From Deltaproteobacteria bacterium (lineage in GTDB: Bacteria > Myxococcota > XYA12-FULL-58-9 > JABJBS01): a stretch of DNA of 59,488 nucleotides. Positions 1 through 59,488 of this stretch are shown here, piece by piece. The notes below the pieces were generated by a model. That model did no database searches, had not been told where the DNA came from, and saw only the letters and a list, made by a program, of their open reading frames with translations. Position numbers and translations under genes: made by a program. Location of the stretch: positions 1 to 59,488 of the forward strand of contig JABJBS010000336.1 of assembly GCA_018668695.1 (NCBI GenBank), in the 5' to 3' direction. Position 1 is the first letter of the stretch. Each line of letters starts with the position of its first letter.

Positions 1-696
1 GACTTGACGATGGAATTGTGGCCCTTTCTAGATCTTGAAATCTCCTTGATTAACAATGTTTATGTCATTCCACTCTCAGATAATTATGCCCATGGCTCTT
101 TAATGCTGACGAATGAGCAACGATACGCTCACGCTTCGGGTAACCAAGATGGGGCAGGGTTTTCAGACCCCATGCCAACCTATGATGGTATTGCGTGTAT
201 TGAGGGAAATGAGGAAGATGTATCGAGTCTCATGACTACCTATTCGGCGGACGGTTCGTTGTCGCAAGAAGGCATGACGGAGTCTGAAATGCTCAGTTGT
301 GATGACATGGATTTTCCAGAATGGAAACCGGAACCAAACGACCCGTCTGATCCCTCAGATCTGATTCCTGGTATAATGACCCCGATTTTCACAATTTACT
401 CCAAGTACAATTTAGACATTTACTGTACGAAGTACGAGCAGGACCTTACCCAGAACCTTGACGTTCCCGAGGACCTGATTTTTCAACCTCTGGGCGATAA
501 CTCCCAGTACTGCGTCGTTGTTTTAGTTGATGATGATGGCAACCATATTTTTCCAACCAATGAAGCCCGAGATCAGTACGATTCTGAGTGCTACCTAAAG
601 ACTGCTGAAGATTGTGAAGACGATGGTCAGTGTATCTTAGAGGAGCGCATCGTGGGCGATGATGGCGAGGTTGTCATGCACTGCGGCAAAGCTTGA
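1..696 (+). CDS. C-terminal part of an acidic, Cys-containing protein of unknown function (5' truncated)
   Basis: The reading frame is open from the first base, so the gene very probably begins upstream of the window and only its last ~230 codons are present. The visible protein is acidic and rich in Asp, Glu, Ser and Pro, with scattered cysteines that cluster near the end (CYLKTAEDCEDDGQC and a final HCGKA). This spacing resembles the Cys-rich exported proteins elsewhere in the window, so an extracytoplasmic location is likely. That is an inference, because the signal peptide would lie outside the window. No family is recognised. It ends at a shared hairpin terminator facing the SDR gene. 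Confidence 0.6.
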   Translation, partial: DLTMELWPFLDLEISLINNVYVIPLSDNYAHGSLMLTNEQRYAHASGNQDGAGFSDPMPTYDGIACIEGNEEDVSSLMTTYSADGSLSQEGMTESEMLSCDDMDFPEWKPEPNDPSDPSDLIPGIMTPIFTIYSKYNLDIYCTKYEQDLTQNLDVPEDLIFQPLGDNSQYCVVVLVDDDGNHIFPTNEARDQYDSECYLKTAEDCEDDGQCILEERIVGDDGEVVMHCGKA

Positions 697-721
697 CCTG
701 TTTGAGAACTTAACTTCTGAG

Positions 722-765
722 AAGCGGGGAGCAGGCTTAGAGTTTGCTTCCCGCTTTATTTTTGA
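722..765. terminator. Hairpin terminator between convergent genes
   Basis: A 12-bp stem (AAGCGGGGAGCA pairing with TGCTTCCCGCTT, one G-U pair) with an 11-nt loop is followed by TATTTTTG on the plus strand. It closes the upstream plus-strand gene. The 3' arm touches the stop codon of the minus-strand SDR gene, so it may act on both strands. Confidence 0.75.
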
Positions 766-1562
766 ATCAATTTTTTCACTGCCCGAAAATAAACCCAATC
801 AGGTATCCATCTTCGAAAACGCCATTGCCAGGCACTGGTTGCAGGCAGGGTGTTTCTATATTTCCAGCGTTGGCCATCCAGGAGTTCGTAAACCCGTTTG
901 GCAATGTTGCTCGCAGGTGGCAATTTCTTTTGTTCGGCGAAAAATTGAAGCGCCTTTGCCATAGCGCCGTAGCGTTCATGGTCAAAATACGGTTCCACCT
1001 GGTGTTTGCACTTTTCCCAGATAGAGCTGGCATGAGAGCCGGGTTGAACAATCGCAACTTTGACTCCGTCGTGCTCAAGTTCCATAGCCAAGGCATCGGT
1101 TAGAGCTTCAAGCGCGCGCTTGGATGCGGAATAGGGGCCATAGAGAGGGAAAGTTAAATCGGAGGATACCGAAGAAAGCATCACGATTTTCCCTTTGGTT
1201 TTTCGAATCTCCGGTAGGAGCAAGCGGGTCAGCTCGAAAGGTCCGAATACATTCACCTCGAACTGCTCACGCAATCTGTCTCGTGAGAGTTCTTCGATGG
1301 GTGCGACCACAACATTTCCAGCATTGTTAACCAAGCCATCGATACCATCAGGCGACCAGCTTAGAGCAGCCTTGGCGAAATTCAGAACCGACTCCGAGCT
1401 TTGAAGGTCTAAGATTTCTACCTTGCAGCCGAGCTCTTCAAGCTGAGCAGCATCTTTGGTTTTACGCACAGATGCCAGTACGTCCCAGCCTTGGTTTCGT
1501 CCTAAGCGGGCCATGGCAAGACCGAGGCCAGAGGAGCATCCTGTAATGACGACCTTTCTCAT
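756..1562 (-). CDS. Short-chain dehydrogenase/reductase (classical SDR)
   Basis: This is a 268-residue NAD(P)-dependent oxidoreductase of the classical SDR fold. The cofactor-binding motif TGCSSGLG lies at residues 7-14 and the structural NNAG motif at 79-82. The active-site Ser is in LSSVSS near 130 and the YSASK motif gives Tyr144 and Lys148. The ATG start is preferred over a TTG two codons upstream. The length and the basic C-terminal tail fit the subgroup acting on lipid, retinol-like or steroid-like carbonyls, but the substrate cannot be read from the sequence. The gene stands alone, divergent from the amino-acid dehydrogenase gene with a 129-bp gap. Confidence 0.85.
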   Translation of the reverse strand: MRKVVITGCSSGLGLAMARLGRNQGWDVLASVRKTKDAAQLEELGCKVEILDLQSSESVLNFAKAALSWSPDGIDGLVNNAGNVVVAPIEELSRDRLREQFEVNVFGPFELTRLLLPEIRKTKGKIVMLSSVSSDLTFPLYGPYSASKRALEALTDALAMELEHDGVKVAIVQPGSHASSIWEKCKHQVEPYFDHERYGAMAKALQFFAEQKKLPPASNIAKRVYELLDGQRWKYRNTLPATSAWQWRFRRWIPDWVYFRAVKKLIQK

Positions 1563-1691
1563 GAGCAAAATCCTAGCACATAAGTGGACGGGCCATAAAC
1601 GAAGGCGCCATTCACCGTATTATTTGACGGAGGTGTATTGTAAACTCGGGCCATTGAACAAAGAAGAAAGGGCTCCTTTAAGGAGAACGAT

Positions 1692-2717
1692 ATGAGCATT
1701 CTTGATTCGCTCGACCAATGCGGCAGCGACCGCCTTTTTTGGTTTACCGATAGGCCAAGTGGCTTGCGGGCTGTGATTTGTGTGGACGACCTCACATTAG
1801 GCCCTGCGGCGGGCGGCGTCCGCACACGCTCCTATGCTACTGAGCAGGATGCTCTAGAAGATGTTTGCGCTCTTGCTCAAGCGATGACCCGCAAGTGCGC
1901 TCTCGCCGGCTTGGCCGCAGGCGGCGCGAAAGCTCTCGTGTTAGAGGATAAACTCACCAATCGCTCGGCCGCTTTTATGAGACTGGGTGGTTTTATTGAG
2001 GAGCTAGGCGGTATGTTTCGTACGGCGGGAGATCTTGGAACGACAACCCAAGATTTAGAGGCCATGGCAACCACCACACAGTATGTTCACACCGATACGT
2101 CGCATTTAGCGGGCTCAGTAGCCCGCACCACCTTGCGGTCTATGGAGGCGGCATTGGAAGTGCTGGGTGAGACTGGATTGCGCGGCAAGAAAGTATTGGT
2201 CCAAGGCTGCGGCGATATGGGCGAAGCAGTTGCGAAAGCATTGGTAGCGGCCGGAGCAGAGGTATTGTTATCAGATTTATTAGCTGAGCGAAGCGCTGAG
2301 GTTGCGAAAGATTTAGGCGTTCAAGCAATCCGTTCCGAAGACTTATTTCAAGTCGAGGCGGACGTCTTTGCTCCTTGTGCGGTTGGCGGTGTGATAGACG
2401 ACGCCTTGGCCCGAACGCTTAAAGTAAGAACCGTGTGCGGCGCAGCCAACAATGTACTCGCAGAAGATGAAGCCGGTGAAACTTTGATGGAGCGCGGGAT
2501 CATTCTTGTTCCTGATGTGCTCAGCTCCTCCGGTGCAGTCATCGATGGCATTGGCCGCAGTGTCATGGGGCTCTCGGATAGAGGCGACCTACTCAATGAG
2601 ATCCGGGACACCACGTTTGTGATTCTCAAAATGGCACAAGATGAAAACATTCCGCCTCACCGCGTGGCGATGGATGTTGCGGATGCCCGCTTGGCCAGAG
2701 CAAAAGAAAAGAAATAA
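1692..2717 (+). CDS. Leucine (Glu/Leu/Phe/Val family) dehydrogenase
   Basis: This 341-residue NAD-dependent enzyme would deaminate a branched-chain or aromatic amino acid to its 2-oxo acid. Near the N-terminus it shows GPAAGGVR, AMTRKCALAGL with the substrate-binding Lys68, and GGAKALV with the catalytic Lys80. TAGDLGT carries Asp114, and the Rossmann motif QGCGDMG is at 171-177. The length matches leucine dehydrogenases rather than the longer glutamate dehydrogenases. A good ribosome-binding site (AAGGAGAACGAT) precedes the ATG. With isovaleryl-CoA dehydrogenase and the MCC operon also in the window, a role in leucine catabolism or iso-fatty-acid primer supply is plausible. Valine or phenylalanine specificity cannot be excluded. 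hrpB follows 9 bp downstream. Confidence 0.82.
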   Translation: MSILDSLDQCGSDRLFWFTDRPSGLRAVICVDDLTLGPAAGGVRTRSYATEQDALEDVCALAQAMTRKCALAGLAAGGAKALVLEDKLTNRSAAFMRLGGFIEELGGMFRTAGDLGTTTQDLEAMATTTQYVHTDTSHLAGSVARTTLRSMEAALEVLGETGLRGKKVLVQGCGDMGEAVAKALVAAGAEVLLSDLLAERSAEVAKDLGVQAIRSEDLFQVEADVFAPCAVGGVIDDALARTLKVRTVCGAANNVLAEDEAGETLMERGIILVPDVLSSSGAVIDGIGRSVMGLSDRGDLLNEIRDTTFVILKMAQDENIPPHRVAMDVADARLARAKEKK

Positions 2718-2726
2718 TCGATAAGC

Positions 2727-5279
2727 ATGTCATCCAAGTTATCTCTTCCCATTGAGTCGCACCTAGCCGGCGCCCTGCAAAAGCTTAAGGCCAATGGTCA
2801 GCTTGTATTAGAGGCTGAGCCGGGTGCGGGTAAAACCACACGTTTCCCGTTGGCGCTTTTAGACTCAGGGCTTACTTCGGGCTTGATTATCGTGGTCCAA
2901 CCTCGCCGAATAGCCGCACGGATGGTGGCGCATTTCCTTGCTGAGACGATGCAGGAGTCAGCCGGGGATACCATTGGTTACCAGGTGCGTTTTGAAAAAC
3001 GCCTGGGTCCAAAAACACGCGTTTTGTTTATGACTGAGGGGATGCTGCTGAGGCGTATGCAAGGCGACCCCGAACTTGAGGGCGTGGGTGCGGTGATTGT
3101 GGATGAATTCCATGAGCGTTCTTTGGCTCTCGATGTCATGGTCGCACTTCTGGGAAAACTTGTACGGTCCCGTACAGATAAGCTTTGGCTGGTGGTGATG
3201 TCCGCAACGATGGACGGCCAAAAAGTAGCCGAGTATCTGGGAGGAGCTGAGCATATCAGCGTACCGGGTCGCGTGTTTCCTGTGGAAATGAAGCATCTTG
3301 ATGTTCCAAGCCAGAATCATCTCGACCAGCAGGTGCGAGTCGCAGTTGGACGGGCGCTCTCTGAAAATTCGGAGGGGCACATCTTGGTCTTTCTACCGGG
3401 TGTGGCCGAGATTCGAAGAGCGCGTAAGGCCTGTGAAAAGTATCAGCGCGCAGGTGAAATTGAGATTTTTGATTTACATGGCTCGCTTGCCCTTAAGGCG
3501 CAGCGCCAAGCCTTGGCTAAAACGAATTGCCGTAAGATTATCTTGAGCACGAATATTGCCGAGACATCGCTCACCATTGATGGAGTGCGCGCGGTCATCG
3601 ACTCAGGTCTGGTCCGGGAGTCGCGCTTTAATCAGCAGCGCGGTGCCTCAAGTCTTGTGATGTGCAATATCAGTCAAGCTTCTGCAACGCAGAGAGCTGG
3701 ACGTGCCGGGCGTACTCAAGAGGGCACTTGTTACCGTCTCTATACGCGGCAAGCGTATGGGCGTTTCTCCGCATACGATACTCCAGAGATTCTTCGCGCT
3801 GATTTGGCCGAGCCAATGCTGATGCTCGAAAGTCTTGGGCTGAAGATTGAATTGATGCCATTTTTGGATGCGCCACCTGAAACGGCTTTATTACAGGCAC
3901 GGAGTTTATTGAAAAAGCTCTCTGCGATTGGTGATGAAGGGCTACTTTCGCTGGGCAAAGAGATGCTGCGTTTACCACTGCATCCGCGCCTTGGGCGGTT
4001 GGTCTTGGCTGCAAAGGAAACGGGCGCCGGTGCCGATGGAGCTTTATTGGCGGCACTTTTGGCAGAACGTGATATCCGCCAAAATAGAGATGAGCCGCTT
4101 GAGACCGGAGACTCAGACCTCTTGGCACTGCGAGACCTTTTTACTGAAGTTGAAAAAGCTGGGTTTTCCGAGCGCATGATGCGCCATGCTCGGTTGAATG
4201 TTTTAAGTGTTCAGAGGGTTCGCCAGGCCAGGGACCAGCTCCTACGCAGCATTTCTTGTAAGAAAAGTTCTACAGATAATGAAGATGCGCTTTTGCAGGC
4301 GATTCTCTTAGCCTACCCCGATCAGGTGGCTCGTATGGCTGTGGCCAGCGGGAAGCGCAAAGGTGAGCAGGATCTTGTGATGGTTGGCGGCGGCCGGGCA
4401 GCTCTGCATGCATCTTCCGTGGTTCGTGAAGGTGAGTGGGTGGTGGCGCTTGATGTAGAAGAGCGCCAAACGGGAACCGACCGGCGGGCATGGGCCCGTC
4501 AAGTGAGCCGCATTGAGCCCGATTGGCTTCTGGACCATTTCGAAGATGAAGTTGAAGCGGTGGACGGTATCGAATGGGATGGTGCAAGAGGCCGGGTGGA
4601 TGCCATCAGCCAGCTGCGCTACGGGAGTCTTGTACTTGAAGAAAGCCGGGAGCGGGCAAAACCAGATGAGGCCGTGACTGAACTTTTAATTACCGAAGCG
4701 ATGCGTAAAGGCGCGGAGCAATTTGTTGATATGGGAGCCTTCGCCTCGTTGGTGCGAAGGTTAGAATACGCGCGAGAGTTTTTCCCTGATGTCGAGGTAC
4801 CTGAAGTGTCTCGGGATGACGCTCAGTCCCAGCTTCGGCTGGCCGCAAAAGGCCTGACCTCATTGAAAGAACTCTCCGCTGTGAATTGTGTGAAGCGGGC
4901 GGAAGAGTCTTTAAGTTACGAAGTACAAAATGTTTTGCGAAAGCAGCTGCCGACCCAAGTGAGTCTTAAGGGAGGCCGAAAGCTGACTGTTACTTATGAA
5001 CCGGATAAGCCGCCTTGGGTGCAAAGCTACTTGCAGGATTTCTTTGGCATGGACCAAGGTCCCGCGATTGCTTCAGGCCGTTTAGCACTCACTTTACATT
5101 TACTTGCCCCAAACCGCCGGGCTGTTCAGGTCACTGGAGACTTGCCAGGGTTCTGGGACAATCACTACCCGGGCTTGCGGCAGTCCCTCATGCGGCGATA
5201 TCCAAGACATGGTTGGCCTGAAGATCCAAGAACAGCCTCGCCAACTCGCCCGACAAGACGAAGAAAGAAACAATCATGA
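2727..5279 (+). CDS. hrpB: ATP-dependent RNA helicase HrpB (DEAH-box)
   Basis: This 850-residue protein belongs to the bacterial DEAH/RHA helicases. Motif I is EPGAGKTT at 31-38, motif II DEFHER at 126-131, motif III SAT at 159-161 and motif VI QRAGRAGR at 322-329. They are followed by the HA2-like and HrpB C-terminal regions up to a basic tail (TRRRKKQS). Family members act on nucleoprotein substrates, but the cellular role of HrpB is poorly defined. The gene follows the dehydrogenase gene by 9 bp. Its stop codon overlaps the next start as ATGA, which suggests translational coupling to the membrane protein downstream. Confidence 0.93.
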   Translation: MSSKLSLPIESHLAGALQKLKANGQLVLEAEPGAGKTTRFPLALLDSGLTSGLIIVVQPRRIAARMVAHFLAETMQESAGDTIGYQVRFEKRLGPKTRVLFMTEGMLLRRMQGDPELEGVGAVIVDEFHERSLALDVMVALLGKLVRSRTDKLWLVVMSATMDGQKVAEYLGGAEHISVPGRVFPVEMKHLDVPSQNHLDQQVRVAVGRALSENSEGHILVFLPGVAEIRRARKACEKYQRAGEIEIFDLHGSLALKAQRQALAKTNCRKIILSTNIAETSLTIDGVRAVIDSGLVRESRFNQQRGASSLVMCNISQASATQRAGRAGRTQEGTCYRLYTRQAYGRFSAYDTPEILRADLAEPMLMLESLGLKIELMPFLDAPPETALLQARSLLKKLSAIGDEGLLSLGKEMLRLPLHPRLGRLVLAAKETGAGADGALLAALLAERDIRQNRDEPLETGDSDLLALRDLFTEVEKAGFSERMMRHARLNVLSVQRVRQARDQLLRSISCKKSSTDNEDALLQAILLAYPDQVARMAVASGKRKGEQDLVMVGGGRAALHASSVVREGEWVVALDVEERQTGTDRRAWARQVSRIEPDWLLDHFEDEVEAVDGIEWDGARGRVDAISQLRYGSLVLEESRERAKPDEAVTELLITEAMRKGAEQFVDMGAFASLVRRLEYAREFFPDVEVPEVSRDDAQSQLRLAAKGLTSLKELSAVNCVKRAEESLSYEVQNVLRKQLPTQVSLKGGRKLTVTYEPDKPPWVQSYLQDFFGMDQGPAIASGRLALTLHLLAPNRRAVQVTGDLPGFWDNHYPGLRQSLMRRYPRHGWPEDPRTASPTRPTRRRKKQS

Positions 5280-6400
5280 GTCAAGATACCACCACCCACC
5301 CTTTGGATAGAATGATTCGTGGAGCTACCACATTGGCAATGGTGGCCGCGGTATTTTATCTGGTCGCCTATGTGGCAGATGTTCTGGTTCCCTTGGCGCT
5401 GGGGATACTATTGGCTTATCTCTTGGACCCGGCCGTGGCATGGGTGCAGTCGGGTGTTAAGAAGCGCAATCTGGCAGTTTTTATAACGGTAAGCGGAGCT
5501 TTACTCCTCTTAACGTTGCTGGCCTGGGTTCTTGTGCCCATGATTTCTGGAGAGTTCAAAAATCTAATGGTGATGGTGCGTGAAGCATTGGAGCCAGGTT
5601 CAACTTTTCGTGCCGGTCTTCGAGAGCGTATCCCAGTCGATGTTTTCATTTTAGTTGAGCAGGTGCTGCGCAGCGAAGAAGTTCAAAGCTTTGTTAAAGA
5701 GAGCAATGAGCTTCGCTCGGCCGGTATTCATGTGATGCGCAAGCTTGTACCCGGTCTTTGGGGGATCTTATCGGGCGCATTTTCAGTGGTGGGCTTGGTG
5801 ATTCAAGCCTTGCTGGTCTTTGTGTATCTGATTTTTATATTGGTCGACTTTAGGAAGTTCCAAGAATCTTGGCGCGATTTTTTACCGCCGCAGTGGCGCG
5901 TGGGGATTGTGGATTTTCTAAGTGAGTTCAACGATGCGATGTCGGTCTATTTTCGCGGCCAATTCTTAGTTGCCTCAACAGTCGGTGTCGTGTTTGCGAT
6001 TGGTTTCTCGATTGTCGGCATCAAAATGGCAATTCTGATGGGCCTAATGATTGGGCTTTTAAATATGGTGCCCTATCTGCAGTTGGTGGGCGTCGTGCCG
6101 GCCCTTATTCTTGCTGTGGTCACAGCAGTAGAGCAGGGCAGCGGCGTACAAGGTTACTTAATTGGCGTAGGTGTTGTCTTTTTGGTGGCACAGATTCTTC
6201 AAGATGTTGTCATCACGCCGCGTATCATGGGAGAGGCTACGGGACTTCGTCCTGTTGTTATCCTCTTTTGTGTGTTCTTTTGGGGTAAGTTACTTGGGTT
6301 TTTGGGTGTTTTGTTGGCTATCCCATTAACGTGTTTGGGACTGGCCCATTACCGCCGTCTTCTTAAGGCGCAAGCTGCAGAGATGCAGGCAAAGGTATAG
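5276..6400 (+). CDS. AI-2E family (PerM/TqsA-like) membrane protein
   Basis: This 374-residue polytopic inner-membrane protein matches the AI-2E/PerM family. Hydrophobic hairpins lie at roughly 15-45 and 65-90, a soluble segment spans about 90-150, and a large C-terminal bundle follows. It includes the family-typical GLMIGLLNMVPYLQLVG and the late LQDVVITPRIMGEATGLRP segment. Members export autoinducer-2 or act as Na+/H+ antiporters or permeases of unknown substrate, so the substrate here is undetermined. The start overlaps the hrpB stop by four bases and RNase R follows 7 bp downstream, so the three genes are probably one transcript. Confidence 0.88.
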   Translation: MSQDTTTHPLDRMIRGATTLAMVAAVFYLVAYVADVLVPLALGILLAYLLDPAVAWVQSGVKKRNLAVFITVSGALLLLTLLAWVLVPMISGEFKNLMVMVREALEPGSTFRAGLRERIPVDVFILVEQVLRSEEVQSFVKESNELRSAGIHVMRKLVPGLWGILSGAFSVVGLVIQALLVFVYLIFILVDFRKFQESWRDFLPPQWRVGIVDFLSEFNDAMSVYFRGQFLVASTVGVVFAIGFSIVGIKMAILMGLMIGLLNMVPYLQLVGVVPALILAVVTAVEQGSGVQGYLIGVGVVFLVAQILQDVVITPRIMGEATGLRPVVILFCVFFWGKLLGFLGVLLAIPLTCLGLAHYRRLLKAQAAEMQAKV

Positions 6401-6407
6401 ACAACTT

Positions 6408-8579
6408 ATGGCTCGTAAAAGTCGCTCAAATCGTCCGAACCGTTCCGGTAAGCGTAAGTCATCATCGGATGCCAAGAAGCGCCACCCGAACCGCCGTCAG
6501 CACCGTAAGCAGTCTGATGTTGAACAGCCGCGGCTTAAAGGAAGCATTCAGCTCAGCGGAGACGGCAGTGGCCGACTGATTCCCGAGAAAAAAGATGCTG
6601 ACTATGTATTTTTGCATCCAGAAGAAGTGGCCGGATTGCATACCGGTGATGTCGTTACGGCGGAGCTTCATGTTGGACGAAGAGGAAAAGTAAAGGGACG
6701 CATTGTCGAAGTTCACGAGCATGCAAATGATGCTTTGGTTGTGGGCATCGTTCATGAAAACCGCCGTGGCCTCTTTGTTGTGCCACGAGGCGGCGGTATC
6801 CCTATTGTATTGGAAGACAGTTCTGAGCTTGAAGTTGAGACTGCTGTAATAGTGCGTCTTACTGAGCGTGGCGATGATACAAAAGTTGCCCGCGGTGAAC
6901 TTGAAGAGGTACTGGGAGATCCCGATCACGAGATGGTGGCCATTCAAGCCGCAATTTTAGCCACAGGTTTACCCAATGAGTTTCCTGCAGCGGTTTTAAA
7001 AGAAGCCGATTCTAAGCCAGATGTTGACCCTAAGAAGGTTTTGGATGGTCTGCGTAAAGACCTGCGCGAAGTAACGCACGTAACGATTGACGGTGCCGAT
7101 GCTCGCGACTTTGATGATGCGGTGGCGGCAGAAGAGCAGAAGAATGGAACGCGTATCTGGGTGTCGATTGCCGATGTAGCAAGCTATGTGCAACCAGGTT
7201 CGGCGCTTGATGATGAAGCGCAAAACCGCGCAACGAGCGTTTATTTTCCCCACATGGTGTTGCCGATGTTACCGGAGCAGCTCTCCAATGGTTTGTGCTC
7301 GCTGCGCCCTGACGAATTACGTTTGGCGATGACCTGTGAGTTTCTTGTGGGTACCGATGGTAAGCCCCAAGACATTAATATCTACCCATCATTGATTAAG
7401 AGCGCAGCGCGTCTGACCTATGAGCAGGCGCAATCGGTGCTCGATAATACGGAAGAAGCGGCCGATTTACCGGAGCACATCCGAAAGCTCATTGTTCGGT
7501 TGAACCGTGCCTCAGGTTGTATTCGTAAAGAGCGTCAGGGCAGAGGATGCCTGGAGCTTGAACTGCCGGAAGCCAAAGTTTTGGTTGATGAAGAGAACAG
7601 GCCGGTTACCATTGTGCGGCGCGACCGGATCGCTGCGCATAAGCTTATTGAAGATTTAATGATTGCAGCCAACGAATCGGTTGCTTCTTATCTCCTAGTA
7701 AAAAGCATCCCCGGCATGTTTCGAATTCACGAGCCACCGAAAGCGGAGAAGCTCAAGCCTTTGAAAAAGTGGTCCAAGCGGCTCGGTATTAAGTTTGATT
7801 GGAAGCGGGCAGACGAGCCTGCGACCCTAGGAAACTTTGTTGCTCAGCTTCAAGAACATGATCCCGCAGGCGTTGTGCAGATGCTTTTGCTGCAGTCGTT
7901 GCCGCAGGCGCGTTATTCACCAGAGAACGAAGGACACTTTGGCCTTGGTTCAGAAGCATATCTGCATTTCACATCACCGATCCGGCGTTATCCCGACTTA
8001 TTGGTACACCGCGCACTTTGGCAGATGTGGAAAAAGAAAGGTCCCATCGAAGACCTCGAAGACCATGCTCGCAATACATCCTCCAAGGAACGGCGCGCTG
8101 TTTCTGCAGAGAGAGATGTAACGCAGCTGATGGGGTGTTTTATCGCAAAACGCCATGTCGGCGAGTCGATGACGGTGACGGTCATGGGCGTGCACTCCGT
8201 GGGTGCTTTTGTAAGGGCCAATGAACTCTTTGTAGAAGGACTTTTACCCATCGAGTCCATTGGGCGCTTTTACAATGATTACTTCGAATGCGAGCAAGAA
8301 GAGGGCATGTTGCGAGGCCAAAACGGTGGCCACAACGTGAGCATGGGTGACGAGCTTGAAGTGGTTCTCGCCCAGGTCGACCCCGATTTACGCCGCATTA
8401 ACTTTGCGATGGACGAACCCGAAGACGGTCAAAAACCTGCCGCAACGCCAAGTCTGCGGGCGATTCAGGGACGTAAACCGCGATTGTCCTTACGGCAAGA
8501 GCAGCGAAATCGAGCGAAGAAAAAAGGCAGAGGTGGTGCGAAGAAGCGAGGAGGCAAAGGTAAAGGTGGGAGTAAGTAA
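6408..8579 (+). CDS. rnr: Ribonuclease R (RNB-family 3'-5' exoribonuclease)
   Basis: This 723-residue exoribonuclease would degrade structured RNA 3' to 5'. A basic N-terminal tail (~1-40) precedes cold-shock/OB domains (~43-165). The RNB catalytic domain carries DARDFDDAV at 231-239, which holds the Mg2+-binding aspartates, and a late FTSPIRRYPDLLVHRAL segment. The S1 domain starts near residue 585. The protein ends in a Lys/Arg/Gly-rich tail typical of RNase R rather than RNase II. It is the last gene of the hrpB run and its stop lies only 4 bp from the convergent Lon-domain gene. RNase J and RNase E/G are also in this window. Confidence 0.95.
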   Translation: MARKSRSNRPNRSGKRKSSSDAKKRHPNRRQHRKQSDVEQPRLKGSIQLSGDGSGRLIPEKKDADYVFLHPEEVAGLHTGDVVTAELHVGRRGKVKGRIVEVHEHANDALVVGIVHENRRGLFVVPRGGGIPIVLEDSSELEVETAVIVRLTERGDDTKVARGELEEVLGDPDHEMVAIQAAILATGLPNEFPAAVLKEADSKPDVDPKKVLDGLRKDLREVTHVTIDGADARDFDDAVAAEEQKNGTRIWVSIADVASYVQPGSALDDEAQNRATSVYFPHMVLPMLPEQLSNGLCSLRPDELRLAMTCEFLVGTDGKPQDINIYPSLIKSAARLTYEQAQSVLDNTEEAADLPEHIRKLIVRLNRASGCIRKERQGRGCLELELPEAKVLVDEENRPVTIVRRDRIAAHKLIEDLMIAANESVASYLLVKSIPGMFRIHEPPKAEKLKPLKKWSKRLGIKFDWKRADEPATLGNFVAQLQEHDPAGVVQMLLLQSLPQARYSPENEGHFGLGSEAYLHFTSPIRRYPDLLVHRALWQMWKKKGPIEDLEDHARNTSSKERRAVSAERDVTQLMGCFIAKRHVGESMTVTVMGVHSVGAFVRANELFVEGLLPIESIGRFYNDYFECEQEEGMLRGQNGGHNVSMGDELEVVLAQVDPDLRRINFAMDEPEDGQKPAATPSLRAIQGRKPRLSLRQEQRNRAKKKGRGGAKKRGGKGKGGSK

Positions 8580-8583
8580 ATTC

Positions 8584-9249
8584 TTATTGGAGCCAATCCG
8601 TTTCATACTCACCACTTTGATGAGTCGCTACGTCTAACATAGCCACCAGCATACTTGCTCGCTTCTCAATTTCGGACGACTCTAAAAGAGCCTGCTTATC
8701 ACTTGGGTCAAATGGCGCGCCCATTGCTACTGCATTGAGTAGTTCTTCATCTTCAGCTTTGCGAAGTTCTTCCCAGCTAATATTAATTTCCTGACTGACG
8801 GCAAACGCTTTGAGTTTTTCGAAAAGCTTAACGCGATCTAAAAATCCCGGTACCGGTGGGCAGAGGTCTTCTAGGTATTCTTCAAACCGGGGCGATACGA
8901 TTCGAAAGCCCCCTTGTGCCGTAGGCAATTCTTCTTCGATGTTAAAGCGACAAACCCCGGTCAGTACGAGGAAGTAACGTCCATCGTCGGTTTCCTGGAA
9001 GGAGCTAATTTTTCCGAGACAACCGGTTTCGTAAATTTCAGGTTTCTCTGAGGGATCTCGAAGATTCTTGGGTTGGACCATCCCAATCATACCCGAGTTC
9101 TCCAGTGCATAGGTGACCATGGCTCGGTAACGTGGTTCAAATATGTGCAGAGGCATGTTTGCTCTTGGTAACAAGAGGCAACCCGGGAGGGGAAAGATCG
9201 GCAAGAGATTGGGGGTCTGTTCGAGTTCCAACTTCGATTCCTCACGCAA
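8584..9249 (-). CDS. Stand-alone Lon N-terminal (LON substrate-binding) domain protein
   Basis: The 221-residue protein begins with the Lon N-domain signature (LPIFPLPGCLLLPRANMPLHIFEPRY). It continues through the beta-rich part that holds GCLGKISSF and the helical part, but has no AAA+ or Ser-Lys protease domain. Family members (LON substrate-binding domain, COG2802) are stand-alone proteins of unknown role, often suspected of substrate recruitment. No ATG is available near the N-terminus in this frame. TTG at 9249 is the best start but its ribosome-binding site is weak, and the frame stays open further upstream, so the 5' end is uncertain. Confidence 0.85.
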   Translation of the reverse strand: MREESKLELEQTPNLLPIFPLPGCLLLPRANMPLHIFEPRYRAMVTYALENSGMIGMVQPKNLRDPSEKPEIYETGCLGKISSFQETDDGRYFLVLTGVCRFNIEEELPTAQGGFRIVSPRFEEYLEDLCPPVPGFLDRVKLFEKLKAFAVSQEINISWEELRKAEDEELLNAVAMGAPFDPSDKQALLESSEIEKRASMLVAMLDVATHQSGEYETDWLQ

Positions 9250-9345
9250 GCAACACGTTGATAAGAGCTTACCAGCAATGAACCTCAGAGGGTACGAGTT
9301 TCGGATGAACCGGTGCGAATCTATGTATGGAGATGTCTGAGCGTG

Positions 9346-10266
9346 TCAGTTACTTTTGAGCACCAGAAGGCTTTGGCAGGTTTCTAGGTCAGGCTGTCTG
9401 CATTGCTCGGAAGTAATGCACTCTGTGTAGGCTTCCAGGCTTGCGTCGGTAAATGTCGCCAGCACGCGCTCGCAGATCTCAGCAGAGCCACTGAATCCAA
9501 GATTTACATCGCAGGTCGTCGCATATTGAATCAAGGTTCCACAAGCGTCTTGCGCAGGAGAGCGATCAACGAAACGAAGTTTCGCCATGCAATCGAGTCG
9601 TAAGGCTAAATCGTCACACGCGACATCTTGTAGACAGGTTCCGTAAACGAGGAGGCTCGCAGCAGTAAAAACGTCTGTTTGAAGAAGGCACGTGCCGATG
9701 TCTTGAGCATCAACCGCAAGGTACCCGCTGGTTTGTCCTTCGCATTGTTCGGTCCAATCCATGATAAGGCCGCATGCCTCGAGGGCATCGGTAACGCTGG
9801 TGGGCACAATGTATTTCTGGCATTCGGAGTAGCGATTATCGGAGCTTGTGGGACAACCAGGCCCGGTCATGCATTCAACCCAGGCGGTAAAAGTATCGCT
9901 GGTTAAACCGTCGCTGGCGTTTCTGCAGTTGTCTTCGGTACCGGTTGGTTCAAGGCCACAAGCGGTTGACCAGAGTTTGTATTGCAGACATGGGTTGTCG
10001 TTGGCTGCGGTCACATGGGTTTCTTGGCAGCTTTTGATGGCTTCGTTGTCACTGCAATCAGATGCGTTGATGCAGCTGGCAAACGGGTCGAATACCTCTG
10101 GAGTGAGTTCTTGACGCATAGAACCGCAGAGTGCTTGCTCCCGATCCACATAGCGGATGTCTACGCCGTCACACCCTTGAGCATGGGCTTTGAGGCTATC
10201 GCAGGTGCTGGTGTTGCACCCTTGGAGAAATCCTAGAAGACCGAAGATAAAAGCCAAGTATCGCAT
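9346..10266 (-). CDS. Lipoprotein with four tandem six-cysteine modules
   Basis: The 306-residue precursor starts with a signal peptide ending in the lipobox LQGC (Cys17), so it is predicted to be a lipid-anchored envelope protein. The mature part is four tandem copies of one ~70-residue module. The six Cys of each copy are at 22/32/47/65/71/80, 93/103/114/132/138/149, 165/175/193/211/217/226 and 242/252/265/283/289/297. Three spacings are constant in all copies (C-x9-C, C-x17-C, C-x5-C), which points to a conserved disulfide fold. No enzyme motif is visible and no named family is recognised. An ATG 15 bases upstream is possible; the one used sits behind AGGG. Confidence 0.8.
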   Translation of the reverse strand: MRYLAFIFGLLGFLQGCNTSTCDSLKAHAQGCDGVDIRYVDREQALCGSMRQELTPEVFDPFASCINASDCSDNEAIKSCQETHVTAANDNPCLQYKLWSTACGLEPTGTEDNCRNASDGLTSDTFTAWVECMTGPGCPTSSDNRYSECQKYIVPTSVTDALEACGLIMDWTEQCEGQTSGYLAVDAQDIGTCLLQTDVFTAASLLVYGTCLQDVACDDLALRLDCMAKLRFVDRSPAQDACGTLIQYATTCDVNLGFSGSAEICERVLATFTDASLEAYTECITSEQCRQPDLETCQSLLVLKSN

Positions 10267-10409
10267 CGCAGACCCTAGCATCTCTTGTTTCTATATTTCC
10301 AGGGCATAGAGTCTCTGGTGCGGCTCTTGAGGTATTTTTTTGTCTCGAATTCTTAACGCTTGCGATGCGAGGCTTGTGTGGGGTTGTGGGTTGGCATTAA
10401 CTAAGACCC

Positions 10410-10814
10410 ATGGATGTTCGACTCTTTCATACATTTTCTGGTTTCGTGAAGGGCATACGTGAGCAATCTACGCTTAGTCAGCGAAACTTCGCGAAAAGGC
10501 TGGGGGTTTCATCAGGGTATGTGGGGCAATGGGAAATGGGTATTTCCCAGCCTGCGGACGAAATGATCGACAAAATCTGCGCCGAGTTTGGAATTGAGGA
10601 TGTGGAGTACATAAAACGACTCGCCTTTGCACAGCGTTCCCCGAAGTGGCTTCAAGAATCGATTGTACATTACCGGCGCACGGGTGAGGGGCCGCAAACT
10701 CTAAAAGATGTTGAGCGTAAGGTACTTGAGCAAGTACGTCGGCTTGGTGAAAAAGATCAGCAACGGTTGGCTGATCGAATCGTAGGCTGGGTAGAGGCCT
10801 TAACCAACCATTGA
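10410..10814 (+). CDS. XRE-family helix-turn-helix DNA-binding protein
   Basis: This 134-residue protein has an N-terminal XRE/Cro-type helix-turn-helix at about 13-65 (LSQRNFAKRLGVSSGYVGQWE, with ISQPADEMIDKIC after it). A basic, charged helical C-terminal half follows, likely for dimerisation. The target is unknown. It stands alone, divergent from the six-Cys lipoprotein gene across a 143-bp gap and convergent with tsf across a terminator. Regulation of the neighbouring lipoprotein is possible but unsupported. Confidence 0.8.
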   Translation: MDVRLFHTFSGFVKGIREQSTLSQRNFAKRLGVSSGYVGQWEMGISQPADEMIDKICAEFGIEDVEYIKRLAFAQRSPKWLQESIVHYRRTGEGPQTLKDVERKVLEQVRRLGEKDQQRLADRIVGWVEALTNH

Positions 10815-10821
10815 TGAGCAA

Positions 10822-10862
10822 AAAAAAACGGGCTCTTTCGGTGAAGAAAGAACCCGTTTTCG
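10822..10862. terminator. Bidirectional hairpin terminator between the XRE gene and tsf
   Basis: AAAACGGGCTCTTTC pairs with GAAAGAACCCGTTTT (15 bp with one mismatch). It is flanked by an A-run on the left and a T-run on the right, so it can terminate transcription in both directions. It ends the rpsB-tsf transcript directly after tsf. Confidence 0.85.
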
Positions 10863-10882
10863 ATTTACTCTAAAAGAGAAAC

Positions 10883-11536
10883 TTAGTTGCCAGCAGCAGT
10901 CTTTGCTACTTCAGCAGCGAAGTCTTCGGTACGCTTCTCAAGACCCGCACCCAGTTCGAAACGAACATAGCGACGGATAGTGATTTTTTCACCGATTTTA
11001 GCAACGAGTTCATTTTGAACTTCTGTTACGCTTTGCTTAGGCTCCTTGATGAACGGTTGATCCATCAAGCAGATTTCTTTGAAGAACTTGTTGATACGTC
11101 CTTCAACGATTTTCTCAACAACGTTTGCAGGCTTGCCTTCGTCAGCAATCTGAGCAGCTAGAATTTCTTTTTCCTTAGCTACCAGCTCCGCAGGAACTGC
11201 TTCACGGTTAAGGTACTGTGGATTTGCAGCAGCAACGTGCATTGCAACGTCACGAACAAAACCTTGGAAGTCTTCGTTACGTCCAACGAAGTCAGTCTCG
11301 CAGTTGATTTCAACGAGTACACCGATTTTACCACCACCGTGGATGTAGCTTCCAACGAGTCCTTCAGACGCGATGCGCCCAGCCTTCTTAGCGCTTGCAG
11401 CGAGGCCTGACTTACGAAGTGTTTCAACAGCGCCGTCGAAGTCACCGTTTGCTTCGCCGAGTGCTTTTTTACAATCCATGATACCAGCACCAGTTTTAGC
11501 GCGTAGTTCTTGAACTTGTTTTGCAGAAATTGCCAT
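10883..11536 (-). CDS. tsf: Translation elongation factor Ts
   Basis: EF-Ts is the guanine-nucleotide exchange factor for EF-Tu. The 217-residue protein has the N-terminal UBA-like region (AKQVQELRAKTGAGIMDCKK) and the EF-Tu-contacting motif EINCETDFVGRNEDF near 77-91. It closes with RRYVRFELGAGLEKR. It is shorter than the E. coli protein, as in many Deltaproteobacteria. GGAGATCGAC gives a strong ribosome-binding site. It follows rpsB with an 84-bp spacer holding two hairpins and is followed immediately by a terminator, so pyrH and frr are not linked here. Confidence 0.96.
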   Translation of the reverse strand: MAISAKQVQELRAKTGAGIMDCKKALGEANGDFDGAVETLRKSGLAASAKKAGRIASEGLVGSYIHGGGKIGVLVEINCETDFVGRNEDFQGFVRDVAMHVAAANPQYLNREAVPAELVAKEKEILAAQIADEGKPANVVEKIVEGRINKFFKEICLMDQPFIKEPKQSVTEVQNELVAKIGEKITIRRYVRFELGAGLEKRTEDFAAEVAKTAAGN

Positions 11537-11583
11537 GTCGATCTCCTACCCATTTTTTTTTGGGTTATAAACTAAGGGGGAAA

Positions 11584-11603
11584 GTGGGCTCCGCAGAGCC
11601 CAC
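11584..11603 (-). promoter_or_regulatory. Hairpin in the rpsB-tsf spacer (possible attenuator)
   Basis: GTGGGCTC and GAGCCCAC form a perfect 8-bp stem around a 4-nt loop. On the minus strand it is followed by TTTCCCCC rather than a clean U-run. It could set the S2 to EF-Ts ratio by partial termination or protect RNA ends. A second small hairpin (ACCCA, A-rich loop, TGGGT) lies just before the tsf ribosome-binding site. Confidence 0.5.
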
Positions 11604-11620
11604 CTCGTAGTTTGAATGAA

Positions 11621-12508
11621 TTATGCTTGTGCTTCAGGCTTGGCTTCAGCAGCAGGTGCTTCAGTGGCAGGTGCTTCAGTAGCAGGTGCTGCATCTGCAG
11701 GCTTGCCTACAACTTCAACCTTAGGTCCGCCGTCTTTGCCAGCAGATTGGCGTGGCTTGCCTGGAGCAGGTGCGCCTTTAGCAGAGGCTTGTGCCTTAGA
11801 CTCACGCTCAGTCAGAGACTTCTGGAAGTACTCGGCGCCTTCATTACAAGCAGCCGCAGCAGCTTGGATGAAAATGCGAATAGAGCGAATTGCATCATCG
11901 TTACCTGGGATGATGTAATCTACGTTTTCTGGGTTGCAGTTGGTGTCTACGAGAGCCACAACTGGGATACCAAGCTTCTTAGCTTCAGCAACCGCGATGT
12001 GCTCTTTCTTAACGTCGATGACGAAAAGTGCACCAGGAAGCTTAGCCATGTCTTTAATACCGCCGAGGGTTTTCTCAAGCTTGTCTTGCTCGCGCGTCAG
12101 CTTCAGAACTTCCTTTTTGGTAAGCTTGTCGAATGTTCCGTCTTCAGCCATTTTTTCAATGTTGCGAAGGCGGTCGATACTTGCTCGTACTGTTCGGTAG
12201 TTTGTTAAACATCCACCAAGCCAGCGATGCGCTACAAAGAATTGACCAGCAGCACCAACGTGCTCATGGATAACATCTTGTGCTTGACGCTTGGTTCCAA
12301 CGAAAAGTACTTTTTCGCCGCGGCCAGTTACTGCTGAAAGAAAGCTAGCAGCCTTGTTGAACATCGGAACAGTTTGCTGAAGGTCGATGATGTAAACACC
12401 ATTGCGGGCACCGAAGATGTAAGGCTTCATGCGGGGATCCCAGCGGTTGGTTTGGTGACCAAAGTGGACACCGGCTTCAAGCATTTCACGCATAGTGAGT
12501 GTAGGCAT
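11621..12508 (-). CDS. rpsB: 30S ribosomal protein S2
   Basis: The N-terminal ~230 residues are a standard S2 ([52 protein letters not shown]-type region). The 295-residue total comes from a C-terminal extension of ~60 residues that is rich in Ala, Pro and Glu and ends in short TEAPA repeats, probably disordered. CAGGAGAAAAGA supplies the ribosome-binding site. It is the first gene of the rpsB-tsf transcript. A sigma-70-like promoter lies about 140 bases upstream, leaving a leader where feedback control by S2 is known in other bacteria. Confidence 0.97.
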
Positions 12509-12644
12509 TCTTTTCTCCTGAACGGTTTTTCATCCGTCTGGTCTTATGTGGTCGTTTTGCTGAGACTTTTTGCCACAGCACCGCCCGACCAACTGCCCAG
12601 ACGTGTAAGTTAACTTCGCCAAAATGACGTAGCCGCGCCGTCGT

Positions 12645-12672
12645 AGCATAGGGATGAAGGCTTGGCAATCAA
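12645..12672 (-). promoter_or_regulatory. Putative sigma-70 promoter of rpsB-tsf
   Basis: On the minus strand TTGATT (12667-12672) and TATGCT (12645-12650) are separated by 16 bp, close to the housekeeping consensus. It would give a leader of about 130 nt before rpsB. The rest of the 12509-12856 gap holds no gene-like frame that I can support. Confidence 0.5.
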
Positions 12673-12856
12673 TTCGCCGGGCTCAAATTAGAGGAAAAGT
12701 GCATATTTATGAGGTGGTTAGAGAGACGATCAAGTCGCTGGGAGATCGTTGAAAGTTGGTTTTCGGAGTGCTTCGGGTGAGGTAAGTCCGAAAAGTGTCT
12801 TTTCGTGGCAGATTAAATTTTGCACAGAGCTCCCAGCGCAAAGTATAATCAATCCC

Positions 12857-14710
12857 ATGCTACTGCAATCTAAAGGCTTTTTCGATTTTCGTGAGTTCAA
12901 AGCGCGCCTGGGTCAAATACTTGTGATGACCGTGCTTTGTCTTTGTGTCCCGACTTCAGTTTGGGCCGCGGGTCCTCGCATCGTTCTTTTGCCAAACCAG
13001 ATGGCGGGCGGTCCTGATGTGGCCACCGTGGCGCGCACTGTGTTGGGCCCTAAACTGTCTGATGTTGCGGAGGTTGTTCCTTATGGAGCCTTTGTAAAGG
13101 CTGGACGAAAAGCCGGAATCAGAAGTGGTAAAATGGCTACAGCGAAGGCCATCAAACGCGTCGGCAAAAAACTCAATATCGATTTGGCATTTATTGTTGA
13201 AGGATTTGTCAAAGTGAAACGGGTGGGCAAAAAACGCCGTAAGCGTAAGCGTCCTCAAATCCGGATTGCTTTGATTCAGGTCGCCACTGGCAAACTTCTC
13301 TATACGAATACGTGGTCTGTCGTGGGCAATCGGCTAACACCAAGAGAAGCTGGAAAAGTCATCGGCGGTCTCAAGCCTCAAGTGCAAAAGCATGCGCCCC
13401 CGAAGCGCGCAAGTCAGCAAAAGAATACTATTTCGAATTTGCCGGTGGTTCCTCCTGCGGCTGTGCCCGAGGCAAGAGCATCTGCTCCGGTTCCAGCTCC
13501 TAAAAAAGATGAACCAAGTGCGTTCTTACGACCGGTTGCAGAAGCAGAGGATGATTCACCTCCACCTCCGCCCCCAACTCCTAAAGCGAAGAGGCGAAAT
13601 GTTCCTGCAGTTTCAGAGGTTGATACCCAGCCGGCACCAAAAGTTGAGGCCGATCCATGGGCAGTTCAAAATGGGGGTGGCTCTCAGGCTTCTGATCCAT
13701 GGGCTGCAGGAAATTCTCAAGACTCTTCGAGCAGCGCGGACCCATGGGCAACACCGAAAGATGCCGACCCATGGTCTACGAGCCAAGAGCAGCCACCTGC
13801 CGATCCAGCAAAAGCTGCATCTCAAGAGCAGAGCGAGCAATGGGCTGCCCAACCGAATACTGGGGAAAACTCAACATGGGGTGATAATGAGGGTCCCATC
13901 GCATCACGACGCGATGAGAGTGAGCAGTATGGTCCAGCTTTTCGCAGAGCGTTGCGCTTTATGGTTGGAGCCGGTGCAGTGCGCAGGGAGGCTGCCATCC
14001 CAGACCCGAATGTTGAAGGGCAATCTTCGATTTCCTACGGTCTAGGCGGCGGCATGGGTAGTTTTACGCCAGGCGCTGTGGGCTCACTTGATATCTATCC
14101 TTTACGTTTTGCGGATATCGGCGGCCTACTGGGTGGCTTTGGTATTACGGTTGATTTTAGTTTTTTCCCGCGCTCTGCCTATGAAGCGGACAGCCAAGGC
14201 AATTTGTCAGGCGAACCAATCACGAGCAATGTGCTGAGTTTACGAGGTGGCTTGCTCTGGGATTTTGCACTTTGGGAAGACACCACAGCGCCTCAAATCG
14301 GCGTGGTGGCGGGTTTTCATTACTACACTTTCCCTCTCGATAGCGCGTCCTTTCCAGGGGTGGATTACTCGGGACCTTATTTCGGTGCTAACTTCCAATT
14401 GCCGATGTCTGAATCTTTTCAAATCGTCTTAGGCGGCGACCTCACGATGCCTTTGATGCCAGGTGGAGGTACCTCAAAACTTGGTACATCGGGTACGGGC
14501 TACGGTTTTGGCAGCAATGCTTCCATGGTTTACAGTCTCTTACCTGCAACCGGTATACCTATAGAGTTTGAATTGGGTGGGCGCTATGATTCCTACAATT
14601 CAAAATTTGAAGGTCAGACGAGCCTCGGAGGCAATGTGGAAGTTCTTGAGAACGCCGAGCTTCGCGATGTCTCATGGTCTGGATATTTTCTAGTAGGCTT
14701 TTCGCTCTAA
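12857..14710 (+). CDS. Exported protein with Pro-rich DPW-repeat linker and C-terminal beta-barrel-like domain
   Basis: The 617-residue precursor has a long basic N-region, a hydrophobic core (ILVMTVLCLCVPTSVWAAG) and a probable signal-peptidase I site after the WA-A segment. Domain 1 (~45-190) is an alpha/beta region with a very basic stretch (KKRRKRKR). A Pro/Ala/Ser-rich linker (~190-350) carries four DPW motifs at 266, 280, 295 and 304. The C-terminal ~240 residues alternate Gly and aromatic residues and end in GYFLVGFSL, which looks like an outer-membrane barrel with a terminal aromatic/hydrophobic strand. ATG at 12857 is chosen because the upstream frame lacks a signal-like start. No specific family is recognised. 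Confidence 0.7.
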   Translation: MLLQSKGFFDFREFKARLGQILVMTVLCLCVPTSVWAAGPRIVLLPNQMAGGPDVATVARTVLGPKLSDVAEVVPYGAFVKAGRKAGIRSGKMATAKAIKRVGKKLNIDLAFIVEGFVKVKRVGKKRRKRKRPQIRIALIQVATGKLLYTNTWSVVGNRLTPREAGKVIGGLKPQVQKHAPPKRASQQKNTISNLPVVPPAAVPEARASAPVPAPKKDEPSAFLRPVAEAEDDSPPPPPPTPKAKRRNVPAVSEVDTQPAPKVEADPWAVQNGGGSQASDPWAAGNSQDSSSSADPWATPKDADPWSTSQEQPPADPAKAASQEQSEQWAAQPNTGENSTWGDNEGPIASRRDESEQYGPAFRRALRFMVGAGAVRREAAIPDPNVEGQSSISYGLGGGMGSFTPGAVGSLDIYPLRFADIGGLLGGFGITVDFSFFPRSAYEADSQGNLSGEPITSNVLSLRGGLLWDFALWEDTTAPQIGVVAGFHYYTFPLDSASFPGVDYSGPYFGANFQLPMSESFQIVLGGDLTMPLMPGGGTSKLGTSGTGYGFGSNASMVYSLLPATGIPIEFELGGRYDSYNSKFEGQTSLGGNVEVLENAELRDVSWSGYFLVGFSL

Positions 14711-14727
14711 AGCTTTTGCAGACTCGT

Positions 14728-15642
14728 TTATTTTGTAAGGCTTAAGAACGCTGTTTCCAGGCTGGTTCCACGTTGAATTCCAACGACCGGACATTCACGC
14801 TCAATGAGAATACCCATAGCTTCGTGAATGATGCGCGAGGGTTTACGTTCTTGGGCGAAATAGATGGTGAGCATCTCGCCTGATAGTGACAAGTTGTCAT
14901 TCCCAAAATGAGACGACAAGGAATCCATGGGGATGTTGGCGCCTTTTTCAAACTCAATCGTAATCTCAGCACTGCTTCTTGTAAGGCTTGCAATGGTTCC
15001 CAGTGCTTGTGTTTTACCGTGGTCCAAAATCGCACCATGGGTACAGATTTCCTGGATGTCGGCTAGGTTGTGGCTGGAAACAAGGACGGTTGCTTTGGGA
15101 CTTTGGGAGGCAATCAGATCTTTAACAATACGCGCGTTATGAGGATCTAGCCCTGCAGTGGGTTCGTCGAGCAAGAGAAGCTTGGGCTCTCCAAGAATCG
15201 CTTGGGCAAGGCCTGCGCGCTTGGTCATACCGTGGGATAGTTCGTGGCCGCGTTGTTTAGCGGCATCTTTCAAACCCACAGCTTCCAGCACACGGTCAGC
15301 TTCTCGTCCACACTCCAAGGGTCCCATGCCCATCAACGCGCCCATGTGTTTGAGCGTTTTACGAAGCGAGAGCTTGGATGGTAGGGCGGCGTCTTGAGGT
15401 AGAACGGTCACCTGACCTCTTAATTTGTAAAGCTCAGAAGGGGCATGGCCAAGTACACGGACCTGCCCTCCGCTTGGTCTTAGCCATCCACATAAGATTC
15501 CGAAGGTTGTGCTTTTACCTGCGCCGTTTGGACCGAGGAGACCAAATACAGCTCCTTCAGGGACTTTGAGGCTTAAACCGTCGAGTGCTTGAACACTGCC
15601 GTAACGTTTCGAAAGACCATCGGTTACAAGTGCGTTGCTCAT
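14728..15642 (-). CDS. ABC transporter ATP-binding protein
   Basis: The 304-residue ATPase has Walker A GPNGAGKST at 37-45 and a Q-loop near LPQDA. The signature is LSHGM at 135-139, a variant of LSGGQ. Walker B LLLLDE is at 155-160, followed by PTAGLD, and the switch His is His191. A ~90-residue C-terminal region follows, as in CcmA/NatA-type exporters. ATG at 15642 is behind GGAGAG and overlaps the stop of the permease gene as ATGA, so it was preferred to an upstream in-frame start inside the permease. Together with the permease it forms an ABC-2 exporter; the substrate is unknown. Confidence 0.9.
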   Translation of the reverse strand: MSNALVTDGLSKRYGSVQALDGLSLKVPEGAVFGLLGPNGAGKSTTFGILCGWLRPSGGQVRVLGHAPSELYKLRGQVTVLPQDAALPSKLSLRKTLKHMGALMGMGPLECGREADRVLEAVGLKDAAKQRGHELSHGMTKRAGLAQAILGEPKLLLLDEPTAGLDPHNARIVKDLIASQSPKATVLVSSHNLADIQEICTHGAILDHGKTQALGTIASLTRSSAEITIEFEKGANIPMDSLSSHFGNDNLSLSGEMLTIYFAQERKPSRIIHEAMGILIERECPVVGIQRGTSLETAFLSLTK

Positions 15643-16520
15643 AGGTCTCTCCCTGCAAGCTTGCGGTCGGCAAGAAAGAGAAAAAAGGCTCCGAACCCGA
15701 TGTAGGCCACAATACTGAGGAACATGTCTGGTCCTGAGACAAGCCATAAACCAGTATCGTAATGAGACGGACTAAAGTACTGCATGAAGCTCATATCATC
15801 CCAGTGCTTAAGCGCTCCCAAGATTTTAAGGGCAAACAATATGAAGATGATCATGACCAAGGCTCCGAAAGGCTGCTTGGCGAAGGTTGACGAGAAAGTC
15901 GTGATGGAGAGATAGCAAAACCCAACCGGGATTAAGAGTGCCCAAGATAGGGCGAGGCCGGGGAGAGTTGCTGCAACGTCGATGGAGTCTAGCATGGTCA
16001 TTCCCAGTACAATGAGAACGCTAGCATTGACTAAAGTGACGGAACCAAAAAGAAGCATTTGAGCAATGGTTTTGCCAAACAAAATTTCTCGACGGCTGAC
16101 CCTCAGGAGCTGGTAGCATATGGATCGGTTATGTAAATCACTCACTACGTGATCAAAGCTCGTCATCAGTATCAGGAGGGGGAGAAAGATAAGCGACGCC
16201 CAAAGGAAAACAGGCAGAATCGGAGAATCAATAAGGACCGGGTTGAGGTCTTCTTTGGGGACTCCTACGAAAAAAGAAATGATACCTTCATAAGCTTGGT
16301 CTTCTAAAACCGAGATTGCACTCACTGCATCTGCTGCACTTGCACCTTGAGCAATGAATCCCTCAATGGCTTTTTCTTCGATCTGATTCAAAGCGCCAAC
16401 ATAAACAAGGCTGCCGATGATACCACTGGCAAGATAGAGTCCGATGACCATCAAGGCTCTTCGGGTGGCCACAGCGGCTTGGAGTTCGTAAATAACGATT
16501 TCGAGAATATTGCGAATCAC
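15639..16520 (-). CDS. ABC-2 type transporter permease
   Basis: The 293-residue inner-membrane protein has about six hydrophobic segments. The first is after the N-terminal RRAL and the last ends in FLFLADRKLAGRDL. A large extracytoplasmic loop lies between TM1 and TM2, the layout of ABC-2 permeases. It uses a GTG start behind AGGA. The stop overlaps the ATPase start (ATGA), so the two subunits are translationally coupled. Homologues include NosY/NatB-like exporters, and the substrate cannot be inferred. Confidence 0.82.
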   Translation of the reverse strand: MIRNILEIVIYELQAAVATRRALMVIGLYLASGIIGSLVYVGALNQIEEKAIEGFIAQGASAADAVSAISVLEDQAYEGIISFFVGVPKEDLNPVLIDSPILPVFLWASLIFLPLLILMTSFDHVVSDLHNRSICYQLLRVSRREILFGKTIAQMLLFGSVTLVNASVLIVLGMTMLDSIDVAATLPGLALSWALLIPVGFCYLSITTFSSTFAKQPFGALVMIIFILFALKILGALKHWDDMSFMQYFSPSHYDTGLWLVSGPDMFLSIVAYIGFGAFFLFLADRKLAGRDL

Positions 16521-16649
16521 GGAGCTTTTCCTGCCTTAAGTTGGTGTTTGAACTTGTTGCCTGCATTGTTGGCGCGTGTAAAGCACTGCCTAGCCGACGC
16601 ACCAACTTGCGGCTACCTTCAATCGCGATGCTTTGGAGAGAAACGGTTC

Positions 16650-17966
16650 TTATGCGCCGAGTGCCGCTTCCACTACGTCTGAATAGACGCTGGCAACTTC
16701 AAGCGGTGTCCGCTTTGAGCCAAGGTTTGCTTCAGGAACCGTATCGGTTGCGGAGGCGGTTTTGAATTCCGTGAATTTGAGCCCGTGGGCGGTGGAGACC
16801 ACCACGACCTGGGCGCCTTTTTCGATGTAGCCTTCGCTTAAACCTTGCTGAAGGCCGGCCACAGCGACTGCGGTATGCGGGCATAAATAAAGGCCGCGCT
16901 CGTCAGCGATACGCGCAGCTTGTGTGAGCTCTTGCTCTGCAACAGATGCGACTCGGCCGTTGCATGCTTTGAGCGCCGTGATCGCCTTGGGAAACGATAC
17001 GGGGTTACCGATGCGAATCGCTGATGCCTGAGTGGCCTGCGCTTGAATGGGTTCAAGTGGGGCAAACTCTTTTTGAAAGCTGTGAAAAAGTGGGTTGGCT
17101 TTTTCCGCTTGAGCAACAAGAACCTTGGGTAGCTTATCGATGATGCCAGCGCTTTTGAGGTTTTCAAAGCCGCGGGTTAAGGCCGAGACGTTTCCGAGGT
17201 TACCACCAGGAATCACAACCCAGTCAGGTATTTTCCAACCAAGCCCTTGGCAGATTTCTAAAGCGACTGTTTTCTGCCCCTCGATGCGTAAGCTGTTTTT
17301 CGAGTTGGCAAGGTATACGCCTTGTTCAACACAAAGTTTTTGAACGTGCTCCATGCAACCATCGAAGTCGGTCTCAATGGCGATGACACGGGCACCATGG
17401 GCCAGCGGCTGAATCAACTGGGCGGCGCTAATCTTGCCTGATGGCAATAAAACCAGCGTACGGATTCCCGCGGCGGCTCCGTAGGCTGCCAAAGCTGCAG
17501 AAGTATCTCCAGTGGAGGCGCAGGCGACCGCCGGTATATCGCGCCCGGTTTTTCGAAGGTGATTTACCTGGGAGACCAAAACGGTCATGCCGAGGTCTTT
17601 GAATGAACCTGAAAGTGTATGCCCACATTGTTTAGTCAGCAGCTCAACACCGAGCTCTTCACTGAGACGAGGTGCTGTTGTGAGCGGGCTTGCTCCCTCG
17701 CCCAGAGAGACGATGTCTTCTTCAGGGAGATCGGGCAGGATCCATTCTCGAAATCTCCAGACGCCTGAACCATGATAGCCAGGGCGCCCTGCAAGGCGGC
17801 CATCGAAGAGTGTTTTCCATTCTTCGGGGCTTCGCGCTGTGAAAATGGAAGAATCTTGGCGAACTTCCAATAAATTTCCACACTTAGAGCAGCTGTAGAC
17901 AGAATCTCGCAGACTGTGTTCGGTGTTGCATTCAATACAGGAAAAATGAGCTTTTGGGTCAGACAT
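16650..17966 (-). CDS. thrC: Threonine synthase
   Basis: This PLP enzyme would convert O-phosphohomoserine to threonine. The 438-residue protein starts with a four-Cys zinc-ribbon-like segment (Cys10, Cys13, Cys26, Cys29) seen in many threonine synthases. SLGEGASPL marks the fold-type II start, SGSFKDLGM carries the PLP-binding Lys123, and CASTGDTSAALAAY is the phosphate-binding region. GGNLGNVSA is the PLP-phosphate loop. The ribosome-binding site is weak. The gene lies on the same strand upstream of the ABC-2 pair with a 129-bp gap and is divergent from the Fe-S carrier gene. Confidence 0.92.
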   Translation of the reverse strand: MSDPKAHFSCIECNTEHSLRDSVYSCSKCGNLLEVRQDSSIFTARSPEEWKTLFDGRLAGRPGYHGSGVWRFREWILPDLPEEDIVSLGEGASPLTTAPRLSEELGVELLTKQCGHTLSGSFKDLGMTVLVSQVNHLRKTGRDIPAVACASTGDTSAALAAYGAAAGIRTLVLLPSGKISAAQLIQPLAHGARVIAIETDFDGCMEHVQKLCVEQGVYLANSKNSLRIEGQKTVALEICQGLGWKIPDWVVIPGGNLGNVSALTRGFENLKSAGIIDKLPKVLVAQAEKANPLFHSFQKEFAPLEPIQAQATQASAIRIGNPVSFPKAITALKACNGRVASVAEQELTQAARIADERGLYLCPHTAVAVAGLQQGLSEGYIEKGAQVVVVSTAHGLKFTEFKTASATDTVPEANLGSKRTPLEVASVYSDVVEAALGA

Positions 17967-18012
17967 GGGTAGAGACTACGCCGCACTGCGGCAGGCAATC
18001 AACCCTCTAAGC

Positions 18013-18054
18013 TTGTCATTATGCAAAGATCTCTTATACTAAAATCATACTAAA
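18013..18054 (+). promoter_or_regulatory. Putative sigma-70 promoter with direct repeats upstream of the Fe-S carrier gene
   Basis: TTGTCA (18013-18018) and TATACT (18035-18040) are spaced by 16 bp. Two ATACTAAA repeats at 18036-18043 and 18047-18054 overlap and follow the -10, one helical turn apart, and could be an operator. They do not match the IscR consensus as I know it. Confidence 0.5.
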
Positions 18055-18139
18055 GTGGTCCTCTATCTCGAGCTGCACTTGCTAAAGAGGGTAAGAGCAG
18101 GCTAGAGCATGAACTGAACCACCAAACGAGGTTGTAATC

Positions 18140-18520
18140 ATGACGCTTTTACAAATCCAGCCAGCCGGCTCAGACGTGACTCCTACGCAGCCTATGCCGG
18201 TGCAAATCACTGAAAAAGCAGCTGAAATGGTCAAAAGTGCGATGGCTCAAGAAGAACTTATCGACCATGGCCTTCGGGTTGGTGTGACCGGTGGTGGCTG
18301 CTCAGGACTTCAGTATCTCCTGGATTTTGCTGAAACCCCTCGTGAAATCGACTATTCGCAGATGCAGCATGGCGTTGAAGTCTTCATCGATCCCTTCAGT
18401 GCAGCTCACTTGAGCGGAACGATCATCGATTACGTTGACTCACTCACGGGCGCTGGATTTAAGTTTGAGAATCCAAACATTGTGCGCTCTTGCGGTTGCG
18501 GCAGTTCTTTTCAGACTTGA
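18140..18520 (+). CDS. erpA: A-type iron-sulfur carrier (ErpA/IscA family)
   Basis: The 126-residue protein has an A-type carrier domain at about 20-126 with the three ligand cysteines at 54 (GGGCSGLQY), 118 and 120 (SCGCGSSF). It would bind and deliver Fe-S clusters to apoproteins. The ~20-residue N-terminal extension is unusual but short. GAGG lies before the ATG. The gene is monocistronic and not linked to other isc or suf genes here. ErpA, IscA and SufA cannot be separated firmly by sequence alone, so the symbol is tentative. Confidence 0.85.
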   Translation: MTLLQIQPAGSDVTPTQPMPVQITEKAAEMVKSAMAQEELIDHGLRVGVTGGGCSGLQYLLDFAETPREIDYSQMQHGVEVFIDPFSAAHLSGTIIDYVDSLTGAGFKFENPNIVRSCGCGSSFQT

Positions 18521-18568
18521 TGAGATGAAAAGCACCCGGCGCTCTGCCTGATGCTCCGCTCAGTCTCT

Positions 18569-20308
18569 TTACATCGAAATTGAACCCTTGCGAAAATCAG
18601 TTGCGCCGATTTGCGCGTTGATGAGTACCGGGTGACCTTTGGCAGCCAGTTTCTTGGCCTTGGCAATGACCTCTGGAATCTTTTTCGGGTCGTCCAGTAA
18701 GAGACCTTTGCCACCATAGCCTTCGGCTACTTTATGGTAATCAGTGCGCCGTAGCTCCGTGCCGAGAGGTGTACCCAGAACCTCAACTTGTTCTCGAGCA
18801 ATTTGTTGCCACGATGCATCGGTGCCAACCACTGCGATGACCGACAAGCCGTGGCGAACACATGTGTCGAATTCAGCTAAGCTGTAAGCGGCAGAGCCAT
18901 CGCCCCAGATAATCCAAGTTTCTGCTTCGGGTCTACAAAGCGCGGCTCCAACGGCGAAACCGCCTCCTACTCCAAGTGTTCCAAATACGCCTGGGTCGAG
19001 CCAAGACAGTGGTGATCTGGGTTTGCAGATATAAGCAGCAGTCGCCACGAAGTCTCCTCCGTCTACAACCATCACACTGTCTTCAGACATCATTTTTTCA
19101 ATGTGCGTGCAGAGCAGCAATGGGTTGATGTACTCCGTTGCTGGTAATTTTGCCTGCTCGGCAATTTCAGTGTCCCGTGCAACTTCGCGTTCGTTGCACT
19201 CACCAATCCACTCATCCCAGCGCCCGTGTGGCCGTGGGGTGTTGTCGGCCAGTGCCTGAATGAACCTTCCGGCATCGCATCGAATCGCGAGGGAAGGCCT
19301 ACGATTTTTTCGTAATTCAAGCGCGCTGCGATTGGCAGCAATCAAGGTTGCTTTACTGTTGATCGAGCGGCCATAGCCGAGCCGGAAATCAAAAGGAAAG
19401 CCGGCTACGATAACAACATCAGCATTTTTAAGTGCGGCGCTTCGTTTGTGCTTAAATTGAATGTCGCTTTCAGTACCCAAAAGTCCTCGGGCCATACCAC
19501 CGAGAAAGGTTGGTATTCCTAAGGCGGTCACAGCCGCTGCAATCGCATCAGCTTCTTGTGCTTGAAGCATGGTTTGGCTGCCAAGTACGAGAACAGGGCG
19601 CTGCGCACCGTTGAGGTGTTCGGCTGCTTCTTTAAGCTTGTCCATGTCTAGCTCGGGAACATCGGTTTCGGCGGGCTCGCGAAATCTAACATCTTTGGCG
19701 CCTCCAAAGATCTGACCGAGGTGGCGGTTGAGATACAGCTTCAAAAGCTTTGCGCCCACCGCCTTACTCTTATCGACGCCAGTTTCTTTCATGTACCATT
19801 CACGGACGGTCTCTTCGTTGTAGAGAAGGTCTACCGGGACTTCGATAAATACCGGACCCGGCACACCTGCTTGGGCAATACGAAATGCCCGCTCAAGAGT
19901 AGGAGCGATATCTTTTACCGATTTGAGACTGGTCGCCCATTTGACGTGCGGTGCCATCAAGCTCATTTGGTCGATGTCCTGGAGTGAGCCTCGCCCTTTA
20001 AGCACTGTCGCGGTGGCTCCGCCAAATACAATCAAAGGCGACTGTGCCATTTGAGCGTTCTTGATCGAGGTGATGGTGTTGGTTAGTCCTGGGCCAGCAG
20101 TTACAGCGGCAATACCGGGGACACCTGTCATTCGAGCGACGGCGTCGGCAGCGAACACAGCATTTTTCTCATCACGAACATCAACTACTTTGATGCCAGC
20201 TTTGTCGCTGCCAACAAGGATTGGAGAAATGTGTCCTCCGCAGAGTGTGAAGATAAACTCAACACCGTGCTTTTTAAGAACCTCACCTATAATTGTTCCA
20301 CCGTTCAT
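18569..20308 (-). CDS. ThDP-dependent enzyme, ILVBL/HACL2-like (2-hydroxyacyl-CoA lyase type)
   Basis: The 579-residue protein has the three-domain ThDP fold of acetolactate synthase relatives. The catalytic Glu is Glu47 ([13 protein letters not shown]) and the ThDP motif starts GDGSAAYS at 469-476. Several segments match my memory of metazoan ILVBL (HACL2) more closely than bacterial Ilv[47 protein letters not shown] and a C-terminal [13 protein letters not shown] cleaves 2-hydroxyacyl-CoA. The usual Asn in the second half of the ThDP motif is Thr here (GTDASW, 495-500). A hotdog thioesterase 22 bp upstream on the same strand also suggests acyl-CoA chemistry, not valine synthesis. Confidence 0.8.
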
Positions 20309-20330
20309 CTGATACTCCTGTGTCTTCGAA

Positions 20331-20717
20331 TTATGCTAGGACGTGCTTCTCGGGAATAAAGCAGGTGAATTCACCGGTAAAAACTGCTTCATCACCACGG
20401 TTGACGACGACTTCGATAATATTTTTTTTGCCTTCTTGGCGGGCAAGCGTTGCGATTGCTACGACTTTTTCGCCTGCGACAACTGGTTTTAAAAACCGAT
20501 TTGAAGAGCCACCCAGAACCACATTGGGATGGTTAATGGATAGCATGGCTGCGTAGTCGGCAAGTCCGAAAATGAAACCACCATGAACCAGATTAAAATC
20601 ATCGACTGCCATGTCTGGGAGGGTTTCCAATTCAACAACGGCTTTACCCTCGCTTAGTTCCACGGGGCTACCAACCCATTGTTTGGAAGTCGTTAAATGG
20701 GTTTTTGCTTGATCCAT
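20331..20717 (-). CDS. Hotdog-fold thioesterase (PaaI/4HBT-like)
   Basis: The 128-residue protein has the hotdog signature: NLVHGGFIFGLADYAAMLSI forms the long helix with its preceding His-Gly-Gly turn, and SSNRFLKPVVAGEKVVAIA is the following strand region. Members hydrolyse acyl-CoA or aryl-CoA thioesters in the cytoplasm. It is the first gene of a two-gene unit with the ILVBL-like enzyme, so it may release the acid from CoA products of that lyase or remove stalled intermediates. That functional link is inferred from position only. Confidence 0.85.
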   Translation of the reverse strand: MDQAKTHLTTSKQWVGSPVELSEGKAVVELETLPDMAVDDFNLVHGGFIFGLADYAAMLSINHPNVVLGGSSNRFLKPVVAGEKVVAIATLARQEGKKNIIEVVVNRGDEAVFTGEFTCFIPEKHVLA

Positions 20718-20767
20718 ATCTACTTGCAGCTCCCGTAAGAATTTTCGCCTATCGGTTCACAGTGGGC

Positions 20768-20797
20768 GATATAGCGGAATGTGATGGCGAAAGCCAA
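20768..20797 (-). promoter_or_regulatory. Putative promoter of the thioesterase-ThDP enzyme unit
   Basis: On the minus strand TTGGCT (20792-20797) and TATATC (20768-20773) are 18 bp apart, about 50 bases before the thioesterase start. The remaining 20718-20929 gap has no supported gene. Confidence 0.35.
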
Positions 20798-20929
20798 ATG
20801 GAAATAGAGAGTCTCAACAGTTGTGAAACTAAAAAATGGCTTAGGGAGGTGTTGAAATTTAAGACCAAACAAGTGTTCTTAATTCGTGGATAGAAAAAAC
20901 TGGCGGGCCCGAAGGCATTGTCGTCTTTT

Positions 20930-21460
20930 TTACTCGTCTGCTTGTTGGAGAGCCTTGTATTTCTCTACTTCATCTTCGAGTTTTTTAAGCATGCGTTGGT
21001 CAATATCTTGTTTACGCTCGATGAGCTGTTTCATTGCGGATTCTGGATCGTAGGCCTCACTGGGTGCTCTTCCGCGTCTTCTACCTTGAGCGTCAACGAT
21101 GATTTCAAAGTAATCGTCTTGGGTCGCGCAGAGCCCGTCTATACCGCAAGATTGAACGAAGTAGGAATCATTTTCCACGTAGAGTTGCCATTCATTGCCC
21201 CAGGCGTCCAAGCCCGTGTCGAGTCCTTTGGTACTGTCCATGTTGTTGCGGGCGTAGACGACAATGTCCTCGGGGATTCCTTCATCGAATTGAAGATCAA
21301 CGTAGATCTGCATAGCGATGTCTTCCATTTCCGATGTAGTTTTGATGACCTTCGCGACGTTGATCATTTCGGTTCCGAGGTTTCTGATTTCTTCGCTACC
21401 TCCACCAATGGCGACTCCGGCAGCAAGAAGAGGGGTAAGTTTCATGAGCGTACTAATCAT
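20930..21460 (-). CDS. GspG-like pseudopilin C-terminal domain protein without a prepilin leader
   Basis: The 176-residue protein begins with a short hydrophobic segment (KLTPLLAAGVAIGGG) instead of a type IV prepilin leader. Its middle resembles the C-terminal half of major type II pseudopilins: GLDAWGNEWQLYVENDSYF, then SCGIDGLCATQDDYFEI, matching the GspG pattern of D-x-WGN-x-Y followed by S-x-GxDG-x-DD. A charged helical tail (~140-176) follows. It starts inside the stop of the upstream gene (ATGA), so translation is coupled to the cyclic-nucleotide-domain protein. Assembly into a pilus-like fibre is doubtful because the N-terminal helix is missing. Confidence 0.6.
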   Translation of the reverse strand: MISTLMKLTPLLAAGVAIGGGSEEIRNLGTEMINVAKVIKTTSEMEDIAMQIYVDLQFDEGIPEDIVVYARNNMDSTKGLDTGLDAWGNEWQLYVENDSYFVQSCGIDGLCATQDDYFEIIVDAQGRRRGRAPSEAYDPESAMKQLIERKQDIDQRMLKKLEDEVEKYKALQQADE

Positions 21461-23532
21461 GACTTCACCCCGCTTGCTCGCTCTTGCGCTATTTTTTCAA
21501 GCCTAATCCCTGCGAGAAAATCATGCACCATAACGTCTTTGAAGTCTTGCCGGTTAAGGGTGAGCAGAACGCTTTCAGTGGTTGTGGTTACGGTGGCTGT
21601 TCGTGGCACATTTGAAAGCAGCGAAATCTCGCCGAAGAAATCTCCTGAGCCCAAAGCGGCCACGGGTTCATTTTGACCAGCTTGGTTTACTTCGACGGCA
21701 CCGGACTCGATGATAAAGAAGTGGTCTCCTTGTTCGCCCTCCTGCGCGAGAACTTTTCCAGTTGAAACGGTTTGGCGATTGCAGAGTGAGAGAAGTTTAT
21801 TGAGAGAGCATGGTGAGAGCCCTTTGAAGAGCTCGGAGCGCCTTAGGATACTGGTTGAGCGCAGGGTTGTCGTTATTTGTCCTCGGTCAAGATTGGCGTT
21901 TTCTAACGCTTTGAGAAATGCCTCTCGGCCTACCTTGCAAACAGAAGCTGCACCGAGAGCGCGTACCGTAGCATTACGCGGCTCTGATTGAACAAGGGCC
22001 ATTTCACCGAAACTATCGCCTGCATGTAAAGTGGCTACCGTTGTTTCAACGCCACTGGGTGCAGTGTGAATGATTTCAACATCACCCTCGCTTAACATGT
22101 AGAAAGACTCGCCCCAGTCGCCCTCTTTGATAATACTGTCACCGGCCTTAAAGCTAAAAGCCGAAGCCTGATTTGCAAGTTCTTGAATGGCTTCTGAGCT
22201 AAGTTGCACAAAGAGTGGGTTGTTGCTGAGAGCCTCTTGAACTTTCGAGAAATCGGGAGTGAAAGATTTAGGAACCACGGATGGGGTTGGAAGACTCTTT
22301 AGGAGTGCGCCGCCAATTCCTAAAATGAATGTCAGTAAAATCCCGGCGACGGTGAGTGTGACAATAGCAACAAAACCTACGAGTGCGAGACTGTCTACAA
22401 GGCTATGACTTTGCAGTATTGAGCGGGTAGAGGGCAGCAACACTTCAGAGATGAGCCGGGCCCCTAAGACGAAACTAAGGTAAAGCCAAAGCACTGTACC
22501 GAGGCTTTGCGCGATGAGCCGGGCTTCACCATCAAACATATCGCGCTTGGTAAGACCTTTGAGATAGCGGGTGCTGACGTAGCTTCCAGCGTGCTTTCGC
22601 CCATCTCCGGTGTGGTTCATATGGTCTAATAAAAAACCCAGGTCACTTTTTACAACCGGACATGCACAACCGAGAAGAACGCCCAATGAGCCAAAGCAGG
22701 CAAGTTTGAAACCGTGACTGCCAATGCTTGTGCTAAACCAGTCCGAAGTGACCCCTAAGCAGCAAAGCGCGGCAGCCAATGCGGCGCCGGCAAGGCCAGC
22801 AAGAGCTACCGAGCGTTGTCCTTGGATACCGGCTCTAAACGCATTACGTGCATCAATGTGAGGTGCGATAAGAAAAAGTCGAAGCTCGATTCCTCGGGCA
22901 TAGGGAGCAAGTCCGTTACTGGCCAGTGCCCACACGCGGAATATATTGCGTAAGGTAAGCGCAAGTACTCCGCCCATGTAGATTGCAAAGAATCCGGCGA
23001 GGTGGCTCTCACCGAGCTTGATAGGTGGCCCGTCGAAAGTGAGGTCTCCCCAGACCAGTAAGGAGCTTGCCGCCAAGACAGAACTTATTAATACCGAGGC
23101 AAGAGTGCCCGTACCCAGTGGCAGTATTTTGGGCGACTCAGCGGTGGTTGTCTTTTTTGAGCTAAGCGTAACATTGAAAAACAGGTTCAGTAGCTTACGG
23201 CCGAGGCCTTTTGGTTTTCGTGGAGTTTGAAAACCGAAGCGACTGAGCTCTTCATGGCTTTGCTCAAGGCAACCATGTGACGAGAGTTTTTGAATCAGTT
23301 GCAGAAGCGCCCGCGTGGATAAAAGGCGTCCGTCGGAGGAGGCAACGTCAATGATTTGTTCAAGCGATTTTTGACCATCGATGAGTTTGACGAAAGGCTG
23401 CTCTTCAAGAGTGACGTGTTCGAAGGAACCGTTAGGGGATTCAAAGCCCATACCGGTGTTGCCAATTGAGAAGAACTCAGTTTGGCCTGATAGCACTGGG
23501 ATAAACGACTCAACCCGAATTTGTTCCTGCAT
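21457..23532 (-). CDS. Membrane protein with PqqD-like N-domain, degenerate M50 core and two cyclic-nucleotide-binding domains
   Basis: The 691-residue protein has a small N-terminal domain (~10-105) like PqqD/winged-helix modules. A membrane region of several helices (~140-410) and two cNMP-binding domains (~435-550 and ~565-691) follow. Both phosphate-binding cassettes are intact: FGEMALVQSEPRNATV with Glu510/Arg519 and FGEISLLSNVPRTATV with Glu635/Arg644. The membrane part follows the plan of YydH-like M50 peptide metalloproteases. HExxH is absent (ALTLRNIFRVW) and the NPxxxxDGY motif is CPVVKSDLGF (291-300), so it is probably a non-catalytic pseudo-protease. GAGGGAG is a strong ribosome-binding site. 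It is coupled to the pseudopilin-like gene. Confidence 0.75.
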   Translation of the reverse strand: MQEQIRVESFIPVLSGQTEFFSIGNTGMGFESPNGSFEHVTLEEQPFVKLIDGQKSLEQIIDVASSDGRLLSTRALLQLIQKLSSHGCLEQSHEELSRFGFQTPRKPKGLGRKLLNLFFNVTLSSKKTTTAESPKILPLGTGTLASVLISSVLAASSLLVWGDLTFDGPPIKLGESHLAGFFAIYMGGVLALTLRNIFRVWALASNGLAPYARGIELRLFLIAPHIDARNAFRAGIQGQRSVALAGLAGAALAAALCCLGVTSDWFSTSIGSHGFKLACFGSLGVLLGCACPVVKSDLGFLLDHMNHTGDGRKHAGSYVSTRYLKGLTKRDMFDGEARLIAQSLGTVLWLYLSFVLGARLISEVLLPSTRSILQSHSLVDSLALVGFVAIVTLTVAGILLTFILGIGGALLKSLPTPSVVPKSFTPDFSKVQEALSNNPLFVQLSSEAIQELANQASAFSFKAGDSIIKEGDWGESFYMLSEGDVEIIHTAPSGVETTVATLHAGDSFGEMALVQSEPRNATVRALGAASVCKVGREAFLKALENANLDRGQITTTLRSTSILRRSELFKGLSPCSLNKLLSLCNRQTVSTGKVLAQEGEQGDHFFIIESGAVEVNQAGQNEPVAALGSGDFFGEISLLSNVPRTATVTTTTESVLLTLNRQDFKDVMVHDFLAGIRLEKIAQERASGVKS

Positions 23533-23642
23533 TTTACTCCCTCATGATGAAGAGATACCCCACCAAAGAGTACCGGCTAGTGCCGGGCGGTTCAACGCGA
23601 ACTCGTTCAGAATGATCTCGATGTATGAGCGTGTATGCCTAG

Positions 23643-24902
23643 CTATTCGAAAATATGCCGATCATTACAAAATCTCATGCCACGGGTAGGTGTTGCGTAG
23701 AGGAAGTTGAAGCACATTTCGTCTTCCGTTCCGTCGCCAAAGAAGACGGTTCGTTGAGGGTCAGAATTGTAAAACCCGCAAGTCGTTTCCAGCTGGTCAC
23801 CAGGATAGAGAGTAATGGGCATCTCATAGAAAAGTTGCGCCTCGAATGACCAACCGGTTAACTCAATCAAGTTGATACGTGTTCCGTCGGCTCGCACCAC
23901 ATCGGAACGAAAGCTCATGCCAGTTTCATGCATATGAGGCATACCAGCGAGCAAAGTAATCTCTTCTTTAATCTCGCATACCCCTGTGACCACCATCGAG
24001 GCCTCCGGACTGACAACAATCATATTGGGGCCGGGGACAATCATACCGTACTCGGTCTCATCGGTGCCGGTCGGGCCGTGGTAGATATTGATGCTCGTTT
24101 TATCTTTTACGTTCTCGATACCGGCAGAGTTGTTGTAGTGGATTTGGAAAACATAGCGTTCACCAGGCTCTACGAGAAGACCACCCTCAGGAAACTGAAT
24201 GGCATCTTGACCAGGCGCCCAGCCGTAGAGAAAGTCGGTGTCTCCGGGTACGCCGCTGCATCGAAATGAGCCGTTGTGACGTTTGCTGGGGTCTCGGTAG
24301 AGCACAGCATGATGCAGAACCCGGGTGTCGTCCAATTGCATTTCAAACCGTTTGATAAGTTGAGGCTCGTCAAAAGGGACATCAACAGCCCAGCATTGAT
24401 ATCGGTTGTTCCAGTTTGGGCTGACTTCAAAGTCGTTTGCGCTGATGGTCCAAACGTCGGTTTCAGTGGGGAGATCGCTTGGAGGAAGAAAGACGGGAGC
24501 GTTGGCGGTGAGACCTTCCTGGTAGTCCGGATGCTCCATGCCGCAACTCGACCAAAGAACCATGGTATCAAAATCGTTGTGGCTGGGTGCCCCGAAGGGC
24601 GCAGGTGGCATAGCGCGTGAATTAAGAGATGGCGTGATTTTATCAACCAGTCTCTCTCCAGGCTCGCCGGCTATCATTTCATCGTAATTTAAGAGGCTGA
24701 CGGGTGCACCGTAATCTTGAACCTCGCCGTGACAGGTGCCGCAGTTCTTCTCGAATGCAGGTCGCGCGTGCATCTCAAAGGCATCACGGTCCGGGATGCA
24801 AATGGTCTCTGCCGGTTCAGCGACTTCTTCCGCGCATCCACTCGTAAGTAGATAAAAAAGACTGGATACAAGAACAGGAATAATAAGATCTGAATGTTTC
24901 AT
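23643..24902 (-). CDS. Lipoprotein with cytochrome c motif and PHM-like copper monooxygenase domains
   Basis: The 419-residue precursor has a signal peptide with lipobox LTSGC (Cys23). A c-type heme motif CGTCH lies at 54-58. The rest resembles copper type II ascorbate-dependent monooxygenases (peptidylglycine/dopamine type). The likely CuH ligands are His197-His198 (VLHHAVLYRD) and His255 (QIHYNN). The likely CuM ligands are His323 and His325 (MPHMH) and Met396 (DEMCF). The spacings 198-255 and 325-396 are close to those in PHM (64 and 70 residues), so the site looks competent. The substrate is unknown. Start at 24902 gives a normal lipoprotein signal. Confidence 0.82.
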   Translation of the reverse strand: MKHSDLIIPVLVSSLFYLLTSGCAEEVAEPAETICIPDRDAFEMHARPAFEKNCGTCHGEVQDYGAPVSLLNYDEMIAGEPGERLVDKITPSLNSRAMPPAPFGAPSHNDFDTMVLWSSCGMEHPDYQEGLTANAPVFLPPSDLPTETDVWTISANDFEVSPNWNNRYQCWAVDVPFDEPQLIKRFEMQLDDTRVLHHAVLYRDPSKRHNGSFRCSGVPGDTDFLYGWAPGQDAIQFPEGGLLVEPGERYVFQIHYNNSAGIENVKDKTSINIYHGPTGTDETEYGMIVPGPNMIVVSPEASMVVTGVCEIKEEITLLAGMPHMHETGMSFRSDVVRADGTRINLIELTGWSFEAQLFYEMPITLYPGDQLETTCGFYNSDPQRTVFFGDGTEDEMCFNFLYATPTRGMRFCNDRHIFE

Positions 24903-25001
24903 AGATAGCCCCCGAGCGTCTGAGCCATGGACGCTAGTATAGTGGCCATACATCTGTCTACACGAAGACTACTTACTTTGGTGGGACCAATGACGGGCTG
25001 A

Positions 25002-26030
25002 TCATTTGTAATTACTTGATATTGATAGGATTCCTGGAGAATCGATTCCTGTTTTAGCATCCTTGAGGTTGGCCCGGTAGGTACGCGTTTCCGGCTTTCC
25101 AACCCAAGGTTGGAGCATGGCTCCTAATAAACCGTATTCTTCGAGAGGAGCGTAACGGTAAAGAAATGTTTGAACGGTGAAGACAAGGTGGTCGTCTTTG
25201 AGTTTGGCCTCGAGTTTAAATCCGTCACCCTCTGGGACTTTGTCCATGGCGGTAAACTGCATGCTTCCGAGTAGGGTGGGTTTGCTCTCACCTTCGCGCC
25301 AAATCCAGACACTGGGCGGAGTTTTCTCATTGGGGAACCGCATTCTGACGATACAGCGTTTGCCTTCATGCAAGCCCAGAAAGTGGATCCAGCGGGATGC
25401 AATGTCGCGTGGCATTGTGGTGGAACGTGAGTGGTCGACCGCGCCAAAACCGCTTACTGCAACGGGTTCTTGGTTTTTTCGGGTCAGATGGCCTGAGACT
25501 CGGCTCCAAGGAACGTAAATTTCGTACTCGTAAAAGTCCTTACCGTTACTCAAAAAGCTGTCGGGGATGGGGATGTGTTTGGCCCGGGTTTGGTATTTCA
25601 AGTCGAAGCTGAAGTCCTCAACGGTACCCACCAGAGCCACACCATCTTTTTGGTTTTGAATGCTACAGCGAGCCATCTTCAGCATTTGAGACTCCCGCTC
25701 GTAACCCCATTTACTCTTTTTGACCTCTTCGCCTTCTGAGTATGGTTCCTCACCTTTTTTGAGGACGATCACTTTGCAGGCACCTTTTCCACTGCCCATG
25801 CCAACATTTGTGACGAAATATTGCACCAACAAGTAGGTGCCATCGGAGAAATCGGCTACCGCGGTGATAGATTCTGCGTAGGTGTCTTGGTGGCTGGTTT
25901 TGGGCTCCAGAGGTTTTGCGAGTTGTCCCCATGCAATAGATGGAGACGTAAGCGCTGATAATAAAAGGAATAAAGTCGTTTTGGGGAGCGAGTTGCACCT
26001 CTGAAATTGCTGTGAGGAATCAACGGTCAT
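25002..26030 (-). CDS. Exported protein, possibly lipocalin-like (AttH/Svf1/CrtC-type fold)
   Basis: The 342-residue precursor has a signal peptide (TTLFLLLSALTSPSIAWG) with a predicted cleavage near residue 35. The mature protein is beta-rich. It contains AVADFSDGTYLLVQYFVTNVG near the start and SGFGAVDHSRSTTMP in the middle. This layout recalls the two-domain lipocalin-like proteins of the AttH/CrtC/Svf1 group, but the resemblance is weak and I cannot name a reaction. A ribosome-binding site AAGGAAAAC precedes the ATG. It lies upstream of the copper lipoprotein gene on the same strand with a 99-bp gap and may be co-transcribed. Confidence 0.55.
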   Translation of the reverse strand: MTVDSSQQFQRCNSLPKTTLFLLLSALTSPSIAWGQLAKPLEPKTSHQDTYAESITAVADFSDGTYLLVQYFVTNVGMGSGKGACKVIVLKKGEEPYSEGEEVKKSKWGYERESQMLKMARCSIQNQKDGVALVGTVEDFSFDLKYQTRAKHIPIPDSFLSNGKDFYEYEIYVPWSRVSGHLTRKNQEPVAVSGFGAVDHSRSTTMPRDIASRWIHFLGLHEGKRCIVRMRFPNEKTPPSVWIWREGESKPTLLGSMQFTAMDKVPEGDGFKLEAKLKDDHLVFTVQTFLYRYAPLEEYGLLGAMLQPWVGKPETRTYRANLKDAKTGIDSPGILSISSNYK

Positions 26031-26170
26031 GGCTTATGTTTTCCTTTATTTTACCCGTGAATCTGCATTTAAGCCCGCGTTGGTATGATAATTCAATACC
26101 TTACTAGGAATCTTTCGACGCTGGGTATCCTCGTTTTGTTCTGAAAAAGTGTGGCGCAAGTATTTCTGTG

Positions 26171-26188
26171 GTAGCCGCGACTGGCTAC
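26171..26188. other. Small hairpin in the 26031-26277 intergenic region
   Basis: GTAGCC and GGCTAC form a perfect 6-bp stem with a 6-nt loop. A shorter GGTAT/ATACC inverted repeat lies upstream near 26080. The 247-bp gap holds divergent promoters for the two flanking genes; no other gene is supported. Confidence 0.3.
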
Positions 26189-26277
26189 ATATGCGAAGAC
26201 CCGCGTGCGGATATAGGCTTAGGTCCTGTCCCCGAGTGAACATATGACATGAATGATTTTAGGGTGAGTTTCTGGGT

Positions 26278-27288
26278 ATGTCGACAAACCTTACATCCAA
26301 CACGAGCGCTTTTAGCGAGACTGAGACCTTAGCGCTTGGTCGTTCGCTCGTTAGAAATCTGGCGATACAAGATTGGATTGCCCTCGTTTTTCATAGCTAC
26401 CTTTGGGTCCGAATCCTGATTGCGCCCGAGAGCGCACAAGCCGAGGAGGGCCGACTTTGGCAGGGCGTTTTGCTCTTGTTCACGTTCATTACGATTTTCT
26501 CAGTGCGAAGCCGTTTACTGCCCCAGGGCTCGATTCGAGCATTGATTTATAGGGTTGGCATGTTTCTAAGCATCGCTGGTTCATATTTTGTTCTCAAGTG
26601 GGTTTTACCGGGACTGGCCCCGGTTCTTCTCGATATTGAATTGATGGAAATAGACATCGCTGTCTTAGGGCAAACGCCTTCAGTGTGGATGGCTCAGTTC
26701 AATACTGTAGCAGTCACCGAGTGGTTGGCTTTTTTCTATTGGAGCTACTTTTTCATTTTGGGTCTTATGACTATCCCGTGGCTGTTTTTAGCCCACGGCA
26801 GAATGCTGGTTGAGCTGATGCTGGGAGCAACCATTGTTTGTTCATTGGGTCACAGCGGTTACACGTTCGTTCCGGGCGTCGGCCCTTATGCAGCCATCGA
26901 GTTTGCTGAGCCGCTGCATGGCGGAGTCTTTTTAGAAATGGTGATGGGTACTGTGGCTTCCGTGGGTGCAGTTTTGGATATCTTTCCATCGCTTCATACA
27001 GCTTACCCTACATTCTTCGCACTCTGGGCTTTTTCAAATCGCAAGCACCGAGTGGTGAAATGGATCTGGCCTGTTCTGGCATTTTTTGCCATCAATATTA
27101 TCGTTTCGACTATGTTCCTTCGCTGGCACTGGGCCATTGATGTGGTGGCTGGATTGATGCTCTCAACATTTGCTTGGCAGTTTGGAAGATTTGCCGCGAA
27201 GTTTGAGATGTCGAAAGGTGTTGGGGACGACACCCGGCAGCCGGTTTGGGAGCGATTGGGCCTTGGTGAATGGGCCACGCGTAAATAA
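26278..27288 (+). CDS. PAP2-superfamily membrane enzyme (Aur1/inositolphosphotransferase-like)
   Basis: The 336-residue polytopic protein carries the catalytic motifs of the PAP2 family in the form used by Aur1/Ipt1-like lipid head-group transferases. PSLHT is at 237-241 and RWHWAID at 282-288, with His240, His284 and Asp288 as the likely catalytic residues. An upstream PGVGPYAA segment (199-206) fits the first motif region. About seven hydrophobic segments are visible. It would transfer or hydrolyse a phospho-head group on a membrane lipid. Phosphatase and transferase activity cannot be told apart here. It is transcribed alone or with ppc 110 bp downstream. Confidence 0.75.
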   Translation: MSTNLTSNTSAFSETETLALGRSLVRNLAIQDWIALVFHSYLWVRILIAPESAQAEEGRLWQGVLLLFTFITIFSVRSRLLPQGSIRALIYRVGMFLSIAGSYFVLKWVLPGLAPVLLDIELMEIDIAVLGQTPSVWMAQFNTVAVTEWLAFFYWSYFFILGLMTIPWLFLAHGRMLVELMLGATIVCSLGHSGYTFVPGVGPYAAIEFAEPLHGGVFLEMVMGTVASVGAVLDIFPSLHTAYPTFFALWAFSNRKHRVVKWIWPVLAFFAINIIVSTMFLRWHWAIDVVAGLMLSTFAWQFGRFAAKFEMSKGVGDDTRQPVWERLGLGEWATRK

Positions 27289-27333
27289 AAAACCTGTATT
27301 TTCCGATTTCCTCGACGAATTCCTCAAAACCAA

Positions 27334-27396
27334 TGATTTCAAGTAGCCTCCAAGTGATGCTATGAAATCAGTTCATATTCACGAGGATTGAAATCA
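27334..27396 (+). promoter_or_regulatory. Three TGAAATCA boxes upstream of ppc
   Basis: An exact 8-mer occurs three times in 63 bp directly before the ppc start: inverted (TGATTTCA) at 27334-27341, direct at 27363-27370 and direct at 27389-27396. The spacings are 29 and 26 bp. The first two form an inverted repeat around the likely promoter (TGATGCTATGAAAT contains an extended -10-like TATGAA). The third overlaps the region between ribosome-binding site and ATG. This looks like an operator set. Confidence 0.45.
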
Positions 27397-27398
27397 CG

Positions 27399-30323
27399 AT
27401 GTCTAGCAGTAGCCTTATGAATGCAAGCAGAAGCTCCGAGACCGAAGCCTTTTACACCGATTTACGTGAAAGCCTTGGTCAATACCGAGTTTTGGCGGGA
27501 AGCAATCCACTTAGTAATCCAATCTCATTATTGGGGCTGGAGATATCTAAAAAGCTTACGACTGAGCAGACTTCCCTATCTGAGTTGAGCGCGGTTATTC
27601 AAAGTTCTTCCAGCGCAGCATTTCTGCGAAGGGCCACGAGACTTGGCGACTACCTTGGGGAGATGAGTATCCACCGCAATACAGCGCGGCTCGAGGAACT
27701 CTTCGGCGGCATTGCCAAAAAGTGCGAGAACTTTGAGGCATTTGAGAAAACGCTCAACCGCGAGTGGCTCGGCGTTGTCATGACCGCCCACCCAACTTTC
27801 GGACTTTCAGATAAGTTGTATGAAGCATTGGCAGGACTTGCGCTGGATAACGCCGAAGGCGGGTCTGAGCTTGATGAGGAAGACCGAAGCGCCCTCCAGG
27901 ATTTGGTTGCCAGTGAAGTTCATGCACCAGACGATCCTGTGAATCTAAGCAAGGAGCATACGCTTTCTCTTGAAGCCATTGGCAATTTACATTGGGCGCT
28001 TCGCCGCGTTTATGGAGTTGCGCTGGATGTGGCGAAGGAGCATTACCCACAAGAGTGGAACGGCCTTTCGCCGCGTTTGATGACCGTAGCAAGCTGGGTT
28101 GGTTATGACCTGGATGGCCGAAGCGACATCCTCTGGCATGACACATTTCGCGCACGTATGAAGGTCGAGCTTGAACAGCTTAGAGTTTACCTGAGTGAAC
28201 TCGCGTCGATTCGAAATATGTTCTCGACAGTTCTTGAAAACAGTCCTGCGGCCACGACAGCCCTTAAACAAATCGAAGAAAAATTAAGAGCGACGGAATA
28301 CGCGGTCGCTTCGGATATCGATGTTCTATCTCGTGATTGTAATGAGAATGAAGCAGTAGAGCACCTGGGCAAGCAATTGGCCCGCAGTCTTGATGTTCGG
28401 CTGACCGATACGTCTTTGTGTGTGGGGCTTCTTAGTGAAGCGATTGATAGTGCCACTGAAGATGACATGGTTCGGGCCTTGTGCATCTTACGCGCAGAGA
28501 TGGCAAACCATGGTTTGGGTATGGCCCACACCCACGTGCGCCTTAACTCTTCGCAGTTGCACAATGCTATTCGCGGTGTTTTGAAAATGGAAGGCTCGCC
28601 GGATGAGCCAGGTAACCGAAGACGCTATCTTAACGAGTTAAGTGCACTCTTTGATGATTTAGAGCCCGTATCGATTAATGTGGGCTCCATTATGGCTGAG
28701 AGAACCAGTGGTAAACGATTGTTTATGATCGTTGCTCAAATGATGCGTTACATCGACTCAACCCATCCTATTCGTTTTCTCATTGCAGAATGCGACACCG
28801 CATTTACAATCTTAACGGCATTGTACTTTGCTCGCCTCTTTGGTGTTGCGGAGCACGTTGATATCTCTCCTCTGTTTGAAACTGAAACCGCGCTCGAACG
28901 CGCAGACTCGGTGATAGAGAAGCTCTTAGATATTCCTCATTATAGAAAATACGTTGAGGAGCGCGGTCGCATCGCAATTCAGACTGGCTTCTCCGATGCA
29001 GGTCGTCACCTGGGCCAGCCGGCTGCCAGTATGGCCATCGAGCGATTGCGAATGAAGATGGCAAGAATGCTTTCACGCCACGGTTTAGACGGTATCGAAC
29101 TTTTAATTTTCGATACTCACGGTGAGTCGATCGGGCGAGGTTCACACCCAGTTAGTTTTTCAGACCGTTTAAATTATACTTCGCCGCAAAAGAGCAGAAA
29201 ACTCATTGAAGAAGCGGGTCTCCTCTTTAAGCAGGAGCTTAGTTTCCAGGGCGGAGATGGGTACCTCTTTTTCAAGAACGAGTCCTTGGCCTTTGCAACG
29301 CTGGCGCGGCTTCTTGAGAACACGCTGGACCCAGAAGAGTCGGATGCAAGTGACGCGTTTTACGATGACACAGACCATTCACTAGATTTCTTTATTACTG
29401 CAAAAGAGTTCAATGAAAACGTCATGGACAATCCCAGTTATGGGACCTTACTTGATGCTTTTGGAACCAACCTTTTGTATAAAACCGGGTCCAGAGTTTC
29501 GCGTCGACAGCATGATGGCGGTGTGAATCGCAGCAATCACCCATCGCAAATTAGAGCTATTCCGCACAATGCGACGCTGCAGCAGTTGGGATTTCTTGCC
29601 AACTCCATCGGTGGTTTGGGCGCAGCGATTTCCAACGATTTGGAACAATTTGTTTCGATGTATGAAAACTCCAGCCGTTGCCGCCGCTTTATGAGCTTGG
29701 TGAGTTACGCCCGAAGTTTAACGAACCCAGATGTTTTGGCGGCTTATATTAGCCTCTTTGATCCAGACCATTGGCTGGCACTGGCAGAGACCGAATCTGA
29801 TCCAACCCGTAAGCGCAGGATGAGACGAGTTGTGAGCCTCTTAGGTGGCGGTGAAACCTATGAAGGTCTTCGGCGCATTTTTAGAATTTTCCGAGAAGAT
29901 TTAATGGATCTCGATGCTGGCTTCGAAGCCATTGGCGGCCGACCGGTTGGGATCACTGAAACAGCTCGCGATGAACTGGATTTACTGCATGGTCTTCGCG
30001 TTGGCTTGATTCAAGAGTTCTTTCTCATGATTGTTCAGGTCCCCCGGTTTAGTTCACAGTCGTCAATGACCATCGGTGAAGTCATGCAAGAGCTTTTACG
30101 GCTTAGTGTATTACCGTCGATGAAAGTCTTAGGCGATGCCTTTCCTACAGATGGTCAACCGATTGAAAGCGGAGCCTATGGAGAGCAAGCCAGTTACGTG
30201 AGTGACGAGGCACAAGGGTACAAAGAAGTTCATCAAGAAATCTTCGAACCGATGACTGAAATGTATGATTTGATGCGCCGGGTGACCACTGCGGTCACCC
30301 ATGTTGTTGGCGCGTTTGGCTAA
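27399..30323 (+). CDS. ppc: Divergent phosphoenolpyruvate carboxylase
   Basis: The 974-residue protein matches PEP carboxylase along its length but with changed signature motifs. It has TAHPTF at 129-134 (canonical TAHPTE, His131 kept), VGYDLDGR at 234-241 (canonical GGDRDGN) and HGESIGRG at 574-581 (canonical HGRGGSxGRG). SQIRAIPHN (Arg719) replaces LRAIPW. The catalytic His and the second Arg of the loop are present, but the first loop Arg is lost with a two-residue deletion. It would carboxylate PEP to oxaloacetate if active. GAGGATTGAAATCACG precedes the ATG. A hairpin sits on its stop codon. Activity is inferred, so the symbol is tentative. Confidence 0.8.
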   Translation: MSSSSLMNASRSSETEAFYTDLRESLGQYRVLAGSNPLSNPISLLGLEISKKLTTEQTSLSELSAVIQSSSSAAFLRRATRLGDYLGEMSIHRNTARLEELFGGIAKKCENFEAFEKTLNREWLGVVMTAHPTFGLSDKLYEALAGLALDNAEGGSELDEEDRSALQDLVASEVHAPDDPVNLSKEHTLSLEAIGNLHWALRRVYGVALDVAKEHYPQEWNGLSPRLMTVASWVGYDLDGRSDILWHDTFRARMKVELEQLRVYLSELASIRNMFSTVLENSPAATTALKQIEEKLRATEYAVASDIDVLSRDCNENEAVEHLGKQLARSLDVRLTDTSLCVGLLSEAIDSATEDDMVRALCILRAEMANHGLGMAHTHVRLNSSQLHNAIRGVLKMEGSPDEPGNRRRYLNELSALFDDLEPVSINVGSIMAERTSGKRLFMIVAQMMRYIDSTHPIRFLIAECDTAFTILTALYFARLFGVAEHVDISPLFETETALERADSVIEKLLDIPHYRKYVEERGRIAIQTGFSDAGRHLGQPAASMAIERLRMKMARMLSRHGLDGIELLIFDTHGESIGRGSHPVSFSDRLNYTSPQKSRKLIEEAGLLFKQELSFQGGDGYLFFKNESLAFATLARLLENTLDPEESDASDAFYDDTDHSLDFFITAKEFNENVMDNPSYGTLLDAFGTNLLYKTGSRVSRRQHDGGVNRSNHPSQIRAIPHNATLQQLGFLANSIGGLGAAISNDLEQFVSMYENSSRCRRFMSLVSYARSLTNPDVLAAYISLFDPDHWLALAETESDPTRKRRMRRVVSLLGGGETYEGLRRIFRIFREDLMDLDAGFEAIGGRPVGITETARDELDLLHGLRVGLIQEFFLMIVQVPRFSSQSSMTIGEVMQELLRLSVLPSMKVLGDAFPTDGQPIESGAYGEQASYVSDEAQGYKEVHQEIFEPMTEMYDLMRRVTTAVTHVVGAFG

Positions 30324-30339
30324 GCCCGAAAGGGCTTAG
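30320..30339. terminator. Hairpin between convergent ppc and lipoprotein genes
   Basis: CTAAGCCC and GGGCTTAG form a perfect 8-bp stem closed by a GAAA tetraloop. The ppc stop codon is inside the 5' arm. There is no clear T-run, so it may work with Rho or as an RNA-stability element for both convergent transcripts. Confidence 0.6.
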
Positions 30340-30357
30340 TTGGAATCTTCAAGCGAC

Positions 30358-31032
30358 TTACTGCTCACATAAAGATAAGCAAGAACCTTCGGCGCCGCCG
30401 GCGCCAAACAAGATGCACTGCTGAGTTGTATCGGTACATGCAGGTTCTGTTTGTGAGCAGCTGTCAGCCTCTACTGGTGCCGCACCGGCTTCATCACCAC
30501 ATGCATAGAGAGTATTACCGTTTTGATCGGTCAGAGGAATTGTGCAGAAGAGGCCTTCTGGGCAGTTACCTTGCGCAGCTTGTGGGCAGTCGCAATTTGC
30601 GAACTGCTCAGGCTCTGCATTACACTGAGCTCGGTTGATGTCATCACAGCTTTGAGTAACGTAGTTGGCTGCAGAAGCTTGGTCCATTTCGCCGCGTGCT
30701 ACGCAGTTTTGAACACAACCGGCAGCATCAAGTTCACCGAGTGCTGGGTCGCATACAAGTTGGCCAAGGCATGAGAGAAGGTATTCGCATACCTGAGTAC
30801 ATTCAGCCGTGATATCGCCGGTTGAAGTGTCTCCGCCCGATGTGTCTCCACCTGAAGTATCGCCACCTGATGTATCGGTGTTGTCTGTGCCTGTTGTATC
30901 GCCGCCGTCAGTGGATCCAGTGTTATCTTCTGCTCCTGTTTGGTCCTTTGGAGTGTCTTCGCCGCCGCAGCCAAAGACTGCCAAGCTAAGGCCAAGAACA
31001 AAAATCATAGTGATCTGTGATAGTGCTTTCAT
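30358..31032 (-). CDS. Cys-rich lipoprotein with TSGGD-repeat linker
   Basis: The 224-residue precursor has a signal peptide and lipobox AVFGC (Cys22). An Asp/Thr/Gly/Ser-rich linker (~24-75) follows, containing repeated TSGGD units. A Cys-rich domain comes next (ECTQVCEYLLSC, GCVQNC, NCDCPQ, CSQTEPAC), ending in LSLCEQ. This plan of lipid anchor, flexible spacer and disulfide-rich head is common in Myxococcota surface proteins. No function is recognised. GGGGA lies before the ATG. It follows the acyl-CoA dehydrogenase gene by 24 bp on the same strand, so it may be carried on that transcript. Confidence 0.75.
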   Translation of the reverse strand: MKALSQITMIFVLGLSLAVFGCGGEDTPKDQTGAEDNTGSTDGGDTTGTDNTDTSGGDTSGGDTSGGDTSTGDITAECTQVCEYLLSCLGQLVCDPALGELDAAGCVQNCVARGEMDQASAANYVTQSCDDINRAQCNAEPEQFANCDCPQAAQGNCPEGLFCTIPLTDQNGNTLYACGDEAGAAPVEADSCSQTEPACTDTTQQCILFGAGGAEGSCLSLCEQ

Positions 31033-31056
31033 AGTAGGTTCCCCGTTTAAAATAAA

Positions 31057-32232
31057 TTAGTCCAACTTGAGAGTACTGCTTAACTCTCTTGTCATGTTTT
31101 TGTGGTGCGCTTCATTGGTACCGCCGCCGATTTCAAGCAGCTTGGCGTCTCTCCAGAGGCGTTCAACGGTATATTCACCGACGTAGCCATATCCGCCCAA
31201 AACTTGAATGGCTCTGTCCGCGACGTTTTTAGCCATCGTTGCGGCGTAGAGTTTAACGCCATCAGAGTCGAGTCGGTTACCAGACGAATCAAGCTTCAGG
31301 TTGGCTGCCGTGCTGTAAACGTAGGCTTTGCCAGCCATGTACTCCGCATAGGATTCTGCAATGTGTCGCTGAATCTGACCAAAGTGTCGCAGCGGCTTAC
31401 CAAATGCATGTCTCTCATTGGCGTAACGATTCATGATCTCAATGCTTCGTCTTGCAATCCCAAGGCTCATGGCTGCGAGCGTGAGTCGCTCGAGCTCAAG
31501 GTTACGCATCATGTGCTTCACAGCTTCACCTTCGCTGCCTACAAGATTTTCTGCAGGAATACGGCAGTCCTCGAATACGAGCTCTGCAGTGGTCGAAGCA
31601 CGCATGCCTAATTTGTCATGGATCTTTTGTCCGAGGCTAAAACCGGGTGTGCCTTTTTCAACGAGGAAAAGTGAAGCGCTTTTACTCGACTCACCGGTTT
31701 TGGCGTATACGAGAAAAATGTCACCGAGTTCGGTATTGCTGATGGCACCGTTGGTGATCCACATTTTGGCACCATTGATTACGTAGCTATCGCCATCTTT
31801 TTTAGCAGAAGTTTGCATTCCGAGAACATCGGTCCCGACCGCTGGTTCGCTCATGCACATGCCGCCGATAAGTTCTCCCGTGGATGCTCCAGGTAAATAC
31901 TTCTGACACTGCGCCTTGTTGCCGTTGTGTGCGAGGTTGTTGGCAAACAACATAGAGTGAGCAAGGTAAGCCAGGGTAAAACCAGGATCTACCGCTGAGA
32001 GTTCCTCGTGCACAATCACAGCCGCGGCTGCATCCATGCCTGATCCACCAAACTCTTCTTGAACGGTGATGCCCAAAAGCCCGAGGCTTCCGAGTTGGCG
32101 AAAGAGCGCAATGTTAAAAGTTTCAGTGCGGTCGTTTTCTGCGGCCTGTGGCTCCACTTCGCGCTCGGCAAATTGACGAACCATTTCACGAAGGGCCTTA
32201 TGCTCAGGCGTTGGGTTATAGATGTTTTCCAT
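31057..32232 (-). CDS. Acyl-CoA dehydrogenase, probable isovaleryl-CoA dehydrogenase
   Basis: This 391-residue FAD enzyme has the ACAD layout, with the flavin/substrate motif MCMSEPAVGTD near 125-135 and a C-terminal LLEIGGGTNEAHH. The usual catalytic Glu position at the C-terminus is Gly, whereas Glu248 in NLELERLTLA aligns with the catalytic Glu254 of isovaleryl-CoA dehydrogenase. That makes oxidation of isovaleryl-CoA to 3-methylcrotonyl-CoA the most likely reaction, the step before the MCC operon 4 kb away. GAGG precedes the ATG. The AHHKNMTREL end departs from the usual R-R/Q-R pattern, so another branched acyl-CoA substrate is possible. Confidence 0.82.
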   Translation of the reverse strand: MENIYNPTPEHKALREMVRQFAEREVEPQAAENDRTETFNIALFRQLGSLGLLGITVQEEFGGSGMDAAAAVIVHEELSAVDPGFTLAYLAHSMLFANNLAHNGNKAQCQKYLPGASTGELIGGMCMSEPAVGTDVLGMQTSAKKDGDSYVINGAKMWITNGAISNTELGDIFLVYAKTGESSKSASLFLVEKGTPGFSLGQKIHDKLGMRASTTAELVFEDCRIPAENLVGSEGEAVKHMMRNLELERLTLAAMSLGIARRSIEIMNRYANERHAFGKPLRHFGQIQRHIAESYAEYMAGKAYVYSTAANLKLDSSGNRLDSDGVKLYAATMAKNVADRAIQVLGGYGYVGEYTVERLWRDAKLLEIGGGTNEAHHKNMTRELSSTLKLD

Positions 32233-32402
32233 GACATACCTCTACTAACGAATTGGGTTGGGCCCTTTACTGGAAAGGCTTCCGACGGGAACTGCCTATA
32301 TATAGGTCGTACAAATGGAGCAAGGGTAGGGTGCCCAATGGAATGATTGAGGTTATGACGCGCTGCGAAAAGACTCAAGGGGGTAGGAGCCCGCTTGGGT
32401 GA

Positions 32403-35402
32403 TCAGGGTTGCTCTTTACGCCACTTTCGTAGGGTTTGCTCTGTGGTGTTCATCATGGAGGCTGCGATTTTCGTCTTGTTACCCAGCCGATCTAACACTT
32501 CTGCTAAAAGTGACCCCTTCCAACCTTCGAGTAAGTTGTCGGCGGTTTGCTCATTGGCTTCAACAAGTTTCTGAAGAACTTGGCTGCGAGATGCCCAGAT
32601 TTCCCGCCGGCCAACATCTTTACTCCCGTGGTTAATTTCCCCGAGCCGCCGACGGTATGTGGACTCAGGAACACCGAGGAGTTTGGCCGCCCTTCGGGTG
32701 ACGCTGCCGGGTTCACGTTTCGATATGTCTGATGAAATGGTCTGGGCGGCTTCTACAAATGAAAGCGTGAGCCAGAGAGCAACCGGAGGAGGCATGGAAG
32801 GAAGCGAGTCAATGCAAGCGGTGACATCTCGGCTGAGCCAGTGTCGCAGCTGCATCGCAGGAGCGATGCCTGAATCGCTCTCTACTGTCTGCGGCGGTTG
32901 AGGTGATTGCTCAGCGGTTGCGGCTTGGGTGATCTGCCGGTTTTCAACCGGTATTGCAGGACTGAGTGGAATGTCGAGTTCTTGAAGCTGCAGTTCGTTT
33001 TCAGTACACAAAATCACAGCCCGCATTACTTTGTTTTGTAGTTCACGGATATTGCCCGGCCAGTTGTAGGAAAGCATGGCAAGCTCTGCTTCATCGCTTA
33101 GCCCATCGATGCGCTTTTGGTATTGAAGGCTGAACTGCTCAATGTAGTAGCGCGTGAGCAATGCGATTTCTTCTCTGCGATCTCGTAGTGGCGGAATCGC
33201 AAATGTTACGACGTTGAGCCGGTAATACAGATCTTGGCGAAATTTACCGCTGGAAACTTCGCGCTCTAAGTCGCGGTTGGTGGCAGCGATGATTCTTACA
33301 TCTACTTGTTGATAGCGGGTGGCACCGACAGGCGAGATGCGGTGGTCTTGAACAAAAGTCAGGAGTCTACCTTGGACCTCAAGTGGCAATTCGCCGATCT
33401 CATCGATGAAAACTGTGCCGCCATTGGCTTCAGCAATACGCCCCATACTAGAGCTTTCAGCGCCCGTATAAGCACCTCGAACGTGGCCGAAGAGTTCATT
33501 CTCAATCAAGTTTGGCGAGATGCTACTGCAGTCAACGGTTACAAAGGGACGGTCGTGGCGGTTGCTTAAGTTGTGAATGGTTTGGGCCAAGATGCCTTTA
33601 CCGGTTCCACTTTCACCGGTGATAAGAATAGTCGCTTCGGTGGTGGCTACCCGCCGAGCGGAGGAGAGTAGCTCCTCCATGGCTGGGCTGTTGTATACGA
33701 GTTTTACTTTGCCAAAAGCTTTTCGAAGTGTATCAAATTCGTCGCGCAATTTTTTGCGCCGCTCTTCTTGGTTACGCTGTTCTTGTTTTGCCAGCAGTGC
33801 TCTATCAAGAGCCATCGCCAGCTGAGTTGAGAGGCCCTGTAAAAATAAGACATCTGTTACATCAAGCCAATGACCCTCGCCGGTATGGGACATGTAGATA
33901 CAGCCGTGGCATTTATCGTCTGCGAGCATGGGAATCGCGATGGCTCTGAACTCAAGGTTGGTTTGAGTATCGTCGATACCTTCTACGCCGCAGCCTAAGA
34001 TCGCTTGAGCCTCGACTGCTCTGTCTACCAATTTAGCTTCTCCAGGAAGGACTTCGTTGGCATTATCGTAATGGCCTTTGGCTATCATTTCAGGGCTGAC
34101 CATACGTTGTATCAGTTTGAGACTTTCGTCTTCCTCTTTACGAAAAATGTAGAGGCTGTGGGCTCGAAAAGTGTGTCGAAGGCTGTCGGCTGAATTACCA
34201 ATGATACTTTCAGGCTCTTGATTGGCGGCGATTGTACGAACGGTATCCCACATCAAAGACATGCGTCTGTAGTCCCGGGTCATATCACCTGTGAGAACGC
34301 TGGTGAGTGGATCGATGGCCTTGGTGCTAACAAGCTGCCCGGGATGCCAAAGTTCAACTTGGTTCATGGAGAGCCGAGCTTTGCCGAGTGCTTGAGCCGC
34401 TTGTTGAATCATCAGTTCGGGTTGTCGCGGATTTTTCGCATTGTACACACTCATGCCGCAGTGAAGCTGAAGGTTCACTTCAACCAGTTCATTCACGCGC
34501 GCTTCAGTTTGTTCAACCAGTCGACTCGCTACAATTAAGGCATTGCTCTCTCCGGTATCCGGAAGAAGAACTGCAAAGACTGCACCGCCAAACCGTGCCA
34601 TGAAATCGGTGCTTCTCAGATTGCCTCGTAAAACATGGGCCATTTTATTGAGAAGGTCATCGGCAACTTCTTGGCCCAGAGCATCATTGATCCGGCCATA
34701 GTCTGTTGGGTTGAGCATCAAGAGTGAGAGGGGAGGCCCGCCAATATTGGCTTCGCGAATAAGTTCGGCCGTCATTTGGTGCAGCTCACTGAGACCAGGG
34801 AGTCCCGTTAGAGAGTCATGCAAAACAGAGCGTACCCGGCTTATGTGCCGGCCCATGGCCCCGCCAAGTGAGAAGAGCCAGTGTAGAGTGAGTTCTTTGG
34901 ACGTGGGCTGCTGGGAGCCCTCAATAAACTGGTCGAGCTTTTCTTGTGAATCGAAGGTCAGTCCAAACCAAGCAGGTGGTTTGATTTGGGTCAGATTGAC
35001 TTGGCGGTGGTCACTGCTACGGCGTTGCCATTTCGTGGCGGGAGGAATGGTGTTGGGATCAAGTTCCGGAAGCCCAAGCGGGCTCTGGCCAAGTAGGAGA
35101 GGAAAAATGAGACCAAATTTTTCATGGCTTCTCACAGGCATGTGTGCGGAGCCAAGCCATCCTTGTAGTCCAGGAGCGATGTCGAGTTGGTCGAAATCTC
35201 CGGTATCAAGCCGGTCTAGATAGGAATAGGCAGTGTCTAACGAATGCAGCTCGGGCAAAGGCTGACCCTCACCGGCGTGCACAAGCAATGTATGACTGCG
35301 AGATGAAGAGGGCGAGGGAACGAAGAGTGTGGCATGCGTGGCTGCTGTTGAGTCTTGAACGCCGTGCAGAAAAAAGCGCAACACATCGTGCGAATGGTCC
35401 AT
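32403..35402 (-). CDS. Sigma-54-dependent activator with degenerate GGDEF and GAF domains
   Basis: The 999-residue protein has several parts. The N-terminus (~1-180) is uncharacterised. A GGDEF-type domain (~195-350) has its active motif degraded to GGAVF (272-276), so cyclase activity is unlikely. A GAF-like domain (~385-535) follows, then an AAA+ activator with Walker A GESGTGKG (596-603), GAYTGA (643-648, the sigma-54-contact loop, canonical GAFTGA) and Walker B VFIDEIGEL (664-672). The C-terminus holds two helix-turn-helix-like segments at ~901-921 and ~965-996. It would activate RpoN promoters after sensing a ligand through GAF, or c-di-GMP or GTP through the degenerate GGDEF. The target genes are unknown. 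Confidence 0.85.
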   Translation of the reverse strand: MDHSHDVLRFFLHGVQDSTAATHATLFVPSPSSSRSHTLLVHAGEGQPLPELHSLDTAYSYLDRLDTGDFDQLDIAPGLQGWLGSAHMPVRSHEKFGLIFPLLLGQSPLGLPELDPNTIPPATKWQRRSSDHRQVNLTQIKPPAWFGLTFDSQEKLDQFIEGSQQPTSKELTLHWLFSLGGAMGRHISRVRSVLHDSLTGLPGLSELHQMTAELIREANIGGPPLSLLMLNPTDYGRINDALGQEVADDLLNKMAHVLRGNLRSTDFMARFGGAVFAVLLPDTGESNALIVASRLVEQTEARVNELVEVNLQLHCGMSVYNAKNPRQPELMIQQAAQALGKARLSMNQVELWHPGQLVSTKAIDPLTSVLTGDMTRDYRRMSLMWDTVRTIAANQEPESIIGNSADSLRHTFRAHSLYIFRKEEDESLKLIQRMVSPEMIAKGHYDNANEVLPGEAKLVDRAVEAQAILGCGVEGIDDTQTNLEFRAIAIPMLADDKCHGCIYMSHTGEGHWLDVTDVLFLQGLSTQLAMALDRALLAKQEQRNQEERRKKLRDEFDTLRKAFGKVKLVYNSPAMEELLSSARRVATTEATILITGESGTGKGILAQTIHNLSNRHDRPFVTVDCSSISPNLIENELFGHVRGAYTGAESSSMGRIAEANGGTVFIDEIGELPLEVQGRLLTFVQDHRISPVGATRYQQVDVRIIAATNRDLEREVSSGKFRQDLYYRLNVVTFAIPPLRDRREEIALLTRYYIEQFSLQYQKRIDGLSDEAELAMLSYNWPGNIRELQNKVMRAVILCTENELQLQELDIPLSPAIPVENRQITQAATAEQSPQPPQTVESDSGIAPAMQLRHWLSRDVTACIDSLPSMPPPVALWLTLSFVEAAQTISSDISKREPGSVTRRAAKLLGVPESTYRRRLGEINHGSKDVGRREIWASRSQVLQKLVEANEQTADNLLEGWKGSLLAEVLDRLGNKTKIAASMMNTTEQTLRKWRKEQP

Positions 35403-35641
35403 TGATTTCCCCCTGAGCTGAATCGATTGAGAATCGAGACCGCCTGAACTGCACCAACAATATTGGCATAGCTTATCCAGAATTACTGTAGTCGAGTTTC
35501 AGATCAATGAAAAAGAGGGCTAAACGAACCAGAATTGTCGTCGGCGGGTGAAAAATGGAGAGCCCTGGTCACTTGGCAAGCTCTATGGTAGCAATGCTCG
35601 ACACAACGCGTCGAGATCAAACCACGGTATCGGAGGATAAG

Positions 35642-36733
35642 ATGAAAAACCCAGGCGTCATGGTAACCGGTTTCCCAGGCTTTATCGCGGGTCGGCTTAT
35701 GAAAGATTTACTCACGAGCCAGGAAGTACAGCATCATTATTACTTCGTCGTCTTAACTCCTTTTATCCAAAAAGCCGGTGAACAATGTGCGGGACTCGAG
35801 AGTCAGTTTCCTGAGTTCAAAGATTCTTGGACGATTCTTGAGGGCGATATTCGGCGCCGGGATTTAGGAATTGATGCAGAGACGCTTAAGCCTATTCGTA
35901 AGAAGATTGTGCGGCTTTGGCACTTGGCAGCTGTTTACGACTTAAGCGTACCCCTTCCATTTGCCTATGGCGTGAATGTGGATGGCACACAGCATGTACT
36001 CGACTTTTGCGAGACTTTGCCTAATTTTGAGCGGCTGCTTTATATTTCGACTTGCTACGTTGCGGGTAAGCGCAGCGGCATGTGTTACGAGAACGAACTC
36101 GACTGTGCGCAAGATTTTAAGAATCATTATGAATCGACCAAGTTTTGGGCTGAGAAGTTGGTTCAGCACCGTTGGGACAAAATACCCACGGTTATTTTTA
36201 GACCGGCGATTGTGGTTGGAGACTCTGAGACTGGGGAAACCATCAAAGGCGATGGCCCGTACGTGATTTTTCAACTCCTGATGCGTTTGCCAAGCTGGCT
36301 ACCCATGGTGAATGTTGGAACCTCGAAGGCCACAGTGAATGTTGTACCGGTCGATTTTCTGACCAAGGCGATGGCAACGATTTCCAATCAAGAAGGCGCT
36401 TTGGGGAAAGTTTTTCAGCTGGCCGATCCTAACCCGCTCCAAGCAAGCGATATTATTGGTCTTGTGGTCGAGGCAATGGACCGAGCCCCAGTGATTGGTT
36501 CTGTACCTTCAAGGTGGATGGAAGCGCTGCTCAGCGTGAAGCCGATTGAACGTTTGGTGGGAATTCAGCGACAGGCCATCACTTATTTTAACCATCCGAT
36601 CTCATACGACGTACAAAATACAATGGAGGCGCTGGACGGAACGGGTGTGCGTTGTCCGCCACTTGTCTCCTATTTACCGACGCTTATCGAGTATTCACGG
36701 CGTAATCCGAACATCTTCATGAAGGTTCAATGA
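35642..36733 (+). CDS. Extended SDR, fatty acyl-CoA/thioester-reductase-like
   Basis: The 363-residue protein has the extended-SDR nucleotide motif TGFPGFIAG at 9-17. The catalytic Tyr163 and Lys167 lie in YESTK. HLAAVYDL (94-101) and FRPAIVVGDS complete the pattern seen in the male-sterility/NAD_binding_4 group, which reduces acyl-CoA or acyl-carrier thioesters. ATG at 35642 is chosen because GGAGG lies five bases before it. The gene opens the leucine-degradation operon 79 bp ahead of the MCC beta gene. A role in reducing a branched acyl-CoA is possible but not shown. Confidence 0.75.
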   Translation: MKNPGVMVTGFPGFIAGRLMKDLLTSQEVQHHYYFVVLTPFIQKAGEQCAGLESQFPEFKDSWTILEGDIRRRDLGIDAETLKPIRKKIVRLWHLAAVYDLSVPLPFAYGVNVDGTQHVLDFCETLPNFERLLYISTCYVAGKRSGMCYENELDCAQDFKNHYESTKFWAEKLVQHRWDKIPTVIFRPAIVVGDSETGETIKGDGPYVIFQLLMRLPSWLPMVNVGTSKATVNVVPVDFLTKAMATISNQEGALGKVFQLADPNPLQASDIIGLVVEAMDRAPVIGSVPSRWMEALLSVKPIERLVGIQRQAITYFNHPISYDVQNTMEALDGTGVRCPPLVSYLPTLIEYSRRNPNIFMKVQ

Positions 36734-36812
36734 TCCCATCTGGTCGGCCACTTTCCATTTCGACGCAGGGCCCCTTGCGCGGTAGGGGAAGTTTGTGGTT
36801 TTTCGGCCCACG

Positions 36813-38420
36813 ATGGACAGTCTAAATACACAAATTCAGAAAAGTTCTCCCGATTTTGCCGCCAACCAGGCGCACCACCATGCTCTTGCGGATACTCTCC
36901 GTGAGCGGCTGGAAAAGGTGTCCCAAGGCGGTTCAGAGCGGGCCCGTGAAACCCAAAAAAAACGTGGCAAGCTTTTGCCCCGTGAACGCATCGACAAGCT
37001 ATTGGATGCAGGCACACCGTTTTTAGAACTCTCTGCCATGGCAGCCTTTGGTCAACATGACGATAAGGTACCTGCTGGCGGAATCATTACAGGTGTGGGG
37101 CGCGTATGCGGCCGCGAATGTATGATTGTTGCCAACGACTCCACGGTAAAGGGTGGAACCTATTTCCCCGAGACGGTTAAGAAGCACGTTCGTGCCCAAG
37201 AAATCGCCCTCGAAAATAGGCTTCCCTGTATTTACCTCGTGGATTCTGGTGGTGCGTTTTTGCCTCTCCAGGCAGAAGTCTTCCCCGACAAGGAACACTT
37301 TGGGCGTATCTTCTACAACCAGGCGACCATGAGCGCAGCCGGCATCCCGCAAATTGCGGTTGTGCTTGGCATGTGTACAGCGGGCGGTGCTTACGTTCCG
37401 GCGATGGCAGATGAGAATATCATCGTCAAAGGCAACGGTACGATTTACCTTGCAGGCCCTCCTTTGGTGAAGGCGGCCACTGGTGAAGAAGTCAGTCCCG
37501 AAGACTTGGGTGGGGGCTCCATGCACTCACAGGTTTCAGGCGTCACGGATCACTTAGCAGCCGACGAAGAAGAGGCACTGCATATTTGCCGAAACATCGT
37601 TGAAAACCTTGGGACCATGAAAGAAGTGGACCTGGACATCAAAGAGCCAGAAGAGCCTCTCTACAGTCCTGATGAAATCTCTGGTGTTTTACCAGCGGAT
37701 TCAAAAGTGCCATTCGATGTTCATGAAATTATCGCACGTTTGGTTGATGGTTCGCGTTTCCACGAATTCAAAGCCTCTTATGGTTCAAGCCTCGTTTGCG
37801 GCTTTGCCCGTTGGATGGGCTACCCAGTAGGTATCGTAGCCAACAATGGTGTGCTCTTCAGTGAGTCAGCCATGAAGGGTGCTCACTTCGTTCAGATGTG
37901 CAACCAGCGTAAAATCCCACTTCTCTTCTTGCAAAACATCACCGGATTCATGGTGGGTAAGCGTTATGAAGAAGGCGGAATTGCAAAGCATGGAGCCAAG
38001 ATGGTCCAGGCGGTTGCCACTGCGACAGTGCCTAAAATCACGCTGGTTATCGGAGCCTCTCATGGTGCCGGAACCTACGCGATGTGTGGCCGCGGCTATC
38101 TGCCTCGCTTCATGTTCTTGTGGCCTAATGCGCGGGTTTCCGTGATGGGCGCGGAGCAAGCAGCGAGCGTTCTGGTTCAGGTTAAGAAGGACCAAATGGA
38201 GCGTCATGGCGAAACCATGACCGCTGAACAAGAGGAAGCCATTCGAAAGCCAGTACTTGAAAAATACGAGCGTGAGGGAGACCCCTACTATGGTAGCTCA
38301 CGGCTTTGGGACGACGGTATTATTTTACCCAGTGAAACTCGGGAAGTAATCGGTATGGCGCTATCTGCCACACTGAATGCTCCAGTGAAGCGCGGCGACA
38401 CACCCGTATTCAGGATGTAG
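36813..38420 (+). CDS. liuB: Methylcrotonyl-CoA carboxylase, carboxyltransferase (beta) subunit
   Basis: The 535-residue carboxyltransferase has the exact usual length of MCC beta and its marker [16 protein letters not shown]. The N- and C-terminal crotonase-like halves include [12 protein letters not shown] and [14 protein letters not shown] for acyl-CoA and carboxybiotin. It transfers CO2 from biotin to 3-methylcrotonyl-CoA to make 3-methylglutaconyl-CoA. The start at the internal ATG matches family length, while the longer frame would start at GTG. The hydratase gene starts three bases after its stop. Confidence 0.93.
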
Positions 38421-38423
38421 ACG

Positions 38424-39194
38424 ATGGAAACTCTCAATGTTTCACAGACGGGGCGCGTGGCCACGGTCACCCTAGACCGGCCAGATGTGCGTAATGCATT
38501 TAACGACCAAGTGGTTGTAGAACTTACGCAGGTCTTTCGTGAGATGGACGAAAGCGTTCAAGTGGTCGTCTTAGAGGGCGTGGGTAAAAGTTTTTGTGCG
38601 GGCGCTGACCTCAATTGGATGAAGAAAAGCGCAACATATACCCAGGAACAAAATGCCGATGATGCCCGTGCGATGCTCGGGCTTTTCGATGCGATTGATA
38701 GCTTCGCCGGTGTGGTCATTGGACGCGTCCATGGCGCAGCGCTTGGCGGCGGTGTGGGGCTTGTTGCATGTTGCGACATCGTTGTAGCAACCGAACGGGC
38801 CAAGTTTGGACTGACTGAAGTTCGACTGGGAATCGTACCGGCGGTGATCTCACCGTTTGTTGTTGCTAAAATCGGCGTGAATCACGCTCGGCGTTATTTT
38901 GTGACCGGCGAAATTTTTGATGCCCAGACGGCTTGCCGTATTGGCTTGGTGAGTGAAGTCGTTGCCGACGATGAAGCTTTGGACCTGAAAATCGGTGAAC
39001 TGACACAATCGGTAACAGGCAATGGTCCAATCGCAGTGAAAGAATCGAAAAAACTAATTACAGAAGTGACAACCCGGCCTCGTGAGGATGCTCTGGAGTA
39101 TGCTGTGCAGACCATTGCACGGCTGCGAGTATCGAAAGAGGGGCAAGAGGGTTTGTCCGCATTTCTTGAGAAGAGAAAGCCAGGTTGGCGATGA
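38424..39194 (+). CDS. liuC: Methylglutaconyl-CoA hydratase (crotonase family)
   Basis: The 256-residue crotonase has the oxyanion-hole segment SFCAGADLNWM, whose DLNWM ending is typical of methylglutaconyl-CoA hydratases. It also has HGAALGGGVGLVACCD and TEVRLGIVPA with the catalytic Glu. It hydrates 3-methylglutaconyl-CoA to HMG-CoA. It lies between the MCC beta and MCC alpha genes. Its stop overlaps the next start as ATGA, so all steps from methylcrotonyl-CoA are coupled. Confidence 0.9.
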   Translation: METLNVSQTGRVATVTLDRPDVRNAFNDQVVVELTQVFREMDESVQVVVLEGVGKSFCAGADLNWMKKSATYTQEQNADDARAMLGLFDAIDSFAGVVIGRVHGAALGGGVGLVACCDIVVATERAKFGLTEVRLGIVPAVISPFVVAKIGVNHARRYFVTGEIFDAQTACRIGLVSEVVADDEALDLKIGELTQSVTGNGPIAVKESKKLITEVTTRPREDALEYAVQTIARLRVSKEGQEGLSAFLEKRKPGWR

Positions 39195-40639
39195 AAGTAT
39201 TGGTAGCAAATCGCGGCGAAATCGCTTGCCGTGTTCTACGTACGCTTCGAGAGCGCTCTATCGATTCAGTGTCGATTTACAGTGAAGTTGATGCGGGTAA
39301 CCCACATGTATGGCTGGCGGATGAGTCTGTGTGTATTGGTGAGCCACGTGCATATCTCGATATTGAAAAAGTCATTGAAGCAGCGAAGCAAACTTCGGCA
39401 ACGGCTATCCACCCAGGTTATGGGTTTCTAGCAGAGAACGCCGACTTTGTAGCAGCCTGCGAAGCAGCCGGGATTGTGTTCATTGGCCCAAGCGTTGAAG
39501 CGATGCATGCATTCGCCGATAAGCGCGCAGCGCGCGTGTTGGCGATGAAGCACGATGTGCCAGTTATCGATGGAGCAGAGGTTTGCGATTCACCTGAAGT
39601 TGCCAAAGAGCTTGCCGAAAAAGTAGGTTATCCAGTTCTTCTCAAAGCGTCGGCAGGTGGTGGCGGTAAAGGGATGCGTAAAGTCTTTGGACCTGACGAA
39701 GTTGCTGATGCGTACGAGTCAGCGAGCCGTGAAGGCGAAGCAGCGTTTGGAGATGGCCGCTTACTTTTAGAGAAGTACATCCACCCTGCGCGGCACATTG
39801 AGATTCAAATTCTTGGTGATGGTAAAAATGCGATGGTTGTAGGTGAGAGAGAGTGCAGCTTACAGCGACGTTATCAAAAAGTACTCGAAGAGGCGCCGGC
39901 TACGTTTATCTCCGACGAAACCCGTAAGGGTTTAGCTGAGAGTGCCATTCGTCTGGCTGAAGCTGTGGGTTATTCAGGCGCGGGAACCGTGGAGTTTCTG
40001 GTGGGCCCTGATGGCCGTCATTATTTTCTCGAAGTCAACACACGACTCCAAGTAGAGCATCCCGTGAGCGAGATGATTTCCGGCATCGATTTGGTCGCTG
40101 CGCAAATTGAGATCGCGCATGGCGGAGCATTGCCCGAAACGCCGATGTTACGTGGTCACTCGATTGAAGCCAGGCTGAATGCTGAAGATGCCTACGGTGG
40201 TTATCTTCCGCAATCTGGCGATATCTTGATGTTGGACTGGCCTCAGTGGCCACATGTACGTATCGATTCTGGTATTGTTGAGGGTGGTGAGATTTCTCCA
40301 CACTACGACTCGATGATTGCCAAGGTGATTGTTTGGGGAGAGACCCGAGAGGTCGCTCGAACACGTTTGTTAGCGGCTCTTAAAGAAACAACGCTTCTCG
40401 GTGTGACCACGAATCAGAGCTTTTTGATTGATCTACTTGAGGCTCCGTTTTTTGTCAGCGGAGAAACTTATACGTCAACAGTTGAATCTGAAACGTGGAC
40501 GGCTCCAGAGCTACCTGAGTTTGTGAAGATGGCAGCTGAAAATGCAGCGTCTGCGCCGACGTCGGGCCCGGTTGGTCATTCTAAGACAGATCGGCACAGC
40601 CCTTGGGCCAGCATTGGGAAGTTTAGGATGGGACAATGA
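39191..40639 (+). CDS. liuD: Methylcrotonyl-CoA carboxylase biotin-carboxylase subunit (MCC alpha, N-terminal part)
   Basis: The 482-residue protein is a biotin carboxylase. NRGEIACRV is at 7-15, IHPGYGFLAEN follows, and the ATP-grasp glycine loop is SAGGGGKGMR at 154-163. EVNTRLQVEHPV and EARLNAED complete the family motifs. It lacks the biotin domain of normal MCC alpha. Its last residues (DRHSPWASIGKFRMGQ) correspond to the beginning of the BT domain that links BC and BCCP in fused MCC alpha. It stops at TGA overlapping the next ATG (ATGA). The start is the ATG overlapping the hydratase stop. The gene therefore looks like the 5' half of a split MCC alpha gene. Confidence 0.92.
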   Translation: MKVLVANRGEIACRVLRTLRERSIDSVSIYSEVDAGNPHVWLADESVCIGEPRAYLDIEKVIEAAKQTSATAIHPGYGFLAENADFVAACEAAGIVFIGPSVEAMHAFADKRAARVLAMKHDVPVIDGAEVCDSPEVAKELAEKVGYPVLLKASAGGGGKGMRKVFGPDEVADAYESASREGEAAFGDGRLLLEKYIHPARHIEIQILGDGKNAMVVGERECSLQRRYQKVLEEAPATFISDETRKGLAESAIRLAEAVGYSGAGTVEFLVGPDGRHYFLEVNTRLQVEHPVSEMISGIDLVAAQIEIAHGGALPETPMLRGHSIEARLNAEDAYGGYLPQSGDILMLDWPQWPHVRIDSGIVEGGEISPHYDSMIAKVIVWGETREVARTRLLAALKETTLLGVTTNQSFLIDLLEAPFFVSGETYTSTVESETWTAPELPEFVKMAAENAASAPTSGPVGHSKTDRHSPWASIGKFRMGQ

Positions 40640-41001
40640 GTTTTGTTTTTGTTGAACATGAAGGACGAAAAGTTCGTGTTGCCATAAAGAAGACTGCCAA
40701 AGGAACTTGGGTCGGTTGGCCCGGTGGGTCTGCTTTTCTTGAAGAAGAACGTGCATTCGCCAAAGGCCAGCAAAAAGACGAGGGTATCCGTGCACCGATG
40801 ACTGGGAAGGTTATCGAGGTAAAGGTTGCCGCCGGGGACGAGGTCGAAGAGGGCCAAGTTGTTGTTGTTCTCGAGGCGATGAAGATGGAGTACCGTTTGG
40901 CCGCGCCCAAGGCAGGCCAAGTTGAGACTGTCGATTGTGCTGTAGACCAGCTGGTAGATCTTGGTCAGGTCCTTGTCAGTTTGGGAGAAACCGAAGAATG
41001 A
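40636..41001 (+). CDS. Biotin carboxyl carrier part of methylcrotonyl-CoA carboxylase (split MCC alpha, C-terminal part)
   Basis: The 121-residue protein ends in a biotinyl domain with the biotinylation site EAMKM (Lys83) and the upstream RAPMTGKV segment. Its first ~45 residues (MSFVFVEHEGRKVRV, TAKGTWVGW) look like the remaining strands of the MCC BT barrel rather than a normal free-standing BCCP leader. It continues exactly where the preceding biotin-carboxylase gene stops, in a shifted frame with an ATGA overlap. It should carry CO2 between the BC subunit and MCC beta. Its stop overlaps the HMG-CoA lyase start, again as ATGA. Confidence 0.88.
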   Translation: MSFVFVEHEGRKVRVAIKKTAKGTWVGWPGGSAFLEEERAFAKGQQKDEGIRAPMTGKVIEVKVAAGDEVEEGQVVVVLEAMKMEYRLAAPKAGQVETVDCAVDQLVDLGQVLVSLGETEE

Positions 41002-41873
41002 TTCGCATTGTAGAAGTTGGACCGAGAGATGGGTTGCAGAATGAACCTAATTTCGTCCCAACAGAGGCAAAGATATCGTTTGTAGATGCCCTAAGTGAAA
41101 CTGGGGCTCGTGATATCGAGGTCACCGCATTCGTTTCTCCTAAATGGGTTCCCCAGTTAGAAGATGCGACACAAGTCATGCAAGGGATTAAGCAGAAGGA
41201 CGGCGTAGCCTATTCTGTATTGGTCCCGAATATGCGTGGTTTCGACAGAGCCATGGAAGCAGGCGTACAAAAAATTGCGATTTTTACGGCGGCCAGTGAA
41301 GGCTTCAATAGCAAGAATATCAATACGAGTATCGACGGCTCATTTAAGAGATTAGCCCCAGTCGTACGCGCGGCCCAAGATGCGGGCATCGCTTACCGAG
41401 GCTATGTTTCAACAGCTTTCTGGTGCCCCTATGAGGGTAAAATTTCTCCCGAAAAGGCTGCGGATGTGATCGAACGTTTGGCCGACCAAGGGGTCACTGA
41501 CGTGTCTATTGGAGATACCATTGGGAAGGCAAAGCCTGATGAAGTGCGTGCTCTTTTGGACGTAGTCTTAAAGAGAGTCGAAGCAGACCGGTTGGCGATG
41601 CACTACCATGATACGTTTGGACGCGCTTCAGACAACGTTTTGGCTTCATGGGATTACGGCATCAATATATACGATGCTTGTACCGGTGGTATCGGTGGGT
41701 GCCCTTATGCGCCGGGTGCTTCTGGTAATGTCGCCACATCAACTGTTGTAAAAACCCTTCGAGCAGCGGGAGCGGATGTTCCGCTGGACTTGGATGCGAT
41801 TGAACGAGCGAAAGATAAAATCATTCGCCACCTCGGGGGCCAAAGGCAGCCACAAGACGCCGAGGATATTTAG
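40998..41873 (+). CDS. Hydroxymethylglutaryl-CoA lyase
   Basis: The 291-residue TIM-barrel enzyme cleaves HMG-CoA to acetoacetate and acetyl-CoA, ending leucine degradation. The N-terminal GPRDGLQNE (8-16) and HYHDTFGRA give metal ligands, and GGIGGCPYAPGASGNVATS holds the catalytic Cys loop. ATG at 40998 overlaps the stop of the biotin-carrier gene and lacks the non-homologous extension of the longer frame. The EVE gene starts one base after its stop. It corresponds to liuE/mvaB in other bacteria. Confidence 0.94.
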   Translation: MIRIVEVGPRDGLQNEPNFVPTEAKISFVDALSETGARDIEVTAFVSPKWVPQLEDATQVMQGIKQKDGVAYSVLVPNMRGFDRAMEAGVQKIAIFTAASEGFNSKNINTSIDGSFKRLAPVVRAAQDAGIAYRGYVSTAFWCPYEGKISPEKAADVIERLADQGVTDVSIGDTIGKAKPDEVRALLDVVLKRVEADRLAMHYHDTFGRASDNVLASWDYGINIYDACTGGIGGCPYAPGASGNVATSTVVKTLRAAGADVPLDLDAIERAKDKIIRHLGGQRQPQDAEDI

Positions 41874-41874
41874 A

Positions 41875-42342
41875 ATGCCTCAGTCTTATTGGCTTATGAA
41901 ATCTGAGCCAGATGCCTTCTCTTTAGATGACCTTAAAAAATCTCCGAAAAAGACGACCACATGGGAGGGTGTGCGGAATTATCAAGCGCGCAACATCATG
42001 CGGGACCTATGTAAAAAAGGTGACGGGGTTCTGTTTTATCACTCTAGGACTAAAGAGCCGGCCATCGTTGGTTTAGCCAAAGTTGTCAAAGAGTCTTACC
42101 CCGACCATACTCAATTTGACCCAGACAGTCCGTATTTTGATCCCAAAGCGACTCTAGATAACCCGCGCTGGTTTATGGTGGATGTTCAATACGATTCCCA
42201 CTTTAAAACGCCGGTTACTTTAGCCGAGGCAAAGCAGACCGAAGCTCTCTCGAACATGGTTCTTGTGAACCGTGGCCGACTTTCAGTTCAGCCTGTAACG
42301 GCTCAAGAATGGAAGTTGATCTTAAAAATGGGTAAGCGTTAA
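41875..42342 (+). CDS. EVE (PUA-like) domain protein, THYN1-type
   Basis: The 155-residue protein is a complete EVE domain: YWLMKSEPDAFSLDDL at the start, TTTWEGVRNYQARNIMRD and KKGDGVLFYHS in the middle, LVNRGRLSVQPVT near the end. EVE domains are PUA-like and bind modified nucleobases in DNA or RNA; THYN1-type members are usually single-domain proteins of unclear role. It is attached to the leucine operon by a one-base gap, probably only for co-transcription. Its TAA stop interlocks with the stop of the convergent RNase J gene. Confidence 0.9.
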   Translation: MPQSYWLMKSEPDAFSLDDLKKSPKKTTTWEGVRNYQARNIMRDLCKKGDGVLFYHSRTKEPAIVGLAKVVKESYPDHTQFDPDSPYFDPKATLDNPRWFMVDVQYDSHFKTPVTLAEAKQTEALSNMVLVNRGRLSVQPVTAQEWKLILKMGKR

Positions 42343-44015
42343 ACCGTGATCTGATTGACCACGGCAAGTACTAAGGGTTTACGGCCCAGTCGAGCTTTAA
42401 AAAACCTTCGAACACTGTCTCTAATTTCTATAGTCTGAGTATGGGTGTTGGGCCGGTTTCCGCAGAGTCCCTCAAGAGCTTTGGTGACCACTCTGGCAGC
42501 ACCTTCGATAATTTCAGGGAGGTCATCTTCTCGAACCACGCCTTTGGTTGTAACCATAGGTTCTCCTTGAACACGGCCTTGTTTATCAACAGTTGCAACG
42601 CAGACAACAATTCCGTGCGTGGCTAAAAGTTGCCGGTCTTCGAGAACTTCTTGGTCCACATCACCAACGCCTGTCCCATCAACACAGACCAGCCCTGCAC
42701 AAATCTCCTGCGAGATTCTCGCATCAGGCTCTTCCTCAGTACCGCTGAAGTCGATTGGGGTGCCGTCTTCGATGATGAAGATGTCTTGGCGTGGAAAGCC
42801 ATTTTCTTTTGCCATTTTTGCGTGATTCATCATCAGACGAAGTGTGCCGTGCGCGGGGACCAGGAAGTTAGGGCGGGTATGTTCGAGGAGTGTTTGGAGC
42901 TCACCATTGAAGGCGTGACCCGAGGTATGAACCCGTGCGGTTCGGTCATCAATCACATCAAGGCCGAGCCGTAAAAGTCTATCGATCAAGTTGCTGACGG
43001 CCATCTCATTACCGGGAATTTTCCTGGCACTCATAATCATCATATCGCCAGGCTCTGGAACGATGCGGCGCTCCTGCCGCGAAGCTATACGATTCAGGGC
43101 AGCTCTAGGCTCACCCTGGCACCCCGTCGCCAAGACGATGACTTCGTTTCTAGGAAGATTTTGATAAGACCTCGTTGTTTTTAAGGTCCCGGGTTTGACG
43201 TAGAGCAGGTTGCATTCTTTTGCCACTTGAATGTAGCGGTCCATGCTTCGGCCAAAGGGTATAACTTTTCGCCCGGTGGCTTCCGCAGCATCAATGACGC
43301 CTTGGATTCGGTGAATATTACTCGCAAACGTTCCAACAAAGACGCGGTCGTCGCAGCCGCGAACCAGCTCCATGATGGTTTTGCGAACCTCGCGCTCGCT
43401 CCAAGTCTCGCCTGGGCTTCCTGCATTGGTGGAGTCGGATACAAGCGCTAGGATCCCCTCGTCGCCCAGCTCTTTAAATCTTGAAAGTGCAGAATAGCGA
43501 TCATCGAGAGGGGTGGGATCGAGTTTAAAGTCTCCGGTATGAATAACCTTGCCCAGAGGTGTATCAATGGCAAAGGATACCGCGTCTGGGATGGAGTGTG
43601 TGATGGGAAGTGGTTCGATACGCATTTCCCCCATCTCGAAGACCTCATGGTCGCGAATGAGTTTTAGTTCGGGATTAAGGTGCGGATACTCGGAGAATTT
43701 GGCGCGAAGCAGACCTAAGGTAAACCTTGTCCCGTAAATAGGTCCTGGCAATTGATTGATTACATGGGGAAGCGCGCCAATGTGGTCTTCGTGACCATGG
43801 GTAATGGCGTAGCCTCTGAACCTATCTTGATTCTCGAGCAGATAAGCGATGTCGGGAATCAGTTTATCGATTCCAGGAAAGCCTTCATCGGCAAAGAGAA
43901 CACCGCAATCTACGGCTATAATGTCCTTGGGGGTTTCATAAACAAAGAGGTTTCCACCTACATGTCCCATCCCACCTAGACCAACTGCACGAAAAATAGG
44001 TTTTGTTTGAGCCAT
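42339..44015 (-). CDS. rnj: Ribonuclease J
   Basis: The 558-residue beta-CASP metallo-beta-lactamase has the zinc motif HGHEDH at 73-78. Metal residues at THSIPDA and HTGDFK follow, then the beta-CASP region (FVGTFASNIHRIQ) and the late SGHAFNGEL motif, with a ~120-residue C-terminal domain. RNase J acts as 5'-3' exonuclease and endonuclease in mRNA decay and rRNA maturation. It is transcribed head to head with the RNase E/G gene across 73 bp. The convergent EVE gene shares its stop region. Confidence 0.94.
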   Translation of the reverse strand: MAQTKPIFRAVGLGGMGHVGGNLFVYETPKDIIAVDCGVLFADEGFPGIDKLIPDIAYLLENQDRFRGYAITHGHEDHIGALPHVINQLPGPIYGTRFTLGLLRAKFSEYPHLNPELKLIRDHEVFEMGEMRIEPLPITHSIPDAVSFAIDTPLGKVIHTGDFKLDPTPLDDRYSALSRFKELGDEGILALVSDSTNAGSPGETWSEREVRKTIMELVRGCDDRVFVGTFASNIHRIQGVIDAAEATGRKVIPFGRSMDRYIQVAKECNLLYVKPGTLKTTRSYQNLPRNEVIVLATGCQGEPRAALNRIASRQERRIVPEPGDMMIMSARKIPGNEMAVSNLIDRLLRLGLDVIDDRTARVHTSGHAFNGELQTLLEHTRPNFLVPAHGTLRLMMNHAKMAKENGFPRQDIFIIEDGTPIDFSGTEEEPDARISQEICAGLVCVDGTGVGDVDQEVLEDRQLLATHGIVVCVATVDKQGRVQGEPMVTTKGVVREDDLPEIIEGAARVVTKALEGLCGNRPNTHTQTIEIRDSVRRFFKARLGRKPLVLAVVNQITV

Positions 44016-44088
44016 GTAAGATAGTAAAGCTCTTGAATGCTGGTGTAAACGGTAGCAATCCCATCCAATACAAAGATAGAGTTATGTG

Positions 44089-45612
44089 ATGTCGAAAAAC
44101 TCATTAATTATCAATTCAAGTCCTTCTGAAACCCGTGTGGCTCTTCTCGAGAATGGGCAACCGGTCGAAGTATACATTGAGCGCCGCCAGTCAGCTGGTG
44201 TGGTCGGCAATGTCTATTGTGGGCGTGTGGTTCGAGTTTTACCCGGAATGCAGGCAGCTTTTGTGGAAATAGGCCTGCACCGCACCGGTTTTCTCTATGT
44301 GAACGATGCCTTACCTCGCAGCCCTGACCCGGTTATTCCACCCAATGGGGAGACTGCTCCGGCTAAGGGTGGCAATCAGGGAAGTCGAACCCAGCCACTT
44401 GCGAATATCGCAGACGTGCTGAAGCAGGGGCAGGAAATCTTGGTTCAGGTTCAAAAAGAGCCGATTGGTACTAAGGGTGCTCGATTGACCCGCCATGTGA
44501 CACTGCCTGGTCGCCATATTGTCTATATGCCCTTGTTTAGACATCTCGGTGTTTCCCACCGCATCGAATCTGAAAAAGAACGCGAGCGGTTAAAGAAAGT
44601 GCTCGAACCGTGCATGGTCAATGCAGACGGTTTTATTGTGCGTACCGCAGCCGAAGGAATTGAGGGCGAGGATATTGAGCGGGAAGCGAAAATGCTTCAG
44701 CAGCTTTGGAAGGATGTTGAAGAGGATGGCAAGAAGGGCGGAGCGCCGCGCTTAGTCTATGCTGATGCCGATTTGGTGATGCGTGCCACTCGTGATTTGT
44801 TCAACGACCAAGTTGGGACCATTCAAGTAGACCGACAAAAAGATTTCCAGCGTATTCGCGAATTTGTGAAGGGCTTTGAGCCTGGCCGTGAATCTGGGGT
44901 GGAACTCTACGACAAGCCAGAGCCTATCTTTGATCACTTCGGTATCGAAGTTGAGATTGAGCGTGCATTGGGGCGTAAGGTTTGGCTCAAAAGCGGCGGT
45001 TACATTGTGATTGATCAAGCCGAGGCGCTGACAGTTGTCGATGTAAACTCCGGACGGTTCGTGGGTAAATCAAACCTTGAAGAGACGATTACCCGGATCA
45101 ATTTAGAAGCTGTGAAGGAAACCGCTTATCAGATGCGCCTTCGCAATATTGGCGGAATTATCATTATCGACTTCATTGATATGGGTGAGCAGGCCAACCG
45201 TGAAAAGATCCATGCAGCCCTTGAACAGGCACTTGAGCGTGATCGTGCAAAAACATGCATTGTGAGAATGAGCGAAATAGGCTTGGTTGAGATGACACGA
45301 AAGCGTGTGCGCGAGAGCCTCGGAGAGGTTTTAACCGATGCATGCTCTTACTGTAATGGGCGTGGATTCATAAAGAGTGAGCAAACTGTCGGCAATGAAG
45401 TGTTGCGGGGTATCACTCGTCAGCTCAATCGCGGTGAGGGGAATGCAACCATTCTTGTGAACATGCACCCATCGATAGCCGACTATCTCTACGAGAATGA
45501 GTCTGAGGAAATTGAACAGCTCGAATTGAGTTATAAAACCAGTATCATTCCTGTATCTCGTGAAGGCTATCATCAAGAACGATTTGATATTGTCACGGGA
45601 ACGAGCGCTTAG
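44089..45612 (+). CDS. rng: Ribonuclease E/G family endoribonuclease (RNase G-like)
   Basis: The 507-residue enzyme has an N-terminal S1 domain (~35-130), here enlarged by a ~40-residue insertion rich in Pro and Gly. The catalytic DNase-I-like domain with VVDVNSGRFVGKSN and IIIIDFIDM supplies the Mg2+ Asp. The zinc-link CSYCNGRG is near residue 424. There is no long C-terminal degradosome scaffold, so it is RNase G-like in size. ATG at 44089 was preferred to the GTG one codon earlier. It is followed by a PilZ gene after one base. Confidence 0.92.
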   Translation: MSKNSLIINSSPSETRVALLENGQPVEVYIERRQSAGVVGNVYCGRVVRVLPGMQAAFVEIGLHRTGFLYVNDALPRSPDPVIPPNGETAPAKGGNQGSRTQPLANIADVLKQGQEILVQVQKEPIGTKGARLTRHVTLPGRHIVYMPLFRHLGVSHRIESEKERERLKKVLEPCMVNADGFIVRTAAEGIEGEDIEREAKMLQQLWKDVEEDGKKGGAPRLVYADADLVMRATRDLFNDQVGTIQVDRQKDFQRIREFVKGFEPGRESGVELYDKPEPIFDHFGIEVEIERALGRKVWLKSGGYIVIDQAEALTVVDVNSGRFVGKSNLEETITRINLEAVKETAYQMRLRNIGGIIIIDFIDMGEQANREKIHAALEQALERDRAKTCIVRMSEIGLVEMTRKRVRESLGEVLTDACSYCNGRGFIKSEQTVGNEVLRGITRQLNRGEGNATILVNMHPSIADYLYENESEEIEQLELSYKTSIIPVSREGYHQERFDIVTGTSA

Positions 45613-45613
45613 G

Positions 45614-45934
45614 ATGTCTAATAAACGACAAGGTCCTAGAACAGAAATCAATCATGCTTTTAGAAGTGTAGAATCGTTTCTAAAAGAATATGCGATGAAT
45701 GTATCGATGGACGGTGTCTTTATCCGGACGGCTGAAGTCTTACCGGTGGGCACTGAGGTGAATCTAAAGTTCAGTGTCATTGTAGATGATTTTGAAACCA
45801 TTGAAGGAGAAGGCCGAGTGGTGCGCTCCGTAACTGCTGATGAATCGTCAACACCTGGAGTAGGCGTGGTTTTTACCAGCCTTACGGATGAAAGCCGTGA
45901 GGTGCTTGCTCGCCTATTTATGCAAGGTACCTAA
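45614..45934 (+). CDS. PilZ-domain protein (TIGR02266-like)
   Basis: The 106-residue protein is a single PilZ domain. RQGPR (5-9) fits the RxxxR motif and NVSMDG (29-34) the (D/N)xSxxG motif, so c-di-GMP binding is possible. The FLKEYAMNVSMDGVFIRT stretch matches the Myxococcus-type PilZ group. The start lies one base after the rng stop and there is no separate promoter room, so its synthesis is tied to RNase E/G. The longer in-frame start inside rng is rejected. The role is unknown. Confidence 0.85.
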   Translation: MSNKRQGPRTEINHAFRSVESFLKEYAMNVSMDGVFIRTAEVLPVGTEVNLKFSVIVDDFETIEGEGRVVRSVTADESSTPGVGVVFTSLTDESREVLARLFMQGT

Positions 45935-45942
45935 GCTTAGGT
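45929..45942. other. 14-bp perfect palindrome between PilZ and transporter genes
   Basis: ACCTAAGCTTAGGT covers the PilZ stop codon and ends at the stop of the convergent transporter gene. It may act as a minimal bidirectional hairpin, although no loop beyond the centre or T-run is present. Confidence 0.4.
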
Positions 45943-48828
45943 TTAGACCGCGTCGAGAGCGAATCGAGCGTAACGACGAACGTGAGCAGCTTCATCCGTA
46001 AGCAATGGCTCAATCGACTCTTTCCACTCCGGTGTTTTACCGAGCCTTGAAATGGCGACGATTGCTGATTCGCGGCAAACGGCATTTGGGCTGTCTAGCA
46101 AACGCCCAACTGATTTTTCCATATTCTCGAGTTTACTGATGCCTACTAAAATAGCAGCACAGGAGCCCAGCCAGTGATCGGGTCCCTCCAGGAGCTCAAG
46201 AAGCCGGTCGTTGTTGGAGCGAGAAGATAAGCCAAAAGTGTTGTGTCCAATATCGAGTCGGTCTTGAACAGGTCCATCTTCCAGCATGGGTATGATGAAC
46301 TCTTTATCTTCTTTGGTGAGAAGATTATCGAGAACCTCGAGTGCATTGGAGCGCGTGGCTATATGCTGGCTCTCTAAGTTGCGGCTTACCAGTTCCATTG
46401 TGGATGCCTGGTATTTCAGACCCAGCAGGGCCAGCAGCTGGCGAGTAACACTCTTTTGTTTGTCTTTGATCGCATCTTCGACCAGCTGAATATTGGGAAT
46501 CTTTTTAAGGTCTTCGATGGTGAAGAGGAGCCGGTACCAAAGCTTTGCTTCATTGAGGATAGCCTGGTCACTGGCGGCCAATTCAATGGGCATTTCCGGA
46601 CGGTTGGCAACAAGCACCGTTAGGGCTTGGACGACCGCGAGTCGAACATGAATGTTTTCATCTGCAAGATGCTCGGCGAGTAGCTCCGCACTTTCAGGGC
46701 TATCTAGACGAGCCAGAACACGTGCCAGGTGAGCTCTGAGTTCCGGTGGCTGTGTGAGGTCGTCTAAAATTGGGACGAGTTCGTCTTGAACACTTGGTCC
46801 AAATTTGGCCAGTGCTTTTACAGTTGTCATAGCAAGTCGCGGGAATGCGAATTGTTTAACAAGTTCTGGTATGAGCTCTGGGGTTCGGAGGCGACCGGCC
46901 GCATCGATGGCCGCAAGTCTTACGTGTTCTGAGCTGTCATTTAGCAGTGGGACCAACGGTTGGTAGAAGTTCTGAACACCGACCTCTCCAAGGATCCAGG
47001 CCGCGTATTCCCGTGTTTTCAGAGAAGGGCTCGTCAGCATTTTCTTCAGAACTTCCGCACAGGCCAAAACACCGTCGAGGCCGCCATAGCGAATGAGTCC
47101 CGCCACCGCGGAGGCTCGCACTTTTTTATCCCAATCTTGAAGCATTACCTGAATTCGATTTTGGGATTTCTCACGACTCAATGCGCAGTAGCAAAGTACG
47201 GCCGCAGCTCGAACAGGTGGAGAACCATCTTCAAGAAGCGGTGCAATCATATCGACGTGAATGTTGCCGTGGCCTTGTAGGTAATGCAGCGCAGCCATAC
47301 GAACATCTTCGGACGGGTGTTGTAATAAGGCCGTGACCGGCTCGTTGAGGGGTGCTTTGGCTTTAGGGCTGATGGAAGGTAGGAGTTCAAGCGCATGAAG
47401 AACCTGACCCATGCTATCGGAGAGTAACGCACCCTGTAGGGTTTGGATGGTGGCTTCATCCGAGATTTGGAATCCAGCATCTTTGAAATTGAGGCGTCGT
47501 CTTTTTAGGGTTTTCACGAGGCTGATGACATATTCGCGGCGCAGCGCAACCAAAACAGTAATCCATACAACCAGTGTGAGAAGAACGATGTAGCTCATGC
47601 TATTGGCGCTGAGATCTAGCCCAAAAGGAATACCCGTTAAGTTTTTGAATGTTCCAACGAGGATGGAAAGTAAAAGTCCGGCTCCCCCGATGGCGACATA
47701 TTTAAGAACACCATCGATGACCGCTTTGGCTCGCCCACGGGAGTCGGGTGGAAGCGGGAGATAGAGGAGCTGCATCGTTGAATCGGTGACCGTATAGCGC
47801 AGGACGGTCTCAGAGCCTTTAGAAATACTCACGGCCCAGAGCCCCGAAATCATAGCAGGTGCCAATAAGAGACCTATAGAGCCCATGCCCATGGCGATGG
47901 GTAGGAGAATCAGAGCGGGCAATACACCAAAGCGTTCGAGCAGTCTGGCGGTTACGGTGAATTGAATCGAGGCGCCGAGGATACCCGTGTAAAGAAAGAA
48001 CGCTCCGAAGTATTGAGTACGGGCATTCATTTCTGAAATGCTTTCGCCGATGATGACTTTGAATTGGTAGTCAACAAGAGTTGAGACTAGGTAAGTGAGC
48101 ATGACTGCGGAAGCGATGAGGCGAACGTGCTTCGTTTTAAAGATGGCTTGGGGCGAAGCGAGTTGTCGAGCCCGTTTGCTGGTGCCTGGTCGTTTTTGCT
48201 GAGAGGCTTCCAGTTCGGCGCGCGCGTTTTTACCTAAATTGACCACAGCAATAAGGCAAATCACGAGACAACCGCTGATGATAAAGAGAAGGTTCTCCGT
48301 ACCGATTTCGTTTACGTAGCGTTTAACCAGCAGTCCAAAAGCAATGTTGGCCAGTACGCCGCCGCCGCCAATGATTGCAAAGAGGCGTTTGGCTTGCCGG
48401 GCATGAAAGATCTCATTGGTGAATGTCCAAAATTGAACAATCAAAAATGCCCCGAATATTTCGACCCAAATATAAAAGGCCCAGTAAATGGTGTAACTTT
48501 GCTTCTCAAGGGCAGCTCGAAATCCCAAGGTGACTAAGATCAGAAGGACGAGGGTGATGGTGTTGGTTCGGTCCCGCCGAAGAACTCGCTCCACTTTGGC
48601 GTAGCTGTACATGATGACCGACACGCTCATCGCGATGCCGATATAAGTCAGCGGTAGCTGGGCTTTGTAGTTGGGGATTTCCAAAAAGAGGACATCACGG
48701 GTAATTCTAGCCATGATAAACGAGCCAACGGCCATGAAGAGATAAAGAAACGAGAGACCGGTTCTTTTAAGTTCTTCAGGTCGCACGCGAAGTGTATCGT
48801 GCAAAATTTGGTAGAGTGATGATGTCAT
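45943..48828 (-). CDS. NTT/Tlc-like major-facilitator membrane protein fused to HEAT repeats
   Basis: The 961-residue protein has an N-terminal ~430-residue membrane half with about twelve helices. It opens like ATP/ADP translocases of the NTT family (RDVLFLEIPNYKAQLPLTYIG, FWTFTNEIFHARQAKRLFAIIGGG). The C-terminal ~500 residues are HEAT-like helical repeats (for example EHVRLAAIDAAGRL, ENIHVRLAVVQAL, AHVRRYARFAL). Transport of nucleotides is known for obligate intracellular homologues; in free-living bacteria the substrate is unknown. The ATG is preceded by GAGAGATAAG. A GTG four codons upstream is possible. It is divergent from ruvB. Confidence 0.82.
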   Translation of the reverse strand: MTSSLYQILHDTLRVRPEELKRTGLSFLYLFMAVGSFIMARITRDVLFLEIPNYKAQLPLTYIGIAMSVSVIMYSYAKVERVLRRDRTNTITLVLLILVTLGFRAALEKQSYTIYWAFYIWVEIFGAFLIVQFWTFTNEIFHARQAKRLFAIIGGGGVLANIAFGLLVKRYVNEIGTENLLFIISGCLVICLIAVVNLGKNARAELEASQQKRPGTSKRARQLASPQAIFKTKHVRLIASAVMLTYLVSTLVDYQFKVIIGESISEMNARTQYFGAFFLYTGILGASIQFTVTARLLERFGVLPALILLPIAMGMGSIGLLLAPAMISGLWAVSISKGSETVLRYTVTDSTMQLLYLPLPPDSRGRAKAVIDGVLKYVAIGGAGLLLSILVGTFKNLTGIPFGLDLSANSMSYIVLLTLVVWITVLVALRREYVISLVKTLKRRRLNFKDAGFQISDEATIQTLQGALLSDSMGQVLHALELLPSISPKAKAPLNEPVTALLQHPSEDVRMAALHYLQGHGNIHVDMIAPLLEDGSPPVRAAAVLCYCALSREKSQNRIQVMLQDWDKKVRASAVAGLIRYGGLDGVLACAEVLKKMLTSPSLKTREYAAWILGEVGVQNFYQPLVPLLNDSSEHVRLAAIDAAGRLRTPELIPELVKQFAFPRLAMTTVKALAKFGPSVQDELVPILDDLTQPPELRAHLARVLARLDSPESAELLAEHLADENIHVRLAVVQALTVLVANRPEMPIELAASDQAILNEAKLWYRLLFTIEDLKKIPNIQLVEDAIKDKQKSVTRQLLALLGLKYQASTMELVSRNLESQHIATRSNALEVLDNLLTKEDKEFIIPMLEDGPVQDRLDIGHNTFGLSSRSNNDRLLELLEGPDHWLGSCAAILVGISKLENMEKSVGRLLDSPNAVCRESAIVAISRLGKTPEWKESIEPLLTDEAAHVRRYARFALDAV

Positions 48829-48924
48829 CTTATCTCTCACCTATCACTGGCAAACTGCCGCATCAAACGCTGAAACCAGGCTTTTAGGGTCTGAATTGTC
48901 GGTGATCTAGGGTAATGTGTCCTC

Positions 48925-49995
48925 ATGAATGAGGATTATCAAGCACGATTGGTCGCAGGTGGTACACAGCAGGGGGATGAGGGTCAGGAACTGTCTCTGA
49001 GACCTCAATCTTTTGACGAGCTGGTGGGCCAAACTAAGCTTGTTGAGAACCTGAAAGTTTATGTCGCGGCGGCACTGGAGCGAGGCGAGGCCTTGGACCA
49101 CACACTGCTGGCGGGCCCTCCGGGGCTTGGTAAAACGACCATCGCGCATTTATTGGCCAATGAGCTGGGAGTTGATCTGCATGTAACCAGTGGCCCGGCC
49201 ATTGAGCGTAAAGATCTGGCAGGTATTCTAAGCCACCTTAAAGAACGCGATATGTTGTTTATTGACGAGATTCACCGCCTTTCTCCCGTGGTGGAGGAAA
49301 ATCTCTATCCGGCCATGGAAGACTTCAAGTTTGATATTATTCTCGGTGGCGGCCCCCATGCTCGAAGTATTGAGATGCCTTTGCCCCGCTTTACTTTGGT
49401 TGGAGCAACCACGCGCTCAGGTCTCCTCACTGGGCCTATGAGAGATCGCTTCGGTATTGCTGGGCGCATGGAGTACTACACCCGCGAAGAACTCACCCAT
49501 GTTGTGACCCGTTCGGCCAAGATTTTGGATGTAGTGTGTGACCCACAAGGTGCAGTGGAAATTGCTCGTCGCTCCCGGGGTACACCTCGGATAGCCAATA
49601 GGCTTCTGCGGCGTGTTCGGGATTTTGCTCAAGTGAAGGGTGACGGTGAAGTCGATCTTGAAATGGCCAAATATGCATTGGAGCGTTTGCAGATTGATGA
49701 GCATGGATTCGATGAAATGGATCGCAAACTTCTCTCGACCTTAATCCACAAATTTGCGGGTGGACCTGTCGGTGTGGAAACACTTGCCGCGGCGATGGGT
49801 GAAGAGGCCGATACCATTGAGAGTGTATACGAGCCTTATCTACTCCAAGAAGGTTTTATCCAGCGCACACCGCGAGGTCGGATGGCCACTGCAAACTCTT
49901 ACTCTTATTTGGGAGTAACCCCCCCTACTCAAGGGGTGGGTCAGGGTAAACTCTTCCAACTTTCAGGCGATCAAGAGGCCCATAAGTCTGCTTGA
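48925..49995 (+). CDS. ruvB: Holliday junction branch-migration helicase RuvB
   Basis: The 356-residue AAA+ ATPase drives branch migration with RuvA. Walker [10 protein letters not shown] is at 64-72 and Walker B LFIDEIH at 111-117. Sensor-1 region GATTRSG, arginine finger region GPMRDRFG and the C-terminal winged helix with [10 protein letters not shown] complete it. The ~20-residue N-terminal lead and a ~30-residue tail make it slightly longer than E. coli RuvB. ruvA and ruvC are not adjacent. The start has only a weak ribosome-binding site. Confidence 0.96.
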
Positions 49996-50047
49996 TAGTT
50001 CAGTTTTGCTATGTTAGGGGAGCCTCGTTACGCGTACGATTTGGTCG

Positions 50048-50059
50048 GAATAATTATTC
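50048..50059. promoter_or_regulatory. 12-bp AT-rich palindrome upstream of lpxC
   Basis: GAATAATTATTC is a perfect palindrome about 190 bases before lpxC, in the 250-bp ruvB-lpxC gap. It could be a regulator site. A GCTATG/CATAGC pair flanks this area at longer range. Confidence 0.3.
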
Positions 50060-50130
50060 TCACCTAGCCGACTTTATTGTCATAGCAGTCATACGAAAAT
50101 GTGTTTTCTGGATGGTACGCGAGACATTAA

Positions 50131-50159
50131 TTGACTCATTTTATGGAAAACATTAGCTT
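50131..50159 (+). promoter_or_regulatory. Putative sigma-70 promoter of lpxC
   Basis: TTGACT (50131-50136) and TAGCTT (50154-50159) are spaced by 17 bp. The leader would be about 80 nt. The -35 is close to consensus and the -10 is weak. Confidence 0.45.
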
Positions 50160-50245
50160 TTTCTAGATTGGTGTAAGAATTGCTCCACGTTCACATAAGT
50201 TTTAACACTCTATGAAATTATGAACGAAGGGCATTGGGCTCGTAA

Positions 50246-51187
50246 ATGTACAAGCAGAGAACCATAGCTGAGAAAATCGAATTCGTTGGGATAGGTTTGC
50301 ACTCTGGGCTTGAGGTGCGGATGGAGATTTTTCCAGCACCGGCAGACTCCGGAATTGTTTTCGTGAGAAGCGATCTCTCTCCTGGGATTGAGATTCCGGC
50401 TCGACCTGAATACGTCGTTGATACTCAGTTAGCCACGACTTTAGGTCGCTCGGTAGATGGTCAGCCAGTCACGATTGCTACAGTAGAGCATCTCTTGTCA
50501 GCGTTGGCCGGTCTCGGAATCGATAATGTGATGGTTCACGTAGATGGGCCTGAGCTACCGGTCATGGATGGCAGCGCCGCACCGTTTGTCGATCTGATTG
50601 TAGATGCCGGCATTGAGGAAGTGCGCGGGCCGAAGCGCTTTATGGTGATTCGCAAAGAAGTCTGTGTTCGAGATGGCGATAAAGTCGCCAAGATTGCACC
50701 GGGACCAGGCTTTGAAATTACTTGCTCTCTAGACTTCGACCATCCTCTGATTTCTACGAAACCATTTGTGTTTAACTTTTCAGAACGCAATTTCCGCAAT
50801 GACCTCTGTGCTGCAAGAACGTTTGGTTTCGCCCAAGATGTTGAATTGCTGAGACAAAATGGCCTTGCATTGGGCGGCTCCTTAGATAATGCCGTGGTGA
50901 TCGATGGGTTTGAGATTATGAATCCAGATGGCCTGCGTTATGCGGATGAGTTTGTTCGCCACAAGATTATCGATGCAATCGGTGACCTTTCGCTGGTGGG
51001 AATGCCTCTGATTGGAAAAGTGACCATGCACTGCTCGGGCCATGCCATGAATGCGCGCCTGGTAAATGCAGTCTTGGAAGACCCACGTTGCTATGAAGTG
51101 GTGGAGCTCAATGAGCGTCTTGGAAGCGATTTACTCCCGTCAATCGGTGAGTTCTCGCTCTTTGAATCTATTAATAGCTTGGCTTAG
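50246..51187 (+). CDS. lpxC: UDP-3-O-acyl-N-acetylglucosamine deacetylase
   Basis: This zinc enzyme carries out the committed step of lipid A synthesis. The 313-residue protein has the zinc ligands His82 (TVEHLLSAL), His239 and Asp243 (FVRHKIIDAIGD) and the catalytic His266 (SGHAMNA). All match E. coli numbering within three residues. Its presence marks the host as an LPS-bearing Gram-negative. The gene stands alone, and its TAG stop interlocks with the stop of convergent pabB. Confidence 0.96.
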   Translation: MYKQRTIAEKIEFVGIGLHSGLEVRMEIFPAPADSGIVFVRSDLSPGIEIPARPEYVVDTQLATTLGRSVDGQPVTIATVEHLLSALAGLGIDNVMVHVDGPELPVMDGSAAPFVDLIVDAGIEEVRGPKRFMVIRKEVCVRDGDKVAKIAPGPGFEITCSLDFDHPLISTKPFVFNFSERNFRNDLCAARTFGFAQDVELLRQNGLALGGSLDNAVVIDGFEIMNPDGLRYADEFVRHKIIDAIGDLSLVGMPLIGKVTMHCSGHAMNARLVNAVLEDPRCYEVVELNERLGSDLLPSIGEFSLFESINSLA

Positions 51188-52500
51188 CCAGCCTGCTCAG
51201 TGTCGCTGAGCTCTCGATTACCTAAAATGTGATTGAAAACAGAAACCTTCTCCCAGGTTTCCATAATTTCGCGGTCTGCCTCGCTGTCGGCCACAATACC
51301 TCCGCCAACGGACACGCTCCAGCCGTCTTCATCGTGAATCAGAGTGCGAATCAGAATCGACATACTTAAGCGCCCGCTTGGAGTTAAAAGACCGATCGAG
51401 CCAGTGTAGAAGCCCCGAGCTTGTTCTTCGATGTCTTGAATGATCTGCATTGAGCGTCGTTTGGGGGCTCCGGTGATGGACCCTCCAGGAAAGATAGCCG
51501 CCACAAGGTCAGCCAACTCTTTATCGTCGCAGAGCCTTCCCTCTACGGTTGATACACCGTGCCAGACACCTTTAAACCCCTCAACATCCATGAGTTTTGG
51601 CACCCGAACACTGCCCGGCACACAAACTCGCCCAAGGTCGTTGCGAACCAAATCAACAATCATGACGTGCTCGGCCCGCTCTTTGGGGTGGTTCTTGAGT
51701 AAATGCGCGTTTTCAAGGTTGCTGGGCTCTTGGCTGGATCTCGACCGGGTGCCTTTGATTGGAAAGCTTTGGGCGAGCCGCTCATCGGGTTCGTAGGTGA
51801 GCAATGTTTCCATCGTATTGGAAAGGACTTCGAGTTCACCTGTTTTGAGGTATGCGCTGTGGGCAACGGGGTTTTTTGAACACAAGCTCGCCAGTAACCC
51901 GATTGCGTCTACTTCGCCTTCAACACGAAGACGCCGAGCAATGTTGGCCTGGTAAATATCGCCGGCTGAAATATGGGCCTGAGCGGTGCGGATGCGCTGG
52001 GCATGGATTTCATCGCTCACGGTTGGAACGAGCGTGGCGCGACCGGGCTTAGGCAGCTGCGTTGGCGGATTAACAAGATGTTGTTTTAAGAGCTCAACAC
52101 GTGGACCAGGATGTCCGAAAATACCCACTTGATTGGTGAGGTGATCAACAACCATGGCGGCATCGAGTTCAAAACAAACGATCGTTGGTTGACCTCTAGG
52201 CGGCTCAGAATTGGGCAAATGAACCAGTGAAAAGCCGCTCTCGTAACTTAAAGCGACAATTCTAAGCGCATCGGTTGGAGGCGCATTGAATAATAATGCT
52301 AGATTTTGCGTCGATTCTTGAACGAAGTGGACTTGCCTTGGCAGTCCAACCACTCCGTACCGGCCTCTCGGACCCGCTTCTCCACTGCCTATTAGGGCAG
52401 CAACGTCCGTTTGCGCGCGTAAAGCGTGCAGAAGCGCCAATTCGGGTTGGAGGGCACCTGTCCAGGTGTGCCACTTAATTTGTGTCGGGAGGCCCCACAT
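51184..52500 (-). CDS. pabB: Aminodeoxychorismate synthase component I
   Basis: The 438-residue chorismate-utilising enzyme has the C-terminal catalytic domain with FPIKGTRSR (Lys249), MIVDLVRNDLGRV and FPGGSITGAPKRR. Lys in PIKGT (Ala in anthranilate synthase TrpE) is the PabB hallmark, because this Lys attacks C2 of chorismate. It supplies 4-amino-4-deoxychorismate for folate. The N-terminal third is weakly conserved, as usual. No pabA or pabC lies next to it. The ATG start has no strong ribosome-binding site. Confidence 0.9.
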   Translation of the reverse strand: MWGLPTQIKWHTWTGALQPELALLHALRAQTDVAALIGSGEAGPRGRYGVVGLPRQVHFVQESTQNLALLFNAPPTDALRIVALSYESGFSLVHLPNSEPPRGQPTIVCFELDAAMVVDHLTNQVGIFGHPGPRVELLKQHLVNPPTQLPKPGRATLVPTVSDEIHAQRIRTAQAHISAGDIYQANIARRLRVEGEVDAIGLLASLCSKNPVAHSAYLKTGELEVLSNTMETLLTYEPDERLAQSFPIKGTRSRSSQEPSNLENAHLLKNHPKERAEHVMIVDLVRNDLGRVCVPGSVRVPKLMDVEGFKGVWHGVSTVEGRLCDDKELADLVAAIFPGGSITGAPKRRSMQIIQDIEEQARGFYTGSIGLLTPSGRLSMSILIRTLIHDEDGWSVSVGGGIVADSEADREIMETWEKVSVFNHILGNRELSDTEQAG

Positions 52501-52670
52501 AACGAGCCGCAGGTATCATAGCCAGATCCGAAATGACTAGGACTCTAAAGAGTATTTTTAGGGCAATTTATCGATGGGGTGCTTGCTGATCAACCAGTGA
52601 CTTGTTAGGAAAGCGCCGCCCAGAGAGGTACCCCCGGCTGGAATATCAGCCAAATTCCAAGGAGTGGAAC

Positions 52671-54050
52671 GTGAAAAAATTAGCAATCGTTCTTTCTTGT
52701 CTCGCGCTGACAGTAGCATGTTCCGGCGAAGATACGAAAGACACAGACGGAAACAGCAACATCCCTGATCAGTGCAGCGCAGATTGTAACGGCGCATTGG
52801 TAGGCGTAAACACCGACACAATGCTTTGTACTGAGTACAACTCAAGCCTTTATTCAAGCGGTAACATCGTTTGTACTGAAGAGTGTACAGCAGACGTGAC
52901 AGGCTGTGTTGAAGCAGTAACTCCTGCAGCTGCAGAATTTCAGCAGTGCACAGGTACTGGTACAGAGAGCAACTGTGATACTGGCCTTGAGTGCGCATCT
53001 TTTGATGGCGTAACGTCTTACTGCATGAAGCCATGCCCAGGTCCAGCACCTGAAGACAACCCAGATGCAGACGATGGTTGTGGAGCAAACGAGTGTGTTG
53101 CTTTAACTACAACGAATTACTGTTTCAAAAAAGAAGCACAGCGTGATGCTGCTTGCTTTGACAACCTCAAGACATGCGTTGACGGTGCAGGCGAATGTAC
53201 TCCTACTGACTACGTAGATGGTGAAGCAGCTGAGCTTCGTTGCAAGATTACTTGCGACATCGCAAGCGACGGCAGCGAGTGCCCAGCAGACGAATCTTGC
53301 CTTCTTGATCCACTACCCTACGGTACGGTTCAGCAGGACGAAAACGATGCGCAAGTTGTTTGTACTGACGAAAACGCAGCAGAAGTATGTGACCCAGGTT
53401 TCGAATGTGTTGAGCTTAGCAACAACACTCAGGCTTGTTTCAAGCGCAACGGACTTTGCGGAACAAGCGTTCCAGCATGTTTGAGCATTGAGACCAGCGA
53501 GTGGCAGGCATGTGTTCAGAATGGTGAACTTTGTACACCAGACAACGGCCACGCTTACTGTGATACTTTTGAAACTGCAGACGACGGTACTGCTGGTGCA
53601 GAAGCTTACTGTGCTGAAGTACAAGGCCAAGGACAACCAGGAATCTGTCTTGCATACTGCGAAGGCGCAGACGGCGACCTTTACTGTGGTACTGACGCTC
53701 AGTGTGTTCGTCCTGCAGAAGTTACTTACTACTTAAACGTTGCTCGTTCTGATGCTGGCGAATACGTATACTGTTCTGTGCCTGCTGACTGTAGCGCTTA
53801 CAACACAGACGGCGACCTGCCGTTCGATTGTGTTGACCTTTCAATCGGTTTCGTTTGTTCACGTGCTCTCAAGCAGTGCATCGCGAACGAAGAAGCAGAC
53901 GTAATCACTGCAGCTAACGAGTGTAACCTCGTAGGTGCAGCTGATGACTGTGGTGAAGTTGACCCAACTGATGCAACTGATGCAACAGACCCAACAGACC
54001 CAACTGACCCAACAGATGCAACAGATGCAGCTGACCCATCTGATGGCTAA
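52671..54050 (+). CDS. Large Cys-rich lipoprotein with D/T-rich C-terminal tail
   Basis: The 459-residue precursor uses GTG behind AAGGAG. It has a short signal peptide and the lipobox LTVAC (Cys17). The mature part has about 40 cysteines spread in irregular small modules (for example CDTGLECASF, CPADESCLL, CDPGFECVEL, CGTDAQCV). The last ~30 residues are a repetitive Asp-Pro-Thr/Asp-Ala-Thr tail. It is predicted to sit on the envelope surface with many disulfides. No enzymatic motif is recognised. Codon choice (GCA, ACT, CTT, AAC, GAC preferred) resembles rpsB and tsf, which suggests high expression. A strong terminator follows. Confidence 0.8.
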   Translation: MKKLAIVLSCLALTVACSGEDTKDTDGNSNIPDQCSADCNGALVGVNTDTMLCTEYNSSLYSSGNIVCTEECTADVTGCVEAVTPAAAEFQQCTGTGTESNCDTGLECASFDGVTSYCMKPCPGPAPEDNPDADDGCGANECVALTTTNYCFKKEAQRDAACFDNLKTCVDGAGECTPTDYVDGEAAELRCKITCDIASDGSECPADESCLLDPLPYGTVQQDENDAQVVCTDENAAEVCDPGFECVELSNNTQACFKRNGLCGTSVPACLSIETSEWQACVQNGELCTPDNGHAYCDTFETADDGTAGAEAYCAEVQGQGQPGICLAYCEGADGDLYCGTDAQCVRPAEVTYYLNVARSDAGEYVYCSVPADCSAYNTDGDLPFDCVDLSIGFVCSRALKQCIANEEADVITAANECNLVGAADDCGEVDPTDATDATDPTDPTDPTDATDAADPSDG

Positions 54051-54087
54051 TTCACTTTGTGAATAAGCCGGCTTAGATAGCCAATTT

Positions 54088-54118
54088 AAAAGGGGACCTT
54101 CGGGTCCCCTTTTTTTTG
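54088..54118 (+). terminator. Strong Rho-independent terminator after the Cys-rich lipoprotein gene
   Basis: AGGGGACC and GGTCCCCT form a perfect 8-bp stem, extended by A-U pairs, around a stable TTCG tetraloop, followed by eight T. Confidence 0.95.
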
Positions 54119-54137
54119 GTATTCCCGTCTCGCGATG

Positions 54138-54330
54138 CAGGCTCGGTTAAGCCTGACCGTTGGAAGCTCCATGTAGGCTATGCTGAAACTCCGATTAGGA
54201 ACTTCTCATTCAACGGTTTTGCTGATTGGGTCTTGAAAAATGGAAGTGCAGAGGACGCTCCCGCAAAGGGGGAGCCGCCAGTTCAAGCGGGGGTGAACAT
54301 CAAGAGCTTAACGGCGCTGATATTCCGTTG
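54138..54330 (+). ncRNA. Possible structured RNA in the 54.1-54.8 kb gap
   Basis: Between the terminator and 54334 no convincing protein frame exists. Two clean hairpins can be drawn: AGGCT/AGCCT around 54138-54155, and GCTCCC/GGGAGC with a GCAAAGG-like loop around 54255-54280. No known RNA family is recognised. It could be an sRNA or a relic. This is a weak call. Confidence 0.2.
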
Positions 54331-54333
54331 GTT

Positions 54334-54368
54334 CACTTAACATTCAATTGTGGGGAGCTTGTTAAGTG
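54334..54368. repeat. Inverted repeat at the 3' end of the small exported-peptide gene
   Basis: CACTTAAC (54334-54341) and GTTAAGTG (54361-54368) are perfect 8-bp arms around 19 bases, extendable by one or two pairs. The arms flank the stop of the small minus-strand gene. No T-run follows. Confidence 0.4.
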
Positions 54369-54534
54369 AGTGCTCTTGTTGAGGTGCCTGAACTGGCTGC
54401 TCGAACGATTCGTGGTTGATGGAATTTGACTCTTCAGAAAGCAATGCTTGAGCAGCACTGAGGGTGCCCATCAAGCCTACAAAGAAGGCCAAGACCAGAA
54501 ACATCGAGAAGGTTATGTTTTTCAGTATTCTCAT
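54337..54534 (-). CDS. Small exported peptide, 65 residues (hypothetical)
   Basis: The protein begins with a typical signal-like segment: positive residues (MRILKN) then a hydrophobic core (MFLVLAFFVGLMG) and a possible cleavage near SAAQA. A 35-residue hydrophilic, Glu/Gln/Ser-rich mature part ends in TIEC. The ribosome-binding site is weak and nothing is recognised. The signal-like N-terminus in an otherwise empty stretch is the only reason to call it. The CRP-like site lies about 90 bases upstream of its start. Confidence 0.4.
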   Translation of the reverse strand: MRILKNITFSMFLVLAFFVGLMGTLSAAQALLSEESNSINHESFEQPVQAPQQEHSLNKLPTIEC

Positions 54535-54621
54535 TACGTATCAGATCTAAGCAACCGCTGTGCCAGATGGGCCGAAACATCCAGATCATTGATTTTAAAG
54601 AATAAACGAATTCACGGTCGG

Positions 54622-54637
54622 TGTGATGCAGATCACG
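54622..54637. promoter_or_regulatory. CRP-like site within an inverted repeat
   Basis: TGTGA-N6-TCACG matches nine of ten bases of the CRP consensus TGTGA-N6-TCACA. It sits inside a larger inverted repeat (CACGGTCG at 54613-54620, CGACCGTG at 54636-54643). It lies ~127 bp before the HAD gene and ~88 bp before the small divergent gene, so either could be its target. Confidence 0.45.
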
Positions 54638-54763
54638 ACCGTGCCATCTATGTCATGTAGGTACGCTCTCGTGGCGTATTTTATGCACGCAGTGCGTTAG
54701 AAATGTGCCACAGTTTGATTCCTACCCCTGCCCCTGTTACTCGCTTATCTCAGGAGGCTTCTC

Positions 54764-55459
54764 ATGGCGCGCTACGACGTTTTACTCTTTGATTTAGACG
54801 ACACTCTTCTCGACTTTGGTGTGGCGGAGAAATCGGCACTGAAGCGTGCTTTCGAGAGTGTGGGGCTTCACTATGACGCCGACAAGCATCTGCCCCTCTA
54901 CCAGCATCATAACAAGGCGGCATGGCATGCGTTTGAAACTGGGGAGATCGATCTCGAGACGTTAAAAACGAGGCGCTTCGTGGACTTCTGCGATTCGATT
55001 TCTCCGGCGTTGGATGCCGATCTGTTTCGCAGATTCTTTGTTATGTATCTCGGTGAGTCAGCTCATTCGATTCAGGGCGCTGCCCGTGTGGTTCAGGCGC
55101 TATCAAAAAGGTATCGCTTGGCCGTGATTACCAATGGACTTAAAGAAGTGCAGCGTTCACGCCTTAAGCGGTGGGAGCTATCGGTGCATTTTCCGGTGGT
55201 GGTGATTTCCGATGAGATCGGTGCCAAGAAACCAGATGCCGAGTTCTTTGATCACACGCTTCGCTCGATGGGCAACCCCGATAAGCAAAAGTGCCTAATC
55301 ATCGGTGACAGCCTGACCTCTGATATTCAGGGAGGAGCGAACGCAGGGATTGAAACCTGCTGGTTTAATCCTCAGGCGAAGAAGAACGAAGGCGGACCTA
55401 TCCCAACTTACGAGATCAAAGACCTTAAGGAGCTTACCGGATTATTACTGGAAGCTTAG
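54764..55459 (+). CDS. HAD-superfamily phosphatase, YjjG-like (5'-nucleotidase type)
   Basis: The 231-residue HAD enzyme has the nucleophile motif FDLDDTLLDF (Asp10 and Asp12), the Thr motif VITNGLKEVQ, the Lys motif KKPDAEFF and the final acidic motif GDSLTSDIQGG. The alpha-helical cap between Asp12 and the Thr motif, and the overall layout, match the YjjG/YfnB subgroup, which dephosphorylates non-canonical pyrimidine nucleotides. AGGAGG is an excellent ribosome-binding site. Its TAG stop interlocks with the stop of the convergent giant lipoprotein gene. Confidence 0.88.
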   Translation: MARYDVLLFDLDDTLLDFGVAEKSALKRAFESVGLHYDADKHLPLYQHHNKAAWHAFETGEIDLETLKTRRFVDFCDSISPALDADLFRRFFVMYLGESAHSIQGAARVVQALSKRYRLAVITNGLKEVQRSRLKRWELSVHFPVVVISDEIGAKKPDAEFFDHTLRSMGNPDKQKCLIIGDSLTSDIQGGANAGIETCWFNPQAKKNEGGPIPTYEIKDLKELTGLLLEA

Positions 55460-58400
55460 AGGGTGCTGCAGTCTATACCGGTGCCAATGACGAGCCGGTA
55501 GTTGGTAATGACTGAATCTCTGTCATCTAGAAAAACGTTTAGGTCGTAGCTTGATGCTTCGGTGTTGGTAAACGAAATCACTTCAACATCATTTTTAGTC
55601 ATGCTGCTGGCAACAGGCGATTGAGTTGGTCCGGCCTCGTAAAGTGATATGTCGATATCTCCGTCATCATGCTCAAACAAAGTGCAGATGGTGTAAGACC
55701 CCGCAGGAAGTGAGAGGGTATACCAATCTTCATCGGCGCAGAGGACCAGATTCGCTTGATCAAAGGGTGCCTCAATGGCAGCGGATAGCTGAGGTGGCAC
55801 AGGCTCTAGGGTATCGTCGGTACAAGCACGCTGAACTTTGACTTCCAGTCCATAGTAACGAGCATCTCCGCTAAGCGCCTGAACCTGAATCGGATAAAGC
55901 CCAGCACCTGCATCTGAGTCGACACTGTAAGATAAGCTAACACGACCAGAGCTTGTTTCACTTCCTGTTGCCGCTGCAGAAGAAGTGTCTTCTTGGCCAA
56001 ACATCGTAAGGCTTAGATTTGATTCTGAGGCGTCAAAGTAAATTGCAGCTTCAACGGTATCTCCCGGTAAAAGCCTTGTTTGATACCAGTCAGCGTCTCC
56101 GCCGCAGCTTGAAAGATGGGTTTGGTTAAGCTCCTGAAGATTGTCGCCATGTTCAACACCGAGCGGAACCAGCGTGGAAGCAGTGGTTAAGGTATTGTTG
56201 GGCTCTAGGTTGTCTGCGCTGCATGTGGTGGGTGCAAGTGCCAGGGTTAATGCGTAGTCGGCCAGAGGCCAGCCACCGGTATTTTGAACCCGAATATAAA
56301 CGTCGTTGCCGTTTTCAGGAGTCGCCCAAGTCGATTGGAAACTTCTTTGAGCCACTGCGGAGGTGCTAAGCATCCCTGACGCGAGTGTCTGCCCGAAGGT
56401 TGCATCGGAAATGGCGGCGACGCTTTGACTGTAAAGAGAGATGGCAACGCCAACGTCGCGAGGGTCGTAATCCACTGTTGCGACAACTTGGAGTCCGGCA
56501 GGGACGGTCACCATGTACCAGTCATCTTCTTGTCCGCAGAGTGATTCATCTACATGGACGACGTTACTTTCACCGGCGCTGCTCCACAGGGTGGGGGATG
56601 CGGTGATAGCTGATGCGGGTGCAAGATGCGCACTGTGGGTGCACGCAGGAGGCGCTTCAAGTTCAAAAACCAATTGCATGCTCTCATGAGACGGGTTGTT
56701 GGGGTCGGCAGTAACTTTAGCGTAAACGGCTTCGCCATTGGTGAGCGCTATGGAGGCTTGATTCGCCGGATCTTCAAGATCTGTTGAGCCGGATAGGAGA
56801 GTGTTTTCTGCGCTCAGAAGACCCAAGGTGAGTGTATTGGGACTGCCTTCAGATTGGCTCAGATCAGCCGAGACTCGGTAGCCAGCTGGGATAGGGTTGG
56901 TTCCATCTAAGGTAAGCTGAAGCCACTCAATATCTGCGATGCATGCATTGAGGTCGATGCTTGTTGTACCTGAGGCATTGAGGCTGATTGTGCTTGCATT
57001 TGAGAAGGTGTCGTTGAGCTGGACTGAGTCGTAAGCATCTTCAACGCAGGCCGTTGGGGGCGTATCCACTACGACGTTGATTGCGTAGCCGGTACGTTCA
57101 CCTTGGTCTCTTAGAACCCGGGCAATAAATACGCTGTCTTCGCGCGCGGTACCCACAACCGTTTTGGTTGGGCCGTTGCTGTTGTCTTCTACAAGTAGGC
57201 CATCACTGGTAGCACTTCCAGCGGATGCAAAGGGTCCAAAGAGTGCGAGGTCTAAGTCGCCGCTGTAATCGGAAAGTTCAATGTCGACCCTGGAACCGCC
57301 TTCAACCTGGAGGCTGTAGTAGTCCACATCGCCGTCGCAAAGGGTGAGCACATTGGCTTCGCAAATGACAACTTGATTACCGCCGACGGAGCCCCGCACG
57401 CATCCATCACTGAGAGTTGAATCGGTTGTAAATAATGGGCTTGGGGTATCGATGGTGTCGTTGGTTTGAACCGACTCCCAGTTATCTTCACATAGTTCAC
57501 CTTGGCTCAAGGCAAAGGTGAGTGAGTAGAAGCCTGTTTCCGAGCCAGTTCGGGTCACACGTAGAAAGTAAGTATCATCGCGGTTGGCGGTAAAACGAAG
57601 TAACTCCCCGCCTAAAGCTCCTAAAGCACCTTCTGCTAGGCTTGTGGTGCCATCTGCTGCGAGTACTTCAAATACCCCCGTGATATTGGAGACTGAACTC
57701 ATCGTTATTGTGAGCTCTTTGCCAGCTTGCATATCAAACTGGAACCAATCGTCCCCACTGTCACAAAGAGTTAGATCGGAGAGTGATAACGTGTTGCCGG
57801 TGGTTGGCAGAGTAAGTGATGAGGCCGTCTCTGCTGATTGGTTGGGAGAGAATTCGTCAGGTGTGCATGGCCGGTCGCTTAATGGTGCGCAGAGATTTTC
57901 ATCGAGGTCGCAGTAATAACCTTCATCGCAAACTTCGCTTTCATTGCTAGCATCGCAAAAGGCTACACAGGTCCGGCTGTCTTCATCACAAGTTTGGCCG
58001 CTTGGGCACTCACCGTTGTTCTCGCAATAGTCCAAAGCTTTGCAGCTCATCGTTGACGCGTAGCATTTTTGGCCAACGCTGCAGTCACCGTCGCAGACGC
58101 AAGCGACGCATTCGCCCATGGGACCACAGAAGGTACCTGGCTCGCATTCGTCGGTAAGCCGAGGTTCAAAGGGGCATTCGCTGGTGATGGTTTCTGGAGG
58201 TGTGCACTCGCTGGCGATAGGGCGGCACATAGTCGCTGTTTCATCGCAGCGAAAGTTTTCCATTCCGCAGCAGTTGTTGGTGGTGTCACACGTGGCGGCA
58301 GGGAAGCATAGGTTGTTGGTTGGTTCACATACGAGAAGCTCGCCATGTGGGCCGGGAGGACAGTCTTGTCCATTACCGCAATCGGTTACGAAGTCAGCAG

Positions 58401-58782
58401 CGACGATACAGCCAGCAGTGAGTGGATTGCAGCGCTGGCCAAACCCGCAATCGGAGTCGACTGCGCAGGTGCCGTTGTAGGTGTAATCGGAGTTGCCAGG
58501 GGTACCTGACCAGTTGCCATGTGCATTGAGTAGATCTGCACCGTCTGAGGCTCCTAAAGGCTCACAGCTTCCTTCAACGCAGGCTTCGTGACAGTCGCAG
58601 TCGTTGGTGGTTGCACATTGAACGCAAACACCTTCGTCGCAATAGGGTGCTGCTGAGTCTGTACAACTTGTATCATCCTCACACCCGGTGCTTGGACCTG
58701 CGCCCAAATCGGGGCGACAAGATGTACCCAAAACGAGTAGGGCAAAGAGGATAAAGAGAATAGATCGAAGGCTGCGGCTCAT
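55456..58782 (-). CDS. Giant lipoprotein: Cys-rich N-region and six tandem PPC-like domains
   Basis: The 1108-residue precursor has a signal peptide with a lipobox-like GTSC (Cys22). The region ~22-305 is packed with EGF-like or dickkopf-like cysteine motifs (CDEGVCVQC, CGFGQRCNP, CSVGQKCYA). Then come six repeats of a pre-peptidase C-terminal (PPC) type beta-sandwich, beginning near 305, 430, 580, 713, 853 and 985. Each shows the pattern CxxDxxEPNdt then LCggDxDWYxlxLpaG. PPC domains usually follow secreted proteases, but no protease is present, so a binding or structural role is likely. TAGGAGATTCGA precedes the ATG. It may be co-transcribed with the upstream YfaP-like gene. Confidence 0.85.
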   Translation of the reverse strand: MSRSLRSILFILFALLVLGTSCRPDLGAGPSTGCEDDTSCTDSAAPYCDEGVCVQCATTNDCDCHEACVEGSCEPLGASDGADLLNAHGNWSGTPGNSDYTYNGTCAVDSDCGFGQRCNPLTAGCIVAADFVTDCGNGQDCPPGPHGELLVCEPTNNLCFPAATCDTTNNCCGMENFRCDETATMCRPIASECTPPETITSECPFEPRLTDECEPGTFCGPMGECVACVCDGDCSVGQKCYASTMSCKALDYCENNGECPSGQTCDEDSRTCVAFCDASNESEVCDEGYYCDLDENLCAPLSDRPCTPDEFSPNQSAETASSLTLPTTGNTLSLSDLTLCDSGDDWFQFDMQAGKELTITMSSVSNITGVFEVLAADGTTSLAEGALGALGGELLRFTANRDDTYFLRVTRTGSETGFYSLTFALSQGELCEDNWESVQTNDTIDTPSPLFTTDSTLSDGCVRGSVGGNQVVICEANVLTLCDGDVDYYSLQVEGGSRVDIELSDYSGDLDLALFGPFASAGSATSDGLLVEDNSNGPTKTVVGTAREDSVFIARVLRDQGERTGYAINVVVDTPPTACVEDAYDSVQLNDTFSNASTISLNASGTTSIDLNACIADIEWLQLTLDGTNPIPAGYRVSADLSQSEGSPNTLTLGLLSAENTLLSGSTDLEDPANQASIALTNGEAVYAKVTADPNNPSHESMQLVFELEAPPACTHSAHLAPASAITASPTLWSSAGESNVVHVDESLCGQEDDWYMVTVPAGLQVVATVDYDPRDVGVAISLYSQSVAAISDATFGQTLASGMLSTSAVAQRSFQSTWATPENGNDVYIRVQNTGGWPLADYALTLALAPTTCSADNLEPNNTLTTASTLVPLGVEHGDNLQELNQTHLSSCGGDADWYQTRLLPGDTVEAAIYFDASESNLSLTMFGQEDTSSAAATGSETSSGRVSLSYSVDSDAGAGLYPIQVQALSGDARYYGLEVKVQRACTDDTLEPVPPQLSAAIEAPFDQANLVLCADEDWYTLSLPAGSYTICTLFEHDDGDIDISLYEAGPTQSPVASSMTKNDVEVISFTNTEASSYDLNVFLDDRDSVITNYRLVIGTGIDCSTL

Positions 58783-58894
58783 TCGAATCTCCTATTTAAA
58801 GCTGAGTGAGTGGGGACCTTACCAATCTGGCACTGCAAAGCATAGGTTACAAATGTAGTGACGAGTAAGTCGCGAGATCTCTTCGTTTTTTGGC

Positions 58895-59488
58895 CTATTC
58901 ACCTGGGAAAATCCAGCCAGTGGGGCTACCGCATTGAGATAGGTCTCGGCTGGCGATGGAGCCAACGACACCCGTACCGGCTGGGTTGGGGAAGGCTTGA
59001 ACCGCTGCATCGCCATATTCAGAACCATCTTCGAACCAGGTCACTTCAGCTGCCGCCCAAACCTCTTCGTATGCGCTAATGACTCGCTGTTCCGAAAATC
59101 TTAGAAGGCCGTTTACGTAGATTCTAATCACATTGGCAGTTGGCTCAGCCGGGGCACTGGTTTGGGGATAATAGTGAACAAATACTCGGTAGGTCCCAGG
59201 CCTTGGTCTATCGATGTTGATGTTTTCAGGACCCAGGCCATTGGTATCATCAATATCGAGTCTAGGGTTAGCACCTTCACCGCGCTCATCTGCAGCAAAC
59301 CAAAGGGGTAGCTTGTTGGTGTAGAAACAGTCGGCTTGGCTACTGCAAAAGTGACCACCTGCCGAGGTGTGGGTTAAGTGTAAATCTTGATCGTTGGTCG
59401 TATTGTCCCAGGTGAGCTGAACATGAAGCGAGCTCTCAGGTGTGGCCTCAAATGTAATTTTGGCCTGCTCGGTGACTCCGCTTTTAAC
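58895..59488 (-). CDS. C-terminal part of a YfaP/DUF2135-like exported protein (5' truncated)
   Basis: The minus-strand frame is open to the window edge and gives 197 residues of a C-terminal region. It runs from a strand segment LHVQLTWDNTTNDQDLHLTH, through a Cys pair (HFCSSQADC), PRLDIDDTNGLGPENINI and GTYRVFVHYY, to INGLL-like strands and a final SPTGWIFPGE. This W-D-N-xx-DLDLHL then DDxxGxGPENI pattern is that of the beta-sandwich seen in YfaP/DUF2135-type and many myxobacterial surface proteins. The function is unknown. The giant PPC lipoprotein gene follows 112 bp downstream on the same strand. Confidence 0.75.
   Translation of the reverse strand, partial: VKSGVTEQAKITFEATPESSLHVQLTWDNTTNDQDLHLTHTSAGGHFCSSQADCFYTNKLPLWFAADERGEGANPRLDIDDTNGLGPENINIDRPRPGTYRVFVHYYPQTSAPAEPTANVIRIYVNGLLRFSEQRVISAYEEVWAAAEVTWFEDGSEYGDAAVQAFPNPAGTGVVGSIASRDLSQCGSPTGWIFPGE

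Follow-up and report, generated by a model that had tools for sequence, protein, structure and literature searches.

The proteins nearest to the one analysed here are M50 site-2 proteases of the YydH and MpaP types; we take YydH to be the same protein as EpeP. TglG, TmoG and EpeP are described as membrane-bound M50 proteases that act on peptides (PMC10885120), and in daptide biosynthesis an RRE is reported to be fused to a site-2 protease (PMC10036551). MpaP (NF041824) has, like the family described below, an RRE ahead of a site-2 protease-type membrane core; MpaP-type relatives keep HExxH, whereas the family lacks it and carries two CNBDs, and no RiPP cluster is apparent around the member analysed here. 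Pseudoproteases are a recognised route by which enzymes turn into regulators, and the iRhoms are described as regulatory pseudoproteases (PMC3149277). In the portions of the literature that our search covered, we found no description of a bacterial dead site-2 protease with regulatory input, nor of an RRE, a dead site-2 core and tandem CNBDs combined, with a pilin-like neighbour in one branch.

The window, that is, the whole stretch of DNA analysed (59,488 bases; positions 1-59488 of contig C336 in a 5.87-Mb assembly), holds an ORF of 691 aa at 21457-23532. The sequence-only reading had given these coordinates correctly, without a strand; the coding strand is minus, its frame being open and the plus frame full of stops. 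On sequence grounds it is well supported that the architecture of the encoded protein is real and conserved and that each of its domains is of a known kind. The features of the locus are the following.

21457..23532, minus strand: whole ORF, 691 aa, reading RRE, pseudo-M50 membrane core, CNBD, CNBD (ORF reading and homologues)
23242..23532, minus strand: predicted RRE/PqqD-like winged-helix domain, residues 1-97 (hhalign Prob 97.2; model of homologue L136, Z 7.4-9.3 to the RREs of TbiB1, 6jx3 and LynD)
22285..23118, minus strand: six-helix pseudo-M50 membrane core, residues about 139-416 (hydropathy; hhalign with the core alone, Prob 95.8)
22936..22950, minus strand: R195-N-I-F-R199, in register with H-E-x-x-H of active M50 relatives (alignment, conservation)
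22642..22662, minus strand: C-P-V-V-K-S-D297, in register with N-P-x-x-K-x-D-G (alignment, conservation)
21883..22224, minus strand: CNBD 1, residues about 437-550 (PF00027; solved relatives)
21964..22011, minus strand: phosphate-binding cassette 1, FGEMALVQSEPRNATV, with E510 and R519 (conservation alignment)
21529..21828, minus strand: CNBD 2, residues about 569-668 (PF00027; solved relatives)
21589..21636, minus strand: phosphate-binding cassette 2, FGEISLLSNVPRTATV, with E635 and R644 (conservation alignment)
20930..21460, minus strand: overlapping small gene, 176 aa, with a hydrophobic N-terminus, a GspG/T2SSG-like C-terminal motif and no prepilin signal (ORF, profile and motif searches)

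Six hydrophobic clusters are present in the 691-aa protein (residues about 139-166, 176-198, 239-266, 274-303, 338-366 and 375-416). A gap of 110 bases separates the ORF from the upstream gene, which has the same orientation. Promoter and terminator scans returned nothing usable: one promoter-like site, on the opposite strand, against 2.5 expected by chance, and 5 terminator-like sites against 3.9 expected by chance. The surrounding genes that were examined are metabolic and transport genes, and a Pfam search of 10 window genes found no RiPP genes near the RRE-bearing ORF. The genome itself contains a single full-length copy of the protein; the 31 further places that match in it are all confined to query residues from 355 on, in the C-terminal half, where the match is essentially to the CNBDs.

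Homologues were surveyed in the phylum Myxococcota, with plasmids and pattern-limited contig scans in addition. The N-terminal 424 residues as query matched in 3 of 58 genomes, the own genome included; a three-row profile extended this to 11 of 195 (E 0.001), and a 12-row profile retrieved 14 clear proteins (E 2e-103 or better), spread over 13 of the 195 genomes. At E up to 0.1 the 12-row profile also returned matches in a further 39 genomes and at a few extra places in the 13 genomes, all of them short, partial and with E 1.3e-6 or weaker. The fifteenth member (G169) was missed by the family profile and reached via the profile of the small gene. The family thus defined comprises 15 proteins in 14 of the 195 genomes, at 20-30% identity to the window protein, and in all of them the PqqD-like domain comes first, followed by the membrane core and then the two CNBDs. 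Since this order recurs in 13 other genomes, the 691-aa protein is more than a chance assembly. The pattern-limited contig scan with the single protein gave 13 pattern matches and no confirmed relative, and plasmids gave no tblastn match to the N-terminal half.

The membrane core had been proposed to follow the plan of YydH-like M50 proteases, and profile comparison bears this out for the YydH/MpaP type. We aligned eight HExxH-bearing RRE-M50 proteins of the phylum, which are among the best NF041824 matches, into a reference profile (A6), which in turn matches 3b4r, a solved site-2 protease (E 4.6e-6). The family matches A6 in hhalign with Prob 99.0 and E 4.4e-18 over 294 columns. With the core alone the result was Prob 95.8 and a score of 67.1, compared with a maximum of 17.8 in 40 column shuffles, 11.2 for the reversed profile and at most 17.2 for seven unrelated membrane ORFs. 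Six subsets of the family gave Prob 93.2-99.0 with the whole N-terminal half, and all six placed Arg on the first histidine; with the core only they gave Prob 22.7-95.7 and scores of 31.9-66.2, where 25 shuffles per subset gave null maxima of 13.9-17.7. The lowest of these probabilities, 22.7, belongs to the pair G169 and G013, in which the first histidine was left unaligned. The pair P0001 and G002 alone retained almost no core signal (Prob 3.2). Comparison of the core with single M50 sequences gave Prob 71.8 down to 0.5, so the detection of M50 homology depends on profiles. The NF041824 model (daptide intramembrane protease), which also finds RRE-M50 proteins with HExxH in the phylum, aligns to residues 20-365 of the G013 member with E 2e-6, short of its cut-off.

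A mere resemblance of the membrane part to M50, with no kinship, would agree with several of the searches. Pfam found no M50 match in the family; Pfam and NCBIfam with the window protein alone found neither M50 nor PqqD, only the CNBDs having weight; and a profile searched against solved structures returned weak RRE matches (PaaA, LynD) plus unrelated ones. An AlphaFold model of residues 1-424 of the window protein, built with eight distant relatives, was poor (pLDDT 48.6, pTM 0.38) and was not taken to a fold search, and Foldseek and VIA-align searches with the model of homologue L136 found RREs and, among the matches listed, no M50 fold. Against this stand the core-only scores of the larger subsets (43-67 versus null maxima of 14-18) and two members with the intermediate motifs RELAK and RQATH in the same column, and we consider an origin outside M50 very improbable. 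Homology of the core to RRE-fused site-2 proteases of the YydH/MpaP type is well supported by the profile data.

The PqqD-like domain expected in front of the core was recovered by family-level hhalign and in the RRE fold of the homologue's model. The N-terminal part matches the same part of the RRE-M50 proteins with Prob 97.2, and Pfam HTH_47 matches 7 of the 12 members examined (best E 0.0011). AlphaFold modelled residues 1-381 of L136 with pLDDT 69.4 and pTM 0.59. The best structural matches of this model are leader-bound lasso-peptide B1 proteins (Z 9.3, 9.1 and 9.0, rmsd 2.8, 82-85 residues; Z 9.3 being to 6jx3 and 9.1 to TbiB1). With this search tool a top Z of 7-8 may be nothing unusual; the matches here lie above the unrelated rows, which start near Z 6. 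The next matches are GdmN, LynD, TigE, the sactipeptide enzyme 5wgg and TruD. We assign the front domain as an RRE, in the window protein by homology and with the fold predicted from the L136 model.

The loss of HExxH, first noted in the window protein, extends through the whole family: the motif is absent from the N-terminal half of all 15 members, and the membrane part of the window protein has neither HExxH nor an H...H motif. The zinc histidines are replaced in register, typically by R-x-x-x-[R/K/Q]. In the first-histidine column 14 of 15 members have R and one has K; the glutamate column holds N, F, E, G, Q, A, R or D; and the second-histidine column holds R, K or Q, with H in a single member. 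RELAK (G013) and RQATH (G169) are intermediates in the HExxH column. Where NPxxxxDGYxxLxD is expected, the segment CPVVKSDLGFLLDH (residues 291-304) that had been singled out does lie in register and keeps the Pro, and it has neither N-P nor D-G. Across the 15 members the Pro of the third-ligand motif NPxxxxDG is kept in all and the Asp in 4, the window protein included. We compared 60 other M50 loci, taken from PF02163 and NF041824 matches: an HExxH-bearing ORF spans the middle of the locus at every one of the 60, and none of those ORFs contains a CNBD cassette. Thirty of these loci are the best PF02163 matches, which are full-length and of RseP-like size, 'RseP-like' being our own reading.

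A core that is still an enzyme, with Arg or Lys and Asp in place of the zinc ligands, would account for the near-invariance of R195 (K in the one exception) and for the retained Asp297. It fits poorly with a glutamate column that varies widely, with a second histidine kept in only 1 of 15, with S, A or L in place of Asp297 in 11 of 15 and with a core that evolves faster than the flanking domains, and we rate it as improbable. The rate difference was estimated as dN/dS by a simple counting method in five pairs of close members, giving 0.07-0.26 for the RRE, 0.16-0.43 for the CNBDs and 0.38-0.81 for the core. Membrane helices evolve fast anyway, and RRE and CNBDs that are held while the core is freer are as expected of a scaffold. 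The pattern also indicates that no decay is under way in these genes. An M50 protease gene on its way to becoming a pseudogene would explain the lost zinc site and the core value of 0.81 in one pair; the conservation already disfavours decay, with 15 open reading frames in 14 genomes, the domain order conserved and the RRE at 0.07-0.26, and this explanation has a probability close to negligible. A catalytically dead protease with intact CNBDs is the description that these alignments support; gating by cAMP or cGMP and a role as sensor or peptide binder, as suggested in the sequence-only reading, are candidate functions.

The two CNBDs are likewise as first read, with intact Glu/Arg cassettes (E510/R519 and E635/R644): PF00027 matches the window protein twice (E 8.7e-48). 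In the family all 30 domains have the cassette Arg and 29 of them the Glu, the exception being an Asp in domain 1 of G002. Among solved structures, the CNBD pair comes closest to cGMP-dependent protein kinases, with E 4e-44, and to PKA regulatory subunits, with E about 1e-25. TIGR03896 (cyc_nuc_ocin) scores 67.5 bits against a cut-off of 161.05, over the CNBD part only. Matches to class III cyclases occur at forty places in the genome; all exceed the cut-off, and none of them is on C336. By analogy with HetC, whose related CNBD-like domain is reported to bind ppGpp and not to be stabilised by cAMP (PMC10986499), CNBD-like domains can bind other ligands. PADLOC models of Pycsar effectors match the CNBDs (E 2.8e-25), as they would in an anti-phage effector that opens or damages the membrane in response to a cyclic nucleotide; these matches are confined to the CNBDs, no cyclase place lies on the contig and the neighbours examined are metabolic and transport genes, which makes a Pycsar-like role highly improbable.

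The small gene at 20930-21460 (minus strand, 176 aa), which the sequence-only reading of the large gene left unmentioned, overlaps the stop region of the large gene by 4 bases (ATGA). A small GspG-like gene is the next gene in 5 of 15 members (the window, G002, G013, G052 and G169), and in the first four it lies directly behind the large gene, overlapping it or at most 12 bases away. When a profile of four copies was run against the 195 genomes, it recovered the four sources and one further strong match, in G169 (E 1.9e-13); the next match had E 4.1e-5 and, like most others, covered only the generic C-terminal motif. The ORF ahead of the small gene in G169, with a 4-base overlap, proved to be a divergent family member, so the gene pairing predicted a new member of the family. 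The pair recurs in five different genera (g1, g3, g13, g48 and g75).

The N-terminus of the small proteins is hydrophobic and in most of them rich in glycine; a stretch that looks helix-like by eye comes next, and a GspG-like motif lies at the C-terminal end. They match solved GspG pseudopilins at E 0.001 in the D-x-W-G-x-x-Y ... S-x-G-x-D ... D-D region. With E up to 10 allowed, PF08334 matches three of the four, the best at E 0.0014, and it falls under its cut-off in both of the proteins shown singly. A prepilin peptidase signal was seen in none of the six small downstream proteins examined. The gene is missing from 10 of 15 members, those of families f13 and f28 apart from G169, where G102 and G105 were scored as lacking it from the absence of listed profile matches there, and it therefore cannot be the partner of all. 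G181 is counted among the 10: its downstream gene (151 aa) has the same overlap and a similar hydrophobic start, and was not included in the five pairs; it has no Pfam match at E up to 1 and none listed for the small-gene profile. In several relatives the pilin-like gene may be the partner of the dead-protease protein.

We propose, tentatively and with a little less than even confidence, that an RRE-fused site-2 protease of the YydH/MpaP type gave rise to this protein, which would now be a membrane-embedded, non-proteolytic receptor whose hold on a peptide or pilin-like partner is controlled by a cyclic nucleotide. The proposal builds on what is seen at the sequence level: the order of the domains, a zinc site lost in register, CNBD cassettes that are intact and the GspG-like gene of a minority branch. 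In this descent the ancestral protease would have become a non-cutting receptor whose RRE and former protease cleft hold a peptide without cutting it; alternatively the cargo may be a single-pass partner gripped by its hydrophobic N-terminal segment, a part that would fall to the pilin-like protein where one is present. With six helices, both termini would be cytosolic, and the PKA-R-like CNBD pair would bind cAMP or cGMP and so switch between holding and releasing the partner. A narrower version, a second-messenger-gated substrate trap with basic residues for the zinc site, in which the co-encoded pilin-like protein is captured uncut and freed on cyclic-nucleotide binding, appears unlikely, though it keeps a share of the probability. 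Several observations count against a receptor: no RiPP gene is apparent around the ORF, 10 of 15 members lack the small gene, the model of the window protein is poor and that of L136 has no M50 fold among its listed matches, the core signal is low for the pairs P0001 and G002 and G169 and G013, and CNBD-like domains can bind other ligands.

The main rival makes the protein a cNMP-controlled accessory subunit, decoy or regulatory, whose active membrane protease or peptide export machine is encoded at another locus, the small gene being incidental. Its parts have described parallels: an RRE linked to peptide processing in MpaP (PMC10036551), a CNBD linked to peptide processing or export in HetC (PMC10986499) and the iRhom pseudoproteases, which are reported to regulate the substrates of active relatives (PMC3149277); moreover, 10 of 15 members have no pilin-like neighbour. 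Against it, no active M50 of the YydH/MpaP type was found in the genome, where NF041824 has no match and PF02163 has one full and one partial match, and the gene pair occurs in five different genera. We regard an accessory subunit as unlikely, while granting it real weight. If the receptor is real, a large cyclic-nucleotide network (40 cyclase places) would be linked to the handling of peptides or pilin-like proteins in the membrane, and the large and small genes offer a testable pair.

Among known systems, the YydH/EpeP-type M50 proteases belong to the same M50 branch by profile comparison with the eight phylum relatives, and the family differs from them in lacking the zinc site and in the two added CNBDs. 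The plant chloroplast site-2 pseudoprotease EGY3 is likewise a site-2 homologue without HExxH (PMC12389704); the likeness is taken from its published description, and the part of that source consulted does not mention an RRE or CNBDs for EGY3. The PKA regulatory subunit and PKG have tandem CNBDs with FGExxL...PRxATV cassettes as the family does, and theirs sit on or beside a kinase, whereas those of the family sit on a membrane core. The bacteriocin-type transport-associated cyc_nuc_ocin (TIGR03896) is matched through the CNBDs, and its NCBI name ties it to peptide transport. The major pseudopilin GspG has its C-terminal motif in common with the small gene, which lacks the prepilin cleavage motif. 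The substrate trap, if true, would be the equivalent of iRhom in bacteria, with a switch for cyclic nucleotides built into the protein itself.

The genome that carries the window is predicted from sequence matches to hold a large cyclic-nucleotide network, since class III nucleotide cyclases were matched at 40 places in it and the C-terminal (CNBD) half of the 691-aa protein matched 31 further places, the gene itself excluded. Other genes of the window include the following:

23643-24953, minus strand, on the upstream side of the 691-aa family gene: protein resembling copper type II ascorbate-dependent monooxygenases

45943-48840, minus strand: 965-aa protein in which HEAT repeats are joined to an ATP/ADP transporter domain of the TLC type (PF03219, E 6.7e-20)

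Behind the family gene of another Myxococcota genome (G181), and overlapping it by 4 bases, lies a small ORF:

L029 7886-8341, plus strand: 151-aa ORF

Its start is hydrophobic, as in the pilin-like partners (small GspG-like proteins encoded directly behind some family genes), and the GspG motif gave no match in it; this ORF is possibly a replaced partner.

A possibly half-degenerate relative was observed among the RRE-M50 proteins (YydH/MpaP-type site-2 protease relatives with an RRE in front) in G097:

L110 1189-2460, minus strand: RRE-M50 protein

Here HEMAH is kept and VRTDFYYAL occupies the expected NPxxxxDGYY position. The RRE-M50 proteins of L102 and L103 (G011 and G043) run on into a long C-terminal part that, judged by eye, resembles HlyD-type adaptors.

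Follow-up and report, generated by a model that had tools for sequence, protein, structure and literature searches.

A putative three-gene methylcrotonyl-CoA carboxylase with a separate biotin carrier and a shortened BT barrel

In the alpha6beta6 methylcrotonyl-CoA carboxylase (MCC) the alpha subunit is a single 655-residue chain that includes a complete BT domain. In the DNA analyzed here, a stretch of 59,488 nucleotides which we call the window, its parts are instead found on two chains with about four BT strands. The preliminary description of this DNA had reported two open reading frames of 482 and 121 amino acids meeting at an ATGA, and we find them exactly as described. Is this an intact gene broken by a sequencing error, a programmed frameshift site or a true gene fission, and what has become of the BT domain that normally joins the parts of the enzyme, among them the biotin carboxylase (BC) and the biotinyl domain (BCCP)?

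According to Pfam searches and gene order the two genes belong to a leucine-degradation (liu) operon with the order liuB-liuC-BC-carrier-liuE (Table 1). Adjacent BC and BCCP genes are thus accompanied by one carboxyltransferase (CT) gene, and the same order is found in the window's order and in a Gemmatimonadetes metagenome-assembled genome (MAG MGR_bin187, JACCXV010000113.1; locus L035). The alpha6beta6 MCC, represented by Pseudomonas aeruginosa LiuD/LiuB (3u9s) and human MCCC1/MCCC2, is the best sequence match for BC, carrier and CT, and it shares with the window the liu operon and the hook motif SPW. The BC chain matches P. aeruginosa MCC-alpha (3u9s_A) over residues 10-493 (E=2.6e-132) and consists of the Pfam domains Biotin_carb_N, CPSase_L_D2 and Biotin_carb_C followed by the BT helix region and then the hook. 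The best PDB match of the carrier is the same chain, residues 552-653 when the single sequence is used and residues 530-653 with a profile; the biotin lysine is K83 of its EAMKM motif (codon 40882-40884). The liuB product has human MCC beta as its best PDB match (E=4.4e-230), followed by P. aeruginosa MCC beta (1.2e-224), whereas the match to geranyl-CoA carboxylase beta is weaker (6.5e-145). Judged from these best-matching structures, the CT of the window is assigned to the MCC beta type. Its reading frame opens at a GTG (36795), but the ATG at 36813 is the likely start. The liuC product is probably a methylglutaconyl-CoA hydratase. Scans for promoters and terminators gave nothing exceeding shuffled sequence. 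Apart from the liu operon and on the opposite strand lies a gene for an acyl-CoA dehydrogenase, possibly isovaleryl-CoA dehydrogenase (31057-32232, minus strand).

Table 1. Features of the liu operon and of the BC/carrier junction in the window
Feature	Position	Strand	Basis
liuB, MCC beta (carboxyltransferase)	36813..38420	+	Pfam Carboxyl_trans, E=3.8e-157
liuC-type enoyl-CoA hydratase	38424..39194	+	Pfam ECH_1; equivalent position in relatives
BC chain of split MCC alpha, 482 aa	39191..40639	+	Pfam; 3u9s_A match
Hook motif SPWASIGKFRMGQ at the end of the BC chain	40598..40636	+	HSPW alignment with P. aeruginosa MCC-alpha
Shine-Dalgarno-like AGGA, 7 bases 5′ of the carrier ATG, within hook codons	40625..40628	+	sequence, inference
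ATGA, carrier start overlapping BC stop (4 bases)	40636..40639	+	sequence; relatives
Carrier chain, 121 aa, half BT barrel and biotinyl domain	40636..41001	+	Pfam Biotin_lipoyl; AlphaFold2
Remaining BT strands, carrier residues 2-36	40639..40743	+	profile alignments; model
Biotinyl (BCCP) domain	40786..40986	+	Pfam Biotin_lipoyl, carrier residues 51-116
liuE, hydroxymethylglutaryl-CoA lyase	40998..41873	+	Pfam HMGL-like; ATGA overlap with carrier

The end of the BC chain (DRHSPWASIGKFRMGQ) and the N-terminus of the carrier (MSFVFVEHEGRKVRV) were both confirmed in the sequence. Overlaps of the ATGA type also occur at the liuC-BC and carrier-liuE junctions, and with three such junctions the one between BC and carrier is nothing out of the ordinary for this operon. 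An equivalent split with the identical four-base overlap is present in three further genomes of the window's order (G001, G002 and G005; BC identity 52-58%), in a genome of another order (G013) and in L035.

These observations bear directly on the possibility, considered in the preliminary description, that an indel near a T-rich run has broken an intact MCC alpha gene. The assembly is a draft of 424 contigs and the loss of a base would indeed give an ATGA join of this appearance. The T-rich run, however, sits 3′ of the BC stop and an indel within it would therefore be unable to join the frames; beyond its TGA the BC frame holds no BT continuation. Moreover, the carrier frame contains a TAG at 40624-40626, upstream of the carrier ATG, so that the frames could only be joined by an indel within about 10-13 bases, and the joined frames would still give a BT barrel that is short of about 35 residues. 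With four other independently assembled genomes and one MAG having the same split and overlap, we consider a sequencing or assembly error next to impossible. The programmed frameshift site that had also been suggested, which would yield a fused protein of about 600 residues in addition to the two chains, is scarcely less remote. The BC and carrier frames do overlap by four bases and a relative, G003, encodes a fused protein of 596 amino acids; but the five junctions of the clade and of the other order differ from one another at every base around the ATGA and hence lack a shared slippery site, the carrier of the window has its own start with the AGGA upstream, and two of the three ATGA junctions of the operon lie between unrelated enzymes. 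Because the relatives carry the equivalent split with the identical overlap, we regard frameshift and indel as excluded in practice. The third suggestion, a true gene fission, is supported by the four-base overlap, the AGGA and the matching splits.

The BT domain of MCC and GCC is composed of a helix, a long loop termed the hook, which contacts the beta subunit, and a barrel of eight strands (seven in P. aeruginosa MCC) (PMC4673880). The BC chain of the window terminates with HSPWASIGKFRMGQ. The HSPW of this chain is aligned to the HSPW of P. aeruginosa MCC-alpha, which places the cut after the hook (SPW..FRMG). The motif SPW/EPF..(F/W)R is retained in split as well as fused relatives, and among the split relatives aligned barrel strands are never found on the BC gene. 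By this alignment the BC chain keeps the BT helix and the hook, and every barrel strand is assigned to the carrier. We also considered a cut midway through the barrel with strands on both chains and rejected it, because in the alignment all split relatives are cut behind the hook and have every strand on the carrier. The earlier proposal of a split inside the BT domain is therefore correct insofar as the cut lies within this domain, but it does not pass through the barrel. Nor do the two proteins read as one interrupted barrel, since about 30-50 barrel residues are absent, and a barrel assembled from two chains is not what we find: all strands are on the carrier and the first barrel half is missing. 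It is plausible that the BT domain as a whole is shared by two chains, helix and hook being on one and the strands on the other.

Both the sequences and a structural model show a shortened BT barrel in the clade of the window, in which the first half, about half of the strands, is lost. Among the loci in which the motif was found, the distance from the hook to AMKM amounts to 89-93 residues in four split genomes of the clade (the window, with 90, and G001, G002 and G005) and to 110-157 residues in 36 further loci, both fused and split. The first 40 residues of a profile built from the four carriers align without gaps from column 60 of the fused MCC-alpha C-terminus onward, and the carrier as a whole covers columns 60-185, the first barrel half being absent. 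A carrier profile of 60 sequences aligns to P. aeruginosa MCC-alpha only from residue 530 onward while the BC alignment stops at residue 493, thus the barrel has lost its first strands and retained its last. Aligned alone, the half barrel gives a weak match (E=0.016 in a single comparison), and it is the neighbouring biotinyl domain that fixes its register firmly. The Pfam family BT_MCC_alpha (PF21139) gave no match on the BC or carrier chain of the window, even at E 10; it is found on fused MCC-alpha (profile positions 2-115) and on the L035 carrier (33-114 of 118).

An AlphaFold2 model of the carrier based on 60 sequences has a mean pLDDT of 91.4, with 92-95 for residues 1-30 (a first run with four sequences gave a mean of 58.8). 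The chain starts with a four-stranded meander (E2-8, E11-19, E23-28 and E31-36) followed by the biotinyl domain. These strands correspond to the second barrel half of the MCC BT domain, MCC and GCC having 7-8 strands. The alignment behind this model had been cut back to the part that is homologous to the second barrel half, so that the model confirms the four strands but is by itself silent on what was lost. A Foldseek search of the PDB returned MCC, PCC and pyruvate carboxylase with their BT-BCCP regions (115-138 columns), but the domain orientation raises the rmsd to 7-16 Å and the result adds little. Conserved within the clade are the hook, E7, G10, R14, G23, W25, V26 and EAMKMEYRL, with EAMKM being invariant.

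How widespread is such a split? Our collection of loci comprises 44 split and 57 fused cases, duplicates counted. Besides several families of the window's phylum, Gemmatimonadetes (L035), Anaerolineales (L069) and Poseidoniales (L037, L056 and L085) also have split pairs, and looser versions occur in other families of the phylum, in Chloroflexota and in Poseidoniales; in the window's own genome (G000) another split pair lies on contig C358. For the archaeal ACC-PCC the BC has been described as an independent subunit (PMC3199775). With this precedent and the split pairs elsewhere, the separation of BC and BCCP genes is a known arrangement. In these split acyl-CoA carboxylases (the archaeal ACC/PCC and paralogues within the phylum such as that on C358) a BC gene precedes a BT-BCCP or BCCP gene, often with a four-base overlap as in the window. 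Their carriers, however, have about 150-207 residues with a full-length BT region, and most belong to other BC clades. The closest counterpart is L035, where the sister BC, the operon, the cut at the hook and the ATGA are all as in the window; its carrier has 207 residues and nearly the whole barrel, compared with 121 residues and half a barrel. In the literature searched we found no description of a split MCC, which does not prove that none exists. A carrier-profile search of genome contigs returned, besides L035, mostly fused carboxylases and distant BCCPs and no member named as the window's order, and 150 genomes of the Gemmatimonadetes phylum contained no second close relative of L035.

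The history of the split was approached with a tree of the BC sequences, in which the window, G001, G002, G003 and G005 form a clade (support 100/99) with L035 as its sister (100/99). The fused alpha gene of G003 therein is peculiar. Its linker contains two in-frame copies of GGGGCGGTTCGTGAACYGCCC, a REP-like palindrome, and other sequence takes the place of the hook motif and the first strands. This palindrome has 73+72 matches in G003 with one mismatch allowed (about 145 copies) and zero copies in G000, G001, G002 and G005. Within the fused MCC alpha gene the palindromes lie at the place where the other genomes are split (L007:2779-3090; L152 = G003:C48:17424-17486). In an AU test a sister position of G003 to the four split genomes was not rejected (p=0.49), and a placement of G003 outside the clade together with L035 was rejected (p=0.006). 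The simplest reading is an old split, after which the clade lost the barrel half and the two genes were later joined in G003, whose fusion is probably a secondary re-fusion by repeat insertion. Two independent splits would need equally few changes, and the AU test does not fix the place of G003 within the clade; the direction of fission and fusion is therefore inferred.

Taken together, the locus very likely encodes a three-gene MCC, composed of the liuB CT, a BC chain with helix and hook, and a separate carrier with a minimal BT domain. In such an enzyme the BC chain would carboxylate the biotin borne by the 121-residue carrier, and the biotinyl domain would swing from the BC site to the CT site supplied by liuB. 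The hook is expected to dock the BC chain onto MCC beta. The carrier would very probably bind the complex through its four-stranded half-BT sheet, which may rest against the BC helix. The ATGA overlap, with the AGGA 7 bases upstream, probably couples carrier translation to that of BC, and coupling would give both chains in equal amounts. Coupling, assembly and activity of the split enzyme are here deduced from homology.

Two other readings of the locus accept the split and differ in what the proteins do. In one of them the half barrel pairs with that of another carrier, or of several, into a full eight-stranded BT barrel between protomers, and the four strands left out of about eight would fit this. 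In BC1 of Chloroflexus aurantiacus (596 aa; PDB 8hz4) four beta hairpins from four chains interlock as an eight-stranded barrel (PMC11077971). Like the alpha subunit of the window, this protein has a total of about 600 residues and a short hairpin region replacing the full BT domain, and by profile this region (8hz4_E residues 10-127) aligns with the N-terminus of the carrier. Yet BC1 differs in being encoded without an MCC operon, its hairpin has no high similarity to BT domains (PMC11077971), and pairing would link alpha units in a manner not seen in the alpha6beta6 MCC and GCC. Given the BC1 hairpins a multi-chain barrel is conceivable, but it is unsupported and in our estimate unlikely; it would amount to a holoenzyme architecture unlike the known alpha6beta6 MCC. 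The other reading takes the locus for a decaying MCC whose CT is served by an intact alpha subunit of 659 amino acids encoded on contig C415 of the same genome. This gene is a fused BC-BT-BCCP beside acyl-CoA dehydrogenase and enoyl-CoA hydratase genes and gives a weak BT_MCC_alpha match (27.3 bits, below the cut-off of 31); with it in the genome the partners of the window's CT are not strictly proven. However, both chains of the window retain their catalytic domains, biotin site, hook and intact frames, about 50% identity is kept over several families and the operon is complete and conserved. The C415 protein falls into another BC clade of the tree and other CT genes exist for it, so that we consider decay very unlikely and retain the three-gene MCC. 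The C415 alpha gene (L147, G000:C415, 2444-4441, minus strand), with two acyl-CoA dehydrogenases and an enoyl-CoA hydratase next to it, forms a second carboxylase cluster of this genome.

The split alone is common and of little weight; the half barrel is the point of interest. The BT domain is said to hold BC and carboxyltransferase together in MCC, GCC and PCC (PMC4673880), and an MCC with a separate carrier and half of the BT strands would show how little of this domain may suffice, making the enzyme of the window a small test system for carboxylase assembly. The relatives provide a natural series with split and full barrel (L035), split and half barrel (window, G001, G002 and G005) and a rejoined form (G003).

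Two further genes of the window attracted our attention. A divergent PEPC-like protein of 974 residues (27399-30323, plus strand) matches the PEPcase profile partially (98-622 of 919, E=2.2e-22); TAHPTF is present and the remainder of the profile is absent. A regulator of 999 residues (32403-35402, minus strand) has GGDEF, GAF and sigma-54 activation domains on a single polypeptide, which is an unusual combination.
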